Below the pieces are notes generated by a model. The model was not told the DNA's origin, searched no databases, and saw nothing but the letters and a program-made list of their open reading frames with translations. A stretch of 64,000 bases of DNA from Natrinema marinum (lineage in GTDB: Archaea > Halobacteriota > Halobacteria > Halobacteriales > Natrialbaceae), in assembly GCF_024296685.1 (NCBI RefSeq), contig NZ_CP100763.1:1240001-1304000 (forward strand), read 5' to 3'. The translations under genes were made by a program, and so were the position numbers. This document shows positions 1-64,000 of the stretch, in pieces; the first letter of the stretch is position 1, and each line of letters starts with the position of its first letter.

Positions 1-164
1 ACAATACAAAGCAATTGAATCCACTGCAATCCCAGGCAGGGGTACGCGTATCCGTTCTCTTCGAGCAATTGCTGGTGCTCCCGGATCCGACCACCAGTAT
101 TAATCGTGCCCCAAGCATGCAATATGGTGGCTGCCACCGCCGCTCTTTCACCGCTCGAACGCAC
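1..164 (-). CDS. Possible C-terminally cut ORF at the left edge, unknown
   Basis: A frame on the minus strand stays open from about position 217 to the window edge, with in-frame GTG codons at 164 and 137. The implied protein contains the stretch HAWGTINTGGRIREHQQLL, which reads like ordinary protein. The local DNA is more AT-rich than the neighbouring genes, so it may be a gene end, a decayed mobile-element gene or chance. No function is proposed. Confidence 0.25.
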   Translation of the reverse strand, partial: MRSSGERAAVAATILHAWGTINTGGRIREHQQLLEENGYAYPCLGLQWIQLLCI

Positions 165-289
165 CGGTAGCAGTGTGGGATAGACCCGCGGCAGTCCACC
201 CGGCAGGGAGTGGCTTTAGGGGGCTGCTCGAGCGACGTTCATGACCGATGGCACCGACGACACACTCGCGGTCTGCGCGGGGGAGGTGG

Positions 290-1132
290 ATGCGACTCGT
301 TCCCGCACTCCTGTTCGCTCTCGCGGTCGCCGCGCTCGCGGCCGCCGCACGCCGCTTCGACGGACGGATCGACGACCGCGTGACCGCCCTCCTCGAGTCC
401 GCCGAGCCCCATCCCGACGGTGCGTTCACGCGCGACGACCTCGAGGACGTGCCCGCGCCCGCGGCGCGATATTTTCGGACCGTGCTCGAGGAGGGACAGC
501 CGTACACCCAAACGGTCCGCCTCCGCCAGCGCGGCGAGTTCCGCCTCGGCGGCGCGGACGGCTCGTGGAAGCGCCTCGAGGCGACCCAGCACGTCACGAC
601 GCGCCCGCCGGGCTTCGTCTGGGACGCGACGATCGCCGTCGCACCGCTACTGTCGGTTCGCGTCGTCGACCTGTACGCGCGCGGCGAGGGGCTGTTACGG
701 GCGCGCCTTCGCTCGGCGATTCCCGTCGCGAGCGCCGGCCCGTCGCCCGAGATGAACGAGGGCGAACTGGTCCGTTACCTCGCCGAGGCAGCGTGGTATC
801 CGACCGCCTTGCTGCCCGCTCGCGGCGTCGAGTGGGAGCCGATCGACGACGATGACGCCGCCCGGGCGACGCTCGAGCACGGCGGTGCGACGGCGTCGGT
901 CGTGTTTCACTTCGACGACCGCGACGAGATCGAGCGGGTGACGGCCGAGCGCTACCGGCAGGAAGACGAGTCGTACGCGCCGTGGACCGGACGCTTCGGC
1001 GACTACGAGGACCGCGACGGACGACGGGTGCCGACCGAGGCGGAAGTCGAGTGGAATCTCGAGGACGGCGACCTGTCGTACTGGCGAGCCAGCGTGGACG
1101 CGATCGAGTACGACGCGCCCGTTCTCCGATGA
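290..1132 (+). CDS. DUF6544-like (DUF6920) conserved protein with N-terminal membrane anchor
   Basis: The product is 280 aa from this ATG, which places a hydrophobic helix (LVPALLFALAVAALAAAA) at the very N-terminus. A longer reading from an ATG at 248 would put charged residues before it. After the anchor comes a soluble domain with the PAPAARYFR segment near residue 50 and a later WYPTALLP segment, the pattern I associate with the DUF6544 family. The protein is probably membrane-tethered with its domain outside the cell. The biochemical role of the family is unknown to me. It stands alone, with its end facing the next gene. Confidence 0.6.
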   Translation: MRLVPALLFALAVAALAAAARRFDGRIDDRVTALLESAEPHPDGAFTRDDLEDVPAPAARYFRTVLEEGQPYTQTVRLRQRGEFRLGGADGSWKRLEATQHVTTRPPGFVWDATIAVAPLLSVRVVDLYARGEGLLRARLRSAIPVASAGPSPEMNEGELVRYLAEAAWYPTALLPARGVEWEPIDDDDAARATLEHGGATASVVFHFDDRDEIERVTAERYRQEDESYAPWTGRFGDYEDRDGRRVPTEAEVEWNLEDGDLSYWRASVDAIEYDAPVLR

Positions 1133-1170
1133 CGGTCGATCGGTTCAGTCGCGCGCTCGAGTCGGTCGCG

Positions 1171-1566
1171 CTACTCCAACTCGAGAACGAGGATGGCGAC
1201 GAGGAGGCCGATGTTGATGAGCACGCCCGCCGCGCCCTGTTCGATCAGCAGGTCGAACCGACCGTTCCACATGACGACGAGGACCACCGTCGAGAGGACT
1301 GCCGCACCGACGACGGCCGGTTTCCACCAGCCCCACTCGAACGCGTATCCGATACCGCCGAGAACGAAACCGACGGTGACCGCGACGTACAGCACGCTCG
1401 CGACCGTCAGTATCACACCCTCGGGCAGGAGCGACGAGAGGAGCCACGAGTGGCCGCTCCACCCCATCTGGTCTTCCACCTCGACCCAGCCCAGACTCAG
1501 CACGACGTACCAGCCGTGGACGAGGCCGTGCAACACGAGAAAGAGACCGACGGCGAGTCGACGCAT
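1171..1566 (-). CDS. Small multi-spanning membrane protein, unknown function
   Basis: This 131-aa protein has about four hydrophobic segments: residues ~3-26, ~50-72, ~85-100 and ~110-130. Only short polar loops separate them (MGWSGHSW, MWNGRFDLL). No catalytic motif or known family is recognised. The codon usage and GC-rich third positions match the genome, so it looks like a real haloarchaeal integral membrane protein. It converges on the DUF6544-like gene, which ends 39 bp away. Confidence 0.6.
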   Translation of the reverse strand: MRRLAVGLFLVLHGLVHGWYVVLSLGWVEVEDQMGWSGHSWLLSSLLPEGVILTVASVLYVAVTVGFVLGGIGYAFEWGWWKPAVVGAAVLSTVVLVVMWNGRFDLLIEQGAAGVLINIGLLVAILVLELE

Positions 1567-1746
1567 GGGATTCCCTTCGCGTGGCGTTCCGATAACCGTT
1601 CGCGGTGGTTCTCAGCGCTCGAGATGCCCGACGGATCCGCGGCCGCGACCGGGTGCACGAGCGTGGGGTCCGGCCGGCGTGACCAGTCGCTATCCGCCAC
1701 CCGACGAATTGCCAGTCTTGCGCACGAATGACTTATCGCGGTATGA

Positions 1747-1763
1747 GTGGTACCATATACCAC
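1747..1763. promoter_or_regulatory. Inverted repeat GTGGTA-N5-TACCAC upstream of the zinc-ribbon gene
   Basis: GTGGTA (1747-1752) and TACCAC (1758-1763) are exact inverted half-sites 11 bp before the ATG at 1774. The same hexamers form the palindrome in front of the sulfur regulator at 2327-2342, in the opposite arrangement. A role as an operator is inferred. Confidence 0.35.
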
Positions 1764-1773
1764 GGTGTATGCT

Positions 1774-1905
1774 ATGGTCGAAGAGAAACATCCCGACAAC
1801 CTGTATGAATGTATACGATGCGGTAGGAGAGTGAAGGCACACCACACGACAGCGTGCTCGAACTGCGGCGGGGAGATGCAAAACCTCAGCAACGTCAGGG
1901 AGTAG
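1774..1905 (+). CDS. Small zinc-ribbon (rubrerythrin-like / DUF7129-type) protein
   Basis: A 43-aa ORF starts at the ATG (MVEEKHPDNLYECIRCG) and carries two CxxC knuckles, CIRC and CSNC, about 15 residues apart, followed by GGEM. This is the usual layout of the tiny haloarchaeal rubredoxin/rubrerythrin-like zinc-binding proteins (DUF7129). It probably binds one Zn or Fe; the partner is unknown. It converges on the winged-helix regulator with a 13-bp gap. The inverted repeat at 1747-1763 shares half-sites with that regulator's promoter, suggesting common control. Confidence 0.72.
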   Translation: MVEEKHPDNLYECIRCGRRVKAHHTTACSNCGGEMQNLSNVRE

Positions 1906-1918
1906 GCTCGATCGCGAG

Positions 1919-2323
1919 TTACCCTTCGACAGTCGCCGCGCTTTCGTCGGGCTGTTCGTACTTATCCTCGAACTCCTGAATGAGCTGGCCCATCTTCGCG
2001 TACCAGTCGTTTAGCATCCGCTGCATGTCGTTTGCGATCTGAGTCGGGTCCGTCGGCCGGTAGACGTGGTAGTAGCCGCCCTGATCGTAGTTGATCTGTT
2101 CTTTCTGGATGAAGCCGCTCTGGAGCAGTCGCTGGATCGCTCGGTAGGCGGTCGAGCGCTCCCGGTCGACCCGGTCGGCGACCTCGTCGATCGTCAGCGG
2201 CTCGCCGCTGTCAACCAGCACCCGAAAGCAGTCCTTGTCGAGCTGTTTGAGGCCGTGGATACACTCCAGCAGCCCTTCGCACTCCATATCCTGCTGGAGT
2301 TGTTCCGCCATTGAATCTGCCAT
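1919..2323 (-). CDS. Winged-helix transcriptional regulator with three N-terminal cysteines, linked to sulfur genes
   Basis: The 134-aa protein starts at MADSMAEQ. An upstream GTG-type start would read through the operator palindrome and is rejected. A TrmB/MarR-like winged helix covers about residues 30-95, with recognition-helix text RERSTAYRAIQRLLQ, followed by a wing (GGYYHVY) and a C-terminal helix likely for dimerisation. Cys15, Cys21 and Cys32 lie just before the DNA-binding domain, as would suit a thiol or persulfide sensor. The gene lies downstream of the DUF7512-TauE pair on the same strand but has its own promoter: TATA-like box at 2353-2358, palindrome at 2327-2342 and a sulfur-locus motif at 2372-2381. 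DNA-binding is well supported. Sensing of sulfur species is inferred from the cysteines and neighbours. Confidence 0.82.
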   Translation of the reverse strand: MADSMAEQLQQDMECEGLLECIHGLKQLDKDCFRVLVDSGEPLTIDEVADRVDRERSTAYRAIQRLLQSGFIQKEQINYDQGGYYHVYRPTDPTQIANDMQRMLNDWYAKMGQLIQEFEDKYEQPDESAATVEG

Positions 2324-2326
2324 TGT

Positions 2327-2342
2327 CCTACCACGTGGTAGG
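2327..2342. promoter_or_regulatory. Perfect 16-bp palindrome CCTACCACGTGGTAGG at the regulator's start site
   Basis: The palindrome begins 3 bp before the regulator's ATG (2323) and lies between its TATA-like box (ATAAAA on the plus strand, 2353-2358) and the start codon. It therefore covers the expected transcription start. This is the classic position of a repressor site, so autorepression is the simplest reading. Confidence 0.6.
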
Positions 2343-2371
2343 AATCGAACTGATAAAAGGATTTTGTGAAT

Positions 2372-2381
2372 ATTGTACAAT
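2372..2381. promoter_or_regulatory. Sulfur-locus motif ATTGTACAAT upstream of the regulator promoter
   Basis: A perfect 10-bp palindrome lies 13 bp upstream of the regulator's TATA-like box (read on the minus strand). Close relatives occur at 3691, 14602, 14710 and 14750, all in promoter regions of sulfur-handling genes. A location just upstream of the BRE/TATA suits an activator site. Confidence 0.5.
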
Positions 2382-2411
2382 CTCGCCGCCGCGAACCGCC
2401 CGGGAGCCGCG

Positions 2412-3449
2412 TCAGTCCGCGGCTCGGGGAGCGGCGTCGGGTTCGGCGCGCATGGTGGTGATCGTGCTGTAGATCACGGCTCCGCTGACCAACAGCGCAG
2501 AGAGCATGATCAGCGCGAAGCTGACCGTGCTCAGCGCCTCGATTCCGAGGTAGTTCCCGGCCTGTCGGAATGCGACCGCGACCGAGCCGCCCAGCAACAT
2601 TAGCCCGAAGTAGATCTTGATGTCGCCCTCGTCGGCGATGCTGGTCGCCGCCGAGCCGATGCGAGCGCCGAGGGCGCTCCCGGCCAAAAGCGGCGCGACG
2701 ATCGCGAGGTCGACGCCGCCTTCCATCCCGTAGAGGTACGAGCCGATCCCGCCCGAGATGACGATCTCGAAGAGGTCGGTCCCGACCGCGACGGGAACCG
2801 GCACCCCGATCAGGTAGAACAGCGCGGGCATGCGGATGAATCCGCCGCCGACGCCGAGGAATCCCGACAGCAGGCCGGTCGCGAACGCGACGCCGAGGAC
2901 CATCCACAGCGAGACCTGCAGCCCGCCCGTGATCGTCATCATCGGCGGAATTCGGTACGACTGGATCGTCTTGGCGATGTCGGGGATCGCGTCGGGATCG
3001 ATCTCCGCGTCCGGATCGTGGTGACCGCCGCCGTCGTCGCCGTCGTCTCTGAGCGCGTTGCGCGTGACGAACAGGCCGATCGCACCGAGCAGGACGACGT
3101 AGGTGACGCCGATGACCCCGCTGGCGAGGCCCAGTTCCTCGAGGTGGAACACGCCGATCCGGCCGACCTCGATCCCGATCGAGGTGCCGACGACCATCAG
3201 CCCGCCGAGCTTGTAGTCGACCTGCCCGAGGTCGTGATGTTTCAGCGTCGCGATCACGGCCGTCCCGAAGACGAACGCCATCCCGCTACCGACGGCGACC
3301 CGAGCGGGATACCCCATCACGAGCAACGCGGGCGTGACGAGGAACGAGCCGCCCATTCCGAAGAACCCGAACAGCACGCCGATCATGAAGCCAAAGCCCA
3401 CGAACAGCGCGAGCAGGGGCAGTCCGATACCGAACAGTTCCATCGTCAT
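2412..3449 (-). CDS. TauE/SafE (TSUP) family permease, likely sulfite/organosulfur exporter
   Basis: The 345-aa membrane protein is read from MTMELFGIG. The frame extends further upstream, but that extension is arginine-rich shadow sequence overlapping the DUF7512-like gene. Two homologous halves each contain a glycine-rich TSUP motif: GFFGMGGSFLVTPALL near residue 30 and GFLGVGGGFIRMPALF near residue 195. There are about eight membrane segments, with an acidic/His-rich loop between the halves. TSUP proteins move sulfite, sulfoacetate or related anions across the membrane. The start overlaps the stop of the DUF7512-like gene by 4 bp (ATGA), so the two are translationally coupled. Substrate assignment rests on family and context. 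Confidence 0.88.
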   Translation of the reverse strand: MTMELFGIGLPLLALFVGFGFMIGVLFGFFGMGGSFLVTPALLVMGYPARVAVGSGMAFVFGTAVIATLKHHDLGQVDYKLGGLMVVGTSIGIEVGRIGVFHLEELGLASGVIGVTYVVLLGAIGLFVTRNALRDDGDDGGGHHDPDAEIDPDAIPDIAKTIQSYRIPPMMTITGGLQVSLWMVLGVAFATGLLSGFLGVGGGFIRMPALFYLIGVPVPVAVGTDLFEIVISGGIGSYLYGMEGGVDLAIVAPLLAGSALGARIGSAATSIADEGDIKIYFGLMLLGGSVAVAFRQAGNYLGIEALSTVSFALIMLSALLVSGAVIYSTITTMRAEPDAAPRAAD

Positions 3450-3595
3450 CGGTCCGCGATCACCCCGACGAGGTGCGGGCCCGCGACTCGCTCGAGCGCG
3501 CCGTAGCCGGCGTAGAGGACGACCGCCTCGGTGAGGACGGTGCCGACGAGCGCGCCCGCCTGTACCGGCGTCGCGAGGGTTGCGAAGTCGATCAT
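3446..3595 (-). CDS. Tiny membrane protein (DUF7512-like) coupled to the TauE permease
   Basis: A 49-aa ORF (MIDFATLATPVQAGALVG...) has one hydrophobic helix at about residues 14-33 and ends VIADR. Its TGA overlaps the permease ATG (ATGA). Short proteins of this type sit next to TauE/SafE permeases in haloarchaea and are catalogued as DUF7512, from memory. The promoter carries a sulfur-locus motif (3691-3700) and a TATA-like GTATAA (3672-3677, plus-strand reading). It may be an accessory subunit or regulator of the permease; this is inference. Confidence 0.72.
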   Translation of the reverse strand: MIDFATLATPVQAGALVGTVLTEAVVLYAGYGALERVAGPHLVGVIADR

Positions 3596-3975
3596 TCGTA
3601 CCGCCTCCGATCGCCAATCGGTTGTGTATGGATCATGGGTTTCTGCACATTACCCACTACCCGAAGCAACGGTATAACGCTTTTGGAGATACTGCACAAT
3701 ATTATCCGTGGCTATCTCACCGCTAACCCACCGGAATATTCTCATAAGTTATGGAGATACAGAAGGGGGCCGTGACTGTTGGTCACCATCTCGGGCGCGT
3801 TCGGCCCCAGAGAGTGACGGGTTATCGGGGTACCGATGGACGACCGTTTCGATCGTCGTCATTCGTCGGCCATGGGGATCGAACCGTGTTGGTCTAGAGT
3901 AATCTATCGGTAGCGAACTGGCCCACTGTATTGAGCTCAGGAAACAATATTATACTGCCGGGCCCTACGGAGAGT
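3596..3975. promoter_or_regulatory. Divergent promoter region between DUF7512-TauE and UspA
   Basis: No gene is seen in these 380 bp. The left part holds the minus-strand promoter (GTATAA at 3672-3677), an upstream sulfur motif at 3691-3700 and a weaker look-alike, TCTGCACATT, at 3642-3651. TATCTC (3713-3718) and GAGATA (3755-3760) are inverted. The right part holds TATTATAC at 3949-3956, about 24 bp before the UspA ATG, giving a leaderless transcript. Confidence 0.55.
3691..3700. promoter_or_regulatory. Sulfur-locus motif ACTGCACAAT upstream of DUF7512-TauE
   Basis: The site lies 13 bp upstream of the TATA-like box of the DUF7512-TauE transcript. That is the same spacing as in the regulator's promoter. 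It is identical to the copy at 14710-14719 before tusA. Confidence 0.5.
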
Positions 3976-4821
3976 ATGAAGGCAGTGTACGCGACCGACC
4001 TGTCGGCGGCCAGTGAAGCGACCATTCGAAACGAAACGTGTCTCGAGTGTCTCGAGCGGATCGGGGTCGAGGAGGTCCACCTCGTGACGGTCATTCCGTC
4101 GAACGTCCACGTCGGCATGCCGGGAATGGACTTCGAGAAGCGACGTGCGGAGGCGCTCGAGCGCTATCGCCGCGTCATCGAGGACGCAGGGTTCGACGTG
4201 GAGACCCACGTCGTGCGAGGGACGCCCCACCGACGCATCACCGGGCTCGCCGAAACGATCGGCGCGGGCCTGACGATCGTCGGCTCGCGCGGGAAGAGCC
4301 CGCTCGAGAACCGGGTCATCGGCTCGACCGCTCGCAATCTCGCGCGAACGACGGTGACGCCGCTGTTGGTCAACCGGATCGAGCGCGAGACCGAAGAGCC
4401 GGCCGTCCGCGAGGCCCACCTGTTCCGGCGGGTACTGTACGCGACGGACTTCTCCGAGAACGCCGACCGGGCGTTCGAGGCGTTCTCGTACCTTCGCCAC
4501 GCGACTCGGGAAGCCACGCTGGTTCACGTCCGAACGCCGAAGGACCCGGACCTGCCGGACGAAGACGACGCCGAGGAGCGACTGGCGGCGCTCGCGGATC
4601 GACTCGAGGAGTGGGAGATCGAGACGCGAACCGAGATCCGCGAGGGCGATCCGGCCGACGAGATCCTCGCCGCGGAGGCCGACCACGAGCCGACGACGAC
4701 CCTCGTGGGCTCGCGCGGCCACAGCAGGCTCCGCCGCCTGCTGCTCGGCAGCGTCTCCGAAGACATCGTCGCTCGAGCCGACGGGAACGTGTTGCTCGTC
4801 CCGCCGCCGCGGACGGCCTAA
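3976..4821 (+). CDS. Tandem universal stress protein (two UspA domains)
   Basis: The 281-aa cytoplasmic protein is read from MKAVYATDL, positioned for a leaderless start behind TATTATAC. Two UspA domains follow one another. Domain 1 (~1-135) opens with VYATDLS and has the nucleotide-loop text IVGSRGKSPLENRVIGSTA. Domain 2 (~150-281) opens with VLYATDFSENA and has LVGSRGHSRLRRLLLGSVSE. The G-x2-G-x9-G(S/T) pattern in both halves suggests ATP-binding UspA proteins. It lies between the sulfur genes and a Bat-type regulator, fitting a general stress role; the specific stress cannot be read from sequence. Confidence 0.9.
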   Translation: MKAVYATDLSAASEATIRNETCLECLERIGVEEVHLVTVIPSNVHVGMPGMDFEKRRAEALERYRRVIEDAGFDVETHVVRGTPHRRITGLAETIGAGLTIVGSRGKSPLENRVIGSTARNLARTTVTPLLVNRIERETEEPAVREAHLFRRVLYATDFSENADRAFEAFSYLRHATREATLVHVRTPKDPDLPDEDDAEERLAALADRLEEWEIETRTEIREGDPADEILAAEADHEPTTTLVGSRGHSRLRRLLLGSVSEDIVARADGNVLLVPPPRTA

Positions 4822-4859
4822 ACGAATTGTCAGTCGCGTGCTGGCGGCACCCGCGACGA

Positions 4860-5513
4860 TCACCGGTCGTCGGATCCCCGTCCGATGCGCTCGTCGGCGA
4901 ACCAGTGCGCGATCTTCCCCTCTGCGCGGTGTAAAATATCGCTGCACGTTGACTTCGAAATCTCGAGGTGAGCGGCGACCTCCGTGAGCGTCGCCGCGCG
5001 CGGAACGTCGTAGTACCCCTCGTCGACGGCGGTCAGGAACACCTCTCGTTGCCGGTCGGTCAACAGGCGGTCCGTCCGACCGGTGACGTCGTGGACGGAC
5101 TCGAGGCGATAGCCGATGTCGCTTTCCTCCAAGAGGGTCCCGAGCGTGGACAGTCGGTCGGCGCTCGTGGTCAACTCCCACGTGACGACGCCGTCCTCGA
5201 CGACGAACGGGGTCTCGACCGGGACGCCCGCTCGCTGCATCGGGCGGAGTACGGACGGGTCCGCCGTTTCGACCTGGAGGAGCGCGGTGTCGTCGTGTTT
5301 CCACAGCAGTTCCAGGTCGCGGACGTCGTCACGGTCGTCGATGCTGGCGATGATCGGGACGGGGTTCGGCGTCGCCAATTCGATACCGGCGACGCTGACA
5401 TCGGGCCCCACCAGCACCGAAATCACCCGAAAGGCGGTGTCGGAATACGTCGTCGAAACCTCGCGAATCCACAGGGAGTCGGGAATCCGTACCGTAAGCG
5501 TTGCACGCGGCAT
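4860..5513 (-). CDS. Bat-type HTH_10 transcriptional regulator
   Basis: The 217-aa protein has an N-terminal sensor-like half with no recognised domain (~1-145) and a C-terminal HTH_10 domain (~150-205). The latter begins LTDRQREVFLTAVDEGYYDVPR and continues LTEVAAHLEISKSTCSDILHRAE, the signature of bacterio-opsin-activator-like regulators. It lacks the cysteine cluster described for the haloarchaeal NarO/DmsR oxygen-sensing regulators. It is divergent from the haem-copper-like membrane gene at 5623, and the shared 109-bp spacer carries a 16-bp palindrome, so it probably controls that gene. Confidence 0.85.
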   Translation of the reverse strand: MPRATLTVRIPDSLWIREVSTTYSDTAFRVISVLVGPDVSVAGIELATPNPVPIIASIDDRDDVRDLELLWKHDDTALLQVETADPSVLRPMQRAGVPVETPFVVEDGVVTWELTTSADRLSTLGTLLEESDIGYRLESVHDVTGRTDRLLTDRQREVFLTAVDEGYYDVPRAATLTEVAAHLEISKSTCSDILHRAEGKIAHWFADERIGRGSDDR

Positions 5514-5551
5514 TCGGCTTCGAAGACGGCGGCCAGACCGGTAGCGACTCC

Positions 5552-5567
5552 TTCGAACATGTTCGAA
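5552..5567. promoter_or_regulatory. Perfect 16-bp palindrome TTCGAACATGTTCGAA in divergent promoter
   Basis: The palindrome is 39 bp upstream of the Bat-type regulator start and 56 bp upstream of the membrane gene at 5623. It ends about 9 bp before that gene's likely TATA (GATATTC, ~5576-5582). A further GTTCGAAC lies at 5611-5618. Its position suits an activator site for the adjacent HTH_10 regulator. Confidence 0.6.
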
Positions 5568-5622
5568 TCGCCCCGAGATATTCGCGAGAACCGATACGCC
5601 CTCGCCGCTCGTTCGAACACGT

Positions 5623-6972
5623 ATGACCGACGACGCGCCGACCGAGTCACGCGGGCCCGCTTCCGAACGAGACGCTACCCGGCCGACGAGCAGCCCGCTC
5701 GTGCCGGCGGGAACGCCGTTTCACGTCGCCGGCGTCTGCTTTCTGCTCGCCGGGCTCGTGCTCGCGCTCTATCAGGGCCTTCAGGCGTTCGCGCTCGTGC
5801 CGCGGCTCTCCTGGCTCACGTGGACGCACATCCACTTCGTGACGATCGGTGCGTTCACCCAGCTGATTTTCGGCACGCTCCCGAACCTGGCTGCCCGGAA
5901 ACTCGAGCGGCCGACCCCGTCGACGCGGGCGACTCGAGCGAGTTTCCTCGGGCTGAACGGCGCGCTCCTCCTCGCCTGGTACGGCCGCGCGGTCGGTATC
6001 CCGCTCGCGTTCGACATCGGGCTCGCGGTCGTCTGGCTGCTCGCGCTGTGGCTGTTTGCCCTCGTGCTCGGGATGGCCCGCCGCGCCGATGGCCGGTTGA
6101 CACGCGATCCGACCGTCGGCTTCTACCTGCTCTCGCCGTTCGTCTACCTGCTCGGGCTGGCTTTCGCGTTCGGCCTGTACAGTCACAGTGTCTCCGTTCC
6201 GGGCGGCTGGGCCGGGCTTCGCGAGGCGCACGTCCACGCCAACGCGTGGGGCTTCTTCGGGCTCGCGGCGATCGGAACGCTGTACGATCTGTTTCCCCGA
6301 CTCGTCGACGCGGAGCCGTACAGCGATCGCCTGCAACGTCTCTCGCTCGTCTTGTTCGCGTTCGGAATCTTCCCGCTCGTCTTCGGTCCGGTCCTCGGCA
6401 TGGGACGGTCGGTCACCGGCGTCGGCCTCGCGCTGTACGCCGGCGGCTACCTGCTGTACGCCTACACCCTCGTGCGGACCTATCTGGCCGGGACGCCCAA
6501 CGGGACCGCTTTCTCGGTGCTCGTCGCGCAGTTCTGGGTCCTCGCGCCGGCGAGTTTCGCCCCGTTCATCCTCTTCGGCGTCCCGCTCGGGATCCCGCGC
6601 GCCTGGATCGAAACGGGCGCACTTCACTTCCTCTTCACGGGGTGGGCGCTCCCCGTCGCGCTCGCCGGTTCGCTGCTCGCCGTTCGCCCCCTCGAGCGCA
6701 CGACCGAAACGGAGCCGGAGTCGGGAACGGCCGACCGCTCCGATACGCTCCTCGCCCGCGGCTCCGTTCCGTCGGTCGTCGGTCCGGCCACGGTCCTGCT
6801 CTGGAACGCGGCGGTGTTGGCCGTCGGCGTCGGCTTCTTCTACCGGGAGGAGCCGTGGTCGGCGCTCCTTCACGGCCCCGGCTACACCGTGTTGCTCGGC
6901 ATCTGGTGCTACTACGTCGCTCGAATCGTCGGCCGGCGGGTGCGCGCGAGGCCGGTCACCTCGAGGGTCTGA
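5623..6972 (+). CDS. NnrS / cbb3 subunit I-like haem membrane protein
   Basis: This 449-aa protein has about 12 membrane helices after a 25-residue polar N-terminus. Candidate haem or metal ligands are the histidines in THIHFVTIGAFTQLIFG (~68-70), EAHVHANAWGFFGLAAIGT (~205-207) and ALHFLFTGWALP (~332). Such His-rich helix patterns are shared by NnrS (nitric-oxide stress) and cbb3-type oxidase subunit I-like proteins, and I cannot decide between them. The full set of oxidase ligands and any partner subunits are absent nearby. It is controlled from the promoter shared with the Bat-type regulator. Confidence 0.6.
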   Translation: MTDDAPTESRGPASERDATRPTSSPLVPAGTPFHVAGVCFLLAGLVLALYQGLQAFALVPRLSWLTWTHIHFVTIGAFTQLIFGTLPNLAARKLERPTPSTRATRASFLGLNGALLLAWYGRAVGIPLAFDIGLAVVWLLALWLFALVLGMARRADGRLTRDPTVGFYLLSPFVYLLGLAFAFGLYSHSVSVPGGWAGLREAHVHANAWGFFGLAAIGTLYDLFPRLVDAEPYSDRLQRLSLVLFAFGIFPLVFGPVLGMGRSVTGVGLALYAGGYLLYAYTLVRTYLAGTPNGTAFSVLVAQFWVLAPASFAPFILFGVPLGIPRAWIETGALHFLFTGWALPVALAGSLLAVRPLERTTETEPESGTADRSDTLLARGSVPSVVGPATVLLWNAAVLAVGVGFFYREEPWSALLHGPGYTVLLGIWCYYVARIVGRRVRARPVTSRV

Positions 6973-7001
6973 GCTGCCCTCTGCCCCTTCCGAGCCCGGA
7001 C

Positions 7002-7571
7002 TCAGCCGGGTAGAAATAGGTTGAGAAACGCGACCACGATACCCGCGAGCCCCATGCGGACGCCGGCGACGATCCAGTTCTGCTTCGAGATCGAGCCGAG
7101 ATACGCACCGAACGTAAAGAGGACGGCCACGCCGATGGCGACCGCGACCAGCGTCGCCTCGAGCAGCGAGAAGAGCACGCCGTGTGCGAGAAACGGAAGT
7201 AGCGGAAGGATAATGCCGATGAGCGGGCCGATACCGCTCGCGACGGCGTTGATCTTCCGTGCACCCGCGCGTCGCTGCTGGAGTTGCGTGTCCTGCAAGT
7301 CGGTCAGCATGGCCCGCTCGATCCGCAGCAGGTCGGCCTGCTTCTCGGCTCGTTCGATCTCCCAGACGCTCCAGACGCCGGACGTACCCAGGCCGACGGC
7401 CGCGCCCAGCCCGATGGTGACCACGGTGAGACCGTCGTCGACCCCCGACAGGTACGAGCCGACGATGACCCCGATGCTCGTCAGCGTGCCGTCGAACCCG
7501 TTGGAGATGAAGTACCGTCGCGAGATGGACCGAACGTCATCGTCCTCGAGAAGGGTGTGCAGGGAACTCAC
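7002..7571 (-). CDS. VIT1/CCC1 family iron/manganese transporter
   Basis: The 189-aa protein has the family's early motif (ISNGFDGTLTSIGVIVGSYLSG, residues ~22-43), a cytoplasmic helical stretch (ERAEKQADLLRIERAMLTDLQ, ~72-92) that corresponds to the metal-binding domain, and three further hydrophobic segments. VIT1/CCC1 proteins move Fe2+ or Mn2+ out of the cytosol, usually against H+. It lies 12 bp downstream of the DUF211 gene on the same strand, probably co-transcribed. The interhelical domain is short, as in compact archaeal members. Confidence 0.82.
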   Translation of the reverse strand: MSSLHTLLEDDDVRSISRRYFISNGFDGTLTSIGVIVGSYLSGVDDGLTVVTIGLGAAVGLGTSGVWSVWEIERAEKQADLLRIERAMLTDLQDTQLQQRRAGARKINAVASGIGPLIGIILPLLPFLAHGVLFSLLEATLVAVAIGVAVLFTFGAYLGSISKQNWIVAGVRMGLAGIVVAFLNLFLPG

Positions 7572-7583
7572 TGTCTCACCGGA

Positions 7584-7877
7584 TCAGCGGTCCTGGGGCG
7601 TATCGCGTTCTTCGACCAGCCGCTCGCCGCGGGCGACCCCGTCGATCGAGTGGACCGTCCCGCCGAGGTCGACGATGGCCTCCTCGACGGCCGCCGCGTC
7701 GATGTCGTCGCCCTCGAGGGTCACCTTGAGGTTCTGAACGTCTCGATCGGTTTCGATCAGCGCGACGTTGACGCCGGTGACGCCCTCGCACTCGGTGACG
7801 ACCGCGGCAAACTCGAGGATGTCCGGTTCGTGTGGCTTCATCACGTCGAAGACGAGCCGTCGTATCGGGGAGGCCAT
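7584..7877 (-). CDS. DUF211 domain protein
   Basis: The 97-aa protein begins MASPIRRLVFDVMKPHEP and matches the DUF211 family, small ferredoxin-fold ring-forming proteins of archaea. Features are LVFDVMKPHEPDILEFA at the N-terminus and VNVALIETDRDVQNLKVTLEG in the middle. The biochemical role of DUF211 is not settled. It stands between the TIGR00341 membrane protein and the VIT1/CCC1 transporter. That conserved-looking neighbourhood suggests an accessory or sensing role in ion or membrane stress. Confidence 0.85.
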   Translation of the reverse strand: MASPIRRLVFDVMKPHEPDILEFAAVVTECEGVTGVNVALIETDRDVQNLKVTLEGDDIDAAAVEEAIVDLGGTVHSIDGVARGERLVEERDTPQDR

Positions 7878-8000
7878 GCTACGTGACTCTCGCTCGACAC
7901 CCTTAGTGACAGGGGACGAGACGACTGGAACTCGATGGCGCTACCGATCGGCTCTCGGTCGACAGCACACCGGTGCGCCCGTCCTCGAGAGCGCGCAGCG

Positions 8001-9323
8001 CTAGATCCCGACCCCGGTGTCCGTCGTCGGTGGGATCGGTTCGGACTCCTGAGCGGTGATAAAGCCCACCCGGACGGCGACCTCATCGTCGATTCGCTCC
8101 TCTAGGTGTCGATCGAGGCGCTCCGAAACGTCCGGGGGAACGGCCGCGTCGTCGGACTGACCGACGATGACGAAGACGGTCGGCTTGTCGCCGAGAAGGG
8201 CGTCCTGAAGGTCGTACTGTACCCTGACGCTCTCGAGGGCGTAGGCGGAGAGTGCCGGATCGTCGAAGAACTGTTCCGTTTCCGCGGTGACCTGATGTTC
8301 GACCGTCGTGGTGTAGTAGGTCCCCAGCGTGACGACCCCGAGGACGGCCGAGAGGGCGACGAGTGCGATGACGAGGATCACGCCGCGTCGGCGCACCGAC
8401 GAGCGAGCCGCGGCGTGTTGTTCGGTCTGCTCGGGCCGATAGCCGCTGAACCAGAAGAGGAGCAGTGCGGAGAGGTTGATCGCCAGGAGGTTGACCAACA
8501 CCAGCACCGAGGCGGTCACCGCGACGCCGGTGTATCCCCAAGCGATACCCAGCCCCGCCGTCGCCGCGGGCGGAATGAGCGCGACCGCGATCGCGACGCC
8601 GATGAGCGCCGATCCCGAACCGCGCGAGATACTGATCGCACCGGCGATTCCCGACCCGAATGCGAGAAACAGCGAGAGGAAGCCAGGGCTCGTCCGTTCG
8701 GCCACCTGCGGGATCGTTCGGATGTCGATTCCCGGCGGGAGGAGCACCGTCCCCTTGAGCGCCGCCCCGAGCGCGGCGGCGACCGCGATAGCCAGCAGAA
8801 GGCCCGTGATCTGGAGCACGACTCCGCGACTCGCCAGGCTGCGGTCCGCCAGAACGCTGCCCGCGCTCGCGGTGATCGCCGGCCCCATCAGCGGTGCGAC
8901 GACCATGGCACCGATGATCGTCGCCGCGGAGTCGAGCAACAGCCCGGTCGTGGCGATGAGCGTGCTCAAAACGATGAACGCGAAGAACGTCGAGCGTTCC
9001 GGTGCGAGGGTCGACGCCTGCTCCTTGAGCTCGTCCCGCGAGATTCGAGTGCCGGGATAGAGCGCCTGTAGCGCCGTTATCCGGCGCGAAACGACGGTTT
9101 CGGTCGGAAGGACGATGGTGTATGCGCTCTCGCTGATACCCGCCGCCTGCAGGTCGTCGAGGACCGGCTCGACACCGTTCGGTGGGACCGGGAACTGAAC
9201 CATCGCCTCGAACTCGCCGCGCCCGGTCTCGTCGAAGACGGCGTAATCGATCCCCTGATCGTCGAGCGCTTCCAACACCTGAGCGCGGTTCCCCTCCGGA
9301 ACCAACACCTGTACGAGGCGCAT
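8001..9323 (-). CDS. TIGR00341 / DUF389 family membrane protein
   Basis: The 440-aa product is read from MRLVQVLVPEGNR. A TATA-like TTTATATG about 25 bp upstream makes this a leaderless start, and a start 8 codons earlier would overlap that promoter. A cytoplasmic N-terminal domain (~1-110) precedes about six helices containing the family core ATTGLLLDSAATIIGAMVVAPLMGP and PPAATAGLGIAWG. A C-terminal soluble domain of ~110 residues follows. DUF389 proteins are widespread and poorly characterised. It is upstream of DUF211 and VIT1/CCC1 with a 123-bp gap. Confidence 0.85.
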   Translation of the reverse strand: MRLVQVLVPEGNRAQVLEALDDQGIDYAVFDETGRGEFEAMVQFPVPPNGVEPVLDDLQAAGISESAYTIVLPTETVVSRRITALQALYPGTRISRDELKEQASTLAPERSTFFAFIVLSTLIATTGLLLDSAATIIGAMVVAPLMGPAITASAGSVLADRSLASRGVVLQITGLLLAIAVAAALGAALKGTVLLPPGIDIRTIPQVAERTSPGFLSLFLAFGSGIAGAISISRGSGSALIGVAIAVALIPPAATAGLGIAWGYTGVAVTASVLVLVNLLAINLSALLLFWFSGYRPEQTEQHAAARSSVRRRGVILVIALVALSAVLGVVTLGTYYTTTVEHQVTAETEQFFDDPALSAYALESVRVQYDLQDALLGDKPTVFVIVGQSDDAAVPPDVSERLDRHLEERIDDEVAVRVGFITAQESEPIPPTTDTGVGI

Positions 9324-9476
9324 ACGGCCGGTACCAGAAGGCCGCATATAAATGCCGATGCGAATCCGTGACTCGCCCGATCGGTTCGGCCGGTGCGATC
9401 GCCGAGCACACCGATGAGAGAACGCACACGAGGATATCCGCCCGCTCGGCTCGAGTCGGCACGACCAACCGTTCCG

Positions 9477-12134
9477 TCACTGCCACGTGCGTTGCACGAC
9501 GGTAGCGACCCCGATGTAGGCGGGCAAACAGACGGCGAGGACGGCCGCGATGAGCCCCCAGTCGGCCGCCTCGAGGGGGACCGTCCCGAAGTACCGATTG
9601 AGCGGCGTGTACAGCACCGCGAGCTGGAGGGCGACCGACGCCGCGACGGCGGCCGCGAGCCACCGGTTCGACAGCGTCGGCGTCCCGCGCAGCCAGCGGA
9701 TGACGTAGAGCTTCTCGAACTCGAGGAAGACGAAGCCGGTGAACACCATCGTCATCGCGTAGGGCGTGACGGCGGCAGCGCCCGCGAGCGTGAACAACGT
9801 GAGCCCGAGCATGACGGTCGTGGTGACTGCACCGACACCGCCGACGAGTGCGAGCATCGGCCGGCCGATGATCCCCTGCTCGGGATCGCGCGGCGGCCGG
9901 TCCATCACGTCGCCGCTGTTCGGGTCCGCGCCGAGGGCCAGCGCCGGCAGCCCGTCGGTCAGCAGGTTGATCCACAGCAGCTGTACGGCGGGCAGGATGA
10001 GGTAGCCGAACAGCGACGCGATGAAAACGAGCGCCACCTCCGCGACGTTCGCGCTGAGGAGGTAGGCGACGAACTTCCAGACGTTGTCGAAGATCGTCCG
10101 GCCGCGCTCGACGGCGCGCTCGATCGTCGCGTAGTTGTCGTCGAGCAGGACCACGTCCGAGGCCTGTCTGGCGACGTCGGTCCCACGAATCCCCATCGCG
10201 ACGCCCACGTCGGCGTTTTTCAGCGCCGGCGCGTCGTTGACGCCGTCGCCGGTCATCGCCACGTCGTGGCCCCGGTCCTGTAACGCTCGCAGGATGCGGA
10301 CCTTATGCTCGGGCGACGTGCGCGCGAAGACGTCGACCGACTCGACGCGCTCGCGCAGCGTCGCGTCGTCCATGCCCTCGATCGCCCGCCCCTCGAGCAC
10401 CTCGGTGCCGATCCCCAGCGTCTCGGCGATCGCGCCGGCCGTCCGGACGTTGTCGCCGGTCACCATCTTCACGTCGATGCCGGCGCGGTTCGTCGCCGCG
10501 ATGGCGTTGGCGACTTCGGTCCGTGGCGGGTCGATCATCCCGGTCAGCCCGACGAACGTCAGCCCGTCCGCGAGGTCGTCGGGGGAGGCGGGCTCCTCGC
10601 GGTAGGCCATCGCCAGCACGCGCAACGCGTCGTCGCCGAACTCGCGGACCCGCGTCTCGATCCGCTCGCGACGCTCGTCGGTCAGCGCGGCCGGCCCGTC
10701 GGCGGTCAGGACCCGATCGCAGTTGTCGACGACGACCTCCGGCGCGCCCTTGACGTAGCCGACGTCGCCGTGGACGGTCCCCATCCACTTGCGCTCGGAG
10801 GAGAAGGGAACCTCGCCCGTCCGCGGATTCTCGGCCCGGAGCGCCTCGCGGTCGAGCCCTCGCCGGTCGGCCGCCTCGAGCAACGCCTGCTCGGTCGGAT
10901 CTCCCTCCTCGAGCGTCGAGTCGTTACAGAGCGCGCCGATTCGTAAGAGCAGTTCCTCGTGGTCCGAGGGCGCGTCGGCCTCTGCGGCTCCGTCCGCAGC
11001 GCCGGTGGTGTCACCGACGACCGATTCCGCGTCGGCCAGCGCTCCGCCGTTTGCCGCCTCCGTTCTCGCTGCCTGCTCCTCGTCGAACTCGAGGACGGCG
11101 TCGTGGACCCAGCACCGGCTGACGGTCATCTGCCCTTTCGTGAGCGTTCCGGTCTTGTCCGTACAGATGACGTCGACGGCACCGAGCGCCTCGACGGCCG
11201 GCAGCCGGCGGACGAGCGCGTTCTCCGCGGACATCCTGCGGACGCCGAGCGCCAGCGTGAGCGTAACCACCGCGGGCAATCCCTCGGGGATCGCCGCGAC
11301 GGCGAGCGAGACGGCCGTGAGCGCGGCCCCGATCGCGTCCGTCCCGCGCAGGATCAACAGCGGCGCGACCAGCGCCGAGAGCGCGAGGACCCCGATCCCG
11401 AGACTTCGCCCCAGCCGGTCGAGTTCGCCCTGCAGCGGCGTCTCGGTCTCCTCGGTCGCGGCGAGTTCGCGAGCGATCGCGCCCACGGCCGTCTCCATGC
11501 CCGTGCCGGTGACGACCGCGACGCCCTTGCCGCGCGTGACGTTCGTCCCCTTGTAGACCATGCTCGAGCGCTCCGCGAGCGGTGCGTCAGGGTCGACCGC
11601 CTCCGAGGCCTTCGAGACCGGCACGCTCTCGCCGGTCAGCGCCGCTTCGTCGACTTCGAGGCCGGTCGCCTCGAGCAGCCGGCCGTCCGCGGGGATCACG
11701 TCGCCGCCGCGCAGGACGACGACATCGCCGGGGACGAGTTCGGTCGCGTCGACCGTCCTCGACTCTCCCGCCCGGCGGACGGTCGCCGTCGGCGCGGCCA
11801 GTTCCCGGAGCGATTCGAGGCTGCGCTCGGCCTGGTAGTCCTGCACGAAACCGAAGATCCCGTTCGCGACGACGATGACCGCGATCAGGACCGCGTCGAT
11901 AGTGTGACCCGCCCAGATCGAGAGCAGCGCCGCGACCACCAACACCCAGATCAGGACGCTGTCGAACTGGGCGACGAAGATGTCGACCGCCGAGCGCCCG
12001 CCACCCTGCACGATCTCGTTCTCGCCGTGCTCCTCGCGTCGTCGACGTACCTCTCCGTTCGACAGCCCGTTCGGTCGCGACTCGAGGTCCTCGAGGACGC
12101 GCTTCGGCCGCCGTCCGTGTGGCTGCTCGGCCAT
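9477..12134 (-). CDS. P-type cation-transporting ATPase (P2A, Ca2+-like)
   Basis: The 885-aa membrane ATPase starts at [10 protein letters not shown], about 25 bp downstream of a CTTTAGG TATA-like box. It has a cation-ATPase N-terminal domain (~1-75), the actuator loop with [10 protein letters not shown] (~170), the PEGLP ion-site helix, the phosphorylation motif DKTGTLT with Asp326, MVTGDN and [12 protein letters not shown] hinge motifs, and a C-terminal set of six helices. The PEGLP and [15 protein letters not shown] signatures place it with SERCA/PMR1-like Ca2+ (or Mn2+) exporters. An acidic insertion near residues 350-400 in the nucleotide domain is haloarchaeal in style. It lies upstream of the TIGR00341 gene. 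Confidence 0.92.
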
Positions 12135-12275
12135 CGTCCGCGTCTTTCGTGCGGAGGCCTAAAGACGTACTCCGGTCTGACCGCCGAGCAGTCGAGCGAC
12201 CGCGCGGACCCGCTACGAACGAGGGGACGGCGGTATCGCGGTCCCGGAAACCGGCGCCGTCATCGGAAAATAGGC

Positions 12276-12737
12276 TCAGTCGGCGCTCGAGGCGGCGGAA
12301 TCGGCCGCCGCCCGTCTGCTTCGCCAGGCGCCCTGAAGGTACGCGCCGGCGAACATGCCGCCGATGGCCCAGAGGATGGCGACGTTACCGACGCCGAGGC
12401 TGGCGTAGGCCGCGCCGGGGCAGATCCCGGAGAGGCCCCAGCCGACGCCGAAGATCGCGCCGCCGATCAGGACGTTCCGATCGAACGGTTTGAGCCGGCG
12501 TTCGTACCGATCGCCGGTCAGCGGCGCGCTATCGCGGACGCGGGGCATGACGGCGAAGGCGATCCCGGAGACGATCGCCGCGCCGAACATGACGAACAGC
12601 AGCCCGAAATCCTCGAACTGCAGGAAGTGCAGCACCACTTCCGGGCGCGCCATCTGACTGAATCCGAGGCCGAAGCCGAAGATCAGGCCGCCGACGAGGA
12701 TCAGCGGCATGAACAGCGGATGACGATCCTCGCTCAC
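12276..12737 (-). CDS. YeeE/YedE family half-transporter (C-terminal half type)
   Basis: The 153-aa protein has about four membrane segments and the signature GWGLSGICPGAAYASLGVGN (~100-119), whose Cys corresponds to a conserved YeeE/YedE (TsuA-type thiosulfate transporter) position. It also has GLIFGFGLGFSQMARPEVVLHF near the N-terminus. Canonical YeeE is about 330-350 aa. Here the function is split between this gene and the one at 12784, with a 46-bp gap, so the two probably form one transporter for thiosulfate or another sulfur species. It is the last gene of the rhodanese-MBL operon. Confidence 0.85.
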   Translation of the reverse strand: MSEDRHPLFMPLILVGGLIFGFGLGFSQMARPEVVLHFLQFEDFGLLFVMFGAAIVSGIAFAVMPRVRDSAPLTGDRYERRLKPFDRNVLIGGAIFGVGWGLSGICPGAAYASLGVGNVAILWAIGGMFAGAYLQGAWRSRRAAADSAASSAD

Positions 12738-12783
12738 GGGTCCTCACCTCCCCGGTCGCCGCCTCGAGACGGAGGCGTCTCGC

Positions 12784-13341
12784 TCATGGCGACACCCCCA
12801 GGGCGGCGACGGTTTGCGCAGTGACGATCGCGACGGTCAGGAACGTCAGCACGCCGACGAGCGACGTTTTCGAGGCCGAGCCGACGCCGCAGACGCCGTG
12901 GCCGGACGTACAGCCCTTCCCGATACGGGTGCCGATGCCGACGAAGACGCCGCCGACCAGCAGCCGCCAGGCCTGCACGTCGGTCGTCCACAGCGTCACG
13001 CCCCCGACCTCGTAGAGTTCGCCGGTCGTCCCGGGCTCGTAGAGCGCGGTCGTGATTACGCCCGATTGGATCGTCGCCGCGAACGCCAGCGCGCCCAGGA
13101 TGATCCCGAGCGTGAACACGACGCGCCAGTCCCGCGAGGCGACGTACTGCTGGAAGCGCGACTGCTCGGAGACGTACGAGAGCGTCGACTCGAGGAAGGT
13201 GCTGGCGCCGGCGGGGATGCCGGTGCCGACGTAGATGACGACCGCGCCGAGGCCGACGAGCAATCCGCCGACGGCGTAGCGACTGATCCCGTTGGGGAAC
13301 AACTCGGCGGCCACCTGGAGCGCTACCGGATCAGCGACCAT
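12784..13341 (-). CDS. YeeE/YedE family half-transporter (N-terminal half type)
   Basis: The 185-aa protein has about five hydrophobic segments and the family signature GTRIGKGCTSGHGVCGVG (~137-154), with two cysteines that match the conserved sulfur-relay cysteines of the YeeE/YedE family. It starts 8 bp after the stop of the rhodanese-MBL gene and is followed by the second half-transporter, giving the order rhodanese-MBL, YeeE half 1, YeeE half 2. It likely imports thiosulfate or sulfane sulfur for the downstream sulfurtransferases. Family and split architecture are clear; the substrate is inferred. Confidence 0.87.
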   Translation of the reverse strand: MVADPVALQVAAELFPNGISRYAVGGLLVGLGAVVIYVGTGIPAGASTFLESTLSYVSEQSRFQQYVASRDWRVVFTLGIILGALAFAATIQSGVITTALYEPGTTGELYEVGGVTLWTTDVQAWRLLVGGVFVGIGTRIGKGCTSGHGVCGVGSASKTSLVGVLTFLTVAIVTAQTVAALGVSP

Positions 13342-13349
13342 CGGTCGAG

Positions 13350-14543
13350 TCAGTCACCCGCGAGCGATTCCTGGCTCGCCGCGCAGTTGTTCGGCCCGAG
13401 CTCGAGTTCGAACGCCTCGTCGTCGTCGGCCTCCTGCTGGCCGAGGTTCGTCGCGATAATGTCCTCGTAGTTGGCCGGCCGGGGCGGCATGTCCGAGAGG
13501 ATCAACTCCACGAACGCCTCTTCGTCCATCGTCAGTGCGTCCATCTCCTCCTCGAGTTGGCCGATCGGCGCCGTATAGGTTCCGTCTTCGGCCGGCTGAG
13601 CCGCGTCGCTGAAGTGTGCGCCGCCGACGAGTGTGTCGTCGGGCAGCGAGAGGACGCGTTCTTGCAGCGACTCGTAGAGCGTGCTGGCGGCCTCGGGCGC
13701 GCCATCGTCGCCTTCCTCCAGGTCGGGGCGGGCGACGCTCTCGACGAACAGGCCGTCGCCGGTCGCCAGCAGCGAGCCGTCGATCAGGTACGAGGTCATC
13801 CCGGAGGTGTGCCCGGGCGTGGACACTGTCTCGATAACGGCGTCGCCGACCTCGAACTCGTCGCCGTCGGCGGCAGTCGTCAACTCGTTGGCGTAAGTAA
13901 CGCCGCGGTCGACCGCCGCCGCGGGGATGACGCCCTCGACGCCGACCGCGTCGAGCGCGCGGACGCCCGAGATGTGGTCGGCGTGGATGTGGGTGTCGAT
14001 CGCATATTTCAGGTCGACGCCCAGGTCGTCGGCGTCGGCGAGATAGCGGTCGGTGAACGCGCGCAGCGGGTCGATCACGGCGGCCTCGCCGTCGTCGTAG
14101 ACGAGGTAGCCGAGACAGCCCGAGGAGGGGCGCTGATACTGGCGCAGCGTCCCCGCGCCGTCGTAGCGCTCGACCTCGACGGCCTCGTAGATGCGCGCCC
14201 AGCCGTTCATGCCGTTCTCTAGGTGGACGGCGTCGTAGCCGCGCTCTTTGAGCGCGCCGGCGACGTACTCGCTGGCGCCGCCTTTCGCACAGAGGACGGT
14301 GATTTCACGGTCGTCGGGAATTCGTGCAAGCACGTCCTCGTCGATCTCCTCCTCGAGGAACTCGAAGTAGGGGACGTTGATCGATTCGACGGTGTCGCCG
14401 TCGACGTGCCACTCGTCGTACTCCGACGCCATGCGCGCGTCGAGGATCGTCACGTCCTCGCCCGCGTCGATTCGCTGTTTCAGCTCGTCGGGGGCGATCG
14501 ATTCGACCGAAACGTCCGGCGTTGGGAAGTCCATGTCGTCCAT
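13350..14543 (-). CDS. Rhodanese-MBL fold fusion (persulfide dioxygenase-like / sulfurtransferase)
   Basis: The 397-aa protein is read from the ATG at MDDMDFPTP; a GTG three codons upstream is possible. An N-terminal rhodanese domain (~12-118) has active-site Cys85 in VLCAKGGASEY. It is followed by a metallo-beta-lactamase domain (~125-330) with THIHADH, STPGHTSG and LLATGDGLF metal-binding motifs, as in ETHE1-like persulfide dioxygenases. The usual fusion order is MBL-rhodanese; here the rhodanese comes first. It leads the operon with the split YeeE transporter. A sulfur-locus motif lies in its promoter (14602-14611). Persulfide oxidation or sulfur transfer is the likely job. Confidence 0.88.
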   Translation of the reverse strand: MDDMDFPTPDVSVESIAPDELKQRIDAGEDVTILDARMASEYDEWHVDGDTVESINVPYFEFLEEEIDEDVLARIPDDREITVLCAKGGASEYVAGALKERGYDAVHLENGMNGWARIYEAVEVERYDGAGTLRQYQRPSSGCLGYLVYDDGEAAVIDPLRAFTDRYLADADDLGVDLKYAIDTHIHADHISGVRALDAVGVEGVIPAAAVDRGVTYANELTTAADGDEFEVGDAVIETVSTPGHTSGMTSYLIDGSLLATGDGLFVESVARPDLEEGDDGAPEAASTLYESLQERVLSLPDDTLVGGAHFSDAAQPAEDGTYTAPIGQLEEEMDALTMDEEAFVELILSDMPPRPANYEDIIATNLGQQEADDDEAFELELGPNNCAASQESLAGD

Positions 14544-14601
14544 CGTGTACACCGTCCAGTATCGGCCGCTCCCACATAAGAGTTTGCATAGTATTTCGAT
14601 T

Positions 14602-14611
14602 AGTGTACAAT
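14602..14611. promoter_or_regulatory. Sulfur-locus motif AGTGTACAAT in rhodanese-MBL promoter
   Basis: The site is about 58 bp upstream of the rhodanese-MBL start, on the far side of a TATA-like CTTATG (minus strand, 14575-14580). It matches the palindrome at 2372 in eight of ten positions, with the core TGTACAAT. Confidence 0.45.
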
Positions 14612-14709
14612 ATAGCCGGTCGGGAGTCTGACCGAACTTGTCCTTCAGAGGCTACCTTAGTGCTCATATACGCCCGTAGTATGGATGCGGCAACGAGAGG
14701 AGTTCGAAT

Positions 14710-14719
14710 ACTGCACAAT
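14710..14719. promoter_or_regulatory. Sulfur-locus motif ACTGCACAAT upstream of tusA TATA box
   Basis: The site ends 11 bp before TTTTAT (14731-14736), the likely TATA of the tusA-dsrE2 transcript. It is identical to the copy at 3691-3700. Confidence 0.5.
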
Positions 14720-14749
14720 AACCGATATCCTTTTATGGTCGCAACCGAT

Positions 14750-14759
14750 ATTGTACGAT
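14750..14759. promoter_or_regulatory. Second motif copy ATTGTACGAT near tusA transcription start
   Basis: This copy differs by one base from the palindrome ATTGTACAAT. It lies where transcription from TTTTAT (14731-14736) should begin, so the tusA promoter would have one site upstream of the TATA box and one at the start. Confidence 0.4.
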
Positions 14760-14786
14760 AGCTCCACAACAGAGCACAGACAAACC

Positions 14787-15032
14787 ATGAGTTCGGAATA
14801 CACTACCACGGAGACGCTCGACGTGAAAGGACAGTCCTGCCCGATGCCCATCGTGAAGACCAAGGGCGCCATCGACGATCTCGAGGCCGGCGACGTGCTC
14901 GAGGTCGTCGCGACGGACTCGGGCAGTATGAGCGACATTCAGGGGTGGGCGGACGGTACCGACGGCGTGGAACTGCTCGACCAGGTCGAGGACGGCGACC
15001 TGTACACCCACTACGTGAAGAAGACGGCGTAA
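14787..15032 (+). CDS. tusA: TusA family sulfurtransferase
   Basis: The 81-aa protein is read from MSSEYTTTE; a longer in-frame reading would overlap the promoter. It carries the TusA signature CPMPIVKTK with Cys18 as the sulfur-carrying residue, then the two-layer fold segment GDVLEVVATDSGSMSDI. TusA-type proteins receive persulfide sulfur and pass it on in tRNA thiolation or sulfur oxidation. dsrE2 starts 1 bp after its stop, so the two are co-transcribed, and TusA-DsrE pairs are known sulfur-relay partners. It is divergent from the rhodanese-MBL/YeeE operon. Confidence 0.93.
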   Translation: MSSEYTTTETLDVKGQSCPMPIVKTKGAIDDLEAGDVLEVVATDSGSMSDIQGWADGTDGVELLDQVEDGDLYTHYVKKTA

Positions 15033-15033
15033 G

Positions 15034-15624
15034 ATGAGTACGGACAACTCCACCACACCGGTCGACGACGGCGACGGCGAGTTCGACGCCGCGGAGCTGC
15101 AGGCGCTGCGCGAGCGCGTCGACGAGCTCGAGGAGTCGGTCTCCGAGCTCGACGACGCCGACGATCAGGGGAAGATGACGATTATCGCGACGCAGGGGAC
15201 GTTCGACATGGCGTACCCGCCGCTGATCCTCGCGAGCACGGCCGCCGCCTTCGGCTGGGATGTCGTCGTCTTCCACACGTTCTGGGGGCTCGATATCCTC
15301 CACGAGGAGAAGTCCCAGAACCTCAAGCTGAGCGCCGTCGGCAACCCGAATATGCCGGTCCCGAACGCGCTGGCTGCACTGCCCGGCATGGACGCGATGG
15401 CGACGAAGATGATGCAAAAGCGTATCGACGACAACGGGACGGCCACCATCGAGGAGCTGATCGACCTCTCGCTCGAGAGCGGCGTCGACCTGCAGGCCTG
15501 CCAGATGACCATCGAGCTGATGGACTACAACGAGGACGACTTCTACGACGGCGTCACCACCGGCGTCGGCGCGGCGACCGCCATCCAGCACATGGCCGAA
15601 TCGGACGTGCAACTGCTGGTCTAA
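15034..15624 (+). CDS. DsrE2-like sulfur-relay protein (DsrE/DsrF/DrsH family)
   Basis: The 196-aa protein has an acidic coiled-coil N-terminal extension (~19-47) followed by a DsrE fold: KMTIIATQGTFDMAYPPLILA (~48-68), GWDVVVFHTFWGLDIL (~74-89), and Cys156 in VDLQACQMTIELM, the conserved sulfur-carrying position. The pattern with a long insertion before the Cys suggests the DsrE2 type, found with TusA and rhodanese in sulfur transfer. The close spacing to tusA indicates an operon. No membrane helix of the kind seen in some bacterial DsrE2 proteins is obvious, so this may be a soluble variant. Confidence 0.88.
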   Translation: MSTDNSTTPVDDGDGEFDAAELQALRERVDELEESVSELDDADDQGKMTIIATQGTFDMAYPPLILASTAAAFGWDVVVFHTFWGLDILHEEKSQNLKLSAVGNPNMPVPNALAALPGMDAMATKMMQKRIDDNGTATIEELIDLSLESGVDLQACQMTIELMDYNEDDFYDGVTTGVGAATAIQHMAESDVQLLV

Positions 15625-15627
15625 CCC

Positions 15628-15897
15628 GTGAAAAGCGAAAACTCCGGCGACGAGAGAGGTTTTGAGTTTCAGTCCGAGACACGACCGAGCATGCGCGTGG
15701 TCCGTGCGGTCGCCGCGGCGGACGGCGTCGATCCCGCCGACCTCGAGCCGCCGCTCGCCGACGCCGTCGATCCGGCGGCGTTGGACCGGCTCTTCGCATC
15801 CCTCGCGGACGGAACGGTCCGCCGCGGCCGGGCGACGTTCGACTATCGCGGGTACGACGTGACGGTCGACTCGAGCGGGCGTGTCACGCTCGAGTAA
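15628..15897 (+). CDS. HalOD1 output-domain protein
   Basis: The 89-aa reading begins with GTG 3 bp after dsrE2. An ATG at 15691 (MRVVRAVAAADGVD) is an alternative and lies about 30 bp behind TTTTGAG, so a separate leaderless transcript is possible. The sequence VRAVAAADGVDPADLEPPLADAVDPAALDRLF and the ending TVDSSGRVTLE fit the haloarchaeal output domain HalOD1, usually found alone or after receiver domains. The role is unknown, with signalling inferred. Its position makes it either the third gene of the tusA operon or independent. Confidence 0.72.
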   Translation: MKSENSGDERGFEFQSETRPSMRVVRAVAAADGVDPADLEPPLADAVDPAALDRLFASLADGTVRRGRATFDYRGYDVTVDSSGRVTLE

Positions 15898-16460
15898 TGC
15901 GATCTTCTTACTGAGGGTTCCGACGGCTCGATCACCACAACCGGTCGCTCGGGTTCGCGAGCCGATCGGTCGACTTGCTCGTGAGTAGGGACCAGCGTCT
16001 AGCTCCGCTCGTACTCCCGGTCGAGCAGGCTGTGAGATCCCCTACTCAGCGTCTACCTGTGCGCTTTGGCTCGGTGATCGATCTCTCCCTCTTCCAGAAT
16101 CCGCCGGCCACCGAGACACCCGCCGTCGCGTGGAACGGACACCCGCTGTGGCTCGCGTGGACGCCGGATCAGCGGTCGTCGCGTTCTATCGATTTGTCCG
16201 GGCCTAACAGCCGTTCTCGCCGCCGGATCGCAGCTCGACCGTAGACCCGATCAAGAAACAATTGCCGCAATCTACGACAGTCCGTCGGCGGGAAAGAGCG
16301 ACGATACCGGCGCTACTGGGAGCGCTATCGACCGAAGCGCGATACCGACTGCGACGGCTCAGTCAGTACATATCGCCGAATCGAACAGCGGGATAGGGGG
16401 CCGCTGCCATGCCTTTGCTATCGGCGGGTCCGCGTCGACCGCGCCAGCGTTCGTCAATCT
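15898..16460. other. Gene-free 563 bp with a nested inverted repeat
   Basis: No convincing coding frame exists here; an 89-codon frame at 15975 has shadow-like composition. The main structure is the nested inverted repeat at 15982-16048. No sulfur-locus motif is seen before the TauE gene at 16461. The region might hold a non-coding RNA or the remains of deleted genes. Confidence 0.5.
15982..16048. repeat. Nested inverted repeat (TGAGTAGGG ... CCCTACTCA)
   Basis: Exact 9-bp arms lie at 15982-15990 and 16040-16048. Inside, CAGC (15993-15996) pairs with GCTG (16029-16032), and GCTCG (16007-16011) pairs with CGAGC (16022-16026). The nested order would give one long hairpin with internal loops. 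It could be a structured RNA, a termination element or a recombination site. Confidence 0.45.
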
Positions 16461-17384
16461 ATGAGTTCACCAGAGTCTCCGATACGCGTCGACCGATTCG
16501 TCTCGAACCTCCGCGCGTTCAGATATCGCGAAGTGATGATGGCCGTTGCGACGCTCAGCGTGATCGCGGGATCGATCGTCTTCTTCCCCGGTCTCGAGAA
16601 CGTGGGCGCGGGTATCCAGTCCGACGTCTCGCTCGGCCTGCTCGCAGCGTTCGTCCTCGTCGCGATCGTCGCCGGCGTCGTCAAGGGGATGATCGGGTTC
16701 GGCTACGCGCTGATCACGACGCCCATCTTCGCGTCGGTGATCGACCCGACATTCGCGGTCGTCGTCCTGGCGATCCCGCCGTGGATGCTCAACATGTTCC
16801 AGATCGGCGAGACCGATACCGGACTCGCCTTCGTCCGCGACGAGTGGCTCCTCGTGGCGCTGGCCGCCGTCGGGACCGTCCTCGGCGTCGCCTTCCTCGC
16901 GGAGTTCAGCACCGGCCCCATCGTCCCCTTCCTCATCGGGCTGATCATCTTCGGCTACGTCGTCTTCCAGCTCGTCCAGCGCTTCGTCACGGTCGAGGAG
17001 GCCCACCACCCGGTCGCGCTCGGCACCGCCGGCTTCCTCGAGGGCTTCCTGCTCGCCGTCGCGAACCTCGGCCCGCTCCTCCCCGTCTACTTCCACACGT
17101 TCGAGCGCGACGCCGAGCGGTACATCGGCGGGCTCTCGATGGTGCTCGGGACGGTGTTCACGATTCGCATCGTCCAGATGGCGCTGTTCACCGACCTGTT
17201 GACGACCTACCGGCTGTGGCTCGGCTCGGTGATCGCCGTGGTTACGATCGTCGGCCTGCTGCTTGGCACGTCTCTCCGCCGACTCGAGGTCGACGAGGAC
17301 CTGTTCAACCGGTTCGTCGTCGGGCTCCTGTTTCTGATCTCGCTCAACATCTTCCGAAACACCGTGCCCGCGCTGTTCTTCTAG
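16461..17384 (+). CDS. Second TauE/SafE (TSUP) family permease
   Basis: The 307-aa protein has about eight membrane segments. The first TSUP signature is GVVKGMIGFGYALITTPIFASV (~73-94); the second half contains GTAGFLEGFLLAVANLGPLLPVYF (~188-211). The long cytoplasmic start (~1-27) is unusual but the ATG at MSSPESP is the only good start. TSUP proteins export sulfite and similar anions. It is only distantly similar to the permease at 2412 and lacks that gene's DUF7512 partner and motif, so it may serve another substrate or another signal. Confidence 0.83.
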   Translation: MSSPESPIRVDRFVSNLRAFRYREVMMAVATLSVIAGSIVFFPGLENVGAGIQSDVSLGLLAAFVLVAIVAGVVKGMIGFGYALITTPIFASVIDPTFAVVVLAIPPWMLNMFQIGETDTGLAFVRDEWLLVALAAVGTVLGVAFLAEFSTGPIVPFLIGLIIFGYVVFQLVQRFVTVEEAHHPVALGTAGFLEGFLLAVANLGPLLPVYFHTFERDAERYIGGLSMVLGTVFTIRIVQMALFTDLLTTYRLWLGSVIAVVTIVGLLLGTSLRRLEVDEDLFNRFVVGLLFLISLNIFRNTVPALFF

Positions 17385-17433
17385 AACAGGCTCGTCGGTC
17401 GGCGAGTCCGACCCTCGCTCAGTTGCCGTCCGC

Positions 17434-17673
17434 TCACCGCCCCCACGGGGCCGTCACGAGGACGTAGGCGACGACCCCGAGAAAGAGGAGGGCGTAGAAC
17501 TGCGCTCGCGACCAGTTCGCCGATAGCGACAGCAGCGTGAGCAAGAGCACCCAGCAGGCGACGACCACCAGATCCGCGAGCAATCGCCCGGCGGTAGTGG
17601 CGACCGCTCGCGACCGGGCCCGCTGCCACAACGACCCGTCACGCTGACCGTCGGCTAGTCGGTCGTCGCTCAT
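17434..17673 (-). CDS. Small two-helix membrane protein, unknown
   Basis: The 79-aa protein has a charged N-terminus (~1-25) and two hydrophobic segments (LLADLVVVACWVLLLTLLSLS and FYALLFLGVVAYVLVTAPWG). It has an ordinary ATG and its composition matches neighbouring genes. I recognise no named family with certainty. It converges on the TauE permease and lies 71 bp downstream of the Tat-exported protease. Confidence 0.55.
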   Translation of the reverse strand: MSDDRLADGQRDGSLWQRARSRAVATTAGRLLADLVVVACWVLLLTLLSLSANWSRAQFYALLFLGVVAYVLVTAPWGR

Positions 17674-17744
17674 CGGTCACCTCGAGCCGTCGTCCGCGTG
17701 ATCGCCGTTGCCCTCGTCGTCGGTCGCGTTGGTGCCATCATCGA

Positions 17745-18887
17745 TCAGAAGTGATAGCCGTACCGGTCGGTGAGCCGGTAGGCCGCCGTGCCCCAGATGT
17801 AGTTCTGTCCCGGCCACCAGGTCCGGGCGTTGTTGAAGCCAGCGACGAGCACGCCCCGATCCGGGGTCGCGGGATCCGCCCGGAAACTCACGGAGCCGCT
17901 GTCGCCGTCGGCCATGTCGCGTTCGTCGCCCCATCGGAGCTGTCCGTACCGGGGCGACTCCCCGGTGAGCGACGTGATGGCGTCAATCCCCTCGATTCGG
18001 CCCGTCGTGTGTCCGGTCTTCGCGCCGACCTTCTCGAGGGACTTCCCTCGAGCGACGAGATCGGCCAGGCCCAGTCGGGTGAACTGACCGTGGACGCGTA
18101 CGTCCGTCGGGCCGGCGATCACGCCGTCGGGACGGAACGGACCGTGCGGGGCGACCGCGACCACGTCCTCGATCGCGTGGTCTGCGTAGACGCGCCCGAT
18201 CGGGACGGACTGTCCGTTCTCGAGCGGTAGCGCGAGTTCGCCGCGTGCGGGGTCGGAGCCGCCGAAGGTATGGCTGGCCGTCGCGAACAGCGCTCGTTTC
18301 GCGCTCGGATCGTAGAGCGCCGGCGTGAGCGTCGCCCTGCTGTAGCCCGCTCGGCAGGCGACGCCGCCGGGAACTCGACCGTCGTCGAGGTGAGCGACCC
18401 GTCTGAACTGTCCGCCGTCCCGTTCGTCCGTCGCCGCCTCGCCCCGCTCGATCGCGTTCACGTCGAACGCGATCTCGGCGAGGATCGTCTCGAGAAACTC
18501 GAGCGTCTGGTCTAAATCCCGCGCGGAAACGTCGACCGTGATCGACGCGCCCGGATCGTCGTAGCCGCCGGGAACGACCGCGCTGCCGAGGTAGCCGGTC
18601 ACGCCCGTCCGGGCGAGGCGGCGATTGAGTTCGAAGGCCTTCGTGACCGCGGCGTACCAGTCGGCGGGAACAGTCGTCGTCCGCGTCTCGGTCACCCACG
18701 GGTCGCTCGGGTCCGATCTGACGAGGGCGGTCGCGATCGTGACTTCCCCGCCGTCCGCACTCAGGAAGTCCTCGACGCCGAGCACGTGGGCCACGCCTAG
18801 CGCGTAGCCGGCCGTGCCGACCGTTCGGAGGAACTCTCGGCGGCCGCTCCCGCGTTTCGATCCACGCTCGCGATCCGTCGGTATCAT
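17745..18887 (-). CDS. Tat-exported trypsin-like (S1-fold) serine protease
   Basis: The 380-aa protein begins with a twin-arginine signal: RR16-17 in GRREFLRTVG followed by a hydrophobic stretch to about residue 36. A prodomain-like region (~45-190) precedes a chymotrypsin-fold domain. Its candidate triad is His206 (TASHTFGG), Asp241 (EDVVAVAP) and Ser330 (DGDSGSVSF). GHTTGRIEGI (~292-301) matches the strand typical of alpha-lytic-like proteases. Export in folded form through Tat is normal for halophiles. It probably degrades extracellular protein; no partner or inhibitor is evident. Confidence 0.8.
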   Translation of the reverse strand: MIPTDRERGSKRGSGRREFLRTVGTAGYALGVAHVLGVEDFLSADGGEVTIATALVRSDPSDPWVTETRTTTVPADWYAAVTKAFELNRRLARTGVTGYLGSAVVPGGYDDPGASITVDVSARDLDQTLEFLETILAEIAFDVNAIERGEAATDERDGGQFRRVAHLDDGRVPGGVACRAGYSRATLTPALYDPSAKRALFATASHTFGGSDPARGELALPLENGQSVPIGRVYADHAIEDVVAVAPHGPFRPDGVIAGPTDVRVHGQFTRLGLADLVARGKSLEKVGAKTGHTTGRIEGIDAITSLTGESPRYGQLRWGDERDMADGDSGSVSFRADPATPDRGVLVAGFNNARTWWPGQNYIWGTAAYRLTDRYGYHF

Positions 18888-19057
18888 GGTCTCGATGAGG
18901 AACGACGCCGGCCGACCCGACCGAACGACGGCGTCTCCCTCGCGTCAGCACCGGATAACGGGATCGGCGGTAATGATCCTTCCGCCCGTTCCCAACGTGT
19001 GACACGCTACCATTCCCATGGCGCTTGGTCGTCGCGTTCGCCGGCCGGACCGAACGG

Positions 19058-20278
19058 TCAGACACGTCCGCGAAGCGTCATCCCTCCGAGTCCGAGCGCA
19101 CCGATACCGGCGACGGCTCCGGCGACGAGGAACACGCCACGCACGCCCGCGAGCGGGACCGCCAAGCCGAACGCCACCGGCGAGAGGAACTGGCCGGTGT
19201 AGCCGACGGAGGCGAGATACGAACTGAACTGCCCCTGGCGATCCGGCGGCGCGAACGCCTCGACCCACGCGAACGTCGACGGGAAGACCAGTCCCAGCCC
19301 GAGACCGAACAGGACCACGGGGAGCGCCGCCCCGACGGCCGTCCCGACCGCGGTCGCGATTCCGAACCCGGCGACCCAGCAGGCGAGCGCGGCGAGTACG
19401 AGCATCGGCCGGTCGACGCGACTGACGAGTCGGTCGTACGCGACCGCCGAGACACCGCCCGCCGCCCCGTTGGCGGCCAGATAGAGGCTGATCTCGAGCG
19501 AGCCGTTCACGCCGATACCGGCCAACAACTGCGGGTAGAAGACGACGATCGCGTACAGGAGCGCGTTCGCGCCGAAGTAGAGCAAATACACCAGGGGAAG
19601 GCCCGGCTGTCGACGGAAAACGTCGAGGATGCCCGCGACTCCGCCGTGATCGTCGCCGTTCGCGGCCTGCTCGGTGGCGACGCCGTCCGCGGACCGCGTC
19701 TCGGGGATCGTCACCGCGGCGAAGACTCCCAGCGGGAGCGCGACCAAATAGATCCCGAACGGGAGGTTCCACGCGATGGTGCCGGCCGCGCCGCCGACCA
19801 GCGGCCAGACGGCGGCTCCCGCGCTGTTCGCGCTGCTTCGAAGGCCCAGTGCCCGCTCCATCGCCTGCCCCTCGTAGAGCTCGTAGATGAGCACGGTCAC
19901 CGACGTGTAGACCGCGGCGGTCCCGAGTCCGAGCACCACTCGAGAGGCCAGCAGCGGGTAAAACGAGTCGACGAACAGCCCTGCACCGCCGCCGAGCCCG
20001 TAGACGGCGAGCCCGCCGACGAACGGCGTGCGCGGGCCGACCCGATCGACGAGCGACCCGACGAGCGGACTCGCGAGGACGATGACGCCGCCGTGGGTGG
20101 TGATGATGAGCCCCGCAGCCGAGCCGGAGACGCCCAGTTCCCGCTGGATCTGCGGGACGATGGGGCCGAGAATCGCACCGGCCATGACCGTCAGCGTCGC
20201 CGCGGCGACTAGCACCCAGAGCGAGCGCCGGCGCTGTTCGGAGCCCGTCACTGTTCGTTCTCGAGTGCCCCATTCCAA
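19058..20278 (-). CDS. MFS transporter
   Basis: The 406-aa protein has 12 predicted helices in two six-helix halves. The conserved loop after helix 2 is GSLVDRVGPRTPFVGG (~73-88), a variant of the MFS A motif, with YDRLVSRVDRP as its counterpart in the second half. The central cytoplasmic loop (~200-225) is acidic. The substrate is unknown; the family includes drug and metabolite exporters. It is divergent from the M20 peptidase, with a 223-bp promoter region between them. Confidence 0.85.
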   Translation of the reverse strand: MEWGTRERTVTGSEQRRRSLWVLVAAATLTVMAGAILGPIVPQIQRELGVSGSAAGLIITTHGGVIVLASPLVGSLVDRVGPRTPFVGGLAVYGLGGGAGLFVDSFYPLLASRVVLGLGTAAVYTSVTVLIYELYEGQAMERALGLRSSANSAGAAVWPLVGGAAGTIAWNLPFGIYLVALPLGVFAAVTIPETRSADGVATEQAANGDDHGGVAGILDVFRRQPGLPLVYLLYFGANALLYAIVVFYPQLLAGIGVNGSLEISLYLAANGAAGGVSAVAYDRLVSRVDRPMLVLAALACWVAGFGIATAVGTAVGAALPVVLFGLGLGLVFPSTFAWVEAFAPPDRQGQFSSYLASVGYTGQFLSPVAFGLAVPLAGVRGVFLVAGAVAGIGALGLGGMTLRGRV

Positions 20279-20501
20279 CAGGGTTGTGATCGCGGCCGTT
20301 CGCGTTCGGCGCGGCCACGCCTCACAGCGAGAGCAACCGACGGTTTCGAAGGGCCGTCACCGCGGAAGTTGAGGTCGGAACGGGTTCCTATCCCACCGGC
20401 AATTCGATGCACCACGTTCGATTAAATCCCATATATGTCGAATAGAGTGTAGTATTCGGAGAAAATGGTAAATGGGCGGGCGGTATACTGTGACAGGATC
20501 T

Positions 20502-21800
20502 ATGTCAACAGACCACAGAGCGGTTCTCCGTGACCGTATCGAGGACAAACGCGACGATCTCGTCGATCTCCTGACCGAACTGATCGGCCAACAGTCCGTC
20601 ACCGGTAACGAAACGCCCGCACAGGAGGTCGTTTCCTCGCGCCTCGAGTCCCGCGGTCTCGAGGTCGACATGTGGGAACCCGACGCCGACGAATTGAGAG
20701 ACCACCCCGGATTCTTCGAGACGGCGTCCTACCAGGAACAGGGATACGAGAACCGCCCGAACGTCGCGGCAACCAGGGAGGGCGTCGGAGACGGTCGCTC
20801 GCTGACCCTCAGTGGCCACGTCGACGTCGTTCCGGTCGACGAGGACGAGTGGCGCTACGACCCGTGGGACGCCACCGTCGAGGACGGCCGCCTCTACGGA
20901 CGGGGCAGCAACGATATGCTCGGTGGCGTCGCCGCTATCCTCATCGCCTACGAGGCCCTCGACGATCTCGAGGTCGAACTGGCGGGCGACCTCACGCTCC
21001 AGACGACCATCGAAGAGGAGGCCGGTGGCCCCGGTGGCGTGCTCTCCGCCCTCGAGCGGGGCTATCAGCCCGATGCGGCGATCATCACCGAGCCCTCTGG
21101 GCTCCCGAACATCGGGATGGCGAGCGCTGGCGTCATGTACTTCCGGATCGAGGTCCCTGGGAAATCGGCCCACGCCGCTCGCGGCTACGCGGGCGTCAAC
21201 GCCATCGGAAAGGCGGCGGAGATTTACCGAGCGCTCGACGACCTCGATCGAGAGCGGAAATCGCGCATCTCGTACGAGCCGGCCTTCCGGCAGAACCCGG
21301 AGCTCGAGGGCCACGAGACGAACCTGAACGTCGGCACGATCGACGGCGGCGACTGGCCCTCGACGGTTCCCTCTGGAGCCCTACTGGAGGGACGCATCGG
21401 CTGGCCGCCCGGCGAAACGCGCGAGGAGGTTCGGGCGGACGTGGAAGCTGCCGTCCGGAAGGCCACCGAGACCGACGAGTGGCTGTCCGAACATCCACCC
21501 GAGTTCGAGTGGTTCGGCTGGAACGCCGCCCCGCACGAACTGGACACCGACGCGGAGATCGTCCAGATCGCACGGGAGAACGCCGAGACGATCACCGGCG
21601 GGGAAACGACCTTCGGCGGCGGGAGCGGCGGGAACGACGAGCGGTTCTACAATCGCTACTACGACATCCCCTGTCCCTCGGTCGGCCCGCGCGGCGAGAA
21701 CATCCACGCTGCCGACGAGTACGTCGAAATCGAGTCGCTCGTCCAGACGGCACAGACGCTCGCGCTAACGGCCATCGATTGGTGCGGAACTGCGGAGTAA
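20502..21800 (+). CDS. M20 family metallopeptidase (ArgE/DapE/CPG2-like)
   Basis: The 432-aa cytoplasmic enzyme is read from MSTDHRAVL; an upstream ATG ten codons earlier is less likely. It has a di-zinc site typical of M20: SGHVDVVP (~103-110), GRGSNDMLGG (~133-142), EEEAGG (~171-176, with the catalytic Glu), and the late His in GENIHAADEYV. The dimerisation-lid domain (~195-320) includes GKSAHAARGYAGVNAI. Such enzymes hydrolyse N-acyl amino acids or peptides. The exact substrate (acetylornithine, succinyl-diaminopimelate or other) cannot be told from sequence, and no biosynthesis genes are adjacent. Confidence 0.88.
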   Translation: MSTDHRAVLRDRIEDKRDDLVDLLTELIGQQSVTGNETPAQEVVSSRLESRGLEVDMWEPDADELRDHPGFFETASYQEQGYENRPNVAATREGVGDGRSLTLSGHVDVVPVDEDEWRYDPWDATVEDGRLYGRGSNDMLGGVAAILIAYEALDDLEVELAGDLTLQTTIEEEAGGPGGVLSALERGYQPDAAIITEPSGLPNIGMASAGVMYFRIEVPGKSAHAARGYAGVNAIGKAAEIYRALDDLDRERKSRISYEPAFRQNPELEGHETNLNVGTIDGGDWPSTVPSGALLEGRIGWPPGETREEVRADVEAAVRKATETDEWLSEHPPEFEWFGWNAAPHELDTDAEIVQIARENAETITGGETTFGGGSGGNDERFYNRYYDIPCPSVGPRGENIHAADEYVEIESLVQTAQTLALTAIDWCGTAE

Positions 21801-21872
21801 CTCGCCTGTGGAGACCCGACCGCTGGGCGAAACGACCGTATCGGTTTTAGGACGAGGGATAGACGGCTACGT

Positions 21873-22835
21873 ATGAACGAGGTACACAAACTCGAGATTC
21901 CGACGCCGTTCGGCGTGGGTCGGGTGAACTGTTACGTCTTCACCGCCGACGGACTGACGCTGCTCGATCCCGGGCCGGCGACGGAGGCGGCGTACGAGAC
22001 ACTCGCGGCCGAGCTGGACGACCGCGGGTTCGCCGTCGCCGACGTGGACCGGGTACTCATCACGCACCCCCACATGGACCACTTCGGCCTCGCCGACCGG
22101 GTCGTCGAGGAGTCCGGCGCCCGCACCGTCGCCCACCGAGAGGCTACGAGACACCTCGCCGATCCGATCGGGCACTTCGACCGCGAGCAGGCCTTCTTCC
22201 GGCCGTTCCTGACGGCGATGGGAGTGCCCGAACAGGTCGCTAGAACGGCCGTCACGCTTCCCGAAGCGTACACGAACTATCAAGCGCCCCTGACCGTCGA
22301 CCGCGAGCTCGCCGACGGCGACACCGTCGACGTGGGCATCGAACTGACGGCGGTTCACACGCCCGGACACGCGCCGGGTTCCGTCTGCTTCGTCCCGTCG
22401 GCGGAGCCGGTCGCGTTCACCGGCGATCACGTCCTCCAGCACATCTCTCCGAACCCGCTTCTCACCATCGTACCCGGGACCGACGACGAACGAACGCGAA
22501 GCCTCCCGGCGTATCTCGACTCGTTAGAGAAGATCCAAACGGTCGAGGCGGAGATCGGCCACGCCGGCCACGGAGAGACGATTCCCGACCTGAACGCCCG
22601 CGCCGAGGAGATCCTCGAGCACCACCACCGCCGGAAAGAACACATCGCGGACCTGATCGACGAGACGGGGGCGATGACGGCCTACGACGTGATGCAGGAA
22701 CTGTTCCCCGACCTCCCGGCGACGGAGGTCTTCCCCGGCATGTCCGAGGTGATCGGCCACCTCGACTTGCTCGAGGACGAAAATCGGGTTTCCATCAGCG
22801 AAGCAGACGGGATCGAACGGTACGCACTCCGATGA
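21873..22835 (+). CDS. MBL-fold metallohydrolase with C-terminal winged-helix-like tail
   Basis: The 320-aa protein is leaderless behind GGTTTTAGG (about 25 bp upstream). The MBL core has THPHMDHFG (~64-72), HTPGHAPGS (~161-169) and FTGDHVL (~185-191). The C-terminal third contains an AEEILEHHHRRKEHIADLI helix, then TAYDVMQELFPDLPATEVF and VIGHLDLLEDENRV, the tail seen in LACTB2-like hydrolases. Family members cleave thioesters, lactones or nucleic acids, and specificity is not visible. It follows the M20 peptidase with a 72-bp gap but has its own promoter. Confidence 0.88.
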   Translation: MNEVHKLEIPTPFGVGRVNCYVFTADGLTLLDPGPATEAAYETLAAELDDRGFAVADVDRVLITHPHMDHFGLADRVVEESGARTVAHREATRHLADPIGHFDREQAFFRPFLTAMGVPEQVARTAVTLPEAYTNYQAPLTVDRELADGDTVDVGIELTAVHTPGHAPGSVCFVPSAEPVAFTGDHVLQHISPNPLLTIVPGTDDERTRSLPAYLDSLEKIQTVEAEIGHAGHGETIPDLNARAEEILEHHHRRKEHIADLIDETGAMTAYDVMQELFPDLPATEVFPGMSEVIGHLDLLEDENRVSISEADGIERYALR

Positions 22836-22879
22836 CACGGACGGGGCGGTGACGGTCGCTCTCTCGGCCGGGCCGCTGC

Positions 22880-22964
22880 CAGTGGTACATCTCGCAAGGG
22901 ACCCTGGGGCTGTGGACTCGGTCGAGGACAGGGACCGGTGGCTGCTGTCGGACTTCTACCACTG
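22880..22964. repeat. Nested inverted repeat downstream of the MBL gene (CAGTGGTA ... TACCACTG)
   Basis: Arms CAGTGGTA (22880-22887) and TACCACTG (22957-22964) enclose CCCTG (22902-22906)/CAGGG (22929-22933) and CTCG (22917-22920)/CGAG (22923-22926). They would fold into one branched or extended hairpin in the 199-bp gap before tRNA-Glu. It may be a structured RNA or a terminator-like element. Confidence 0.4.
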
Positions 22965-23034
22965 ACTGGTCCCACTATCGCTGCTCCACTGACGGCAGTT
23001 TACGGTGAAAACCACGAGAAACGGACGAAACGAG

Positions 23035-23109
23035 TGCTCCGACAGGGATTCGAACCCTGGTCATTGCCGTGAGAGGGCAATATGATTGGCCGGACTACAC
23101 CATCGGAGC
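23035..23109 (-). tRNA. tRNA-Glu (anticodon CTC)
   Basis: Read on the minus strand, the acceptor stem is GCTCCGA/TCGGAGC with discriminator A. The anticodon stem TTGCC/GGCAA closes the loop CTCTCAC (anticodon CTC), and the T arm contains GGTTCGAATCC. The 3' CCA is not encoded. No intron is seen. Confidence 0.95.
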
Positions 23110-23209
23110 GTCCGTCGCCTGCACTCGATAGTTGCGCGGTACGATGTTTAAGGATTCCGTTTCGGTCCGAGAGTGGCGTGCAGTACCACGAATTTGACAC
23201 CTGACAGGA

Positions 23210-24478
23210 TTACTCGTCGAACGGCGATTTCGTCGCCTCGGGTTCGAACCCCTCGAGGCTGATGATGTTCTCGCGGCCGACCCGGAGCTTGCTGATGGTG
23301 CCGTCGTCTTCCATGTCCGAGAGGAGCATGCTGACCTTGGATTTCGACCAGCCCGTTTCCTCGACGATGTTGACCTGTTTCATCCGACCGCCGTTCTCGC
23401 GGATGAGTTTGACGACGCGGTCCTCGTCCGTCATCAGGTCCTCTTCCGACAGCGGGTCCGTCCCGGCGTTCGGGTCGGCAGCGGCGGGCGAGTCCATCGA
23501 TGTCGACTCCTCGCTCGCGGATTCCCGATCGGGTGGACGGACCGTCGATCCGGCCGCCGAACCGTCGTCGTCGGTCCCGTCGGTGCCGTTGTGGCGATAC
23601 CAGACGATAGCCGCGAGTGCGAGGACGGCGACGACGAGACCGGCGGCGAGGTACGGAACGAGCCCCGCGTCTGATGGCGAGTCGTTCAGTTCACTGCCAC
23701 TCCCGACACCGGCTCCGGGACGGTCGAACACCGCACGCGGGCGGCCGTCGACGAACTCCTGTGAGCCGCTCCAGCTGACCGAATCGACAGCCGCGAGCGA
23801 GCTGCCGGCGTACTGGCTTTCGGGTTCGACCGTGCGAAACGTGAGATCGCCACCGGCCTCGATGACGATCCGCTGGTCGGGGCCGATGTAGAGGTCTTCG
23901 AAAACATCGCCGACGACGATCCGGTCATCCTCGACGACGGCGAAGTTCGTCCAGAGAAACGACATCTCGACGACCCCCGTCGGAGTGAGCTGTTCTTCGA
24001 TCCGAGCGGATCGATGAAAGTTCTGCGCTTCCATCTCCCGGCCGGTCTCCTGCGCTCCGGCCTGAGTCAGTAGCTGTGACTGGTTCCGAAAGCTATCGTA
24101 CAGCGCCGTCTCGTTGTCTTCGAACTCCTCTGCGAACGCGTCGAAGTTCTGTCGCGCCTTAGTTGCGTTCTCGTCGTTCGCGAACCGCTGTTCGTGCCGG
24201 AACGTCCACGTCGCGCTCCCGTTTTCGTGGACGGTGATCTCGAACGTCGTCGTATCGATGTTCGAGCTGAACTCCTGCATTCCCCGGGCGGTGGCGAACC
24301 GCGAGTCCTCGAGGGCGGCCGTTCCGGACCGCGTGTCTTCGGGAGCCGTGTCCATCGCCGCGGGTGCGGTCGGTCCTGACGGTGCGAGAACGGCCGTCCC
24401 ACCGACGCCCGCAACGGCCGCGAGGATGACGAAAACGACGAGACCCACGGAGACCGGCCGATTCATTCGTCTACTCAC
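23210..24478 (-). CDS. Membrane-anchored HTH regulator with external sensor domain (DUF7345/DUF7343-like)
   Basis: The 422-aa protein has an N-terminal signal or anchor helix (~8-30), an extracytoplasmic beta-rich domain (~60-270) containing HENGSATWTFRHEQRF and TGVVEMSFLWTNFA, a second membrane helix (~283-303) and an acidic linker. It ends in a cytoplasmic winged-helix domain (~350-410) with MKQVNIVEETGWSKSKVSMLLSDMEDDG. This is a one-component design in which an outside signal is read directly by a DNA-binding domain. Family numbers are from memory. The gene faces tRNA-Glu and is divergent from the MBL gene at 24643. Its target genes are unknown. Confidence 0.83.
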   Translation of the reverse strand: MSRRMNRPVSVGLVVFVILAAVAGVGGTAVLAPSGPTAPAAMDTAPEDTRSGTAALEDSRFATARGMQEFSSNIDTTTFEITVHENGSATWTFRHEQRFANDENATKARQNFDAFAEEFEDNETALYDSFRNQSQLLTQAGAQETGREMEAQNFHRSARIEEQLTPTGVVEMSFLWTNFAVVEDDRIVVGDVFEDLYIGPDQRIVIEAGGDLTFRTVEPESQYAGSSLAAVDSVSWSGSQEFVDGRPRAVFDRPGAGVGSGSELNDSPSDAGLVPYLAAGLVVAVLALAAIVWYRHNGTDGTDDDGSAAGSTVRPPDRESASEESTSMDSPAAADPNAGTDPLSEEDLMTDEDRVVKLIRENGGRMKQVNIVEETGWSKSKVSMLLSDMEDDGTISKLRVGRENIISLEGFEPEATKSPFDE

Positions 24479-24642
24479 TACGTGCCGGAGCTAAAAATCC
24501 TTGTGAATACCGGGACGGATACCAGTACGGGTCTCGTCGGGGGCTCATGCGACCGCTCACGGCCGGTCCGGGGCGACTCGAGCGCTCGACATCGCGGTTC
24601 CGTGTCGACACCCACAAATCGATCGACCGCGTAGCGGCCGCC

Positions 24643-25221
24643 ATGATCACCAACCTCGCACAGGGCGTGCAGGCGTTTACGAGCAACGTCTTTCTCGTCG
24701 ACGGCGATCGACCCGTCGTCGTCGATACGGGCGCGAACTTCGACGTCGTCGAGGCCATCCGCTCTCACGTCGACGCTATCGACGCCGTCATCCTGACCCA
24801 CACCCACCGCGACCACGTCGGTAACCTCACAGCGGTGAAAGACGCCTACGGCGTCGACGCGTGGGGATACGACACCGCGATCGACGGCGTCGACCACGCC
24901 ATCGCGGACGAGGAGACGGTTCAGTTGGGTGACCACGAGTACGTCGCACTCCACACGCCCGGCCACAAGAACGACCACCTCTGCTTTTACTCCGAAGAGG
25001 CGGGCGTGTTGTTCGCGGGCGACCTCGTCTTCCAGAACGGGAGTTTCGGTCGCACCGACCTAGAGGAGGGCGACCGGGAGACCCTGATCGAGAGCATCGA
25101 TCGCGTCAAAGAGCGGATCGATCCCGACCTCGAGGCGATGCACACCGGTCACGGACCGAGCGTGACGAGAGAGCCGTACGACCACGTCGAACTCTCGGCG
25201 CAGATGGCGCGCCAGATGTAG
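24643..25221 (+). CDS. Small MBL-fold metallohydrolase (glyoxalase II-like)
   Basis: The 192-aa protein is read from MITNLAQGV; the frame extends 32 codons further upstream but that part looks non-coding. Metal-binding motifs are THTHRDHVG (~51-59), HTPGHKNDH (~104-112), FAGDLVF (~124-130) and the late HTGHGPS. It is the compact form of the glyoxalase II-like family, cytoplasmic, likely hydrolysing a thioester or similar. It converges on the P-loop gene with a 15-bp gap. Confidence 0.85.
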   Translation: MITNLAQGVQAFTSNVFLVDGDRPVVVDTGANFDVVEAIRSHVDAIDAVILTHTHRDHVGNLTAVKDAYGVDAWGYDTAIDGVDHAIADEETVQLGDHEYVALHTPGHKNDHLCFYSEEAGVLFAGDLVFQNGSFGRTDLEEGDRETLIESIDRVKERIDPDLEAMHTGHGPSVTREPYDHVELSAQMARQM

Positions 25222-25236
25222 CGAGCGGGACACGAG

Positions 25237-26067
25237 CTATACCCGTCCGGCCGCGTCGAGCAGCGCGTCGTAGGCGTCCGCGTACGCGCTGGCGACTCGT
25301 GCGGGGTCGTCCCGATCGGCGCCGCCGATCGCCGGCAGTCGAACGCGCTCGAGCGGGTCGAGATAGTCGAGGACATCCGGCACGCGCTTTTCGATCGCGC
25401 CGTCTCTGGGACTCGAGCTGGCGATTTCGCAGGCCCGACAGTAGCGATCCCCCGAGTAGATGCGGGCCCGGCCGGGTTCGACGGCCGCGACGGCGGCGAT
25501 CGACGCCGGCTCGAGCGACGACAGCGGGAGCGCGATGTCGCTGTAGGACTCGACGACGGCCACGTCGGCTACTTCGATCTCGTCGGCCAACCGCTCGAAG
25601 GCGGGGACGTACTCGCGCTCGGCGAGGTCGTTGAGCTCCTCGACCGTCTCGACGGGGATCGCCTCCGCGAGCGGGAGCGCCTCGGCGACCGCGTCCGGTA
25701 CGTCAGCGGTGGCGTTGCGGACGAACAGCGCCTCGTCGGTCCCGCGTCCGATCCGGTCGACGACGAACTCGCGGTCCGTCCGACCGAGCAGGCCGCTTCC
25801 CCCGCCGGGCGCGGGTCGCCAAAGCCGGTGGACGGGGTTCAACGCCTCTGGCGGCCGGTCACGGCCGTCAGCCGCCGAGAGGCGCGCGGCGTCCTTGCCG
25901 TAGAGTCGGCCGTCGGCGAGCGCTCGCCGGCAGTCGTCGTGGTCGAACCAGAAGTCGTTGCCGGCCCGGGGTTTGTAGCCGACCGCGCCGGTTCGCTCGA
26001 GCAGCCCGGCCGAAAAGGTCGTCTTGCCGGCATCGACCCGGTCTGCACCCACCACGAGGAGGATCAT
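25237..26067 (-). CDS. P-loop ATPase/kinase-like protein of unknown function
   Basis: The 276-aa protein starts at MILLVVGADRVDAGKTTFSAGLL, which places the Walker A-like loop GADRVDAGKTT at residues ~7-17, as in deviant P-loop proteins such as dethiobiotin synthetase. Downstream are VADVAVVESYSDIALP (~165-180, a switch/Walker B-like strand) and a CxxC pair in YCRACEIASSS. No specific reaction is recognised. Its ATG overlaps the stop of the DUF5827 gene by 4 bp, so the two are translationally coupled and probably act together. Confidence 0.65.
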   Translation of the reverse strand: MILLVVGADRVDAGKTTFSAGLLERTGAVGYKPRAGNDFWFDHDDCRRALADGRLYGKDAARLSAADGRDRPPEALNPVHRLWRPAPGGGSGLLGRTDREFVVDRIGRGTDEALFVRNATADVPDAVAEALPLAEAIPVETVEELNDLAEREYVPAFERLADEIEVADVAVVESYSDIALPLSSLEPASIAAVAAVEPGRARIYSGDRYCRACEIASSSPRDGAIEKRVPDVLDYLDPLERVRLPAIGGADRDDPARVASAYADAYDALLDAAGRV

Positions 26068-26330
26068 TCTTTCAGACCGTAGTAGCCGGGCTCGTCCTCG
26101 TCGCGCGGCTCGGCGACGACGAGTTCGTCGGCGTTGGTCATGATCCACGGGATCGCCCAGTCGAGCAGGATGTCCTCGGTCTCCCGGTCGATATCGGCGT
26201 CGGGATCTAAGCCCTGTAGGAGGCGTGCGATCTCGTAGACGGTGTACATCTGCTCGTTCTCGAGGAGCTCCGCGGGCGTGTAGAAGTCACACGGCGGGAG
26301 CGCGTCGAACTCCGATTTCGGGACGGGCAT
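26064..26330 (-). CDS. DUF5827 family protein
   Basis: The 88-aa acidic soluble protein is read from MPVPKSEFDALPPCDFYTPAELL. The frame upstream of this ATG is unlikely to be translated because it overlaps the divergent kinase promoter. The pattern DFYTPAELLENEQMYTVYEIARLLQG and the tail DEPGYYGLKE match the haloarchaeal DUF5827 family, whose function is unknown. It is upstream of, and overlaps, the P-loop gene (ATGA), forming a two-gene operon. Confidence 0.75.
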   Translation of the reverse strand: MPVPKSEFDALPPCDFYTPAELLENEQMYTVYEIARLLQGLDPDADIDRETEDILLDWAIPWIMTNADELVVAEPRDEDEPGYYGLKE

Positions 26331-26416
26331 ACCTCGGAGTACCGGCGGCCGACGCCTAAATCGTTCGTTCGCGCTCACGATGGTGGGTAATGGTACCATC
26401 CCTTGTGGCCACAGCA

Positions 26417-26424
26417 TTTTATAA
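26417..26424 (+). promoter_or_regulatory. TATA box TTTTATAA of first histidine kinase
   Basis: TTTTATAA is centred 27 bp before the ATG at 26447, which fits a leaderless transcript. This selects that ATG over the one at 26390, which lies upstream of the box. Confidence 0.65.
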
Positions 26425-26446
26425 GATTGCCGAGAGAGATGTCACG

Positions 26447-28228
26447 ATGGCAATCGGTCACGGGACGATTCCGGCCACTTACGGATTATCGACGGCCGTG
26501 GGGCTCGCACTCGGCGTCTTCGTGTGGTACAACCGGGAGAAGCGGGGAGCGATCCCGTTGTCACTGTGTCTGTTCGGGACCGCGCTCTACTCCGGGGCGC
26601 TGTTCGTCGCGGCGGCCGTCGACAGCGTCGCGATTTCGACGTTGATGGTCCAAACGCTGTTCGTCGGCATCGTCACGAGCATCGCGGCTATCTTTCTGTT
26701 CGCCCTCGAGTACACCGGTCGCGAACACGTCGTCACCCGAACGACGATCGCGGCGGTCGCCATCGAGCCGATCATCGTCGTCGCGCTCGCGTTTTTCAAT
26801 CCGGGTGGCGTCTTCTTCGAGTCGATCGTGCCGGCCCCCGAATCAGTGACCGGAATCGAGATCGAGTGGGGGTTCGCGGCGGGGTTGCACATTCTCTACT
26901 CGTACGTGGTGATGCTAGCCGCGGCCGTGCTCGTTCTCGAGTTCCTCTATCGATCCCGATCGGTGTACCGCGGTCAGGCTGTCGCCTTGCTCAGCGCGAT
27001 GGTCATTCCGACGGCATCGAACGTCCTCTACGTCGCGGGGGTGTTCCCGTTCGACCCGACGCCGGTCGGCTATCTGATCACTGGGGTCCTGTTTACCGTC
27101 GCCATCTTTCGGTACCAGCTGGTCGATATCGTCCCGATCGCCCGCGATCGGATCCTCGACAACGTCTCCGACGGCGTCTTCGTCATCGACCGCGAGGACA
27201 GGATCATCGACACCAATCCCGCCGGACGGGCCATGCTCGCCGATATAGAGGGGTCGGCGATCGGCCTCGATATCGATTCGATATTTGTCGACCTCCCCGA
27301 TCTGCGCGACCTCTATCACGATCTCACGACCCAGCCGACCGAAACGGAACGCGAGGTGGCGCTCATGGGTGGGTGCTTCCACGTTCGGGTGACCCCGATC
27401 GACGACGGCCGCGATACCCACGTCGGCTGGCTGTTCATCGTCCGCGATATCACCGACCGCAAGCGTCACGAGACCCAACTCGAGCGCCAGAACAAGCGCC
27501 TCGAGCGCTTCGCCGACGTTGTCTCTCACGACCTGCGCAACCCGCTGTCGGTCGCCGACGGCTACGTCGATCTGGCGCTCGAGACCGGCGATGTTTCGCA
27601 TCTCGAGAAGGTTCAGCGCTCCCACGACCGGATGGACGCGATCATCGACGATGTGCTCGCGCTTGCTCGCGAGGGTGAGTCGGTGAGAAAGACCGAACCC
27701 GTCGAACTGGGGGCAGTCGCCCGGGAGGCGTGGGAAAACGTCGCCACCGGCGACGACGTGCTCTCGATCGACGGCTCCGCGGTCGTCCTCGCCGATCGGG
27801 CGCGACTGCTCCGATTGCTCGAGAACCTGTTTCGCAACGCCGTGGAACACGGTTCCACGAGCCCCCCTTCGCACGCTCGCGAGGATTCGATCGAACACGG
27901 GCGGCCGACGAACCACACGGGTAGCACCGAGGAGACGACCGAGGCAAACCCACAGCTAACCGTCTCCGTCGGCGTTCTCGGAGGGAACTCCGTCTACGGG
28001 TTTTACGTGGCTGACGACGGTCGCGGGCTTCCCGACGACGAGAAAATTTTCGAGCAGGGCTACACGACCAACGAGGACGGGACCGGCTTCGGCCTGAGTA
28101 TCGTCGAACAGATCGCGACCGCACACAACTGGACGATCGACGCCACCGAAAGCGAGGACGGCGGCGCCAGATTCGAACTCGCCGGCGTCGAGACCGCCAA
28201 AGCCAGCGAACCCACCGTTACATCGTGA
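26447..28228 (+). CDS. 7TM-PAS sensor histidine kinase (first tandem copy)
   Basis: The 593-aa protein has seven hydrophobic segments in residues ~1-225 (histidine-kinase N-terminal 7TM region). A PAS domain (~230-340) follows, starting ILDNVSDGVFVIDREDRIIDTNPAG. The HisKA domain has phospho-His in ADVVSHDLRNPLSV (~358-372). The HATPase domain has the N box LLENLFRNAVEHG, G1 DDGRGLP and G2 GTGFGLS. An insertion after the N box repeats the VEHG element (AVEHGSTSPP ... SIEHG). No response regulator lies nearby. The C-terminal half is nearly identical at DNA level to the next gene. Confidence 0.9.
   Translation: MAIGHGTIPATYGLSTAVGLALGVFVWYNREKRGAIPLSLCLFGTALYSGALFVAAAVDSVAISTLMVQTLFVGIVTSIAAIFLFALEYTGREHVVTRTTIAAVAIEPIIVVALAFFNPGGVFFESIVPAPESVTGIEIEWGFAAGLHILYSYVVMLAAAVLVLEFLYRSRSVYRGQAVALLSAMVIPTASNVLYVAGVFPFDPTPVGYLITGVLFTVAIFRYQLVDIVPIARDRILDNVSDGVFVIDREDRIIDTNPAGRAMLADIEGSAIGLDIDSIFVDLPDLRDLYHDLTTQPTETEREVALMGGCFHVRVTPIDDGRDTHVGWLFIVRDITDRKRHETQLERQNKRLERFADVVSHDLRNPLSVADGYVDLALETGDVSHLEKVQRSHDRMDAIIDDVLALAREGESVRKTEPVELGAVAREAWENVATGDDVLSIDGSAVVLADRARLLRLLENLFRNAVEHGSTSPPSHAREDSIEHGRPTNHTGSTEETTEANPQLTVSVGVLGGNSVYGFYVADDGRGLPDDEKIFEQGYTTNEDGTGFGLSIVEQIATAHNWTIDATESEDGGARFELAGVETAKASEPTVTS
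27419..28194 (+). repeat. 776-bp direct repeat, copy 1 (kinase module of first gene)
   Basis: This copy aligns without gaps to 29268-30043. By eye, more than nine bases in ten agree, with differences mostly at third codon positions and in a short variable linker. It covers the end of PAS, HisKA and HATPase. The N-terminal halves of the two genes differ far more, which points to gene conversion or a recent partial duplication. Confidence 0.8.
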
Positions 28229-28316
28229 ACTCGGTGCTGGCGGCCGCGATCGACGACTCTCTCCGGCCATCCGGACGGCCAGTGGATTTTATGTCGTTCC
28301 CATTCGAATACGGACG

Positions 28317-30080
28317 ATGGTCGCAGGTACGGGAGTTGACCCCATCCAGGTGGTTTACGCGGTCGTCGTGTTCAACAGCGCCGTTCTCGCCGGTGTGTTG
28401 TGGCGATACCGCGATCGACCGGGTGCGGTGCCATTGCTCTCACACGTGCTTGCGGCGGGCGTCTGGGCCGGTGCGATACTCGCACTGACGGTCGTCGAAT
28501 CGGGCCTGCTGGCCCTCGAGCTTTTAGCGCTTCTGTTTCTCGCCGTCGGGTTTACGGTGATGACGCTGCTCGTGTTCACCCTCGAGTACACCGGCCGGGA
28601 ACGGTTCATCACGCGGTCGACGCTCCTCGCGCTCTCGATCGAACCGGTTCTGGTCGCCGTCTTCGCGGCTGTTAATCCGGGAAACCTCTTTCTCAGGACG
28701 TATACTCCCGTCGAGTGGGGGATCGCGTTCTGGGTTCACACGGCCTACTCGTACGTCCTCCTGACCGTCGCTACGGTATCGATCCTCGAGTTCCTCTATC
28801 GGTCACGATCACTGTACCGCGGCCAGAGCGCCGCGCTGCTAGGGGCGACGGTCGTGGGTTGGGGCGCGAACGTCGTCTACGTCCTCGGGCTGGTGGACGT
28901 AGACACCTCGCCGATCGGGTTTCTCGTCGCAGGGATTTTGTTCGCGATCGCGATCGTTCGCTACCGCCTGACTGATATCGTCCCGGTCGCCCGTGAACGT
29001 GTTCTCGACACGGTCTCGGATGCCGTCTTCGTCGTCGACGAACAGGGCCGGCTGATCGACGTCAACCCCGCCGCTCGAGCGTTCCTCGCAGAGACCGACT
29101 CGTCTCCGATCGGGACCGATATCGAGTCGCTCCTGGCCGATCGGCCCGGTCTGGTCGACGAGTTCTGGGAACTGACCCAGCGCCCGGAGACACGGGAACG
29201 CGAACTCGAACTCGACGGCAGCCACTATCACGTGCGGACCACGCCGATCGAAGACAGTCTGGATCGTCACGTCGGCTGGCTGTTTATCGTCCGCGATATC
29301 ACCGACCGTAAACGTCACGAGACCCAACTCGAGCGCCAGAACAAGCGCCTCGAGCGCTTCGCCGACGTGGTGTCCCACGACCTGCGCAACCCGCTGTCGG
29401 TCGCCGACGGCTACGTCGATCTGGCCCTCGAGACCGGCGATGTCTCCCATCTCGAGAAGGTCCAGCGATCCCACGACCGGATGGACGCGATCATCGACGA
29501 CGTGCTCGCGCTCGCTCGCGAGGGCAAGTCGGTGAGCAAAACTGAACCCGTCGAACTGGGAGCGGTCGCCAAGCAGGCATGGGAGAACGTCGCTACCGGG
29601 TCCAACGTGCTCTCGATCGACAGCTCCGCGGTCGTCCTCGCCGATCGGGCGCGACTGCTCCGACTGCTCGAGAACCTGTTTCGCAACGCCGTGGAACATG
29701 GTTCCACGAGCCCCCCTTCGCACGCTCGCGAGGACTCGGTCGAACACGGGCGGCCGACTGACGGCGCTGGTGGCTCCGAAGAGACGACCGAGGCGGACCC
29801 ACAGCTAACCGTCTCCGTCGGCGTCCTCGGAGGGAACTCCGTCTACGGGTTTTACGTGGCGGACGACGGTCGTGGGCTTCCCGACGACGAGAAAATCTTC
29901 GAGCAGGGGTATACGACCAACGAGGACGGGACCGGCTTCGGCCTGAGTATCGTCGAACAGATCGCGACCGCACACAACTGGACGATCGACGCCACCGAGA
30001 GCGAGGACGGTGGCGCCAGATTCGAACTCACCGGCGTCGAGACTGTCGACGCCGACGACCGCGTACAGGCGTCCTCCTGA
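28317..30080 (+). CDS. 7TM-PAS sensor histidine kinase (second tandem copy)
   Basis: The 587-aa protein is a paralogue of the preceding kinase with the same order: 7TM region (~1-225), PAS (LDTVSDAVFVVDEQGRLIDVNPAA, ~228-250), HisKA (ADVVSHDLRNPLSV) and HATPase (N box FRNAVEHG, G1 DDGRGLP, G2 GTGFGLS). It starts about 27 bp behind GGATTTTATG, so it is transcribed from its own leaderless promoter. Sensor halves have diverged while kinase halves are nearly identical, suggesting different signals feeding the same output. No partner regulator is adjacent. Confidence 0.9.
   Translation: MVAGTGVDPIQVVYAVVVFNSAVLAGVLWRYRDRPGAVPLLSHVLAAGVWAGAILALTVVESGLLALELLALLFLAVGFTVMTLLVFTLEYTGRERFITRSTLLALSIEPVLVAVFAAVNPGNLFLRTYTPVEWGIAFWVHTAYSYVLLTVATVSILEFLYRSRSLYRGQSAALLGATVVGWGANVVYVLGLVDVDTSPIGFLVAGILFAIAIVRYRLTDIVPVARERVLDTVSDAVFVVDEQGRLIDVNPAARAFLAETDSSPIGTDIESLLADRPGLVDEFWELTQRPETRERELELDGSHYHVRTTPIEDSLDRHVGWLFIVRDITDRKRHETQLERQNKRLERFADVVSHDLRNPLSVADGYVDLALETGDVSHLEKVQRSHDRMDAIIDDVLALAREGKSVSKTEPVELGAVAKQAWENVATGSNVLSIDSSAVVLADRARLLRLLENLFRNAVEHGSTSPPSHAREDSVEHGRPTDGAGGSEETTEADPQLTVSVGVLGGNSVYGFYVADDGRGLPDDEKIFEQGYTTNEDGTGFGLSIVEQIATAHNWTIDATESEDGGARFELTGVETVDADDRVQASS
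29268..30043 (+). repeat. 776-bp direct repeat, copy 2 (kinase module of second gene)
   Basis: Partner of 27419-28194, offset by 1849 bp. The equal length and lack of gaps keep both reading frames intact. Confidence 0.8.
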
Positions 30081-30109
30081 GCGACCGCTTTCCTGTGGAA
30101 CTCACTTGC

Positions 30110-30241
30110 GACGGGACCGGCTTCGGCCTGAGTATCGTCGAACAGATCGCCACGGCCCACGACTGGTCGGTCACGGTCGCCGAGAGCGAGTCCGGCGGCG
30201 TTCGGCTCGAGTTCACGGGGGTCGAACGGGCGGCCGGCGTG
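30110..30241 (+). pseudogene. 3' remnant of a third histidine kinase (HATPase G2 end)
   Basis: About 40 bp beginning at 30110 are almost identical to the G2-box DNA of both kinases (encoding GTGFGLSIVEQIATAH). The frame then continues with a diverged but sensible kinase end (DWSVTVAESESGGVRLEFTGVE). No start, sensor, HisKA or N box precedes it. It lies 30 bp after the stop of the second kinase. It looks like the tail of a third tandem kinase whose 5' part was deleted by recombination through the repeats. Confidence 0.7.
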
Positions 30242-30359
30242 AGCGGTTCGGATCGCGCGTTTTCATCCGCGCTCGAATCGGATCCGACCGTCGGGCCAAA
30301 GTCGGTACGGCGGTACGCCGCGCCGCGAGCACGAACCGGCTGCGATCCGCGCCAGTCCG

Positions 30360-31487
30360 CTACTCGTGTCGCAGTCCGCCGTCCAGATAGTGTGCGATCC
30401 GATCGCGGCTCGACTCGGCCACCTTCACGAATTCGACGACGCGATCCCCGTCTTCCAGGCGGTCGTCCTCGAGGTCGATCGTCATCGACTGATCGTGCAG
30501 GTGGGCGAACAGCGCGTCGATCGCGTCCGGATCGCCCCTGACGGTGTGCCGGTCGCCGACGGGCTCGCCGTCGGCGACGTCCCGGATGGTCGCCACCATC
30601 GGGCGGAGGATCGATTCGCCGAGATCCCGCGCTCGCTGCTGCAATCGGTCGTCGTCCTCGTCGAACTCGGCGGCCTGAAACGCGTCGCGAACGATCCGCG
30701 AGAAGACGAAATCGCGGCCGTAGTCGAAGGGGAGCGAGAACGCGTAGGCGAGTTCGTCGTGGTGCTGGGACTCGGTCGTGTACTTGACCATCGTCGCCCC
30801 GTCCGCCGATTTGATAACGACCCCCTCCCGGCCCGCGGCGTCAAGTTCCTCGATGGCGTCCCGGACTGCCGGAACGGCGTTGGACGGCTCTGCATACCCG
30901 AAGAGACGAGGCTGACCGAAGTCGTACGCCGCGCACAGTTCGCGTCGCTCGGGCACCGGGAGCGCCTCGCCGGCCTCGCGGTCGCGGATATCGAACGCCC
31001 GGAAATCGTGGGAGTCGACGCTCGCATAGTCGTGGGTCGTGTACGGCGTCTCCGGGCCGATCAGTTCGGCACAGATCGTCTTCTCGGGGTGGTCGGCGAA
31101 GAAGTCCTCGAGCGCCAGTAGGTCGCGCGCTCGGTCCGTCGTGTACGGGCAGACGAAGCCGCTTCTGGTAAACGCGAGGGGGTCGCCCAGATCCGCGATT
31201 CGGACGTTGAAGCCGTCGAGCTTCTCCTCGATCGCGACGCGCTCGCTCGCCTCGAAAAACGACGGGACGCCGGTATCGAGCACGAGGATTCGTGGCACGC
31301 TCGGATAGCCGCGGACGACGACATCGGCCTCCTCGACGATAACCGTCCCGCGCTCGATGCCGTGGCGCGCGGCGGTGAGGACGTGGTGGGTCCGTCCGGC
31401 CACCGACCGCCGCTCGAAGTGCTCGAAGAGGTCCGCGGCGTCGTCGGTGGTGGCGTCGAGCCGCTCGAGGTAGGCGTCCCGATCCAT
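30360..31487 (-). CDS. ATP-dependent RNA ligase, Pab1020 (Rnl3) family
   Basis: The 375-aa protein is read from [11 protein letters not shown]; sequence upstream in frame is shadow of the divergent gene. The nucleotidyltransferase motif I is EEKLDGFN with Lys89 as the adenylated residue. Motif IV/V text is [18 protein letters not shown]- and C-terminal all-alpha extensions are typical of the archaeal Pab1020 type, which seals or circularises single-stranded RNA. The gene is divergent from the RNA-ligase partner protein with a 99-bp spacer, the known pairing for this family. Confidence 0.88.
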
Positions 31488-31586
31488 ACGTCGGCAGACG
31501 ACGCTCGCGGTGAAAAACACCGGGTAGTTGGGCGGCCGGTCACCAGCGGGATGATACCTATGTGGATTCCCGTTCAATCGGCGACC

Positions 31587-32273
31587 ATGCACGGGGAACT
31601 GCCGCGCCAACGGTTCGTCCTTGATACGTCGCTGTTCATCACCGAGGAGATTCGCGCGGAGGGCGAGTCGCTCGAGGACGCCGTTGACCGCCTGCTCGAT
31701 CTGATTGCGACCGCACGGCTCGAGCTCAACATCTCCTGTTACGTGCCGCCGTCGATCCACGACGAGCTCGCGGCGATGCTGCGCGAGCGCGACGTCGACG
31801 AGGCGGTGTTCTCGCGGCTCGACACGTGGGTCGTCCGCAAGAGCCCCGACCGATACGGCGTCATGATCCCGGCAAACGTCGTCTACAACTTCATCGACGA
31901 GATGAGCGACCGGGTCGACCGCGGCCTTCGCGTCTCGGAGAAAGCGATCCGCGAGGTCGAACAGCTCGACCCGGACGAGCTCACCGCCGGCTCGGACGCG
32001 GAGGGAGCAAACGAGTACATGACCGACGCCGATCGGATCCTCTCGGACCTGCGGGACAAGTACCGCCGTGCTCTTCGACAGGGCGTCCTCGACTCGCGGG
32101 AGGACTTCGACCTGCTGATCCTCGCTCGAGAACTCGATGCCGGCGTCGTCACCGAGGACCGCGGAATCATCTCCTGGGCCGACGAGTTCGGCCTCCGCTA
32201 CGTCCGGGGCGGCCAGTTTCCGATGCTGCTCGAGGAGTACCTGCGAGCGACCGGGCTCGAGGACGAGGAGTAA
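31587..32273 (+). CDS. RNA ligase partner protein (TIGR03875-like, PIN-like fold)
   Basis: The 228-aa protein starts [28 protein letters not shown] (~11-15) and the late [30 protein letters not shown] (~173-202) match the acidic active-site strands of PIN-like nucleases. The family is named for its constant association with Pab1020-type RNA ligase, which lies divergently 99 bp away. It may cut or position the RNA that the ligase joins; this is inference. An ATG 12 codons upstream is a possible alternative start. Confidence 0.87.
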
Positions 32274-32318
32274 CCGACCGGTCGCAATCGCTCGCCGTTC
32301 GCTGTGGGTGCGGCGGTG

Positions 32319-35300
32319 CTACTGCGCGGCGTCGAGTCCGCGCGCAAGGAGCTCGACGGGATGGGCCGGCCGGTCGTACCCTTCGAAGTCACCCACCTGC
32401 GTCCGACAGGAAGTCCCAGGCGCGACCACGGTCGGTTCGTCGGTTCCGTCCATCGAGTCCGCGCTGTCCTCGAGTTTCTCTCGTAGCAACGATCCGATCG
32501 CCTTCGAGAGGTCGTGGTGTTCGGCCTCGTAGCCGAAGCTCCCGGCCATGCCACAACAGCCCGAGTCGACGGGATCGACGGCGTAGCCCGCTCGTCGAAG
32601 GACGCCGACGGCGTGGTGGTCCGCGCCGCGGGCCGTCTGGTGGCAGTGGCCGTGAAAGGCCAGCGCTGTGTCCGCCATCTCGCTCCCGTCGAACGCGATC
32701 GCCTCGTCCAGCCGATTCCGGTCTATGTACTCGCAGACGCCGTAGGCGTTGGCCGCGAGCGCCTCGACGCGGTCGTCCGCGAGCAGCGAGCGGTACTCGT
32801 CGACGACCATCGCCGCGTCCGAGGGCTCGACGAACAGGACCGACCAGCCGCGCTCGAGGAAGGGCTCGAGGTCGGCAAGCAGCGCCCGGCCCTGGTCGGC
32901 CGCGACCTCGAGCATCCCCTGGGAGTAGGCCGCGCGTCCCGTCGGACCCAGATCGGGGATCGCAACGTGGAGTCCCGCTGCCTCGAGGACCTCGACCGCC
33001 GCCTTCCCCGATTCGGGATTCGAGTAGTTCGTGTCCGTGTCGGGGTAGAGGACCACCCCCGCAGTGGCAGCCGCTGGATCCACCTTCGGGCCTCGCTCCG
33101 CGTACCAGTCGACCAGCGTCTCCCGCCGAAACGTCGGCAGGGTTCGGTCGGGGGCGATCCCGACGGTCTTCTCGAGGAGCGTCCGCGCACCGGGTAGCTC
33201 CGTCGCGCGGTTCGCCAGCGGTGCGAACGCGCTTCCCAGTGACGCCAGCCGATCGACGTTCGCGAACAGCCGCTCCCGGCGGCTCGTCCCCTCGCGTTCG
33301 TGGTACTGGTGTTTGACCTCGGTCTTGAGCTTCGCGAGGTCGACCCCCGTCGGGCAGTCGCTCTGACAGCCCTTACAGCCGATACAGAGATCGAGCACCT
33401 CTTCCTGAAACCGATCGCCGTACAGTTCCTCCGGGTCGATCTCGCCGCTGATCGCCGCCCGGAGCAGGTTGGCTCGCCCCCGCGTGGTCGCGATCTCCTC
33501 TTCTGTCGCCCGGTAGGTCGGACACATCACGTCGCCGTCGGTCTGCCGGCAGGTCCCACAGCCGTTGCAGAGCTCCACGAGGTGGGAGAAGCCGCCGTCG
33601 TCGTCGAAGTCGAGCGCCGTCCGCGGCTCGAGCGAGGCGTAGTCCGGCCCGTATCGGAGGTGTTCGCGGATGTCCGTCGGGTCCTCGTCACGATAGACGA
33701 CCTTTCCGGGATTCATCCGCCAGTCCGGATCGAACGCCGACTTGAGCTCCTGAAAGGCGGTCCAGAGGTCCGGGCCGTACAGCTTCGGGTTGAACTCCGT
33801 CCGCGCGAGGCCGTCGCCGTGCTCGCCCGAAAAGGAGCCGTTGTGCTCGACGACGAGATCGGTTACGTCGTCGGCGATCGCGCGCATCGTCTCGACATCG
33901 TCCCCGTCCTTGAGGTTCAACACCGGCCGAATGTGGAGCGTGCCGACGCCCGCGTGCGCGAAGTAGGCGGCCGTGGTGTCGTGGTCCTCGAGAACTTCCT
34001 GAAAGCCCGCGACGTACTCGGCGAGCTCATCGGGCGGAACGGAGGCGTCCTCGACGAACGGGTACGGCTTCGGATCGCCTTCCATGCTCATCAACAGCGG
34101 GATCGCGGCCTTCCGGAGCTTCCAGAGCGTCTCCTGTTTCGCGGGCGCAAACGCCTCGAGCGCGTCGAAGGCCGCTCCCTCTTCGACGAGCCGATCGGTC
34201 GCCGCGGTGATCGCGTCCGGGAGGTCGTCGATGACCTCGGAGTCGAACTCGAGCATCAGCGCTGCCGCCGTGCCGTCGGGAATCGGCTCCGCGTACTCGG
34301 CGTACTCCGTCGACTCGGCCGCGAGTCGGAACACCTCCTCGTCCATGAGTTCGACCGCGCTGGCCTCGCACGCGAGGGCGTCGGGGACGGCGGCGAGCGC
34401 CTCGAGCAAGTCGTCGTAACAGCAGACGGCGAGGGCGGTCTCCTCGGGCTGGGTCACGAGCGAGAGCGTGGCCTCGACGACGACGCCGAGCGTTCCCTCC
34501 GCGCCGACCAGCAGCTTCGAGAGGTTCACAACCTGCTTCCCGTCCTCGGTCGTTCGGATGACCTTCTGCAGGTTGTATCCGCTGACGCTGCGTTTGAGTT
34601 TCGGATAGCGTGACTCGATCTCGTCGGCGTTGTCCTCGACGAGCGCCCGGACCGTCCGGTAGAGTTCGGCCTCGCGGTCGTCTTCCGAGACGATCCGTTC
34701 CCACTCGGGGCTATCGAGGACGATATCCCGCGTGCGGATCAGCGAGCCGTCCGCGAGGACGACCTCACACTCCTCGACGTAGGCGTCGGTGATGCCGTAG
34801 CGCACCGAGTGTGCCCCCGTCGAATTGTTGCCGATCCCGCCGCCGATCGTCGCCCGGTTCGAAGAGGCCGGGTCGGGCGCGAACCGGAGGCCGTGGGGCT
34901 CGAGTGCGGCGTCGAGGTCGTCCTGTACGACACCCGGCTGGACGACAGCTTGCCGTGCGTCGGGATCGATGTCGCGGATCGCGTCCATGTGGCGCGACAG
35001 ATCGAGGACGACACAGCCCGGCCCGACCGCTTGGCCGGCAAGCGAGGAACCCGCCCCGCGAGGCAGGACCGGCGCGCCGTGGTCGGCGGCGACGCGGACC
35101 GCCGCCCGTACGTCGTCCGTATTCTGCGGGAAGACGACGCCGGCCGGCTGTGCACCGTAGATACTCCCGTCCGTCGCGTAGAGCACGCGCGTGTACTCGT
35201 CGAACCGGACATCGCCGTCGCAGACGGTCCGAAGGTCTGTCGCGAGCGCCTCGCCGGCCGGAGAACGGCCGGTCTCGCTGGGCGGTCGTCCCGGCTGTCC

Positions 35301-35348
35301 ATCTCCGGCCTCGCCCGTCGCGTCGACACCGCTGTCCTCGGCAGCCAT
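32319..35348 (-). CDS. FAD-linked oxidase with fused Fe-S domain (D-lactate/glycolate dehydrogenase type)
   Basis: The 1009-aa cytoplasmic or membrane-associated enzyme has an FAD-binding PCMH domain at ~60-280 (PRGAGSSLAGQAVGPGCVVLDLSR, NRATIGGGIGNNSTG). A FAD-linked oxidase C-terminal domain at ~290-540 follows, including HAGVGTLHIRPVLN and HGDGLARTEFNP. Next are two 4Fe-4S clusters, CNGCGTCR...CP at ~590 and CIGCKGCQSDCP at ~650. A CCG-type haem/FeS domain (~720-1000) includes FHGHCHQ and SGCCGMAGSFG. This is the GlcD-GlpC fusion layout of respiratory D-lactate dehydrogenases. Which 2-hydroxyacid it uses is not visible. Confidence 0.9.
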   Translation of the reverse strand: MAAEDSGVDATGEAGDGQPGRPPSETGRSPAGEALATDLRTVCDGDVRFDEYTRVLYATDGSIYGAQPAGVVFPQNTDDVRAAVRVAADHGAPVLPRGAGSSLAGQAVGPGCVVLDLSRHMDAIRDIDPDARQAVVQPGVVQDDLDAALEPHGLRFAPDPASSNRATIGGGIGNNSTGAHSVRYGITDAYVEECEVVLADGSLIRTRDIVLDSPEWERIVSEDDREAELYRTVRALVEDNADEIESRYPKLKRSVSGYNLQKVIRTTEDGKQVVNLSKLLVGAEGTLGVVVEATLSLVTQPEETALAVCCYDDLLEALAAVPDALACEASAVELMDEEVFRLAAESTEYAEYAEPIPDGTAAALMLEFDSEVIDDLPDAITAATDRLVEEGAAFDALEAFAPAKQETLWKLRKAAIPLLMSMEGDPKPYPFVEDASVPPDELAEYVAGFQEVLEDHDTTAAYFAHAGVGTLHIRPVLNLKDGDDVETMRAIADDVTDLVVEHNGSFSGEHGDGLARTEFNPKLYGPDLWTAFQELKSAFDPDWRMNPGKVVYRDEDPTDIREHLRYGPDYASLEPRTALDFDDDGGFSHLVELCNGCGTCRQTDGDVMCPTYRATEEEIATTRGRANLLRAAISGEIDPEELYGDRFQEEVLDLCIGCKGCQSDCPTGVDLAKLKTEVKHQYHEREGTSRRERLFANVDRLASLGSAFAPLANRATELPGARTLLEKTVGIAPDRTLPTFRRETLVDWYAERGPKVDPAAATAGVVLYPDTDTNYSNPESGKAAVEVLEAAGLHVAIPDLGPTGRAAYSQGMLEVAADQGRALLADLEPFLERGWSVLFVEPSDAAMVVDEYRSLLADDRVEALAANAYGVCEYIDRNRLDEAIAFDGSEMADTALAFHGHCHQTARGADHHAVGVLRRAGYAVDPVDSGCCGMAGSFGYEAEHHDLSKAIGSLLREKLEDSADSMDGTDEPTVVAPGTSCRTQVGDFEGYDRPAHPVELLARGLDAAQ

Positions 35349-35531
35349 ATGCGATGTGAACTCGTCCCACAGCTAGTTAAACCATGTCACTCACTCACAG
35401 CACATGTGAGCGCGACCGAGCCGGCGAGGTGCGGACTCAATCGTCGCTGCTCGAGATGGCAACCGCTACCGGTCGACGCCTGCAACAAAAAGACGGGATT
35501 GACTGGCTCGTCGCTCAGACGGCTTGCGGCG

Positions 35532-36134
35532 TTACTCGAAGTGGTCGAGGCACTTCTGGTACTCCGTTGCGGCCTTCTCCCAGTTGACAACGTCGAAGAA
35601 GGCGTCGATGAACTCGCCGCGGTCCGGACCGTAGTCGTAGTAGTAGGAGTGTTCCCAGACGTCCAGCGCGAGGATGGGGTGAGAGCCCCAGAGCGCGCCC
35701 TGGTCGTGCTTGTCGACTGCGACGTTACGCAGCTGCTTTGCGACCGGGTCGTAGACCAGCAGTGCCCAGCCGCCGGCGGCACCGGCAGCGGCCTCGAACT
35801 CGCCCTTCCAGCCCTCGTAGGAGCCGAAATCCTCCTCGATGCGGTCGGCGAGGTCGCCCTCGGGCTCGCCGCCGCCGTTGGGAGACATGTTCTCCCAGAA
35901 CAGCGTGTGGAGATAGTGGCCACAGCCGTTGTGGGTGACGTTGCTCAGGGCGCCCGGCGTCGAGCCGAAGTCGCCCTCCTCGCGGTTCTCCGCGAGGGTC
36001 TCCTCGGCGGCGTTGAGGCCGTTTACGTACCCCTGATGGTGGGTGTCGTGATGCCAGGTCAGGACCTGCTCGGAAATGGACGGTTCGAGCGCGTCGTAAT
36101 CGTACGGAAGTGGTGGAAGTTCGTGATCAGCCAT
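35532..36134 (-). CDS. sod: Superoxide dismutase (Mn/Fe family)
   Basis: The 200-aa cytoplasmic enzyme is read from MADHELPPLPYDYDALEP; the 22 codons upstream belong to the leader. Metal ligands are His28 (in TWHHDTHH), the His in GHYLHTLFW, and Asp/His in DVWEHSYYYDYG. The family signature is therefore complete. Residues around GCGHYLHT fit haloarchaeal Mn-type enzymes, although metal choice is not certain from sequence. It removes superoxide, a likely product of the aerobic respiration and oxidases encoded nearby. The upstream region contains GTGTGATATC (minus strand at 36193-36202), repeated once at 36971-36980. Confidence 0.96.
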   Translation of the reverse strand: MADHELPPLPYDYDALEPSISEQVLTWHHDTHHQGYVNGLNAAEETLAENREEGDFGSTPGALSNVTHNGCGHYLHTLFWENMSPNGGGEPEGDLADRIEEDFGSYEGWKGEFEAAAGAAGGWALLVYDPVAKQLRNVAVDKHDQGALWGSHPILALDVWEHSYYYDYGPDRGEFIDAFFDVVNWEKAATEYQKCLDHFE

Positions 36135-36344
36135 AGTATGCACCTCACTGTCAGTATCGGTATCTCGCTTGTTAAGTTTTGAGGAGTGAGACGATATCAC
36201 ACCTCATAAAGTCGTTGCCGTCCCGTCGTGCGATTTACCGACACGTCAGTGGACTCCACCACGGGCTCCGTGTTAAAGCTTTCAGCGCCCTCGGTTCGGA
36301 GCCCCGTCGGACGGTCGCTTCAGGTGGCCGCAGAATCGACCGGA

Positions 36345-36752
36345 TTACGCGATCTCCTTGTGATAAGCGTGCTCGAGCCACTCCTCGAGCGACGGCTGAC
36401 TCCAGTATCGCACCGTCTCGCTCCGGCGATCGTGTTCGAGTAGTCCCGCGTCCTCGAGTTTCGGCAGGTGGATATGTTGGAGTTCCATCTGCACCTCCGA
36501 TTCCGATGTCGCCGCGTCGTGGTCGGTACTCGACCCGATCGTCGGTTCGTCCTCCGCCGTCGCGTCGGCCGTTCGCTCGAGGGCGACCACGTTTTCGGTG
36601 AGGCTTTCGATCGACGCGACGCCGTCCGGTTGCTCGTTGAGGTAGTAGAGCGCGTACCGTCGTCGGCTGCTCGAGAGCAGTTCGAAAACGAGATCTAACG
36701 ACGGCGTCACCTCCGCTGTCAGTGCCGCCGCCTCTCCCTCCGTTTCACGCAT
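36345..36752 (-). CDS. DUF7344-type winged-helix protein
   Basis: The 135-aa soluble protein opens its domain with SLDLVFELLSSSRRRYALYYLNEQPDGVASIESLTENV, the usual start of haloarchaeal DUF7344 wHTH proteins. It continues ELQHIHLPKLEDAGLLEHDRRSETVRYW after an acidic insertion (~62-85). These are thought to be DNA-binding regulators; targets are unknown. The domain fills nearly the whole protein with no sensor domain. It lies upstream of sod on the same strand, with a 210-bp gap that holds the sod promoter. Confidence 0.82.
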   Translation of the reverse strand: MRETEGEAAALTAEVTPSLDLVFELLSSSRRRYALYYLNEQPDGVASIESLTENVVALERTADATAEDEPTIGSSTDHDAATSESEVQMELQHIHLPKLEDAGLLEHDRRSETVRYWSQPSLEEWLEHAYHKEIA

Positions 36753-37275
36753 CCGCGAACCACCTACCGTGTGTTACCATTCGAAACCACCACCAGCCTC
36801 TTCTACAGCCGCCACATTAGATGTTACGTCTCCCTAGAAACGGACCTGTGTTATATCTGTGTATAAAAATGGAGATTGCAACACCGTAATATGCCTCACT
36901 CCTCCGATATCGCCGGGTATCACGGCTCCCGGTCTTTGTCGGCGCTTTATGACACGTTTGCAGTTAGTTAGTGTGATATCACTTCACAAACCCGTGACGG
37001 AGGGGCCGACTGCCACTGTACGAAACGATGGCGTCTCGCTTTTGTTCTTCCCAACCGAAGCTTTCGTATCGCGAAACGGGGCTCCCCGTCGCAATCTGGG
37101 GCGAGTCGATCGATAGTGGACGCCTACCGCACACGTCGATCTCCCGAACTGACGGCGTTCACACGACCAGAGGATAACAGAGTTCGAGTATCGGAACGCG
37201 GCGTTCGGTGAAAAAGCAGTGTGGCATCGGCCTCGAAAAGACGGAACTGGGCCGTCCGCTCGGCCGGATCGATCG
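36753..37275. other. Gene-poor AT-richer spacer with promoter and possible micro-ORF
   Basis: No firm gene is seen in these 523 bp. TATAAAAA at 36862-36869 is centred 26 bp before an ATG at 36891, giving a perfectly placed leaderless ORF of 26 codons (to 36971), beginning MPHSSDIAGYHG. Coding status is unproven. The palindrome GTGATATCAC is at 36973-36982. The right end carries no obvious gene before ndk's stop. Confidence 0.4.
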
Positions 37276-37740
37276 TTACTCGTAGAGCCACTCGGCGTCG
37301 TGTTGCTCGTAGTCGATCAGTTCGTCGTCGTCGAAGTGGATCGCGATCTCGCGCTCGTTCGCGCCCTCGTCCTCGTGGTCGGCGGCGTGAACGACGTTCC
37401 GACCGAGGTCGAGCGCGTAGTCGCCACGGATCGTGCCGGGCGCAGCCTCGAGCGGGTCGGTCTCGCCGATCATCTGGCGGACCTGTCGGGTCGCGTCCTG
37501 GCCTTCCCAGACCATCGGGACGACTGGGCCCGAGGTGATGAAGTCGACGAGGTCGTCGTAGAACGGCTTGTCCTCGTGCTCGCTGTAGTGTTCCTCGGCC
37601 CGCTCGCGGGGCATGTTCTCGACTTTGATGCCGACGAGCTTGAGCCCGCGATCCTCGAGGCGGGAGACGACCTCGCCCACGAGGCCGCGCGCGAAGGCGT
37701 CGGGCTTGACCATCACGAAAGTGCGTTCGTGATCGCTCAT
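37276..37740 (-). CDS. ndk: Nucleoside diphosphate kinase
   Basis: The 154-aa cytoplasmic enzyme transfers phosphate from NTPs to NDPs through a phospho-histidine. The start MSDHERTFVMVKPDAFARGLVGEV matches the family, and the active-site His is in GRNVVHAADH (~116-125). Length is normal. The ATG overlaps the rpl24e stop by 4 bp, so it is the last gene of the L7Ae-S28e-L24e-NDK operon, an arrangement common in haloarchaea. A long acidic loop (HEDEGANEREIAIHFDDDEL) is a typical halophilic surface. Confidence 0.96.
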   Translation of the reverse strand: MSDHERTFVMVKPDAFARGLVGEVVSRLEDRGLKLVGIKVENMPRERAEEHYSEHEDKPFYDDLVDFITSGPVVPMVWEGQDATRQVRQMIGETDPLEAAPGTIRGDYALDLGRNVVHAADHEDEGANEREIAIHFDDDELIDYEQHDAEWLYE

Positions 37741-38090
37741 GCTTCCTCGGCCTCGGTTTCCGCGTCCTCGGTCTCGTCTTCAGCAGGCACGTCTTCCTCG
37801 TCTTCCTCGGCGGCATCAGCCTCGGGTTCCGCGTCCTCGGCCTCGTCGGCTGCGGCCGCTTCGGTCTGGTCGGCTTCCTCGTCGGCGGCCGTGTCCGTCT
37901 GCGCGGGACCCTTACCGCGACGCCCTTCTTCGGTCCACTCGAGGTCGCGCGGTTCGCGCCCGAGCTTGAAGTTCTTCTCCGCCTTCGAGTCGACGAAGTG
38001 GAGTACGGTGCCGTCGTTCTGGACGTACATGATGCCCGTGCCGGGCTCGATCTCTTCGCCCGTGTAGTCGCAGGTTCGTTTCTCGACCAT
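37737..38090 (-). CDS. rpl24e: Ribosomal protein L24e with lost zinc cysteines and acidic tail
   Basis: The 117-aa protein has an L24e domain at ~1-60 (CDYTGEEIEPGTGIMYV, LHFVDSKAEKNFKLGREPRDLEW). In the standard L24e zinc knuckle four cysteines appear in CxxC...CxxxC. Here only Cys7 remains and the others are Thr, Val and Ala, so it cannot bind Zn in the usual way. A ~50-residue Glu/Asp/Ala-rich tail follows. It is the third gene of the operon, with a TAATG junction to rps28e. Confidence 0.92.
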   Translation of the reverse strand: MVEKRTCDYTGEEIEPGTGIMYVQNDGTVLHFVDSKAEKNFKLGREPRDLEWTEEGRRGKGPAQTDTAADEEADQTEAAAADEAEDAEPEADAAEEDEEDVPAEDETEDAETEAEEA

Positions 38091-38314
38091 TATTGTCCAC
38101 CGATGGAGTCGGCCTCGCGGGCGGTCTCGCGAAGCTGAAGTACGTCCCCTTCGCGGACCGGCCCGAGGCAGTTCCGGGTGATGATGCGTCCCTGGTTCTC
38201 GCCCTCCTGAATTCGGCACTTGACCTGCATGGCTTCGCCGTGCATGCCGGTCTTGCCGACGATCTCGATGACCTCGGCGGGCGTAGAGCCGCTTTCTTCC
38301 TCTTCAGCACTCAT
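38090..38314 (-). CDS. rps28e: Ribosomal protein S28e
   Basis: The 74-aa small-subunit protein has a short acidic extension then the S28e core [23 protein letters not shown] and [24 protein letters not shown]. Length and motifs are normal. It sits 11 bp after rpl7ae and shares one base of its stop with the rpl24e start. It is expressed from the upstream rpl7ae promoter and long leader. Confidence 0.96.
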
Positions 38315-38325
38315 CTCTGATCACC

Positions 38326-38688
38326 TCAGTCGAGGTCCTCGACCTTGTCGGCGATATCCTCGACGTCGTCGCCCGCCTCGCCGGCGTCGACGATCGCCGC
38401 GGCGGCCGAGCCGACCTCGAGGCCGGCGGCGTGGCCGACGTCGTCTTGGGTCTCGATGAAGACGACGGGAATGCCTTTCTCGTCGGCGAGTTCCGGGAGG
38501 TGCATCACGATCTCCTCGGGAGAGACGTCTTCGGCGACGTAGACGAGGTCGGCGTTGCCACGCTCGATGGCCTTCGTCGTTTCGTTCGTTCCTTTCTTTA
38601 CGCGTCCGGTGTCTCGTGCGACCTCGAGCGCCTCGAGGGCGTCGTCGGCGAGGTCGGCTGGGATGTCGGTTGTGACGTATACTGACAT
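38326..38688 (-). CDS. rpl7ae: Ribosomal protein L7Ae (k-turn binding)
   Basis: The 120-aa RNA-binding protein is read from [13 protein letters not shown]. The L7Ae core includes [47 protein letters not shown], where [12 protein letters not shown] is the k-turn RNA-binding loop. It is part of the large subunit and of box C/D, H/ACA and RNase P particles. First gene of the operon. Its 5' leader is about 127 nt long and heavily structured, unusual in this largely leaderless genome, which suggests control at the RNA level. Confidence 0.96.
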
Positions 38689-38703
38689 TGGTTGTTCACC
38701 TCT

Positions 38704-38810
38704 CCTACGCGTGGGCTCGCGCTCCCCTGCCGTCCGGGTGCTGGGACCCGGGCCGGGTTCGACCCGGCGGAAGTCCTGTGAGGCTAGGAGCATCATCAAC
38801 CCCACGTAGG
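38704..38810 (-). promoter_or_regulatory. Structured 5' leader of rpl7ae with k-turn-like internal loop
   Basis: The likely TATA box is CTTTTAA (minus strand, ~38838-38844), giving a start near 38815 and a leader of about 127 nt. Nested pairings, in plus coordinates, are 38704-38709 (CCTACG) with 38805-38810, 38712-38715 (TGGG) with 38801-38804, and 38721-38725 (GCTCC) with 38787-38791. They flank a 9/5-nt internal loop whose longer side reads GUUGAUGAU in the RNA. Inner GC-rich hairpins lie at 38734-38751 and 38753-38767. Confidence 0.5.
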
Positions 38811-38910
38811 GTGTACACCTCAGTAGCGCTGCCCCCCTTAAAAGCGTGTTCAAACGATCGCAGGCATGCAATCGGTCCGCATAGAGATCGGGGTCGCGGC
38901 TCGAAGGTGG

Positions 38911-39081
38911 TTACGAGAGGAGCCAGAGGAGTGCCAGTAGAAGAATCGGGCTACCGAGGAGGAAAACCACGCTGAGGATCGGAAGCCACTGGGAGAGCGC
39001 AGCGAGAACCAGCGTCGCGGCGATGGTTCCCAACAATATGATGATTACGTTAAGACGGAATATGATTTCATCATCGTTCAT
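38911..39081 (-). CDS. Small two-helix membrane protein, unknown
   Basis: The 56-aa protein is read from MNDDEIIFRLNVIIILLG; the in-frame extension upstream is unlikely. Two hydrophobic segments (VIIILLGTIAATLVLAAL and ILSVVFLLGSPILLLALLWLL) fill nearly the whole chain. No family is recognised. It is followed by the rpl7ae promoter region and lies downstream of another small membrane gene on the same strand, possibly as an operon with it. Confidence 0.5.
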   Translation of the reverse strand: MNDDEIIFRLNVIIILLGTIAATLVLAALSQWLPILSVVFLLGSPILLLALLWLLS

Positions 39082-39130
39082 TTCACTAAACTCACACACC
39101 CATGGTAAAAATGACTTTGAAATAATTGCG

Positions 39131-39559
39131 TCACCGCCGCTGCTCGAGACGATCGCTGAGTCGACGAGTGACACCACGCTCGACGAATCGATGAATAGCC
39201 GTCTCGAGGAGCACTGCGACGGCGAGAACGGTTCCGGACATGAGTGTGAGGAGTCCGCCACCGAAGAGACTGCCCGCAGTCCCTGCGTACAGCGAGTACA
39301 GACTCACCCCTGCGAGCCACAGCGTCAGTGCTCCGACCAGCCCGACCAGTATCGAGCCGAGAGTGATCCCGTTCCGAACGACGCCGAAAAGAGCGAGAAG
39401 GCCGAGCACCCCCGGAACGACGAGTTCGGGAGTGACCGGGACCGGTCCGATCGTCGGCCACGTGGGATACGGCTGCGGGAGTTGTGCGGCCATCGTGCCG
39501 ACTAGCAGAAGGACGAGCACCGCGAGCACGACCGCAAACGCTCTGAGGGCCGCACCCAT
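39131..39559 (-). CDS. Four-helix membrane protein, unknown
   Basis: The 142-aa protein has a first helix or signal (~5-25), then hydrophobic segments at ~45-62, ~67-92 and ~98-120, and an arginine-rich cytoplasmic end (RFVERGVTRRLSDRLEQRR). No catalytic residues or named family can be recognised. Its composition is halophile-typical and the ATG is well placed. It is followed on the same strand by the 56-aa membrane protein after 49 bp. Confidence 0.55.
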   Translation of the reverse strand: MGAALRAFAVVLAVLVLLLVGTMAAQLPQPYPTWPTIGPVPVTPELVVPGVLGLLALFGVVRNGITLGSILVGLVGALTLWLAGVSLYSLYAGTAGSLFGGGLLTLMSGTVLAVAVLLETAIHRFVERGVTRRLSDRLEQRR

Positions 39560-39739
39560 TCTGGTTGGTCAGTTCACAGTACTGTAGTAAATATCAATCC
39601 ATTATACTTTCTGCACACCCGGTCGATGGCTGTGCAGTTTCGGTCGCGCTACGACGCCGTCGCTGTGGCTACTACCGCCAGAAACGATGTGATCTCTCGA
39701 GCCACCAACGTATTTCCGATCCGCATCGAATTGCCACGT

Positions 39740-40216
39740 ATGAACGGGCTCGAGGGAAGCGGTCAGCGCGGGAGGGAGGACGATTGGCGGACCAGACTGC
39801 GCGAGAACGCGACCGGAATCGCGTCGATGCTCGTGACGGCGTTCTGGCTCGGCGCGATGTTCACGGGTCAGGAGTGGTGGCTCGCGGCGCTGCTCGTCGG
39901 CTACATCGCGGTCGTACCGCTGGTTGCGCTCCTGTTCGGCGACGAGGAGGACCGCCGCGAATGGGTCGACGACTACACGCCCGGCGAGGCGGACTCGACC
40001 ACCGACTCGGAAACGTCGACGGCGGATCGAGACCGCAACACCCGCGACGCCCTCGAGACGCTTCGCGAACGGTACGCCGCAGGCGACCTGACCGACGAGC
40101 AGTTCGAGCGCAAACTCGAGCGCCTGCTCGACACGGAGACGCTCGAGGACGCCGAGGCGTGGACCCGACGCGAGAAGCACAGCGAACGGAACCGAGAGAC
40201 GGAATACGAGTCGTGA
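39740..40216 (+). CDS. SHOCT domain membrane protein
   Basis: The 158-aa protein is read from MNGLEGSGQR, about 27 bp behind GTATTTCC. Two close membrane helices lie at ~28-45 and ~50-70, followed by an acidic linker. A C-terminal SHOCT motif is seen at ~100-132 (DALETLRERYAAGDLTDEQFERKLERLL). SHOCT segments are short helical elements often at the end of membrane proteins and may mediate oligomer formation. The precise role is unknown. Confidence 0.83.
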   Translation: MNGLEGSGQRGREDDWRTRLRENATGIASMLVTAFWLGAMFTGQEWWLAALLVGYIAVVPLVALLFGDEEDRREWVDDYTPGEADSTTDSETSTADRDRNTRDALETLRERYAAGDLTDEQFERKLERLLDTETLEDAEAWTRREKHSERNRETEYES

Positions 40217-40274
40217 CCGACACGCCTCCCATGAGCGACCGGTTTCCCGTTATCGTGGCGGGAAGATCGGGCCG

Positions 40275-41117
40275 TCACGACAGTACGGGTCTCGAATCCG
40301 CCCGAATCGACTCGAACACCTGGGTCGCCCACTCGCGTGCGATCGCCGCGTCGGTGTCGACGAACACGCGCATCGTCCCGGTCTCCTCGTCGTAGCCGCC
40401 GATTCCGACGCGGTCGTCGAACAGCGCCAGACCGTACGGGAGAGCCTCTCGCGTGCGGACGGTGACGTTCCCCTCGTCGATCGCCGCCGCGAGCGCGGCG
40501 TCCGCCTCGTCTCGAAGCGCGTCGACGGTGTCGGGAACGTAGACGAGTTCGACGGTTCGATCTTCGAGCAACCGATCGGCGTCGCCCTCGCTTCCGGGCG
40601 GGATCATGTGGGTCGTGTTGAACCCGCGGAACGACTCGCTCTCGCGGAGCAGCGACAGGAACCGCGCGATCGGCGCGTACGGGTCCGACGGATCGGCGAC
40701 GGTGACGGTCGCGTCGGCGAACGGTTCGATGACGAACTCCTCGTGGTCCTCGCAGATGTACTCGAACAGCGGGTCCAGCCGACGGGCGGTCCGGAGATAG
40801 GCCTCGAATTTGCAGACGCCATCGGCGACGACCGTACCGAGCCCCGTCAGCCGATAGCGGCCGTCGACGCGCTCGCCGTACTCGTTGTCCTCGAGCCAGC
40901 GGACGAACCGGTGGCTTGTCGCTCGCGACACCTCGAGCGTCGCCTCGATCTCGCGGCGATCGAGGGGCTCGACGAGCAGCGCCCGAAGCAGGTGCCCGTG
41001 GCGGACGATATCGACCATCTCTTCGGTGTCCGGAAACGGTTCGCGTTCGCGTCGCTCCCGGTCTCGCTGGGCGTTCCGATCGTATCGAATGAGTTCGTCG
41101 AGGAGGCTGTGTGTCAC
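40275..41117 (-). CDS. HTH regulator with C-terminal DUF1724-like domain
   Basis: The 280-aa protein has an N-terminal winged-helix domain (~35-105) with ALLVEPLDRREIEATLEVSRATSHRFVRWLEDN. It is followed by a ~165-residue domain containing RFLSLLRESESFRGFNTTHMIPPG and LALFDDRVGIGGYDEETGTMRVFVDTDAAIAREWA. This is the layout of archaeal regulators with a DUF1724-type effector domain (name from memory). It is divergent from an MFS exporter, with a 142-bp spacer that contains AACCCTAT/ATAGGGTT inverted copies. It therefore probably regulates that transporter and itself. Confidence 0.83.
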   Translation of the reverse strand: MTHSLLDELIRYDRNAQRDRERREREPFPDTEEMVDIVRHGHLLRALLVEPLDRREIEATLEVSRATSHRFVRWLEDNEYGERVDGRYRLTGLGTVVADGVCKFEAYLRTARRLDPLFEYICEDHEEFVIEPFADATVTVADPSDPYAPIARFLSLLRESESFRGFNTTHMIPPGSEGDADRLLEDRTVELVYVPDTVDALRDEADAALAAAIDEGNVTVRTREALPYGLALFDDRVGIGGYDEETGTMRVFVDTDAAIAREWATQVFESIRADSRPVLS

Positions 41118-41170
41118 GGCTCGGTTACCCCTTGCTAACAGTCACCACACAGTACTCCGCTCACGGGCTT

Positions 41171-41238
41171 AACCCTATCTCACGCCGTGAAACGACGTTC
41201 GCTGTCCGAAACTCGTCTCGGAAATCAAGTATAGGGTT
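41171..41238. promoter_or_regulatory. Inverted octamers AACCCTAT / ATAGGGTT in divergent promoter
   Basis: Exact inverted copies at 41171-41178 and 41231-41238 sit in the regulator/MFS spacer. The right copy overlaps the probable TATA of the MFS gene (AAGTATAGG, about 27 bp before its ATG). They are candidate operator half-sites. Confidence 0.35.
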
Positions 41239-41259
41239 CTCACTCGCCTCTCTGCTACT

Positions 41260-42555
41260 ATGGAACCGACGACTCACACGTCCGACTCCGCCGAGGCGCG
41301 CATCCCTTGGGACTCGCCGACGGTTCGTATCGTCCTTCTAAGCACGTTATTGGCTCCGCTCGGGGTTCCGCTTATCAGTCCGACCCTGCCCGTCGTGCGC
41401 GATACGTTCGGCGTCACCGAGCCGACGGCCAGCCTGCTGATCAGCGCGTACTTCGTCGCCGGGATCGTCCTCTCGCCGTTCATCGGGGCGCTCGCCGATC
41501 GACTCGGCCGCCGCCGCGTGCTCGCCGCGAGTCTGATCGTCTTCGGCCTCGCGGGCGGTTCGATCGTCGTCGCCCCCTCGTTCGCGACGGTCCTGCTGGT
41601 CAGGGTCGTTCAGGGGACGGCCGCCGCGGGAATTTTCGTCGCGACGGTCACCATCATCGGCGACACGTTCGAGGACGCCCGGCGAAACGCGGTTCTCGGG
41701 ATCAACACGGCGGTCCTCTCGGCCGGCGCGGCGATCTTCCCGCTCGTCGGCGGCGTGCTCGTCGCCGTCTCGTGGGACGCCCCGTACCTGCTGTACCTGC
41801 TCGCGGTCCCGCTCGGGATCGCCGCCTGGTACGTCCTCGAGGAACCCGATGCCGCCGACGAGCGGGCGAGCGAGTCCGAACGGCGCGACGGCCGAGAACC
41901 GGTCGACGGTGGGTCCGAGGACGAGGGAGTGACGATCGACGGCGCCTACGCTCGAGGCGTGCTCGCTGCCGTCGGCTCGGGGAGCGTGTCGGCGATGTAC
42001 CTGGCCACGTTCGCGGCCGAACTCCTGTTGTTCGGCTCCGTCCTGACGGCGGTACCATTCCTGCTGACCGGCTCGTACGGTCTCGCGCCCGCCGTGGTCG
42101 GCGGCGTCCTGACGCTCGCGGAGGGCGTGTCGGTCGTCGTCGCGGCCTCGAACGGGCGGTTCGCGAGACACGCGACGAACCCGGCGCTCGTCACGGTGGG
42201 GTTCGTCTGCTTGGGGGTCGGGCTCGGCGTCGCCTGGCTCGCCGGCTCCGTGGTGGGGATCGCAGCCGCCACCGCGATCATCGGCGCGGGAATCGGTCTC
42301 GTGTTGCCGTCGGTCGACGCGGAGGTGAGCGACCGTGTCGCGAGTCGCTACCTGGCCGGCGCGCTGAGTCTCCGCAACAGCACGACGTTCCTCGGCCGAA
42401 CGCTCGGTCCCGTCGCCTTCGCCGGGATCGCTGCGACGACCGGGTACGCGGCGTTGCTGCTCGGCAGCGCGGTCGTCGCGCTCGCCGTCGCCGGCGTCGT
42501 CGCAGGCGTGACGCTGACCGCCGACGGCGGCCTGCTCGCTCCGCGAAGCGCGTGA
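41260..42555 (+). CDS. MFS transporter, likely multidrug exporter type
   Basis: The 431-aa protein has 12 predicted helices. Motif A after helix 2 is GALADRLGRRRVLAASL (~74-90), and helix 5 contains GINTAVLSAGAAIFPLVGG, resembling motif C of proton-coupled drug exporters. The central loop (~195-225) is acidic. Divergent from the DUF1724-type regulator, a common regulator/exporter arrangement. The transported compound is unknown. Confidence 0.86.
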   Translation: MEPTTHTSDSAEARIPWDSPTVRIVLLSTLLAPLGVPLISPTLPVVRDTFGVTEPTASLLISAYFVAGIVLSPFIGALADRLGRRRVLAASLIVFGLAGGSIVVAPSFATVLLVRVVQGTAAAGIFVATVTIIGDTFEDARRNAVLGINTAVLSAGAAIFPLVGGVLVAVSWDAPYLLYLLAVPLGIAAWYVLEEPDAADERASESERRDGREPVDGGSEDEGVTIDGAYARGVLAAVGSGSVSAMYLATFAAELLLFGSVLTAVPFLLTGSYGLAPAVVGGVLTLAEGVSVVVAASNGRFARHATNPALVTVGFVCLGVGLGVAWLAGSVVGIAAATAIIGAGIGLVLPSVDAEVSDRVASRYLAGALSLRNSTTFLGRTLGPVAFAGIAATTGYAALLLGSAVVALAVAGVVAGVTLTADGGLLAPRSA

Positions 42556-42558
42556 TCG

Positions 42559-42927
42559 TCACTCGTCGTCCGCCTGCCGTTCGACGCGCTCGGCGCGTTC
42601 TCTCACGACCTGCGTCTCGTCCGGCCAGGTGACGCTCCCGAGGAACGGGATACCGATCTGCTCGGCGGCGCGAGCGATCATGTGCGAGCCGGTCGGCACG
42701 GTCAGGAAGAGAAACCCGATTCCGATGAGCGCGGTTAGCCCCTCGTTGCCGGGTCCGAACTCGACGAAACCGGCCAGGAAGATCGCGGCGGTGCCGAGCG
42801 TCGTCGGCTTGCTCGTCGCGTGCATCCGGTTGTAGACGTTCGGCAGGCGCAACAGACCGATCGTGCCGACGGTCAGGAAGAACGCGCCGACGACGATTAG
42901 CGCGACGATGACGATATCGTGAATCAT
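42559..42927 (-). CDS. mnhG: Mrp antiporter subunit G (MnhG)
   Basis: The 122-aa membrane protein has three helices and the signature GTIGLLRLPNVYNRMHATSKPTTLG (~21-45), followed by an acidic cytoplasmic tail. It is a small subunit of the Mrp/Mnh Na+/H+ antiporter and last gene of the operon. Its ATG overlaps mnhF's stop by 4 bp. All seven subunits are present in the order A-B-C-D-E-F-G, so the complex should be complete. Confidence 0.93.
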   Translation of the reverse strand: MIHDIVIVALIVVGAFFLTVGTIGLLRLPNVYNRMHATSKPTTLGTAAIFLAGFVEFGPGNEGLTALIGIGFLFLTVPTGSHMIARAAEQIGIPFLGSVTWPDETQVVRERAERVERQADDE

Positions 42928-43214
42928 TCGATCACCTCGCCCTCGGTGACGTACTTGGCGACGGCGACCGTCGCGATGAAGCCGATGATCGCGAGCACGA
43001 GGCTCACGGTGACGAACAGTCCCCGATCGGTCAGGAGGGCAAACAGCACGGCGATCGCGACGACGTTCGTCGCGATGGCGTCCAGTGCGACCACCCGGTC
43101 GGGGTTCGTCGGCCCGTGGATCACGCGGTAGCTACAGAGGACGCAGAGCCCGCTGACGAGGACCAACGCGGCCCGGATCGCCGTCTCGAGGAACGCCGGA
43201 TCGGCCTCAGTCAT
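42924..43214 (-). CDS. mnhF: Mrp antiporter subunit F (MnhF)
   Basis: The 96-aa protein has three membrane helices and the MrpF pattern SYRVIHGPTNPDRVVALDAIATNVVAIAVL (~28-57) with the conserved Asp in DRVVALD. It overlaps mnhE by 8 bp and mnhG by 4 bp, indicating tight translational coupling. It is a structural subunit of the Na+/H+ antiporter membrane complex. Confidence 0.93.
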   Translation of the reverse strand: MTEADPAFLETAIRAALVLVSGLCVLCSYRVIHGPTNPDRVVALDAIATNVVAIAVLFALLTDRGLFVTVSLVLAIIGFIATVAVAKYVTEGEVIE

Positions 43215-43812
43215 CGTCCGTTCCTCCGTTCCGGTCGCCCGTAGTACTGTCTCTTTCCCCGCCCGAGACGACGATCTCCGGCGGCGGATCAGACGACGAC
43301 GCGTCCTCGTCGAACATTCCGAGCGCGTAATCCTCCCAGGTGCGGATAGGCTCGGCGATGGCCTCGGGGTCGCGGCCGTCGACGCCGTGGACGTACAGCG
43401 CGTTGGTCTCCTCGTCGTAGTCCAGCGTCACCGTCCCAGGCGTGATCGTGATGCTGTTGGCGATGACGGTGATCGCGACGTCGGACTCGATCCGGAGCGG
43501 CACCAAGATTACTTCGGGCTCGATCGGCATTCCCGGTGAGAGCACCCGATAGGCGACGTCGACGTTGGCCCGCAGGAGTTCCCAGGTGAAGGCTCCGAGA
43601 TAGAGCCCGGCGTAGGGCAGCGCTCGGATCCCGCGTCCGAGGTCGATGCGATCGGCGTAGAGCCGGCGGAAGACGAACGCGACCGGCAGGCCGACGAGCA
43701 ACCCTGCGAGGAAGCCGCCGACGAGCGACGACGGAGAAAGCGGGAGGCCGCGGACGAACACCCACAGCGTCGCGAAGACGACCCCGACGACCGGCCACGT
43801 CCGAACCTCCAT
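43207..43812 (-). CDS. mnhE: Mrp antiporter subunit E (MnhE)
   Basis: The 201-aa protein has two or three N-terminal membrane helices (~5-100) and a cytoplasmic domain. The latter has the MrpE core ITVIANSITITPGTVTLDYDEETNALYVHGVDGRDPE (~112-148) and an acidic tail. MrpE is needed for antiporter assembly rather than ion movement. Its start overlaps the mnhD stop by one base. Confidence 0.93.
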   Translation of the reverse strand: MEVRTWPVVGVVFATLWVFVRGLPLSPSSLVGGFLAGLLVGLPVAFVFRRLYADRIDLGRGIRALPYAGLYLGAFTWELLRANVDVAYRVLSPGMPIEPEVILVPLRIESDVAITVIANSITITPGTVTLDYDEETNALYVHGVDGRDPEAIAEPIRTWEDYALGMFDEDASSSDPPPEIVVSGGERDSTTGDRNGGTDDD

Positions 43813-45461
43813 TAGTGGTCACCTCCGTTCGCGCTCGAGTCGGCCAGTTCCGCCGGCCCCACGGGGTCGACGGCTTCGACGTAGCCCTCGGTGTCGAGGG
43901 CGGCCTCCGCGGCGGCCGTCGCGAACTCGTAGACGGGCTCGAAGCCGACGCCGACGGCGAGGATCGTCGCTGCGAGCGCGACGAGGACCCCCACCTGTAC
44001 GCGGTCGATCGCCGCCGCTTCCACCGCGGGCGTCTGAGCGCCCCAGAAACACCGGTTCCACAGCCGGGTCGCGTAAGCGATCGTCAGCAGCGAGCCGACC
44101 AGCAGGAGAACGATCACCGGGCCGGCCCCCGCTCGAGCCGCCGCATCGAAGACCAGGAACTTGCCGAAAAAGCCCGACAGCGGCGGGATACCGACGAGCG
44201 CAAGCGAGGCGACGAACACCGCGATCGCCAGCGGCGGCGAGTGCTTCGCCAGCCCGCCGAGGCCGTCGAAGCTGCTCGTCCCCGTCGCCGACCTGACCGT
44301 GCCGACCGCGAGGAAGAGCAGCCCCTTTGCCAGCGTGTGATTGAGCGCGTAGACGAGCGCGGCGACGATGGCGAGCTGGCGCAGGTCCGGGCCGGTGACC
44401 GTCGCCGCGATCGCCACGGGGACGGCGATGAAGCCGACCTGTCCGATGCTCGAGTAGGCGAACACGCCCTCCATGGAGTCGCGGCCGACGGCCCCGATCC
44501 CGCCGACGAGGATGCTGGCCCCGGCCATGAGGAACAGCGCCGCGCCGACGAACGACAGCGTCGAATCGATCGCGACCGGTCCCGGGAGCGCGAGATCGAC
44601 GCCGATCTCCGCCCCGGCAAAGACCGTAAAGGAGAGGCGGATGATCGCGTAGATACCGACCTTCTTCGTCGCGCCGGCCAGCAGGGCGGTGATCTGGGGC
44701 GGCGCGGCCCGGTAGGCCGTCGGGATCCAGAACTGGAAGGGAACGAGCCCGGCTTTGATCGCGAACACCGACAGGAGCAAGCCGAACAGGCCGATCACCG
44801 GGGCCGGCTCGAGACCGTACGCGGCTGGTTCGGCCAACCGCTGGGCGAGGTCCGCCATGTTGAGCGTTCCCGTCGTCGCGTAGATGCCGCCGACGGCGAG
44901 CAGGAAGACGGCGCTGGCGAGCAGATTGAGCGTGACGTACCAGAACGCGGCGCGAGTGTGCTGGGGCCCGCCGCTGTAGGCGACGAAGACGTAGCTCGCC
45001 ATCAGCATCACCTCGAACCAGACGAAGAGGTTGAACAGGTCGCCGGTGAGGAACGCGCCCGTCACGCCCAGCGCGAGGAAGTGAAAGAGCGGGAAGTAGT
45101 AGCTCCGCCCTTCGCCGCCGGGGAGGTGTCTGGTCGAGAAGACCAGCGACGCCACGCCCAGCACGGCGACCATCGTCAGCATGAACGCCGACAGCCCGTC
45201 GGCGACGAGCGTGATGCCGAACGGGGCCGGCCAGTCGCCCACCTGGTAGGTCGCGACCCCCGGCGCGTTCGGCGCGAGGACGACGTACCAGTCGATCGCC
45301 GCTACCGCGACCGCGTAGGCCGCGCCGCCGCCGAGGCTCACCGCGGCTCGAGCGCGGGGTCGGCGGCCGAGCAGCAGGGTCGCGACGGCCGTCACGAGGA
45401 CGATCAGCATCGGCGCGATCACGAGTTGCGAACTTCCGCCCAGCGACGGCCCGGCCGTCAT
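43812..45461 (-). CDS. mnhD: Mrp antiporter subunit D (MnhD, NuoN/M-like)
   Basis: The 549-aa protein has about 14 helices of the complex-I proton-pumping family. Conserved elements are FHFLALGVTGAFLTGDLFNLFVWFEVMLMASYVFVAY (with the key helix-5 Glu), FQFWIPTAYRAAPPQITALLAGATKKVGIYAIIR (lysine/His relay) and ALNHTLAKGLLFLAVG. It is one of the two channel-forming subunits. A 55-bp gap separates it from mnhC, the largest in the operon. Confidence 0.94.
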   Translation of the reverse strand: MTAGPSLGGSSQLVIAPMLIVLVTAVATLLLGRRPRARAAVSLGGGAAYAVAVAAIDWYVVLAPNAPGVATYQVGDWPAPFGITLVADGLSAFMLTMVAVLGVASLVFSTRHLPGGEGRSYYFPLFHFLALGVTGAFLTGDLFNLFVWFEVMLMASYVFVAYSGGPQHTRAAFWYVTLNLLASAVFLLAVGGIYATTGTLNMADLAQRLAEPAAYGLEPAPVIGLFGLLLSVFAIKAGLVPFQFWIPTAYRAAPPQITALLAGATKKVGIYAIIRLSFTVFAGAEIGVDLALPGPVAIDSTLSFVGAALFLMAGASILVGGIGAVGRDSMEGVFAYSSIGQVGFIAVPVAIAATVTGPDLRQLAIVAALVYALNHTLAKGLLFLAVGTVRSATGTSSFDGLGGLAKHSPPLAIAVFVASLALVGIPPLSGFFGKFLVFDAAARAGAGPVIVLLLVGSLLTIAYATRLWNRCFWGAQTPAVEAAAIDRVQVGVLVALAATILAVGVGFEPVYEFATAAAEAALDTEGYVEAVDPVGPAELADSSANGGDH

Positions 45462-45516
45462 CGTCGATCACCCATCGGTTCCATCGTCGTCGTCGGTCGC
45501 TGTGATAGCGGTATCG

Positions 45517-45870
45517 TCATTCGCGATCACTCAACTCCGACACGTCGAGCGTGTCGTGTTCTTCGTAGACCCGATACGACAGCACGAGCGCGAATGCGGT
45601 CATGCCGAAGCCGATGACGATGGCGGTCAACACGAGCGCCTGCACCACCGGATCGGCCGTCGTCGGCACGTCCTCGCCGTGGCCGGCGAGCACCGGGACC
45701 GACTCGGCGGTCGCCGGCGCGATACCGCCCATCGCCAGCAAGTAGAGGTTCGCGGCTTGGCTGACGATCGCCAGCCCCCAGACGACCCGGATCAGGTCCC
45801 GTCGCAACAGCAGGAAGGTCCCGAGGGCGAACAGCGCGCCGATCGTCGCCGCGAGGACGACCGCCGTCAT
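45517..45870 (-). CDS. mnhC: Mrp antiporter subunit C (MnhC, NuoK-like)
   Basis: The 117-aa protein has three helices of the NuoK family. GTFLLLRRDLIRVVWGLAIVSQAANLYLLAMGG lies in the first half, and DPVVQALVLTAIVIGFGMTAFALVLSYRVYEEH in the second has the typical DPxxQALVLTAIVI motif. It forms part of the proton path near subunit D. The start overlaps mnhB's stop by 4 bp. Confidence 0.94.
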   Translation of the reverse strand: MTAVVLAATIGALFALGTFLLLRRDLIRVVWGLAIVSQAANLYLLAMGGIAPATAESVPVLAGHGEDVPTTADPVVQALVLTAIVIGFGMTAFALVLSYRVYEEHDTLDVSELSDRE

Positions 45871-46331
45871 TCGGCGCCCACCACCGAGAGGATCGTGAGG
45901 ACGCCGCCGACCACGACGCAGTAGACACCGAAGTCGAAGGCCAGCGCGCTGGCCACCTCGAGATGGTGATAAATCGGCAGCCCCTCGAGGATGACGAACG
46001 TCTGGGAGAGGAACGCCTGGCCGAAGACCAGCGGTGCGAGCCCACTGAGGACCGCGACCGCGAAGCCGTAGGCGAACAGCCGGCGGTAGGCCACGACGAC
46101 GCGGTCACGAGACGGTTCCTTGCCGGGATCGACGTCTCGGCCGAGGATACCGCGCTCCAAGAAGTCCAGACCGTAGGCCATGTAGACGATCACGAAGGCC
46201 GTCGTCGTGAGGACGCCGCCGATGAAGCCGCCGCCGGGGAGGTTGTGGCCCTCGACGAACAGCGAGATCGCGACGACCAGAATGATCGGGACGATCGCCC
46301 GCGCGGTCGTGCGCATGATGACTGTCGTCAC
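45867..46331 (-). CDS. mnhB: Mrp antiporter subunit B (MnhB)
   Basis: The 154-aa protein has four membrane helices and the MrpB signature FVEGHNLPGGGFIGGVLTTTAFVIVYMAYG (~26-55). An additional cytoplasmic loop (RDVDPGKEPSRDRVV) is followed by two helices. It overlaps mnhA by 4 bp and mnhC by 4 bp. MrpB lies next to the C-terminal MbhD/E-like part of subunit A in the complex. Confidence 0.94.
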   Translation of the reverse strand: MTTVIMRTTARAIVPIILVVAISLFVEGHNLPGGGFIGGVLTTTAFVIVYMAYGLDFLERGILGRDVDPGKEPSRDRVVVAYRRLFAYGFAVAVLSGLAPLVFGQAFLSQTFVILEGLPIYHHLEVASALAFDFGVYCVVVGGVLTILSVVGAE

Positions 46332-48835
46332 TCTTCGTCACCTCGTTCGGACTCGCTGCCGGCGTCCGTCGAGTCGCTATCGGTGCCCTCGGCATCTCCG
46401 CCGTCTGCGTGCGTCCCGACCGGTCCGTCCCCGGCCGACCCGTCGTCGAGCAGTTCGTCGCCGGCCCGGGTATCGATCAGGTCGCTGTCGCCGCGGCCGC
46501 GCATGACGATCAAGGTCAGAATCGAGATCGCGGCCAGTCCGATCACGACGAGTTCGCCGAGCGTGTCGAAGCCGCGGAAGTCGACGAGAGTCACGTTGAC
46601 GACGTTCGTCCCGCCGCCTTGCGGAACCGCTTCGGCGACGAAGCCGCGGGCGATGTCGGTCGGGCCGGCGGGTCGTGCGCCGGTCGTGACCAGCACCGTG
46701 ACGAAGGCGGTCACGCCGACGGCCAGCGAGAGGCCGGCGTCGCGGACGCTCCGGCTGAACCCGATCGCGGCCCCGTCGGGGATCTCCTCGATGACGAGCA
46801 GGAAGATCACGAGCACCAGCGTCTCGACGACGAGTTGGGTCAGCGCGAGGTCGGGCGCGCTCGCGAGGATGTAGAAGATCGCGATCATGAACCCGAGAAT
46901 CGAGAGCGTGAGCACGCCGGCGACGTGCGAATCCGAGAGCACGACGGCGAGTGCCCCCACAACCGCGACGAGCAACACGAGCGCGATCGAGGGCGTGGCC
47001 TCGAGCCCCAACCGGATCGGGTCGAGGGCTCCCGCGGCGGCGAAGCCGACGAGCGCGAGCGCACAGGTCGCGCCGAGCGTCCAGGTCGCGTACGTCCGGA
47101 GCAGTCCGTTGTGAACGCGCCCGGCGAGCCACCTGCCCTCGTCGGTGAGGCTGCCCACGAGGGCGTCGTACCACCAGTTCGCGCCGATCGGCGGTACACG
47201 GCGCGGAATCGCGCCGATGGCGTCGTGGAGCCGATCGTAGAACGGGAACGCAGCGACCCCGACGAGGATGGTCACCGCGCTCATGCCGACCGGCGTCGAG
47301 TACGAGGTCGGGAGGCCGACGTGCATCTCGTGGGGGTCGACCGCCGTCGCCTCGAGGCCGGGTTGGACGACGAGGTCGACGGCGAACTGGGGATCGACGC
47401 TGACGACCGCGGCGAGTAGCGCCAGGAGCGCCGGCGACACGAGCATGGTGAGCGGCGGACTCTGGACGGGGCCGAGTTCGTCCGGCCTGTCGCCGAAGAA
47501 TAGGGATAGAAACCGAAGCGAGTAGAGAACGGTGAAGATGCTCCCGAAGACGGCGACGGCGGGGTAGAGCCAGCCCAGCGCACCGATCTCGTGGTGGTGG
47601 CTCGCCTCGACGGCGGCCTCGTAGAGCAGTTCCTTGGAGTAGAAGCCGTTGAAGGGCGGGATGCCGGCCATGCTCAGGGCGGCGACCGTCGTGATCGCCG
47701 CGGTCACGGGGAGATCGCGGCGAAGCCCGCCGAGCTTTGCGATTTCCCGAGTGCCTGCTTCGTGGGCGATGATCCCCGCAACCAGAAAGAGCGCGGCCTT
47801 GAACAGCGCGTGGTTGAGCAGGTGAAAGACGCCGGTCTCCGCGCCGTAGACCGAGGTAAAGCCGAAGCCGGCGATCATCAGCCCGAGGTGACTCGCCGTC
47901 GAGTACGCGAGCAGTTCCTTGATGTCCGTCGCCGCGACGGCGAGCATCGCACAGATCGTCATCGTCGTCAGTCCGAGCGTCGCAAAGAGGAGGAGCCACT
48001 CCTCGCCGACGAGCATCGGACGGACCCGGCCGACGAAGTAGACGCCGACCTTGACCATCGTCGCGGAGTGGAGAAACGCCGAGACCGGCGTCGGGGCCGC
48101 CATCGCGTTGGGGAGCCAGAAGTGCAGCGGCACCTGCGCGGACTTGGTCGCCGCGCCGACCGCGAGCAGTCCGAGCACCGGCAGGAACAGTCCTCGCTCG
48201 CGCAGCGCGGCTTGCATTGCCTCGGGATTCTCGAGCATCGCCGCGAGGTTGAACGCCGACGCGGGGCCGAGGACATCGCCGGCGACGATCGAGAGCAAGA
48301 GGAGGCCGACGAGCAAGAAGAGGCCGCCGCCGACGGTGACCAACATGGCCATCCGGGCGGCGTACTGCGAGGACTCGTCGGCGGTGTAGTAACCGATCAG
48401 GACGAACGACGCGAGGCTGGTGAGTTCCCAGAACAGGAAGATAGCGATCAGGTCAGCGGCCAGCGCGACCCCGACGATCGAGCCCATAAAGGCGAGCAGG
48501 GCGGCGTAGTACCTGACGAGGCCCGACTGGCCGTGCATGTACGCGGGCGAATACGTGAAAATGAGCGCCCCGATACCGCAGGCCAGTAGCGCGAACAGTA
48601 GCGCCCAGCCGTCGACGTAGAACTGGAGCGCGACGTTCAGCGAGGGGATCCACTGCAGCGCGACGGTCCCCTCGGCCCCGTACTGGGTCGCGAGTAGACC
48701 GAACGACGCCAGCGCGACGAGGGTCCCCGCGAACCCGGTTCCCTCACCGAGGACGCGAAAGAAAAGCGGCGTGAGCGCTGCGGCCACGAACGGGAGCGCG
48801 ACCGCGGCGACGATCACCGCCTGATCGGGAGACAT
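46328..48835 (-). CDS. mnhA: Mrp antiporter subunit A (MnhA, fused with MbhD/E-like part)
   Basis: The 835-aa protein has a NuoL-like part (~1-500) with about 14 helices. Typical elements are FLFWELTSLASFVLIGYY, KSAQVPLHFWLPNAMAAPTPVSAFLHSATMVKVGVY and FHLLNHALFKAALFLVAG. A C-terminal region (~560-780) of about eight helices carries MIAIFYILASAPDLALTQLVVETLVLVIFLL and VNVTLVDFRGFDTLGELVVIGLA, corresponding to MbhD/MbhE. An acidic tail ends the chain. As first gene of the operon it has the promoter, TATA-like CGCTTAAGG ~30 bp upstream. The complex exchanges Na+ for H+, central in a halophile. Confidence 0.94.
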   Translation of the reverse strand: MSPDQAVIVAAVALPFVAAALTPLFFRVLGEGTGFAGTLVALASFGLLATQYGAEGTVALQWIPSLNVALQFYVDGWALLFALLACGIGALIFTYSPAYMHGQSGLVRYYAALLAFMGSIVGVALAADLIAIFLFWELTSLASFVLIGYYTADESSQYAARMAMLVTVGGGLFLLVGLLLLSIVAGDVLGPASAFNLAAMLENPEAMQAALRERGLFLPVLGLLAVGAATKSAQVPLHFWLPNAMAAPTPVSAFLHSATMVKVGVYFVGRVRPMLVGEEWLLLFATLGLTTMTICAMLAVAATDIKELLAYSTASHLGLMIAGFGFTSVYGAETGVFHLLNHALFKAALFLVAGIIAHEAGTREIAKLGGLRRDLPVTAAITTVAALSMAGIPPFNGFYSKELLYEAAVEASHHHEIGALGWLYPAVAVFGSIFTVLYSLRFLSLFFGDRPDELGPVQSPPLTMLVSPALLALLAAVVSVDPQFAVDLVVQPGLEATAVDPHEMHVGLPTSYSTPVGMSAVTILVGVAAFPFYDRLHDAIGAIPRRVPPIGANWWYDALVGSLTDEGRWLAGRVHNGLLRTYATWTLGATCALALVGFAAAGALDPIRLGLEATPSIALVLLVAVVGALAVVLSDSHVAGVLTLSILGFMIAIFYILASAPDLALTQLVVETLVLVIFLLVIEEIPDGAAIGFSRSVRDAGLSLAVGVTAFVTVLVTTGARPAGPTDIARGFVAEAVPQGGGTNVVNVTLVDFRGFDTLGELVVIGLAAISILTLIVMRGRGDSDLIDTRAGDELLDDGSAGDGPVGTHADGGDAEGTDSDSTDAGSESERGDEE

Positions 48836-48995
48836 TCAGTACGCCGAGGCTAGGGCAAGACCGCCCTTAAGCGATTACCTTTCGGCTGGCAGAAACGTGT
48901 GGAAGGTAGGAGAGAGTGGCGTTCGCGAGACGCGGGAGCGACGATCGTCCGTGAGTCCGACACGCTTATTCGCGAACGGCGACGAATCATACACA

Positions 48996-50708
48996 GTGAG
49001 CACCGAGACGTCCGAACCGACCGAAACCGAAGCGTTCGAGCGGGTCTGCGAGACGCTCGTCGACCGGATCCTCGCCGGGGAGATCGAGCGTGACGAGGTC
49101 GAGAAAGCCAAACTCGAGGCCTGCTCGGAACACTCCGCGCCGAAGGTGCCGAAAAATTCCGAGCTACTCGATTACGCGCCCGAGGAGCACCGCGAGACCC
49201 TCGAGACGGTGCTGCGGCGCAAACCGGTTCGGACGGCCTCAGGCGTCTCGCCGGTCGCGATCATGACCTCGCCCGAGCGGTGTCCCCACGGGAAGTGTCT
49301 CTACTGTCCCGGCGGCCCGGACTCCGAGTTCTCCTCCTCGCAGAGCTACACGGGCGAAGAACCCGCCGCGGCCCGCGGCGTCCAGAACGATTACGACCCG
49401 TACGGGCAGGTGACGCTTCGCCTCGAGCAACTGCGCCAGATCGGCCACCCCGTCGACAAGGCCGAACTCATCCTGATGGGTGGGACGATGACCGCCCGCA
49501 GCCACGACTATCAGGAGTGGTTCGTCAAGCGCGCCCTCGAGGCGATGAACGACTTCGACGTCGACAAGGAGCCAGAACCGGCCGAGGGCATCAGCTTCGC
49601 GCAGGATCCCGCCGAGTACGAGTGGCGGTATCTCGAGGACGTCATCGCGGAAAACGAGACCGCGGATGTCCGCAACATCGGGACGACCTTCGAGACCAAG
49701 CCCGATTGGTGTGACCCGGAGCAGATCGACCGGATGCTCGACCTCGGCGGGACGAAAGTCGAGGTCGGCGTCCAGACGACCTACGAGCGGATCAACCGCG
49801 AGATGCACCGCGGCCACGGCGTCCAGGAGTCCATCGAGGCGAACCAGCGGCTGCGGGACTCGGCGTTCAAAGTCGGCTTTCACATGATGCCGGGCCAGCC
49901 GGGAATGAGCACGGAGATGTGTCTCGAGGACTTCCGGCGGCTCTTCGAGCAGGAGCAGTGGAAGCCGGACTACCTGAAGATCTATCCGACGCTCGTGGTG
50001 CGAGGCACCGCGACCTACGACTGGTGGCACAGAGACGAGTACGAGCCGCTGAACAACGACGAGGCCGCCGACCTGATCGCCGAGATCAAGGACATGATCC
50101 CCCGGTACACCCGCCTCCAGCGCGTCCAGCGGGACATTCCGGCGGACTTCATCGACGCCGGCGTCTGGAAGTCGAACCTGCGCCAACTCGCCCGACAGCG
50201 GATGGACGACCACGACTGGACCTGCGACTGCATCCGCTGTCGCGAGGCCGGCATGAACGACGAGAAACCCGAGAACGTCGAACTCGACGTGCTGACCTAC
50301 GACGCCTGCGGCGGCACGGAACACTTCATCTCGTTCGAGGACTTCGATCGGGATCTGCTCGTCGGCTTCTGCCGGCTTCGGTTCCCGAACGATCCGGTCC
50401 GACCGGAACTCGAGAACGCGGCGCTGGTCCGGGAACTGCACGTGTATGGCTCGGAGGTCGCCGTGGGGAGCGAGCCACAAAGCGGCTCGGAAAACGCGAG
50501 CGGGCAGGGCCCGCGAGCGAGCGACGGTGAGACCGACCAGCACCAGCACCAGGGCTACGGTCGCCGCCTGATGGAACGCGCCGAAGCGCTCGCCGCCGAC
50601 GCCGGCTACGACAAGCTGAGCGTCATCTCGGGGATCGGCGCTCGAGAGTACTACCGGAACAAACTCGGCTACCACCAGGACGGTCCCTACGTCAGCAAGC
50701 GACTCTGA
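48996..50708 (+). CDS. elp3: Elp3: tRNA U34 carboxymethyltransferase (radical SAM + GNAT)
   Basis: The 570-aa protein starts with GTG (VSTETSEPTET), about 30 bp behind GCTTATTC. An in-frame ATG at 48897 lies upstream of that box and is rejected. The radical-SAM cluster is RCPHGKCLYCPGGP (~91-104, C-x4-C-x2-C). The GNAT acetyltransferase domain fills the last ~120 residues (VRELHVYGSEV, GYGRRLMERAEALA, SVISGIGAREYYRNKLGY). It modifies wobble uridine of tRNAs with acetyl-CoA and SAM. A Gly/Ser/Glu-rich insertion (~488-518) splits the GNAT domain and is encoded by hairpin-forming DNA at 50471-50514. Confidence 0.94.
   Translation: MSTETSEPTETEAFERVCETLVDRILAGEIERDEVEKAKLEACSEHSAPKVPKNSELLDYAPEEHRETLETVLRRKPVRTASGVSPVAIMTSPERCPHGKCLYCPGGPDSEFSSSQSYTGEEPAAARGVQNDYDPYGQVTLRLEQLRQIGHPVDKAELILMGGTMTARSHDYQEWFVKRALEAMNDFDVDKEPEPAEGISFAQDPAEYEWRYLEDVIAENETADVRNIGTTFETKPDWCDPEQIDRMLDLGGTKVEVGVQTTYERINREMHRGHGVQESIEANQRLRDSAFKVGFHMMPGQPGMSTEMCLEDFRRLFEQEQWKPDYLKIYPTLVVRGTATYDWWHRDEYEPLNNDEAADLIAEIKDMIPRYTRLQRVQRDIPADFIDAGVWKSNLRQLARQRMDDHDWTCDCIRCREAGMNDEKPENVELDVLTYDACGGTEHFISFEDFDRDLLVGFCRLRFPNDPVRPELENAALVRELHVYGSEVAVGSEPQSGSENASGQGPRASDGETDQHQHQGYGRRLMERAEALAADAGYDKLSVISGIGAREYYRNKLGYHQDGPYVSKRL
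50471..50514. repeat. Two adjacent hairpin-forming inverted repeats inside elp3
   Basis: CGAGCC (50471-50476) pairs with GGCTCG (50484-50489), and GCGGGC (50500-50505) pairs with GCCCGC (50509-50514). Both lie in the coding insertion of the GNAT domain and keep the frame open. The flanks repeat GCGAGCG-like units. Confidence 0.55.
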
Positions 50709-51060
50709 GACGCGATTTCGCAATGCGCTGCACGTGCTGTGGGTCCGCACCGTGAGGCGTCGCTATCGGCATACTATCCGATATATTGTAGTAATATTTT
50801 GAATTAATTGCGCAAAATTTATACTGGCAGAAACGATACACTCAGTCGCCGACGAACGTCGGCACCGTTGTCAGTTTCCCCACCCCGGCAGCGGCAGACC
50901 GCACCACCGCTCGAGCGCGTCAGTTCCCATCGATTCGCCCGATCCCCTGGGGCGAACCCGACGCGCTCGTCGTCCGGACCCCTCTTGCCATCGGCACGTC
51001 GGCTCGACAGCAGGTCGTCGATTTCCCCCGCTTTCGACGAGCGGCGTCGCGTGACCGGGC
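50709..51060. other. Gene-free spacer with AT-rich promoter-like block and small hairpin
   Basis: No coding frame is convincing. An AT-rich block (50775-50825) contains the palindrome TTGCGCAA (50808-50815) and the TATA-like AAATTTATAC. A transcript starting ~27 bp later would begin near the hairpin GCCGAC-GAAC-GTCGGC (50848-50863). This could be the promoter of a non-coding RNA; nothing more can be supported. Confidence 0.35.
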
Positions 51061-51435
51061 TCACTGACCGCCACTCCGGCTTCGATAGCCGCTGGCGAAC
51101 TCGTATCCGAGGAGCGCGACGAACAGGCCGAAGACGACTGTCCGAACGATCGTTCGCTCGCGGCCGGTCCCGGTGACAGTAAACCCACTCAGCAGGACGA
51201 TACTGACCAGCACGCTGATGCGGATCCGCGTTTCCGGCGGTACCTCGACGTCACCCGTGGCTGCGAGATACAGTTGCGGCCCGAGGATCGGAATGCCGAC
51301 GAGGACGATTGCACCGAAGAGGGGTCCCTCGAGTCCGATGGCGGCTCCGACGAGGAGGACGACGACAGAGAGGACGGCTCCGACGGCGATCACCGTGTTT
51401 TCTCGCGATATCACAGCAATCCATGCGAGAGCCAT
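51061..51435 (-). CDS. Four-helix membrane protein, unknown
   Basis: The 124-aa protein has hydrophobic segments at about residues 14-32, 36-58, 72-88 and 96-112 and a basic end (YRSRSGG). A short acidic loop (GDVEVPPETR) lies in the middle. No family or catalytic residues are recognised. The gene has an ordinary ATG and stands alone on the minus strand. Confidence 0.5.
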   Translation of the reverse strand: MALAWIAVISRENTVIAVGAVLSVVVLLVGAAIGLEGPLFGAIVLVGIPILGPQLYLAATGDVEVPPETRIRISVLVSIVLLSGFTVTGTGRERTIVRTVVFGLFVALLGYEFASGYRSRSGGQ

Positions 51436-51510
51436 CTAAATATATTATCGTGGTTCGAGATATCAATCGGTTCGCACCCCTTCGTCCCTGCCGCGACCGA
51501 GCCGGTCGTG

Positions 51511-52155
51511 TCAGTCGATCGTAACCTCGAGCTCGAGCAGGCCGAGGTGAGAGGGCGCCCGGCCGCCGGTCGTGCGGAACTCCTGGGGCGTCGACCCGAC
51601 GATCTCGTAGAACTCGGCCTGGTCGGTCGGCACGAGGACGCTGCCGTCGTCGCGCTTGAGGAACGCGGGCGCGTTCGTGTCGTCGATGAACTCGCGTTGC
51701 TCCTCCCACTCCTCGTCGGCGTAGATGAAGGTGCCAAAGGAGAACCGGCCTGCGGCGAGCGCATCGTACTTTTTGAGGAACGCTCCGGCCTCCTCGGCGT
51801 TGAACTCCTCGTCGCTCACCCAGGCGATGGCCGCGATGCCGTCGGCCTGAAGGAGGTAGAAGTCCCAGGAGAGCGTCGCGTCGAACACCGCCCAGGTGCT
51901 TCGCGGGCCGACGGTGTTGACCTCGGCGCTGAAGGTAGGAACCATCCGCGACCCCTCCTCTTCCGGGACGAAGGCTACGTCGTAGCCCGGGACGCGAATC
52001 CCCCGGTCGTGGTAGACGACGCCGTCCAGATCGATGTCGGCGTCGATCCGATCGACGATGCTCCGGACGGTCGCGCCGCCCTCGTTTCGGAGATGCTCGA
52101 TGAAGTTCGGGAACTTCGTGACGTCGGTCCACGGCGGTTCGTCGCCGACGCTCAT
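51511..52155 (-). CDS. Conserved haloarchaeal soluble protein, unknown
   Basis: The 214-aa acidic, soluble protein has no membrane segment, no P-loop and no conserved Cys or His pattern. Recognisable text includes DVTKFPNFIEHLRNEGGATVRSIVDRIDADIDLDGVVYHDRGIRVPGYD and LDGVVYHDRG. Segment lengths suggest a single alpha/beta domain. It is divergent from rqcH with a 204-bp spacer. I do not recognise the family and give no function. Confidence 0.6.
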   Translation of the reverse strand: MSVGDEPPWTDVTKFPNFIEHLRNEGGATVRSIVDRIDADIDLDGVVYHDRGIRVPGYDVAFVPEEEGSRMVPTFSAEVNTVGPRSTWAVFDATLSWDFYLLQADGIAAIAWVSDEEFNAEEAGAFLKKYDALAAGRFSFGTFIYADEEWEEQREFIDDTNAPAFLKRDDGSVLVPTDQAEFYEIVGSTPQEFRTTGGRAPSHLGLLELEVTID

Positions 52156-52359
52156 GCGTCTCGATCACCCCGATCGCGCTCGGATTCGCCGATAGCCTGG
52201 GACATGCCCTATGCTGGGTGCCGGCGCGGATTAGGCTTTCCGACCTCGGTCGGCGGGCCGTCGCCGGCGCACGCTGTCTCCCATCCTTCCCCCTCGAGCG
52301 CCGAGCGGCCGATGGCGACGGAGCGACACGCCTTTTTGACCGGACCGGGCAGTTCAGGT

Positions 52360-54531
52360 ATGGATCCAAAGCGGGAGCTCACGAGCGTCGACCTCGCCGC
52401 CCTCGTCGGGGAGTTCGGAGCCTACGAGGGGGCGAAGGTCGACAAGGCCTATCTCTACGGCGACGACCTCGTCCGGCTCAAGATGCGCGACTTCGACCGC
52501 GGCCGCATCGAACTCGTCCTCGAGGTCGGCGAGGTCAAGCGAGCGCACACGGTCGCCCCCGAGCGGGTGCCCGACGCACCCGGCCGGCCGCCCCAGTTCG
52601 CGATGATGCTGCGCAACCGCCTCTCCGGGGCCGATTTCGCCGGCGTCGAACAGTACGAGTTCGACCGCATCCTCGAGTTCATATTCGAGCGCGAGGATGG
52701 GACGACCCGCATCATCGTCGAACTGTTCGGTCAGGGCAACGTCGCGGTCACCGACGGCGAGTACGAGGTGATCGACTGCCTCGAGACCGTCCGGCTGAAA
52801 TCCCGAACCGTCGTGCCGGGTTCACGCTACGAGTTCCCCGACACCCGGACGAACCCGCTGTCGATCTCCCGCGAGGCGTTCGACCACGAGATGGACGACT
52901 CCGACACGGACGTGGTCCGGACGCTCGCGACGCAACTCAACTTCGGCGGGCTCTACGCCGAAGAGCTGTGTACCCGCGCCGGCGTCGAGAAAGGGCTGGA
53001 CATCGCCGACGCGGACGACGACGTCTACGATCGGCTCTTCGAGGCCATCGAACGGCTCGCGCTCGACATCCGAAACGGGAACTTCGAGCCGCGGCTCTAC
53101 CTCGAGCGCGACGATGCGGAGGGCGAGGAGGATACAGACGACGCCAAAGCGGATGCAAGCCGTGACGGCGACGGCCGCGTCGTCGACGTGACTCCCTTCC
53201 CCCTCGAGGAGCACGACGAACTGGACGGTGAGCCCTACGACACCTTCCTGACGGCGCTGGACGACTACTTCTTCCGGCTCGATCTCGAGGACGAAGAGGA
53301 GGTCGATCCCACGGCACAGCGGCCGGACTTCGAGTCGGAGATCGCCAAGTACGAGCGCATCATCGAGCAACAGCAGGGGGCGATCGAGGGGTTCGAACAG
53401 GAGGCCGAGGCGTTGCGCGAGCAGGCCGAGTCGCTGTACGCCGAGTACGGGCTGGTCGACGAGATCCTCTCGACCGTTCAGGGGGCTCGGGAGCAGGATC
53501 GCTCCTGGGACGAGATCAGAGAGCGCTTCGAGGAGGGGGCCGACCGCGGGATCGAAGCCGCAGAGGCCGTCGTCGGCGTCGACGGCAGCGAGGGGACGGT
53601 CACCGTCGAGATCGACGGGGAGCGAATCGATCTCCTCGCCCGGCAAGGGGTCGAACAGAACGCGGATCGACTCTACACCGAGGCCAAGCGCGTCGAGGAG
53701 AAAAAGGAGGGCGCGCTGGCGGCCATCGAGGACACCCGCGAGGATCTCGAGGACGCCAAGCGTCGCCGCGACGAGTGGGAAGCCGAGGACAGCGAACCGG
53801 CCGACGACGAGGGCGACGGAGACGAGAACGAACGACGCGACTGGCTCGCCGAGCCGTCGATCCCCATCCGCGAAAACGAGCCCTGGTTCGACCGCTTCCG
53901 CTGGTTCCACACCAGCGACGGCTACCTCGTCATCGGCGGGCGCAACGCCGATCAGAACGAGGAACTCGTCAAGAAGTACCTCGAGCCGGGCGATACAGTC
54001 CTCCACACGCAGGCCCACGGTGGCCCTGTCACCGTGTTGAAGGCGACTGATCCAAGCGAGGCTTCCTCGAGCGACATCGAACTGCCGGACGCGAGCATCG
54101 AAGAGGCCGCTCAGTTCGCCGTCTCCTACTCGTCGGTCTGGAAGGACGGCCGCTACGCGGGTGATGTCTACGCCGTCGACTCGGATCAGGTCACGAAGAC
54201 CCCCGAGAGCGGCGAGTACCTCGAGAAAGGCGGGTTCGCGATCCGCGGCGATCGGACCTACTACCGGGACACGGCGGTCGGCGCTGCCGTCGGCATCCAG
54301 TGCGAGCCGTACACGCGAGTGATCGGCGGGCCGCCGTCGGCCATCGAGGACCGCGCCGAGACGATGATCGAACTCGAGCCCGGCCGGTACGCACAGGCCG
54401 ACGCGGCAAAGCGGCTCTACCGACGGTTCCGCGACCGGTTCGCGGACGAGACGTTCGTCCGCAAGATCGCCAGCCCCGATCGGATCCAGCACTTCATGCC
54501 GCCGGGCGGGAGTCGGATCACGGACGACTGA
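52360..54531 (+). CDS. rqcH: RqcH/NEMF ribosome-rescue protein
   Basis: The 723-aa protein is read from MDPKRELTSVDLAALVGEFG, with GCCTTTTTGACC about 27 bp upstream. The long open frame further left is not translated sequence. The NFACT-N domain (~1-240) includes AKVDKAYLYGDDLVRLKMRD and the RNA-binding/HhH region. A coiled-coil (~330-490) and the NFACT-R domain (~505-615, PWFDRFRWFHTSDGYLVIGGRNADQNEELVKKYL) follow. RqcH binds split large subunits with stalled peptidyl-tRNA and adds an Ala tail in bacteria and archaea. Insertions are acidic, as in halophiles. Confidence 0.93.
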   Translation: MDPKRELTSVDLAALVGEFGAYEGAKVDKAYLYGDDLVRLKMRDFDRGRIELVLEVGEVKRAHTVAPERVPDAPGRPPQFAMMLRNRLSGADFAGVEQYEFDRILEFIFEREDGTTRIIVELFGQGNVAVTDGEYEVIDCLETVRLKSRTVVPGSRYEFPDTRTNPLSISREAFDHEMDDSDTDVVRTLATQLNFGGLYAEELCTRAGVEKGLDIADADDDVYDRLFEAIERLALDIRNGNFEPRLYLERDDAEGEEDTDDAKADASRDGDGRVVDVTPFPLEEHDELDGEPYDTFLTALDDYFFRLDLEDEEEVDPTAQRPDFESEIAKYERIIEQQQGAIEGFEQEAEALREQAESLYAEYGLVDEILSTVQGAREQDRSWDEIRERFEEGADRGIEAAEAVVGVDGSEGTVTVEIDGERIDLLARQGVEQNADRLYTEAKRVEEKKEGALAAIEDTREDLEDAKRRRDEWEAEDSEPADDEGDGDENERRDWLAEPSIPIRENEPWFDRFRWFHTSDGYLVIGGRNADQNEELVKKYLEPGDTVLHTQAHGGPVTVLKATDPSEASSSDIELPDASIEEAAQFAVSYSSVWKDGRYAGDVYAVDSDQVTKTPESGEYLEKGGFAIRGDRTYYRDTAVGAAVGIQCEPYTRVIGGPPSAIEDRAETMIELEPGRYAQADAAKRLYRRFRDRFADETFVRKIASPDRIQHFMPPGGSRITDD

Positions 54532-54586
54532 GTCCCGAATGACCGTCGGCTCTGCGACCAGCGAATACCGTCAGAAGCGGCGCGCC

Positions 54587-55006
54587 TCAGAGCAGGTACG
54601 TCTCGGCGAGCGAGCCCAGAACGGGCAGCCGGGTCTGGTTCCCCTGAAACGCCATGACGAGGAGGTAGAGCCAGACGAGAAACAGAGCGAACGCGAGCCC
54701 CATCTGCGTCAGGAACGAAAATATCGTGATCAGAAAGCCCAGGATGTCGCCGACGAGCATCGCCATGACCGTCGCGACCGCATTGAGCACGAAGTACGTG
54801 ACCATCGCGACGACGCCGAAGACGGTGCTCTGAGCGGCGTGGAACCGCGCGAACTCGTTCTCGCTCTCGAGCAGATAGACGAGGATTCCCGTCACGGGCG
54901 AGAACAGATACGAGAGCGCCCCGAGTACGTTTCCGTCCGGGCCGAGACTGGTCGACATCCCTGCGGCTGATTCCGTCGTGGCGGCTGTTTTACGTTGTGT
55001 TGACAT
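54587..55006 (-). CDS. DUF4870 (Tic20-like) membrane protein
   Basis: The 139-aa protein is read from MSTQRKTAATTES; an upstream start 11 codons earlier is less likely. After a polar start it has GNVLGALSYLFSPVTGILVYLLESENEFARFHAAQSTVFGV, the family core with the FVRFHAAQS-type motif, then two more helices. DUF4870 proteins are small four-helix membrane proteins of unknown role. It converges on rqcH with a 55-bp gap. Confidence 0.85.
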   Translation of the reverse strand: MSTQRKTAATTESAAGMSTSLGPDGNVLGALSYLFSPVTGILVYLLESENEFARFHAAQSTVFGVVAMVTYFVLNAVATVMAMLVGDILGFLITIFSFLTQMGLAFALFLVWLYLLVMAFQGNQTRLPVLGSLAETYLL

Positions 55007-55393
55007 TGATATTCCGCCGTAGAGAGGAGTACAGATCACTTTACTGTATCGGACAGCGTATAAAAAACTGGGGCAGCGGTGTTATAGAAGGGACGACCGC
55101 TCTGAAGCTGTTTCGGTCGCGATACGTCCGGACCAACGCCCAACTCTTGGACTCGGTCTCGGGCGCCCGGGATCACTGCTCGGGACGGTCACGTCGGCCG
55201 CGGTGCTCGTCCTCGTCGACGGGTCCCGGCATCGTCGTCGCCGTCACGCCGGCGCTCAGCACCGGCTTCGTCGCGTACCTGGCGTTCAGTCCGGGGACAC
55301 AACCGGAGTCCGGTCGAACCGACCAGTCCGCTCTCGAGTGGAGGCTGCAGTCGCCGGGCCCACGACTACCCGACCGACCGTAGACGAGAGCCT
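55007..55393. other. Spacer with a TATA box and a possibly decayed membrane-protein gene
   Basis: GTATAAAAAA near 55057-55066 would start a rightward transcript near 55090. Two frames downstream each contain short protein-like pieces: RYVRTNAQLL then, after a shift, SLLGTVTSAAVLVLVDG, and after a shift back IVVAVTPALSTGFVAYLAFSPG. This may be a gene broken by two frameshifts, or chance. No intact gene is present. Confidence 0.3.
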
Positions 55394-55687
55394 ATGGTGG
55401 ATATCGACACGGACACCGACACGGATCCCGAACTCGGCACCGCGACCATCGTCTACGAGACGCCGGGCGAACACGACGAGCGCGTCACCGTCGACAACGA
55501 TCGACTCGCGTACTTTCAGGATCACTGGCTGTTCGCCTACGGGACCGACGACGACGGCAACGACATCGTTCGCCGGGTCCCAAAAGAGCGCGTCCACTAC
55601 GTCGAACGGTCCGTCGAGGAGATCGAAGAGACGTTCGAGACCGGTCTCGAGAAGGCGAAAGACAAGCTCGACGAGATCAGAGGCTGA
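55394..55687 (+). CDS. Small acidic conserved protein, unknown
   Basis: The 97-aa protein starts MVDIDTDTDTDPELG and contains TATIVYETPGEHDERVTVDNDRLAYFQDHWLFAYGT, a beta-rich half, then a helical acidic end (VEEIEETFETGLEKAKDKLDEIRG). No membrane segment and no cysteine is present. Similar small haloarchaeal proteins of unknown role exist, in my memory, but I cannot assign a family. It converges on the next gene with a 29-bp gap. Confidence 0.6.
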   Translation: MVDIDTDTDTDPELGTATIVYETPGEHDERVTVDNDRLAYFQDHWLFAYGTDDDGNDIVRRVPKERVHYVERSVEEIEETFETGLEKAKDKLDEIRG

Positions 55688-55716
55688 TCGCCGACTCGAA
55701 CGCTACGACCGAGTCC

Positions 55717-56256
55717 TCACTCCGATTTCTCGACGACGGACTCTCTGGGCCTACCACTCGAGCGATCGCTCGAACCGTCCCGCTCAGTGAACGGCGTCGT
55801 TCGGCCCTCCTCGAGCGCGGAAAGACAATCTTCGACGGAATAGATTCGGTCACCGTCGGAACAGGGCGCGACGCACTCGATATCGCCCTCCTCGTAGACG
55901 GCGACGCAGACGACCGGGACCCGGATCTCCTCCGCCGCCGTGCCGTGGTCGCCTCTCGAGGGCGTCTCGTGGCGCTCGAACGCCGGAGTGAGCGTGTAGC
56001 CTTCCCGGTCGGCCCACGACTGGAACGCGTCGACCGTGAGCGCGACCGACAGGCCGGAGTCGCTCAGCGCCTCGATCGCGGGCCGTACCGATCCCCACGT
56101 TTTGACGCGAACGTCGGTCTCGCCGTTTCGCTCCTCGAGTCGGCGCAAGCGGGCGACGGTCTCGCGGAGGGTGTCGATCACGTCCGGTGGCGCGCACTTT
56201 CGAAGGAAGACCTCTATCCGAATCGTTTGCGATGAGTCGGTGGCTGAGTCCGTCAT
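55717..56256 (-). CDS. Conserved haloarchaeal HTH_63-like protein
   Basis: The 179-aa protein begins IRIEVFLRKCAPPDVIDTLRETVARLRRLEERNGETDVRVKTWG, the layout of small haloarchaeal proteins annotated as containing an HTH (HTH_63) domain, from memory. A further segment is IRVPVVCVAVYEEGDIECVAPCSDGDRIYSVEDCLSALEEG. Four cysteines are spread through the chain without a clear CxxC. DNA-binding is likely only if the family assignment holds. The C-terminus is Ser/Arg/Glu-rich and probably disordered. Confidence 0.5.
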   Translation of the reverse strand: MTDSATDSSQTIRIEVFLRKCAPPDVIDTLRETVARLRRLEERNGETDVRVKTWGSVRPAIEALSDSGLSVALTVDAFQSWADREGYTLTPAFERHETPSRGDHGTAAEEIRVPVVCVAVYEEGDIECVAPCSDGDRIYSVEDCLSALEEGRTTPFTERDGSSDRSSGRPRESVVEKSE

Positions 56257-56451
56257 TGTGCGTGGTGGATGGACGCGTCTCCGCGCGCAACCGTGTTCGT
56301 CGCGGCGACGCTCACCGATATAAAGCTAACACTGTGTAAGCGGAGTCAACACTCGCTACAGAGCGAGGGATACCACACTCCAGAGCAAAACCGGTACCCG
56401 ACGGCGACACGGGTTCGACCGACGACCGTCGGGTATCGAAACCGGCCGTTC

Positions 56452-57021
56452 TCACTCGTCGGCGGGAGTCGTCTCCGGTCCGCCCTGACGACGGGGCCCC
56501 GTCGGCGTATCGGACTCCCCGCCGTCGTATCCCGTGCCGGCGGCCGCACTGCGCTCGGCGGCATCGTAGGACGACCCGAGGGCGATCAGGAATCCGACCA
56601 TCGCGGTCACGAGGGCGACGCTTCCGATAGCGACGCTCCCGATCGCGGCCACCGTTCCCGAGAGGACCTCGCCGGCGGTCAGCAGCGAGACCGCCGTCAC
56701 GGCCGCGATCAACGCGAGCAGTCTTCCCAGGCGACCCGTGTCGACGCCGTAGAACGTCTTTTCGCCGGTGGTATCCAGCAACACCGAGACGATCCCGTTG
56801 TACGAGTCGTCGGTTCGCGCGTTCCCGAGCGAATGGATCGATTGCGTGATCCACACGCCGGCCGTGAAGTTGAGGAACGCGACGAACGAGATCAGGCCGA
56901 TCTGCCCGTCGACGAACAGTCCGGTCACGATCGCGCCCGCGAACGTGACGGCCATGATGGCGTGGGTAACCAGCGAGCGGACGCCGAAGTCTTCTAAGCG
57001 GTCGGTGTAATTCTGTTCCAT
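56452..57021 (-). CDS. Multi-helix membrane protein, unknown
   Basis: The 189-aa protein is read from MEQNYTDRLEDFG. Hydrophobic segments lie at about residues 14-35, 40-60, 90-110 and 112-140, with an acidic, Gly/Pro-rich cytoplasmic tail (~150-189). A polar loop NARTDDSYNGIVSVLLDTTGEKTFYGVDTGR separates the helix pairs. I know no function for it. It is divergent from pelota with a 192-bp spacer. Confidence 0.6.
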   Translation of the reverse strand: MEQNYTDRLEDFGVRSLVTHAIMAVTFAGAIVTGLFVDGQIGLISFVAFLNFTAGVWITQSIHSLGNARTDDSYNGIVSVLLDTTGEKTFYGVDTGRLGRLLALIAAVTAVSLLTAGEVLSGTVAAIGSVAIGSVALVTAMVGFLIALGSSYDAAERSAAAGTGYDGGESDTPTGPRRQGGPETTPADE

Positions 57022-57213
57022 ACTCTTACTAGGTCGGGATCGCACATCCAAATCGTCCCTAACTATGTCGAACGTGAACTATTAGCAGACTTTTACACAT
57101 CCGCTGACAGTCGTCTCGAGCGCCGGGGACGTGGCTCGTGACGGCGACCGGCCGCCGAATCGTCGCTGCGACCGATCGCAGTCCACTTACCGCCGCCCCG
57201 TGAATCGCCGTCC

Positions 57214-58281
57214 ATGCAGATCAAAGACCGGGAGCAGGTCGAGGGCGGCCGCGAACGGGTCACCGTCGTTCCCGAGAGCGTCGACGACCTCTGGCACTTG
57301 CAGTACGTCCTCGAGCCCGGCGACCGCGTCGCGGGCGATACGACCCGGCGGATCCAGCGCAACGACGACCAGATGCGCGACACCGGCGGCGAGCGCGAGC
57401 ACATGTGGGTCGCCATCGCCGTCGACGACATCGAGTTCCACAAGTTCGCCAACCGACTACGCGTCGGCGGCGAGATCGTTGCCTGCTCGCGCGAGGACCA
57501 ACTCGGCTTTCACCACACGCTGAACGTCGAGGCCCGCGACGAGTTCTCGATCGAGAAGCGGTTCAAACCCGACCAGGAGGCCCGCCTCGAGGAGGCAGAA
57601 GAGGCCACCGAAAACCCGGATGTCGCGATCGCGACCGTCGAGGAAGGTGAGGCCCACGTCCACACGGTCGCCCAGTACGGCACCGAAGAGCGAGCGACGA
57701 TTACCGGCACGACCGGCAAGGGCGAGTACGCCCGCGGACGCTCCGAACTGTTTTCCGAACTCGGGGACGTGCTCACACGCCTCGAGGTCGACGCGATCAT
57801 CCTCGCCGGCCCCGGCTTTACGAAACAGGACGCCTACAAGCACTTAGAGCAGAACGAGCCCGACGTCGCCGAGTTGATTACGATGGTCGACACGGCGGCC
57901 GTCGGCGATCGCGGCGTCCACGAAGTGCTCAAACGCGGCGCCGTCGCGGATGTTCAAGAGGAGACCCGCATCGAGAGCGAGGCCGAGTACATCGACGAAC
58001 TCACCCGCCGCATCGCCGAGGGGGCGAAGGCGGCTTACGGACCGGAACAGGTCCAGCAAGCCGCCGAGTTCGGCGCGATCGAGCGCCTGCTCGTCCTCGA
58101 CGACCGGCTCCGCCAGGAACGGGGCCCCGACGGCGAGTGGGCGATCAACGTCGACGGGATCGTCCGCACGACCGAACAGAAAGGCGGCGACGTAACGGTC
58201 TTCTCGAGCGAGTTCCCGCCCGGGCAGCAACTCGCCAACCTCGGCGGCATCGCGGCGTTGTTGCGATACCGCCTCGAATGA
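57214..58281 (+). CDS. pelA: mRNA surveillance protein pelota (Dom34)
   Basis: The 355-aa cytoplasmic protein starts [47 protein letters not shown], the pelota N-terminal Sm-like domain (~1-130). A central domain (~135-255) with [19 protein letters not shown] and a C-terminal eRF1-like domain (~260-355) follow. It lacks the GGQ motif of release factors, as expected for pelota, which splits stalled ribosomes with ABCE1. It lies 2.7 kb from rqcH, the protein acting on the resulting large subunits. Confidence 0.94.
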
Positions 58282-58329
58282 GGCGGCCGTCTCCCGTCTC
58301 GAACGGCTCCGGCCGCCGTCGAGCGCTCG

Positions 58330-59079
58330 TTATCTGACTTCGTCGCCGGCCTCGATGAGTTGAATCAGGACCGAGGCGAACACCGAGCCCGAACTCCAAA
58401 TCGCCGTCTCGCCGTCTTCGCCGCCGAGGACGCTCAGGAGGATGCTATCGTGGTCGGCGACGACGATCCGACCCGACCGTTGGTCGTCCGTCCGGTGGGC
58501 CGGGGGCTCGTCGACGGTGACGCCGTCGACGCCGGCGAAGCGATTGCGGACCGCTTCGGTGGCGCTGACGACGACGACCTCGACGCCGGCCGCGGCCCGC
58601 TCCGCGAGAACCCGTTCGATCGAGTCGGTGACGAGTTCCGGAAGCCTGGTTCCGAAAATGATCCGCTCGTCCGCTTGCGAGAGGAGGTCGACGGTCCGAT
58701 CGTTGACGCGGTCGCGGTCGCGAACCGTCCAGATATCCTCCTGGGTCTCCTCGCCGGAGGGCTCGTTTTTGACGGTATCGACGTACTCGAACGCGCGGTC
58801 CTGTTCGCGCTCGAACCGCCGTTGGAGGGTGTTTCGCGCCTCCTCGATGTCGACCGGGCGGTACCGGATCGGATTCGACTGCTGGACCTCGATCAGACCG
58901 TGATTCTCGAGGCTCTCGGCGACGCTGTAGACCTGCGACCGAGGGACGTCGGTGACCTCGGCGACGTCTCTGGCCGTCCCCGCGCCCAGCTGATGAAGCG
59001 CGATGAACACCTTGGCCTCGTAGCTGGTCAGTCCGAGGCCTTCGAAGGCGTCGACGGCCGCGTTTTCGTCGTCGGTCAC
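58330..59079 (-). CDS. TrmB family transcriptional regulator (exporter-linked)
   Basis: The 249-aa protein has an N-terminal TrmB winged-helix (~10-80, GLTSYEAKVFIALHQLGAGTARDVAEVTDVPRSQVYSVAESL). A C-terminal phospholipase-D-like effector domain (~120-249) contains RIIFGTRLPELV and ETAIWSSGSVFASVLIQLIEAGDEV. It overlaps the exporter gene by 4 bp as the second gene of that operon, so it most likely regulates it. The ligand is unknown. Confidence 0.9.
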   Translation of the reverse strand: MTDDENAAVDAFEGLGLTSYEAKVFIALHQLGAGTARDVAEVTDVPRSQVYSVAESLENHGLIEVQQSNPIRYRPVDIEEARNTLQRRFEREQDRAFEYVDTVKNEPSGEETQEDIWTVRDRDRVNDRTVDLLSQADERIIFGTRLPELVTDSIERVLAERAAAGVEVVVVSATEAVRNRFAGVDGVTVDEPPAHRTDDQRSGRIVVADHDSILLSVLGGEDGETAIWSSGSVFASVLIQLIEAGDEVR

Positions 59080-62075
59080 TCGTCACCACCCGCAGGATCG
59101 TCGGTCGTCGGCGTCCCGCCGTCGCTCGCGGCCGGCGTGGATCGGCCGAGTCCCGACGGATCGAACGAGACCTCCGGGCCGAAGTACCGCGTCCACAATA
59201 CCAGCAGCGCCGGCAGGACGACGACGCTCGCGAGGAACGCGTACGTGATCGTCAGCGCGGTGATGATGCCGAACTGCTGGAGCGCCGGCAGAATCGCAAA
59301 GGCGAGCGTCCCGAAGCCGCCGATGGTCGTCGCCGCGCTGCCGAGCAACGCCCCGCCGGTGCCGGTCACCGTCGTCTGCAGGGCAGACCAGACGTTGCCC
59401 TGGCGCTCTAACTCGAGCGAATAGCGGTCGCTGATGTGGATGCTGTAGGCGACGCCGAGCCCGACAGTGAGGCTCGTGATCATCCCCGTGAGCACGTTGA
59501 AGGGCATCTCGATGAGGTACATCGTCCCCAGAATCCAGCTCACCGAGAACGCGACCGGGAGCAGGGTCACGATACCCAACGTCGCGCTGCTGCCGGTCAG
59601 CCAGTAGGCGATCGTGAGGAAGAGGAAGACGGCTACGAGGGTGATCAGCAGGCTCTCGATGACCGTATCGAGCAGGTCCTGCTCGACGATGTCGAAGACG
59701 ATCTGCTCGCCGGTCGCGATGGCGCTCCATTGACCGCCGCTGCCGTCTTCGATCGTGCTCGCGATCTCGCGCATCTCGCCCGTCGTCTCGCTGGTCGCGG
59801 CGTCGCCCTTGATGGCGATAACCAGTCGAGTCGACTCGTAAGAGCCGTCATCGGTCTGGTGGATCACCTGACCCGCGGCCTCGCCGTTGACCTCGAACAG
59901 CTGATCGTACAGCGCCGAGACGTTCCGATCGGGGACGCCATCGTCGTCGGTGTCGGCCGCGGTGAACGACTCGTTGAACGACTCGTTTTGCGCGGCGACC
60001 ATTCGCATCGTCGACAGCGGCCCTTGCACGTCGGCCTCGCCGGTCGCGAGCTTGAAGGCGACGCTGCTGTTTGCTGCCTCGGCCTGTGCGGTGTCGATTC
60101 GCTCGAGTAACTCGGGGTTCGAGACGTTCCCGTCGATGAAGATCTGCGCCTGACTGTCCTCGCGCTGGAAGTTCTCGTTGACGTACTCGAGGTTTTGCTT
60201 CATCGTGTACTCGCCGGGCTTGAAGGGCTCGGGTAGGCTCTGGGTCCACTCGGGCGGGCTGTCGGCGATGAAGTCCTCCTGCTGGAAGCTGGTGTCGACC
60301 TGCGTCGCGCCGTAGGCACCGCCCGCGGAGAGGAGCAACGCGCCGACGATGACGACGATCGGCGCCTTCCGGGCGGCGACCGAGCCGACCGCAAGGACAT
60401 CGCTGAATCGGCCTTCGCCGGTCCCGAACGCGCGTTTGCGCCGGTCGAAGCCGCGGGACTCGAGGAACTCGTCGACCTCGATCTTCGCGGCGGGGATCAG
60501 CGCGCCAAAGACGATCAGCGCGGCGACGATCCCGACGGAGCTGACGATCCCGAACTGTCGGATCGGACCGATCGGGCTGACGAGGTTCGAGAGGAAACCG
60601 ATGACGGTCGTGGCCGTCACCCAGACGAGGGCGACGCCGACGCCGGCGAGCGCGATCGTCATCGAGCCGCGGACGCTGCCGGTGGTCCCGTCTTCTTCGC
60701 GCTGTTCGCGGTGGCGCATGAAGACGTGGATCGCGTAGTCGATCGAGAGCCCGATCAGGAGGACCGGGACCGCGACGAACATCTGATTGAACGCGATGTC
60801 GGCCCAGCCCATGAAGCCGAACGTCCAGACGAGGACGACGATGATGCCGGCGACCCCGAGGACGATGTCGAGCAGGTCGCGGTAGGCGACGATCAGCGCG
60901 ACGACGACGAACAGGAGCGCGAGCGGGCCGACGATGGCGAGGCTGTCACCCATCGAACCCTGGATTTCGTCGGTCACGACGCCGCCGCCGAAGACGAGGT
61001 ACTCCTGATTTTGCGTCTCCGCGAGCTCCTCGATGGCGAGTTGGCTCTCGATGATATGGTCGCCGACGGACCCGCTCATCCCGGACGCCGCGCCATCGAT
61101 GGTGGCCCGCTGGGTGATCGAGGTCATCCGAGCCTCGGCCGTCGTGCTGCCGGGCTCGTAGGAGGTCGGCATCAACGCGATGGCGAAGTTATCGTCGCCC
61201 TCCCCGGACAGCGTCTCCGTGAGCGTCCGTTCGTACTCCGTCGCGCTCAGGTTCTCGAGGGTCGCGATCTGTTCCTCGAGCGGCGGCTGTTCGGCGCTCT
61301 GTAGTGCCGCGTATTCGTCCTCGAGGACGCCGTAGGTCCCCATTCGGTACACGTCCTGAAGCTGCGACGAGAGCTCCTGATAGTCGGGATTCGAACGCGG
61401 GTTCTCGGACTGTGAGCGGATCTCGTATCGCTGTGACTCGATCGTTCGGACCTGCTGGACCGCCGTGCGGTACTGTGCGGTCTGGTTGGCGGTGAGGTCG
61501 GCCGTCGCGTTCTCGACGACCGCGTCGAACCGGGACTCGAGGGCGGCCGACCGCTGCTGGTATTCGGACTGCGAAATCGAGCCGTTGTCGTAGGATTCGT
61601 TCAGTCGCGAGTACTGGCGCTGGAGCCCGACCGTCCGGTCGAGTCCGTCGCTGAGACCGGACCGCGTCTCGTTCAGTTCGGCCGCCTGTTCGCTCCTGAT
61701 CGCCGAGATCGCGACGATGTTCTCGACGCCGGTGATCGACTGGTTCTCGACCAGCGTCGAGTTGATCGTCTCGTTCGCCCGGAGCTCCTGTTGGAACTCG
61801 AGTGACGAAAGGAGCGACTCCTTGGTCAGGACGTTGTCGCCGCGTGCGATCAGCTGGACGCTGGTCGTGTTTTCCCGTTGTTCGCTCGTGAAGTCCTCGT
61901 TGATCTGTGAGAGGGCCTGTGCCTCGGCCGACTCGCTCTCGAACTGGGAGAGCGAGGAGTCGTTGTCGACGCGGGGCATCCCGGCGCCGATGAGGACCGT
62001 CGTCAACAGGAGGGCAACGAGGACGATTCGCGTATGGGTCGTAATTCCGTCTGCGAGGCGGTCCGGAATACTCAT
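59076..62075 (-). CDS. MMPL/RND family exporter
   Basis: The 999-aa membrane protein has 12 predicted helices in two halves, each starting with one helix, a large external loop, then five helices. The first loop (~45-340) is rich in helical and coiled-coil text (LDRTVGLQRQYSRLNESYDNGSISQSEYQQRSAALE). Membrane parts include GLSIDYAIHVFMRHREQREED (~460) and GLGVAYSIHISDRYSLELERQG (~900), where the Asp/His residues fit proton relay. Members export lipids, hopanoids or drugs with the proton gradient. Followed by, and overlapping, the TrmB gene. The cargo is unknown. Confidence 0.9.
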   Translation of the reverse strand: MSIPDRLADGITTHTRIVLVALLLTTVLIGAGMPRVDNDSSLSQFESESAEAQALSQINEDFTSEQRENTTSVQLIARGDNVLTKESLLSSLEFQQELRANETINSTLVENQSITGVENIVAISAIRSEQAAELNETRSGLSDGLDRTVGLQRQYSRLNESYDNGSISQSEYQQRSAALESRFDAVVENATADLTANQTAQYRTAVQQVRTIESQRYEIRSQSENPRSNPDYQELSSQLQDVYRMGTYGVLEDEYAALQSAEQPPLEEQIATLENLSATEYERTLTETLSGEGDDNFAIALMPTSYEPGSTTAEARMTSITQRATIDGAASGMSGSVGDHIIESQLAIEELAETQNQEYLVFGGGVVTDEIQGSMGDSLAIVGPLALLFVVVALIVAYRDLLDIVLGVAGIIVVLVWTFGFMGWADIAFNQMFVAVPVLLIGLSIDYAIHVFMRHREQREEDGTTGSVRGSMTIALAGVGVALVWVTATTVIGFLSNLVSPIGPIRQFGIVSSVGIVAALIVFGALIPAAKIEVDEFLESRGFDRRKRAFGTGEGRFSDVLAVGSVAARKAPIVVIVGALLLSAGGAYGATQVDTSFQQEDFIADSPPEWTQSLPEPFKPGEYTMKQNLEYVNENFQREDSQAQIFIDGNVSNPELLERIDTAQAEAANSSVAFKLATGEADVQGPLSTMRMVAAQNESFNESFTAADTDDDGVPDRNVSALYDQLFEVNGEAAGQVIHQTDDGSYESTRLVIAIKGDAATSETTGEMREIASTIEDGSGGQWSAIATGEQIVFDIVEQDLLDTVIESLLITLVAVFLFLTIAYWLTGSSATLGIVTLLPVAFSVSWILGTMYLIEMPFNVLTGMITSLTVGLGVAYSIHISDRYSLELERQGNVWSALQTTVTGTGGALLGSAATTIGGFGTLAFAILPALQQFGIITALTITYAFLASVVVLPALLVLWTRYFGPEVSFDPSGLGRSTPAASDGGTPTTDDPAGGDE

Positions 62076-62293
62076 CCGTACACCTCTCTGGTACCTGGCG
62101 GGGAATCGGTCTGGACCATTCTGTTGTTATGATCCTACAAACTCGATCGTATAAACGTATTCGGTATCCCTTCCTGCGTGCCGTTTCCGGCACGTACCCG
62201 AGAGAGGCGACTCGAGACGCACGTTTCTATGCCAGATCGGCCGAAAACGAATCACCGTGCTACCGGCTCCCATCGGAGGTCGCCGCGGTGGCG

Positions 62294-63028
62294 CTACTCG
62301 ATCGAAACGGTCCGAAGGTCCTCGGCGAATCGCACGTCGCCGTCGTAGTGCTCGCCGATCGACTCGAGCATCTCGTCGTGGCGGCCGTCGGTGTGTGGAT
62401 AGAGATGGGTAAGATAGACCCGGCCGATCTCCCGGCCGGCGAGTTCCCGGCCGAGCGCGTCGGGCGTGGGGTGGTTCGAGACATCGACATCGTCGGGGAA
62501 CGAGCAGTCGTGAGCGAGGACCGCCGACCCCTCGGCGAAGTTCGCCAGCCCTGCGAAGGCCTCGCTGTCGCCGCTGAACGTGAACAGATCGCCGAACCGG
62601 TAGGCCAGACAGGGCACCGAGTGGCGAGTCTCGTAGGCCGAGACGTCGAACCCAGCGACGGAGAACTCGCCGGGAACGACCTCCCTGACCTGCAACTCGA
62701 GTTTCTCCTGTAAGTACTCGTAAACGTCGAGCAGGTCGTCGACCAGCGCCTTGGTCCCCTGGGGACCGACGATCTCGAGGTGTTCCCCGCCGGCGAGCCA
62801 CCGGGCTTTCAGCAGCGGGAGCAGGTCGGCCACGTGGTCCAAGTGGTGGTGAGTCAGGAGGATCGTCGAGACGTTCTCGTAGCCGACGCCGGACTGCTGT
62901 AGGCGCTGAAGCGCGCCGGCCCCGCAGTCGACCAGCAGCGTCCGTCCGCCCTCTTGAACCAGGATTCCCGCCTGAAACCGTTCGCCGGTCGGCATGGCAC
63001 TGCCCGTACCCAGAAAAGTCACTCGCAT
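62294..63028 (-). CDS. RNase Z-like MBL-fold protein
   Basis: The 244-aa protein is read from MRVTFLGTGSAMPTGERFQAGILV, the family's usual start. Metal motifs are LLTHHHLDHVADL (~58-70), the later SGDSEAF (~150), an AHDCSFPDD segment (~172) and HLYPHTDGRHDE (~210-221). RNase Z/ElaC-like proteins process tRNA 3' ends, but many archaeal relatives are general phosphodiesterases, and the long exosite arm of true RNase Z is not obvious. It could therefore be a relative with another substrate. Confidence 0.85.
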   Translation of the reverse strand: MRVTFLGTGSAMPTGERFQAGILVQEGGRTLLVDCGAGALQRLQQSGVGYENVSTILLTHHHLDHVADLLPLLKARWLAGGEHLEIVGPQGTKALVDDLLDVYEYLQEKLELQVREVVPGEFSVAGFDVSAYETRHSVPCLAYRFGDLFTFSGDSEAFAGLANFAEGSAVLAHDCSFPDDVDVSNHPTPDALGRELAGREIGRVYLTHLYPHTDGRHDEMLESIGEHYDGDVRFAEDLRTVSIE

Positions 63029-63162
63029 ACGCGGACGTGGAACGGCCGCCCCGATAAGGGTACCTCTCGCGTCTCTCCGGGGCAGATCCACGAACGGACG
63101 AGCGTCACGGGCCGGCAGAAACCTTCAAGCGGCTGGACTCACCATCGTGGAGTACCGTTTCG

Positions 63163-63273
63163 ATGGCATCGCACACGATCGACCCCGAGAGAGTCAGCCG
63201 CCGGGACGGCGAGGTCAACCTCGCCCCGACGCCGTCCGCGCTCGATCCTGCCGGCCGGCCGGTGACCGAATGA
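63163..63273 (+). CDS. Putative 36-aa protein coupled to a membrane protein gene
   Basis: The ORF MASHTIDPERVSRRDGEVNLAP... is 36 codons long and its TGA overlaps the ATG of the next gene (ATGA), a sign of coupling seen elsewhere in this window. It is hydrophilic with no motif. It may be a real micro-protein or only a leader. No TATA-like box is visible at the leaderless distance. Confidence 0.4.
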   Translation: MASHTIDPERVSRRDGEVNLAPTPSALDPAGRPVTE

Positions 63274-63530
63274 TCGGGCGCCTCGAGAACTCGCTCCCGC
63301 CCGCGGTCACGAAGTCGACGCTGTATCGCGTCGTCGGCTGGCTGTTTCGAGCGTACGTCGCGAGCCTGGTGATACTGGGCGTCTACAGTCTCCTCTGGGT
63401 GCTCGAGCTTGCGGGCGTCCTCCCAGGGCGGTGGCTGTCGACGGCCTGGATCGGGATCGCCGCAATGGGGTCGATCTTCCTCATCTTGCTCGCCCCGCTG
63501 TACTACGCCGCTCGGTCGACGGATCGGTGA
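63270..63530 (+). CDS. Small two-helix membrane protein, unknown
   Basis: The 86-aa protein is read from MIGRLENSLPPAVTKSTLYRVV. Two hydrophobic segments (FRAYVASLVILGVYSLLWVLELAG and WIGIAAMGSIFLILLAPLYYAA) lie in the second half. Its ATG overlaps the preceding micro-ORF. No family is recognised. It is followed by the Nmad3-like gene after 98 bp. Confidence 0.55.
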   Translation: MIGRLENSLPPAVTKSTLYRVVGWLFRAYVASLVILGVYSLLWVLELAGVLPGRWLSTAWIGIAAMGSIFLILLAPLYYAARSTDR

Positions 63531-63628
63531 CGGCCTCGATCTTATACGAGTGATTCGCTCTCGAGGCCGGCCCCGTATCGGCGGGTTTATCGCCTTCTCG
63601 TCCCGAACAGCGCGTAGGCTGAGACACG

Positions 63629-64000
63629 ATGACTGTCGTTCTCGCCGGCGTCGGGGCGGACAGCACGAACGTGGGCGCGCTGGCACCGCTGTACGACGAC
63701 GGACGCTTCGAGTACGTGCCGATTCCGGAGAAAACCCAGGAGACGGGCGAAACCGAGAGCCTCGGCTCGTGGGAGCTGCGGGCTGGCGACGGCGTCGCCG
63801 CGGACCTGACGACCCGCATCACCCCCCAGCCGGTCCACGACGGGACCGAGACCGTCACCGGCGACGCCCTCGCGTCCTGGCCCCTGCATCACGACCCGAA
63901 CTTCGAGGCGCTGACCTACGGCGAACACCGGACCAGCGGCTACGTCTCGCGGCTGCGCGCGCTCGAGTCGGGCGATGTCGTCGGCTTCTACGCCGGCCTG
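63629..64000 (+). CDS. Nmad3-like nucleotide-modification-associated protein, 5' part only
   Basis: The gene runs off the window end; 124 codons are present. It begins MTVVLAGVGADSTNVGALAPLYDDGRFEYVPIPEK, which resembles the N-terminus of the Nmad3 (nucleotide modification associated domain 3) family. The match is a memory-level similarity. Later text is GDVVGFYAGL at the edge. Nmad proteins are predicted to act in DNA or nucleotide modification in phages and archaea; the activity is unproven. Confidence 0.55.
   Translation, partial: MTVVLAGVGADSTNVGALAPLYDDGRFEYVPIPEKTQETGETESLGSWELRAGDGVAADLTTRITPQPVHDGTETVTGDALASWPLHHDPNFEALTYGEHRTSGYVSRLRALESGDVVGFYAGL

Follow-up and report, generated by a model that had tools for sequence, protein, structure and literature searches.

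The gene for ribosomal protein L7Ae of Natrinema marinum is preceded by a long, folded 5' leader that is a real, conserved RNA element of haloarchaea and that carries, in its internal loop, the signature of a k-turn of the L7Ae type. We propose that it probably acts as a cis-acting ribosomal-protein leader, such that L7Ae would bind the k-turn in the leader of rpl7ae and block initiation. The original prediction had raised the possibility of an autoregulatory site, and this idea gains support, by inference, from the motif, from the identity of the gene and from the published archaeal l7ae leaders. Coordinates refer throughout to the window, that is, to the whole 64,000-nt stretch of DNA that was analyzed.

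Results

The rpl7ae gene and its operon

Rpl7ae lies on the minus strand with its ATG at 38688-38686, and its leader is therefore the minus strand of 38704-38810. The gene product contains the Pfam domain Ribosomal_L7Ae (85.1 bits); its best PDB match is the eL8 chain 9l94_E (1.9e-60), L7Ae of PDB entry 1s72 is matched as well (1.2e-57), and the genome holds a single match to the L7Ae protein (E <= 0.001). Downstream of rpl7ae, and on its strand, genes for S28e, L24e and Ndk are found in 80, 79 and 79, respectively, of 80 related loci, which are the best 80 of 351, come from named species and over-represent the Natrialbales for that reason.

Two side observations concern the immediate surroundings. 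Valine codons 3 and 5 of rpl7ae (window 38688-38662) are GTA in 49/149 and 87/149 genes, as against 93/1524 later valine codons (positions 9-119) in 114 genes, an enrichment that general AT-richness of gene starts may explain. Upstream of the promoter, minus-strand positions 38911-39261 contain an open frame of 116 aa that has a hydrophobic C-terminal half and no Pfam match at E <= 0.001.

Fold and anatomy of the leader

The nested helices that had been read from the sequence of the leader were borne out by folding: the minus strand of 38810-38704 reaches -60.3 kcal/mol (z -4.44), as compared with -44.5 +/- 3.6 kcal/mol for its dinucleotide shuffles, none of which (0/200) was equally stable. 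The longer minus-strand segment 38818-38687 gave a z of -3.79, and the plus strand with its flanks showed no unusual fold stability (z -0.25, 70/200 shuffles equally good). The ends assigned at the outset, 38810 and 38704, coincide exactly with those of the outer helix P1, and the element in its full extent spans 38818-38690 according to a covariance model (86.1 bits, E 1e-28). From promoter to gene, the parts are the following.

38838-38843, minus strand: TATA-like box TTTTAA of the rpl7ae promoter (from the sequence; spacing as in relatives)
38811-38818, minus strand: conserved 5' flank GUGUACAC, the predicted first nucleotides of the transcript; the covariance-model match begins at 38818
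38803-38810, minus strand: 5' strand of P1a, 8 bp of the C-helix (96.7% of cells paired)
38799-38802, minus strand: 5' strand of P1b, GGGU, ending in the -1b U (98.2% paired)
38795-38798, minus strand: k-turn bulge UGAU (L loop), its last base being L3 = U (parsing of 137 rows)
38793-38794, minus strand: G1b and A2b, the sheared-pair dinucleotide of the b strand (GA in 137/137 distinct rows)
38787-38791, minus strand: 5' strand of P2, GCUCC (NC helix; covariation)
38782-38786, minus strand: 5' strand of P3, UAGCC (covariation)
38774-38780, minus strand: apical unpaired CACAGGA, of which GGA is conserved
38732-38773, minus strand: lineage-specific apical hairpins, two in the window by folding; other families have none or different ones
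38727-38731, minus strand: 3' strand of P3, GGCAG (covariation, as for the 5' strand)
38726, minus strand: single unpaired G between P2 and P3 (fold)
38721-38725, minus strand: 3' strand of P2, GGAGC (covariation, as for the 5' strand)
38717-38720, minus strand: k-turn n strand GCGA, with 4n, 3n, 2n (G38718) and 1n (A38717) (parsing of 137 rows)
38713-38716, minus strand: 3' strand of P1b, GCCC (covariation; U-G pair at the kink)
38712, minus strand: bulged base between P1b and P1a (A in 79, G in 51 and C in 7 of 137)
38704-38711, minus strand: 3' strand of P1a, CGCGUAGG, ending 15 nt before the AUG
38696-38702, minus strand: Shine-Dalgarno-like GAGGUGA directly 3' of P1, its core outside P1 in the window
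38326-38688, minus strand: rpl7ae coding sequence (Pfam), first gene of rpl7ae-rps28e-rpl24e-ndk

P3 in the window includes one U-G and one A-A. The UACA of the 5' flank stands at 38815-38812 and keeps the same register in 115/137 rows; together with the start of the coding region it pairs in the fold of the window, a pairing for which no usable covariation was found. The GGA loop could pair with the 5' flank in 105/137 rows, as against 98.3 after shuffling, a weak association that 3/1000 shuffles equalled in this comparison without tree correction and from which we claim no contact. P1 is predicted to be stable without protein, with a mean pairing probability of 0.95 over the 137 leaders, a minimum of 0.63 and 0/137 leaders below 0.5, as computed at 37 C with standard parameters and at a salt concentration other than that of these cells.

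Promoter spacing and the predicted transcript start

Among the 178 leaders described below, the first T of the TATA-like box lies 24-26 nt from the start of the segment (3 nt before UACA) in 164, and this spacing is fixed while the length of the segment, from the 5' edge of the element to the ATG, varies between 90 and 212 nt. Since the spacing in the window matches that in its relatives, a start near 38816 and a leader of ~128 nt are predicted, very close to the ~127 nt originally claimed. Read most simply, the TATA spacing places the start of transcription at the 5' edge of the element, and it speaks against a start close to the ATG. In Hfx. mediterranei, a 42-nt minus-strand RNA, HM10_V, and a 27-nt plus-strand RNA, HM9_V, are tabulated for the gap that separates HFX_2748 (rpl7AE) from HFX_2747 (PMC5852579), and we infer from the order of the locus tags that this gap is the one upstream of rpl7AE. 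The figures given for Hfx. volcanii, where 72% of protein-coding transcripts are leaderless and 97 5'-UTRs exceed 150 nt, make long leaders in that species uncommon, not unique (PMC4983044).

A stable predicted fold at the predicted 5' end, set at a constrained distance of P1 from the AUG, could perceivably serve just to stabilize the message or to enhance its translation, protecting an abundant mRNA and presenting its AUG with no feedback at all. We regard this as improbable, because stability alone would presumably not call for an elaborate k-turn with invariant sheared-pair bases, and because the genome contains one strong match to the model, at rpl7ae.

Compensatory changes support the helices

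We gathered 182 haloarchaeal upstream regions, 80 loci from named species and the rest from GTDB genomes. Four were left out before alignment (L098, which was not oriented, and L163, L165 and L166, which were without the motif), leaving 178 leaders, with segments excised by motif pattern in 169 cases and by hand in 9; the element thus occurs in 178 of the 181 oriented rpl7ae upstream regions. These 178 leaders do not stand for 178 species, some species being present in both collections, and they comprise 137 distinct core rows.

A first alignment was drawn from the 178 as 42 leaders with segments of at most 104 nt, less than 96% alike and with the window excluded. Over the 22 proposed pairs, 89.2% of cells were standard pairs as opposed to 76.7 +/- 0.8 in shuffles, double-change cells numbered 104 versus 30.3, and the covariation score was 0.402, as against 0.167 in shuffles and no more than 0.110 in slid alignments; a shift of the partner by 1-3 columns brought pairing down to 39-48%. 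Changes on both sides were seen in 15/22 pairs where 11.2 were expected, and 2/500 shuffles reached 15.

Because shuffles ignore relatedness, we also used a tree-preserving null, in which the inferred substitutions were redistributed, in 400 simulations, over a FastTree phylogeny of these 137 rows. Covariation of the helices in other haloarchaea, which had been named as a check on the prediction, proved strong: the 137 leaders contain 33 compensatory double events versus 2.9 +/- 1.7 under the null (0/400), 49 pair breaks versus 107.6 +/- 7.1 (0/400) and 91.7% pairing versus 76.8% (0/400). P1a carries most of the signal (21 double events, null mean 1.0, 0/400). P1b is 98.2% paired (0/400) with 3 double events, a number reached by 5/400 simulations, and P2 is 94.3% paired (reached by 1/400) with 4 double events (null mean 0.8, reached by 9/400). 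P3 has 5 double events (null mean 0.5, 0/400), and its percentage paired (75.9) is no better than the null, 73/400 simulations reaching it. An unrestricted pairwise G-test with APC over the 137 rows, with the same null, returned only one column pair at E < 0.05, in P1a; such an all-column test is much less powerful than the pair-restricted tree test. The structure and the tree were both derived from the tested sequences, and the covariation tests are thus not fully independent.

These substitution patterns also bear on the notion that the region is conserved as DNA or protein, either as promoter DNA or as an extension of the L7Ae N terminus that begins at a TTG further upstream (ORF 38871-38326). 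An open frame does span the leader in the window; segment lengths, however, fall into all three classes modulo 3 (41, 63 and 74 of 178), an in-frame stop occurs in 100/137 leaders, and the changes are compensatory in RNA pairs, so that the general form of this explanation is already contradicted by lengths, stops and covariation, and we consider it scarcely credible.

The apical GGA is present in 137/137 distinct leaders, 9-28 nt after the k-turn GA and at an offset of 15-17 in 129 of them. Neither this invariant GGA nor the register of UACA is required for a plain k-turn. As a separate observation, close relatives (L006, L014, L017, L020 and L034) differ strongly in the length and sequence of the apical insert between GGA and P3, while both flanks of this insert hardly change and the segment grows to as much as 212 nt.

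The internal loop has the signature of a k-turn on the second UGA

As had been claimed, UGAUGA (38798-38793) faces CGAG (38719-38716) on the minus strand, and the loop is flanked by the C helix (P1) and the NC helix (P2), both supported by covariation. With positions named after Liu and Lilley as in PMC6298567, the 137 distinct rows were parsed by a k-turn parser that required U-GA, and all rows fitted: L3 is U, 1b2b is GA and 1n is A in 137/137, and 2n is G in 129 rows and A in the remaining 8. The -1b:-1n pair is U-G in 129, U-A in 4, C-G in 3 and A-G in 1. The bulge has 4 nt in 120/137 leaders, the window included (UGAU in 114, CGAU in 6), and 3 nt in the other 17 (UGU in 7, CAU in 5, CGU in 5). 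Since these 3-nt variants do without the first GA of UGAUGA, the conserved tandem pair is that of the second UGA. The sequence signature is thus that of a k-turn of the L7Ae type that uses the second UGA, a motif that L7Ae would be expected to bind; the loop may alternatively adopt a register with a GAU bulge and one unpaired U. The partial fit to box D that had been conceded at the outset is mostly resolved by the second-UGA register, with U-GA and 1n = A throughout, and what persists of the misfit is the 4-nt bulge of most lineages.

A C at 3b or a G at 3n is described as favoring ion-induced folding of k-turns (PMC6298567), and the haloarchaeal leaders have 3b = C in 12/137 and 3n = G in 1/137. 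If these rules are extended to them, an extension that is ours, most haloarchaeal leader k-turns would need protein to kink.

The box C/D k-turn sets UGAUGA against CUGA or CGA, with a U before the GA, and is recognized in the L7Ae manner. Its UGAUGA opposite CUGA or CGA and its U before GA are shared by the haloarchaeal leader, which differs from box C/D guide RNAs in having mostly a 4-nt bulge and in lying within an mRNA leader. An independent small or guide RNA of the box C/D or H/ACA type that shares the rpl7ae promoter would account for the box C-like UGAUGA, for the perfect CUGA n strand seen in 10/137 rows (mostly of the Halorussus type) and for the small RNAs tabulated in the gap beside Hfx. 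mediterranei rpl7AE (PMC5852579). It is nonetheless very improbable in our judgment: inspection of the alignment by eye found one C-like and one D-like strand only, with no guide segments, no second C'/D' pair and no pseudouridylation pocket, and P1 ends 10-17 nt before the AUG in 178/178 leaders. Of the 4227 families of Rfam 15, moreover, only a tRNA elsewhere in the window reaches its gathering score, and the highest-scoring family within the leader reaches 18.3 bits, where its cutoff is 45, and does so on the other strand.

Mimicry of 23S rRNA was considered and, at the sequence level, rejected: a blastn-short comparison between the leader and one rRNA operon locus yielded matches of chance length only (exact matches of at most 10 nt and one of 13 nt with a mismatch). 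The 23S helix-15 k-turn, at the place that we take it to occupy, looked by eye unlike that of the leader.

Distribution across haloarchaea and beyond

The covariance model, built from the 42 haloarchaeal leaders without the window, scored 86.1 bits in the window and 14.8 bits at the next best place in the genome. It matches 285/292 haloarchaeal genomes (E <= 0.001), and in a set of 120 genomes of the phylum each of the 19 haloarchaea has its best match directly adjoining rpl7ae. The 101 non-haloarchaeal genomes of the phylum yielded four weak matches (18-22 bits), none of them in an l7ae leader; one, in G346, is antisense to and overlaps the coding sequence of L7Ae, and the other three are on contigs without L7Ae. 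Among the haloarchaeal genomes, only G002 and G291 gave a second match (21.9 and 24.7 bits); these second matches, which by eye lie in or antisense to coding sequence, were dismissed as chance.

Seven haloarchaeal genomes were missed. G130 shows 39.8 bits beside rpl7ae under laxer filters. For G137 and G182 (L131 and L159), which score 14.6 and 21.0 bits off register, the element is visible by eye with long or unusual apical parts. G021, G217 and G285 have no model match at E <= 1; their leaders (L163, L166 and L165, of families f5 and f11) are without the large element and show by eye a short stem flanked by (U)AUGA or UGAUGA and GAACGAGG, like compact archaeal leaders. It is possible, judging from these sequences, that such short hairpin leaders are the ancestral form. 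An automatic scan for compact k-turns matched 2/3 of the f5/f11 haloarchaea versus 7/60 shuffles, which is a lead only, as the scan did not discriminate between non-haloarchaeal l7ae leaders (21/40) and shuffles (398/800).

Two further observations were made along the way. A doublet ATGA-N1-2-RATGA occurs in the last 150 nt of 37/40 non-haloarchaeal Halobacteriota l7ae leaders (L185-L224), as opposed to 5/800 mononucleotide shuffles and 0/178 haloarchaeal regions (last 230 nt), and provides two overlapping candidate b strands, which might correspond to two registers or two L7Ae sites. A full-length copy of the leader, 90.8% identical, is found at 401723-401884 of CP031304.1, a 987-kb Natrinema thermotolerans record from the plasmid collection.

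Discussion

A proposed model for L7Ae autoregulation

According to the model that we favor, the rpl7ae transcript would start at the 5' edge of the element, and its leader would fold into the 12-bp C-helix (P1), the L7Ae-type k-turn (UGAU-GA opposite GA) and the P2/P3 helix with the conserved GGA loop. Free L7Ae in excess of its sites in rRNA and guide RNAs would bind the leader k-turn and lock the leader in a closed, kinked form, which would prevent ribosome loading at the AUG 10-17 nt beyond P1. As a result, less L7Ae, and perhaps also less S28e, L24e and Ndk, would be synthesized. That L7Ae is the ligand is suggested by the fact that the single strong match of the model in the genome lies at rpl7ae.

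How initiation would be blocked deserves separate consideration. An exact match of at least 5 to GGAGGUGAUC is found in the last 22 nt of 125/137 leaders, and the SD core adjoins the C-helix at its kink-distal end, 12 bp away from the kink. In Hfx. volcanii, SD motifs reportedly do not drive initiation (PMC3986360), the match is 4 or less in 12/137 leaders, and the spacer from P1 to the AUG is 10-17 nt in 178/178; for these reasons we consider it more likely, with moderate confidence, that a structure is locked within the initiation footprint than that the SD is simply masked. Weighing against an autoregulatory switch are the 4-nt bulge of 120/137 leaders, the SD core outside P1 in the window together with the reported dispensability of SD motifs in Hfx. 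volcanii, and the predicted stability of P1 on its own, given that the A. fulgidus leader opens up to folding only with L7Ae, its RNA being open beforehand.

It is also conceivable, if rather doubtful, that the leader is a preformed two-site RNP switch and not one that folds on binding; the kink induced by L7Ae would then bring the GGA loop back against the SD/AUG region and the base of P1. Room for this reading is left by the GGA loop and the UACA, neither of which a plain k-turn requires. The 12 bp of P1 below the kink and the ~10 bp of P2/P3 above it would then be matched in length, and the initiation site would be closed by the tertiary contact, or an SD-like decoy would be presented to 16S rRNA. 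If true, this would make the leader a k-turn-driven regulator that does not rely on SD masking.

The invariance of the GGA loop (137/137) is not explained by L7Ae, which raises the question of whether a different ligand, such as S28e, L24e or some unknown factor, reads the GGA loop or P1 while the k-turn is only architectural, much as tertiary contacts hold a k-turn in the SAM-I riboswitch (PMC3651934). Indeed, 79-80 of the 80 loci (the best 80 of 351) also encode S28e, L24e and Ndk. Such a ligand is nevertheless unlikely, considering that the invariant internal loop is an L7Ae-type k-turn placed before the L7Ae gene itself and that l7ae leader k-turns of other archaea respond to L7Ae.

Relation to known leaders

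Autoregulation by L7Ae has precedents. L7Ae of S. acidocaldarius lowers the expression of E. coli reporters carrying its own l7ae leader, as well as that of reporters with ~50 bp taken from the l7ae leaders of other archaea, among them H. volcanii (PMC5539422), and A. fulgidus L7Ae binds and folds its own leader, which is open before binding, with SD occlusion as the expected outcome (PMC6298567). These compact leaders (PMC5539422, PMC6298567) have in common with ours the gene, the position upstream of the SD and a GAU-containing bulge followed by GA opposite GA. They are described as short (~50 bp were tested) and of low intrinsic stability, with the SD very near the k-turn, whereas the haloarchaeal leader spans ~90-210 nt, combines a C-helix of 12 bp with a further conserved helix and a GGA loop, and is predicted to be stable alone. 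The model of Huang et al. 2019, in which the leader is unstructured until L7Ae binds (PMC6298567), thus does not fit the in-silico prediction for the haloarchaeal leader, in which the mean pairing probability of P1 is 0.95. The standard k-turn has a 3-nt bulge, seen here in 17/137 leaders as opposed to 4 nt in 120/137 in the register used. With its mostly 4-nt bulge and its predicted stability without protein, the haloarchaeal leader is a variant of the known l7ae leader switches and not a standard member.

In the text of Daume et al. 2017, high conservation of the leader is stated only for Sulfolobales, and a figure legend puts the Kt-b strand of H. volcanii further upstream in the alignment (PMC5539422). 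Because at least 65 nt separate the AUG from the b-strand GA in 178/178 leaders, a construct of 50 bp contains the n strand of the element without its b strand.

The 20 new r-leader motifs in Table 1 of Eckert and Weinberg 2020 include none for l7ae, and eL7 is named in the legend to their Figure 1, a figure that may count an earlier L7Ae leader (PMC7247131). Their archaeal r-leaders, among them an S15 leader of Halobacteria, are likewise supported by covariation and placed before ribosomal protein genes (PMC7247131). We found no printed description of a haloarchaeal l7ae leader domain in the open-access literature; subscription papers may hold one. In yeast, the L7Ae-family protein L30e likewise regulates its own transcript via a k-turn, which differs from ours in acting on splicing and translation, in a eukaryote and in a different structural context (PMC6298567).

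Implications

Haloarchaea are described as mostly leaderless, with translational control by structured leaders not being typical of them (PMC4983044). The covariation-backed leader of rpl7ae, found in 178/181 regions and 285/292 genomes, is a clear exception. The published 50-bp H. volcanii construct could not have contained both strands of the k-turn together, and the Haloferax rpl7ae leader offers a tractable system in which to study protein-binding leaders where SD pairing reportedly does not drive initiation. The leader further suggests a possible route of growth from a compact k-turn switch to a larger RNA domain.
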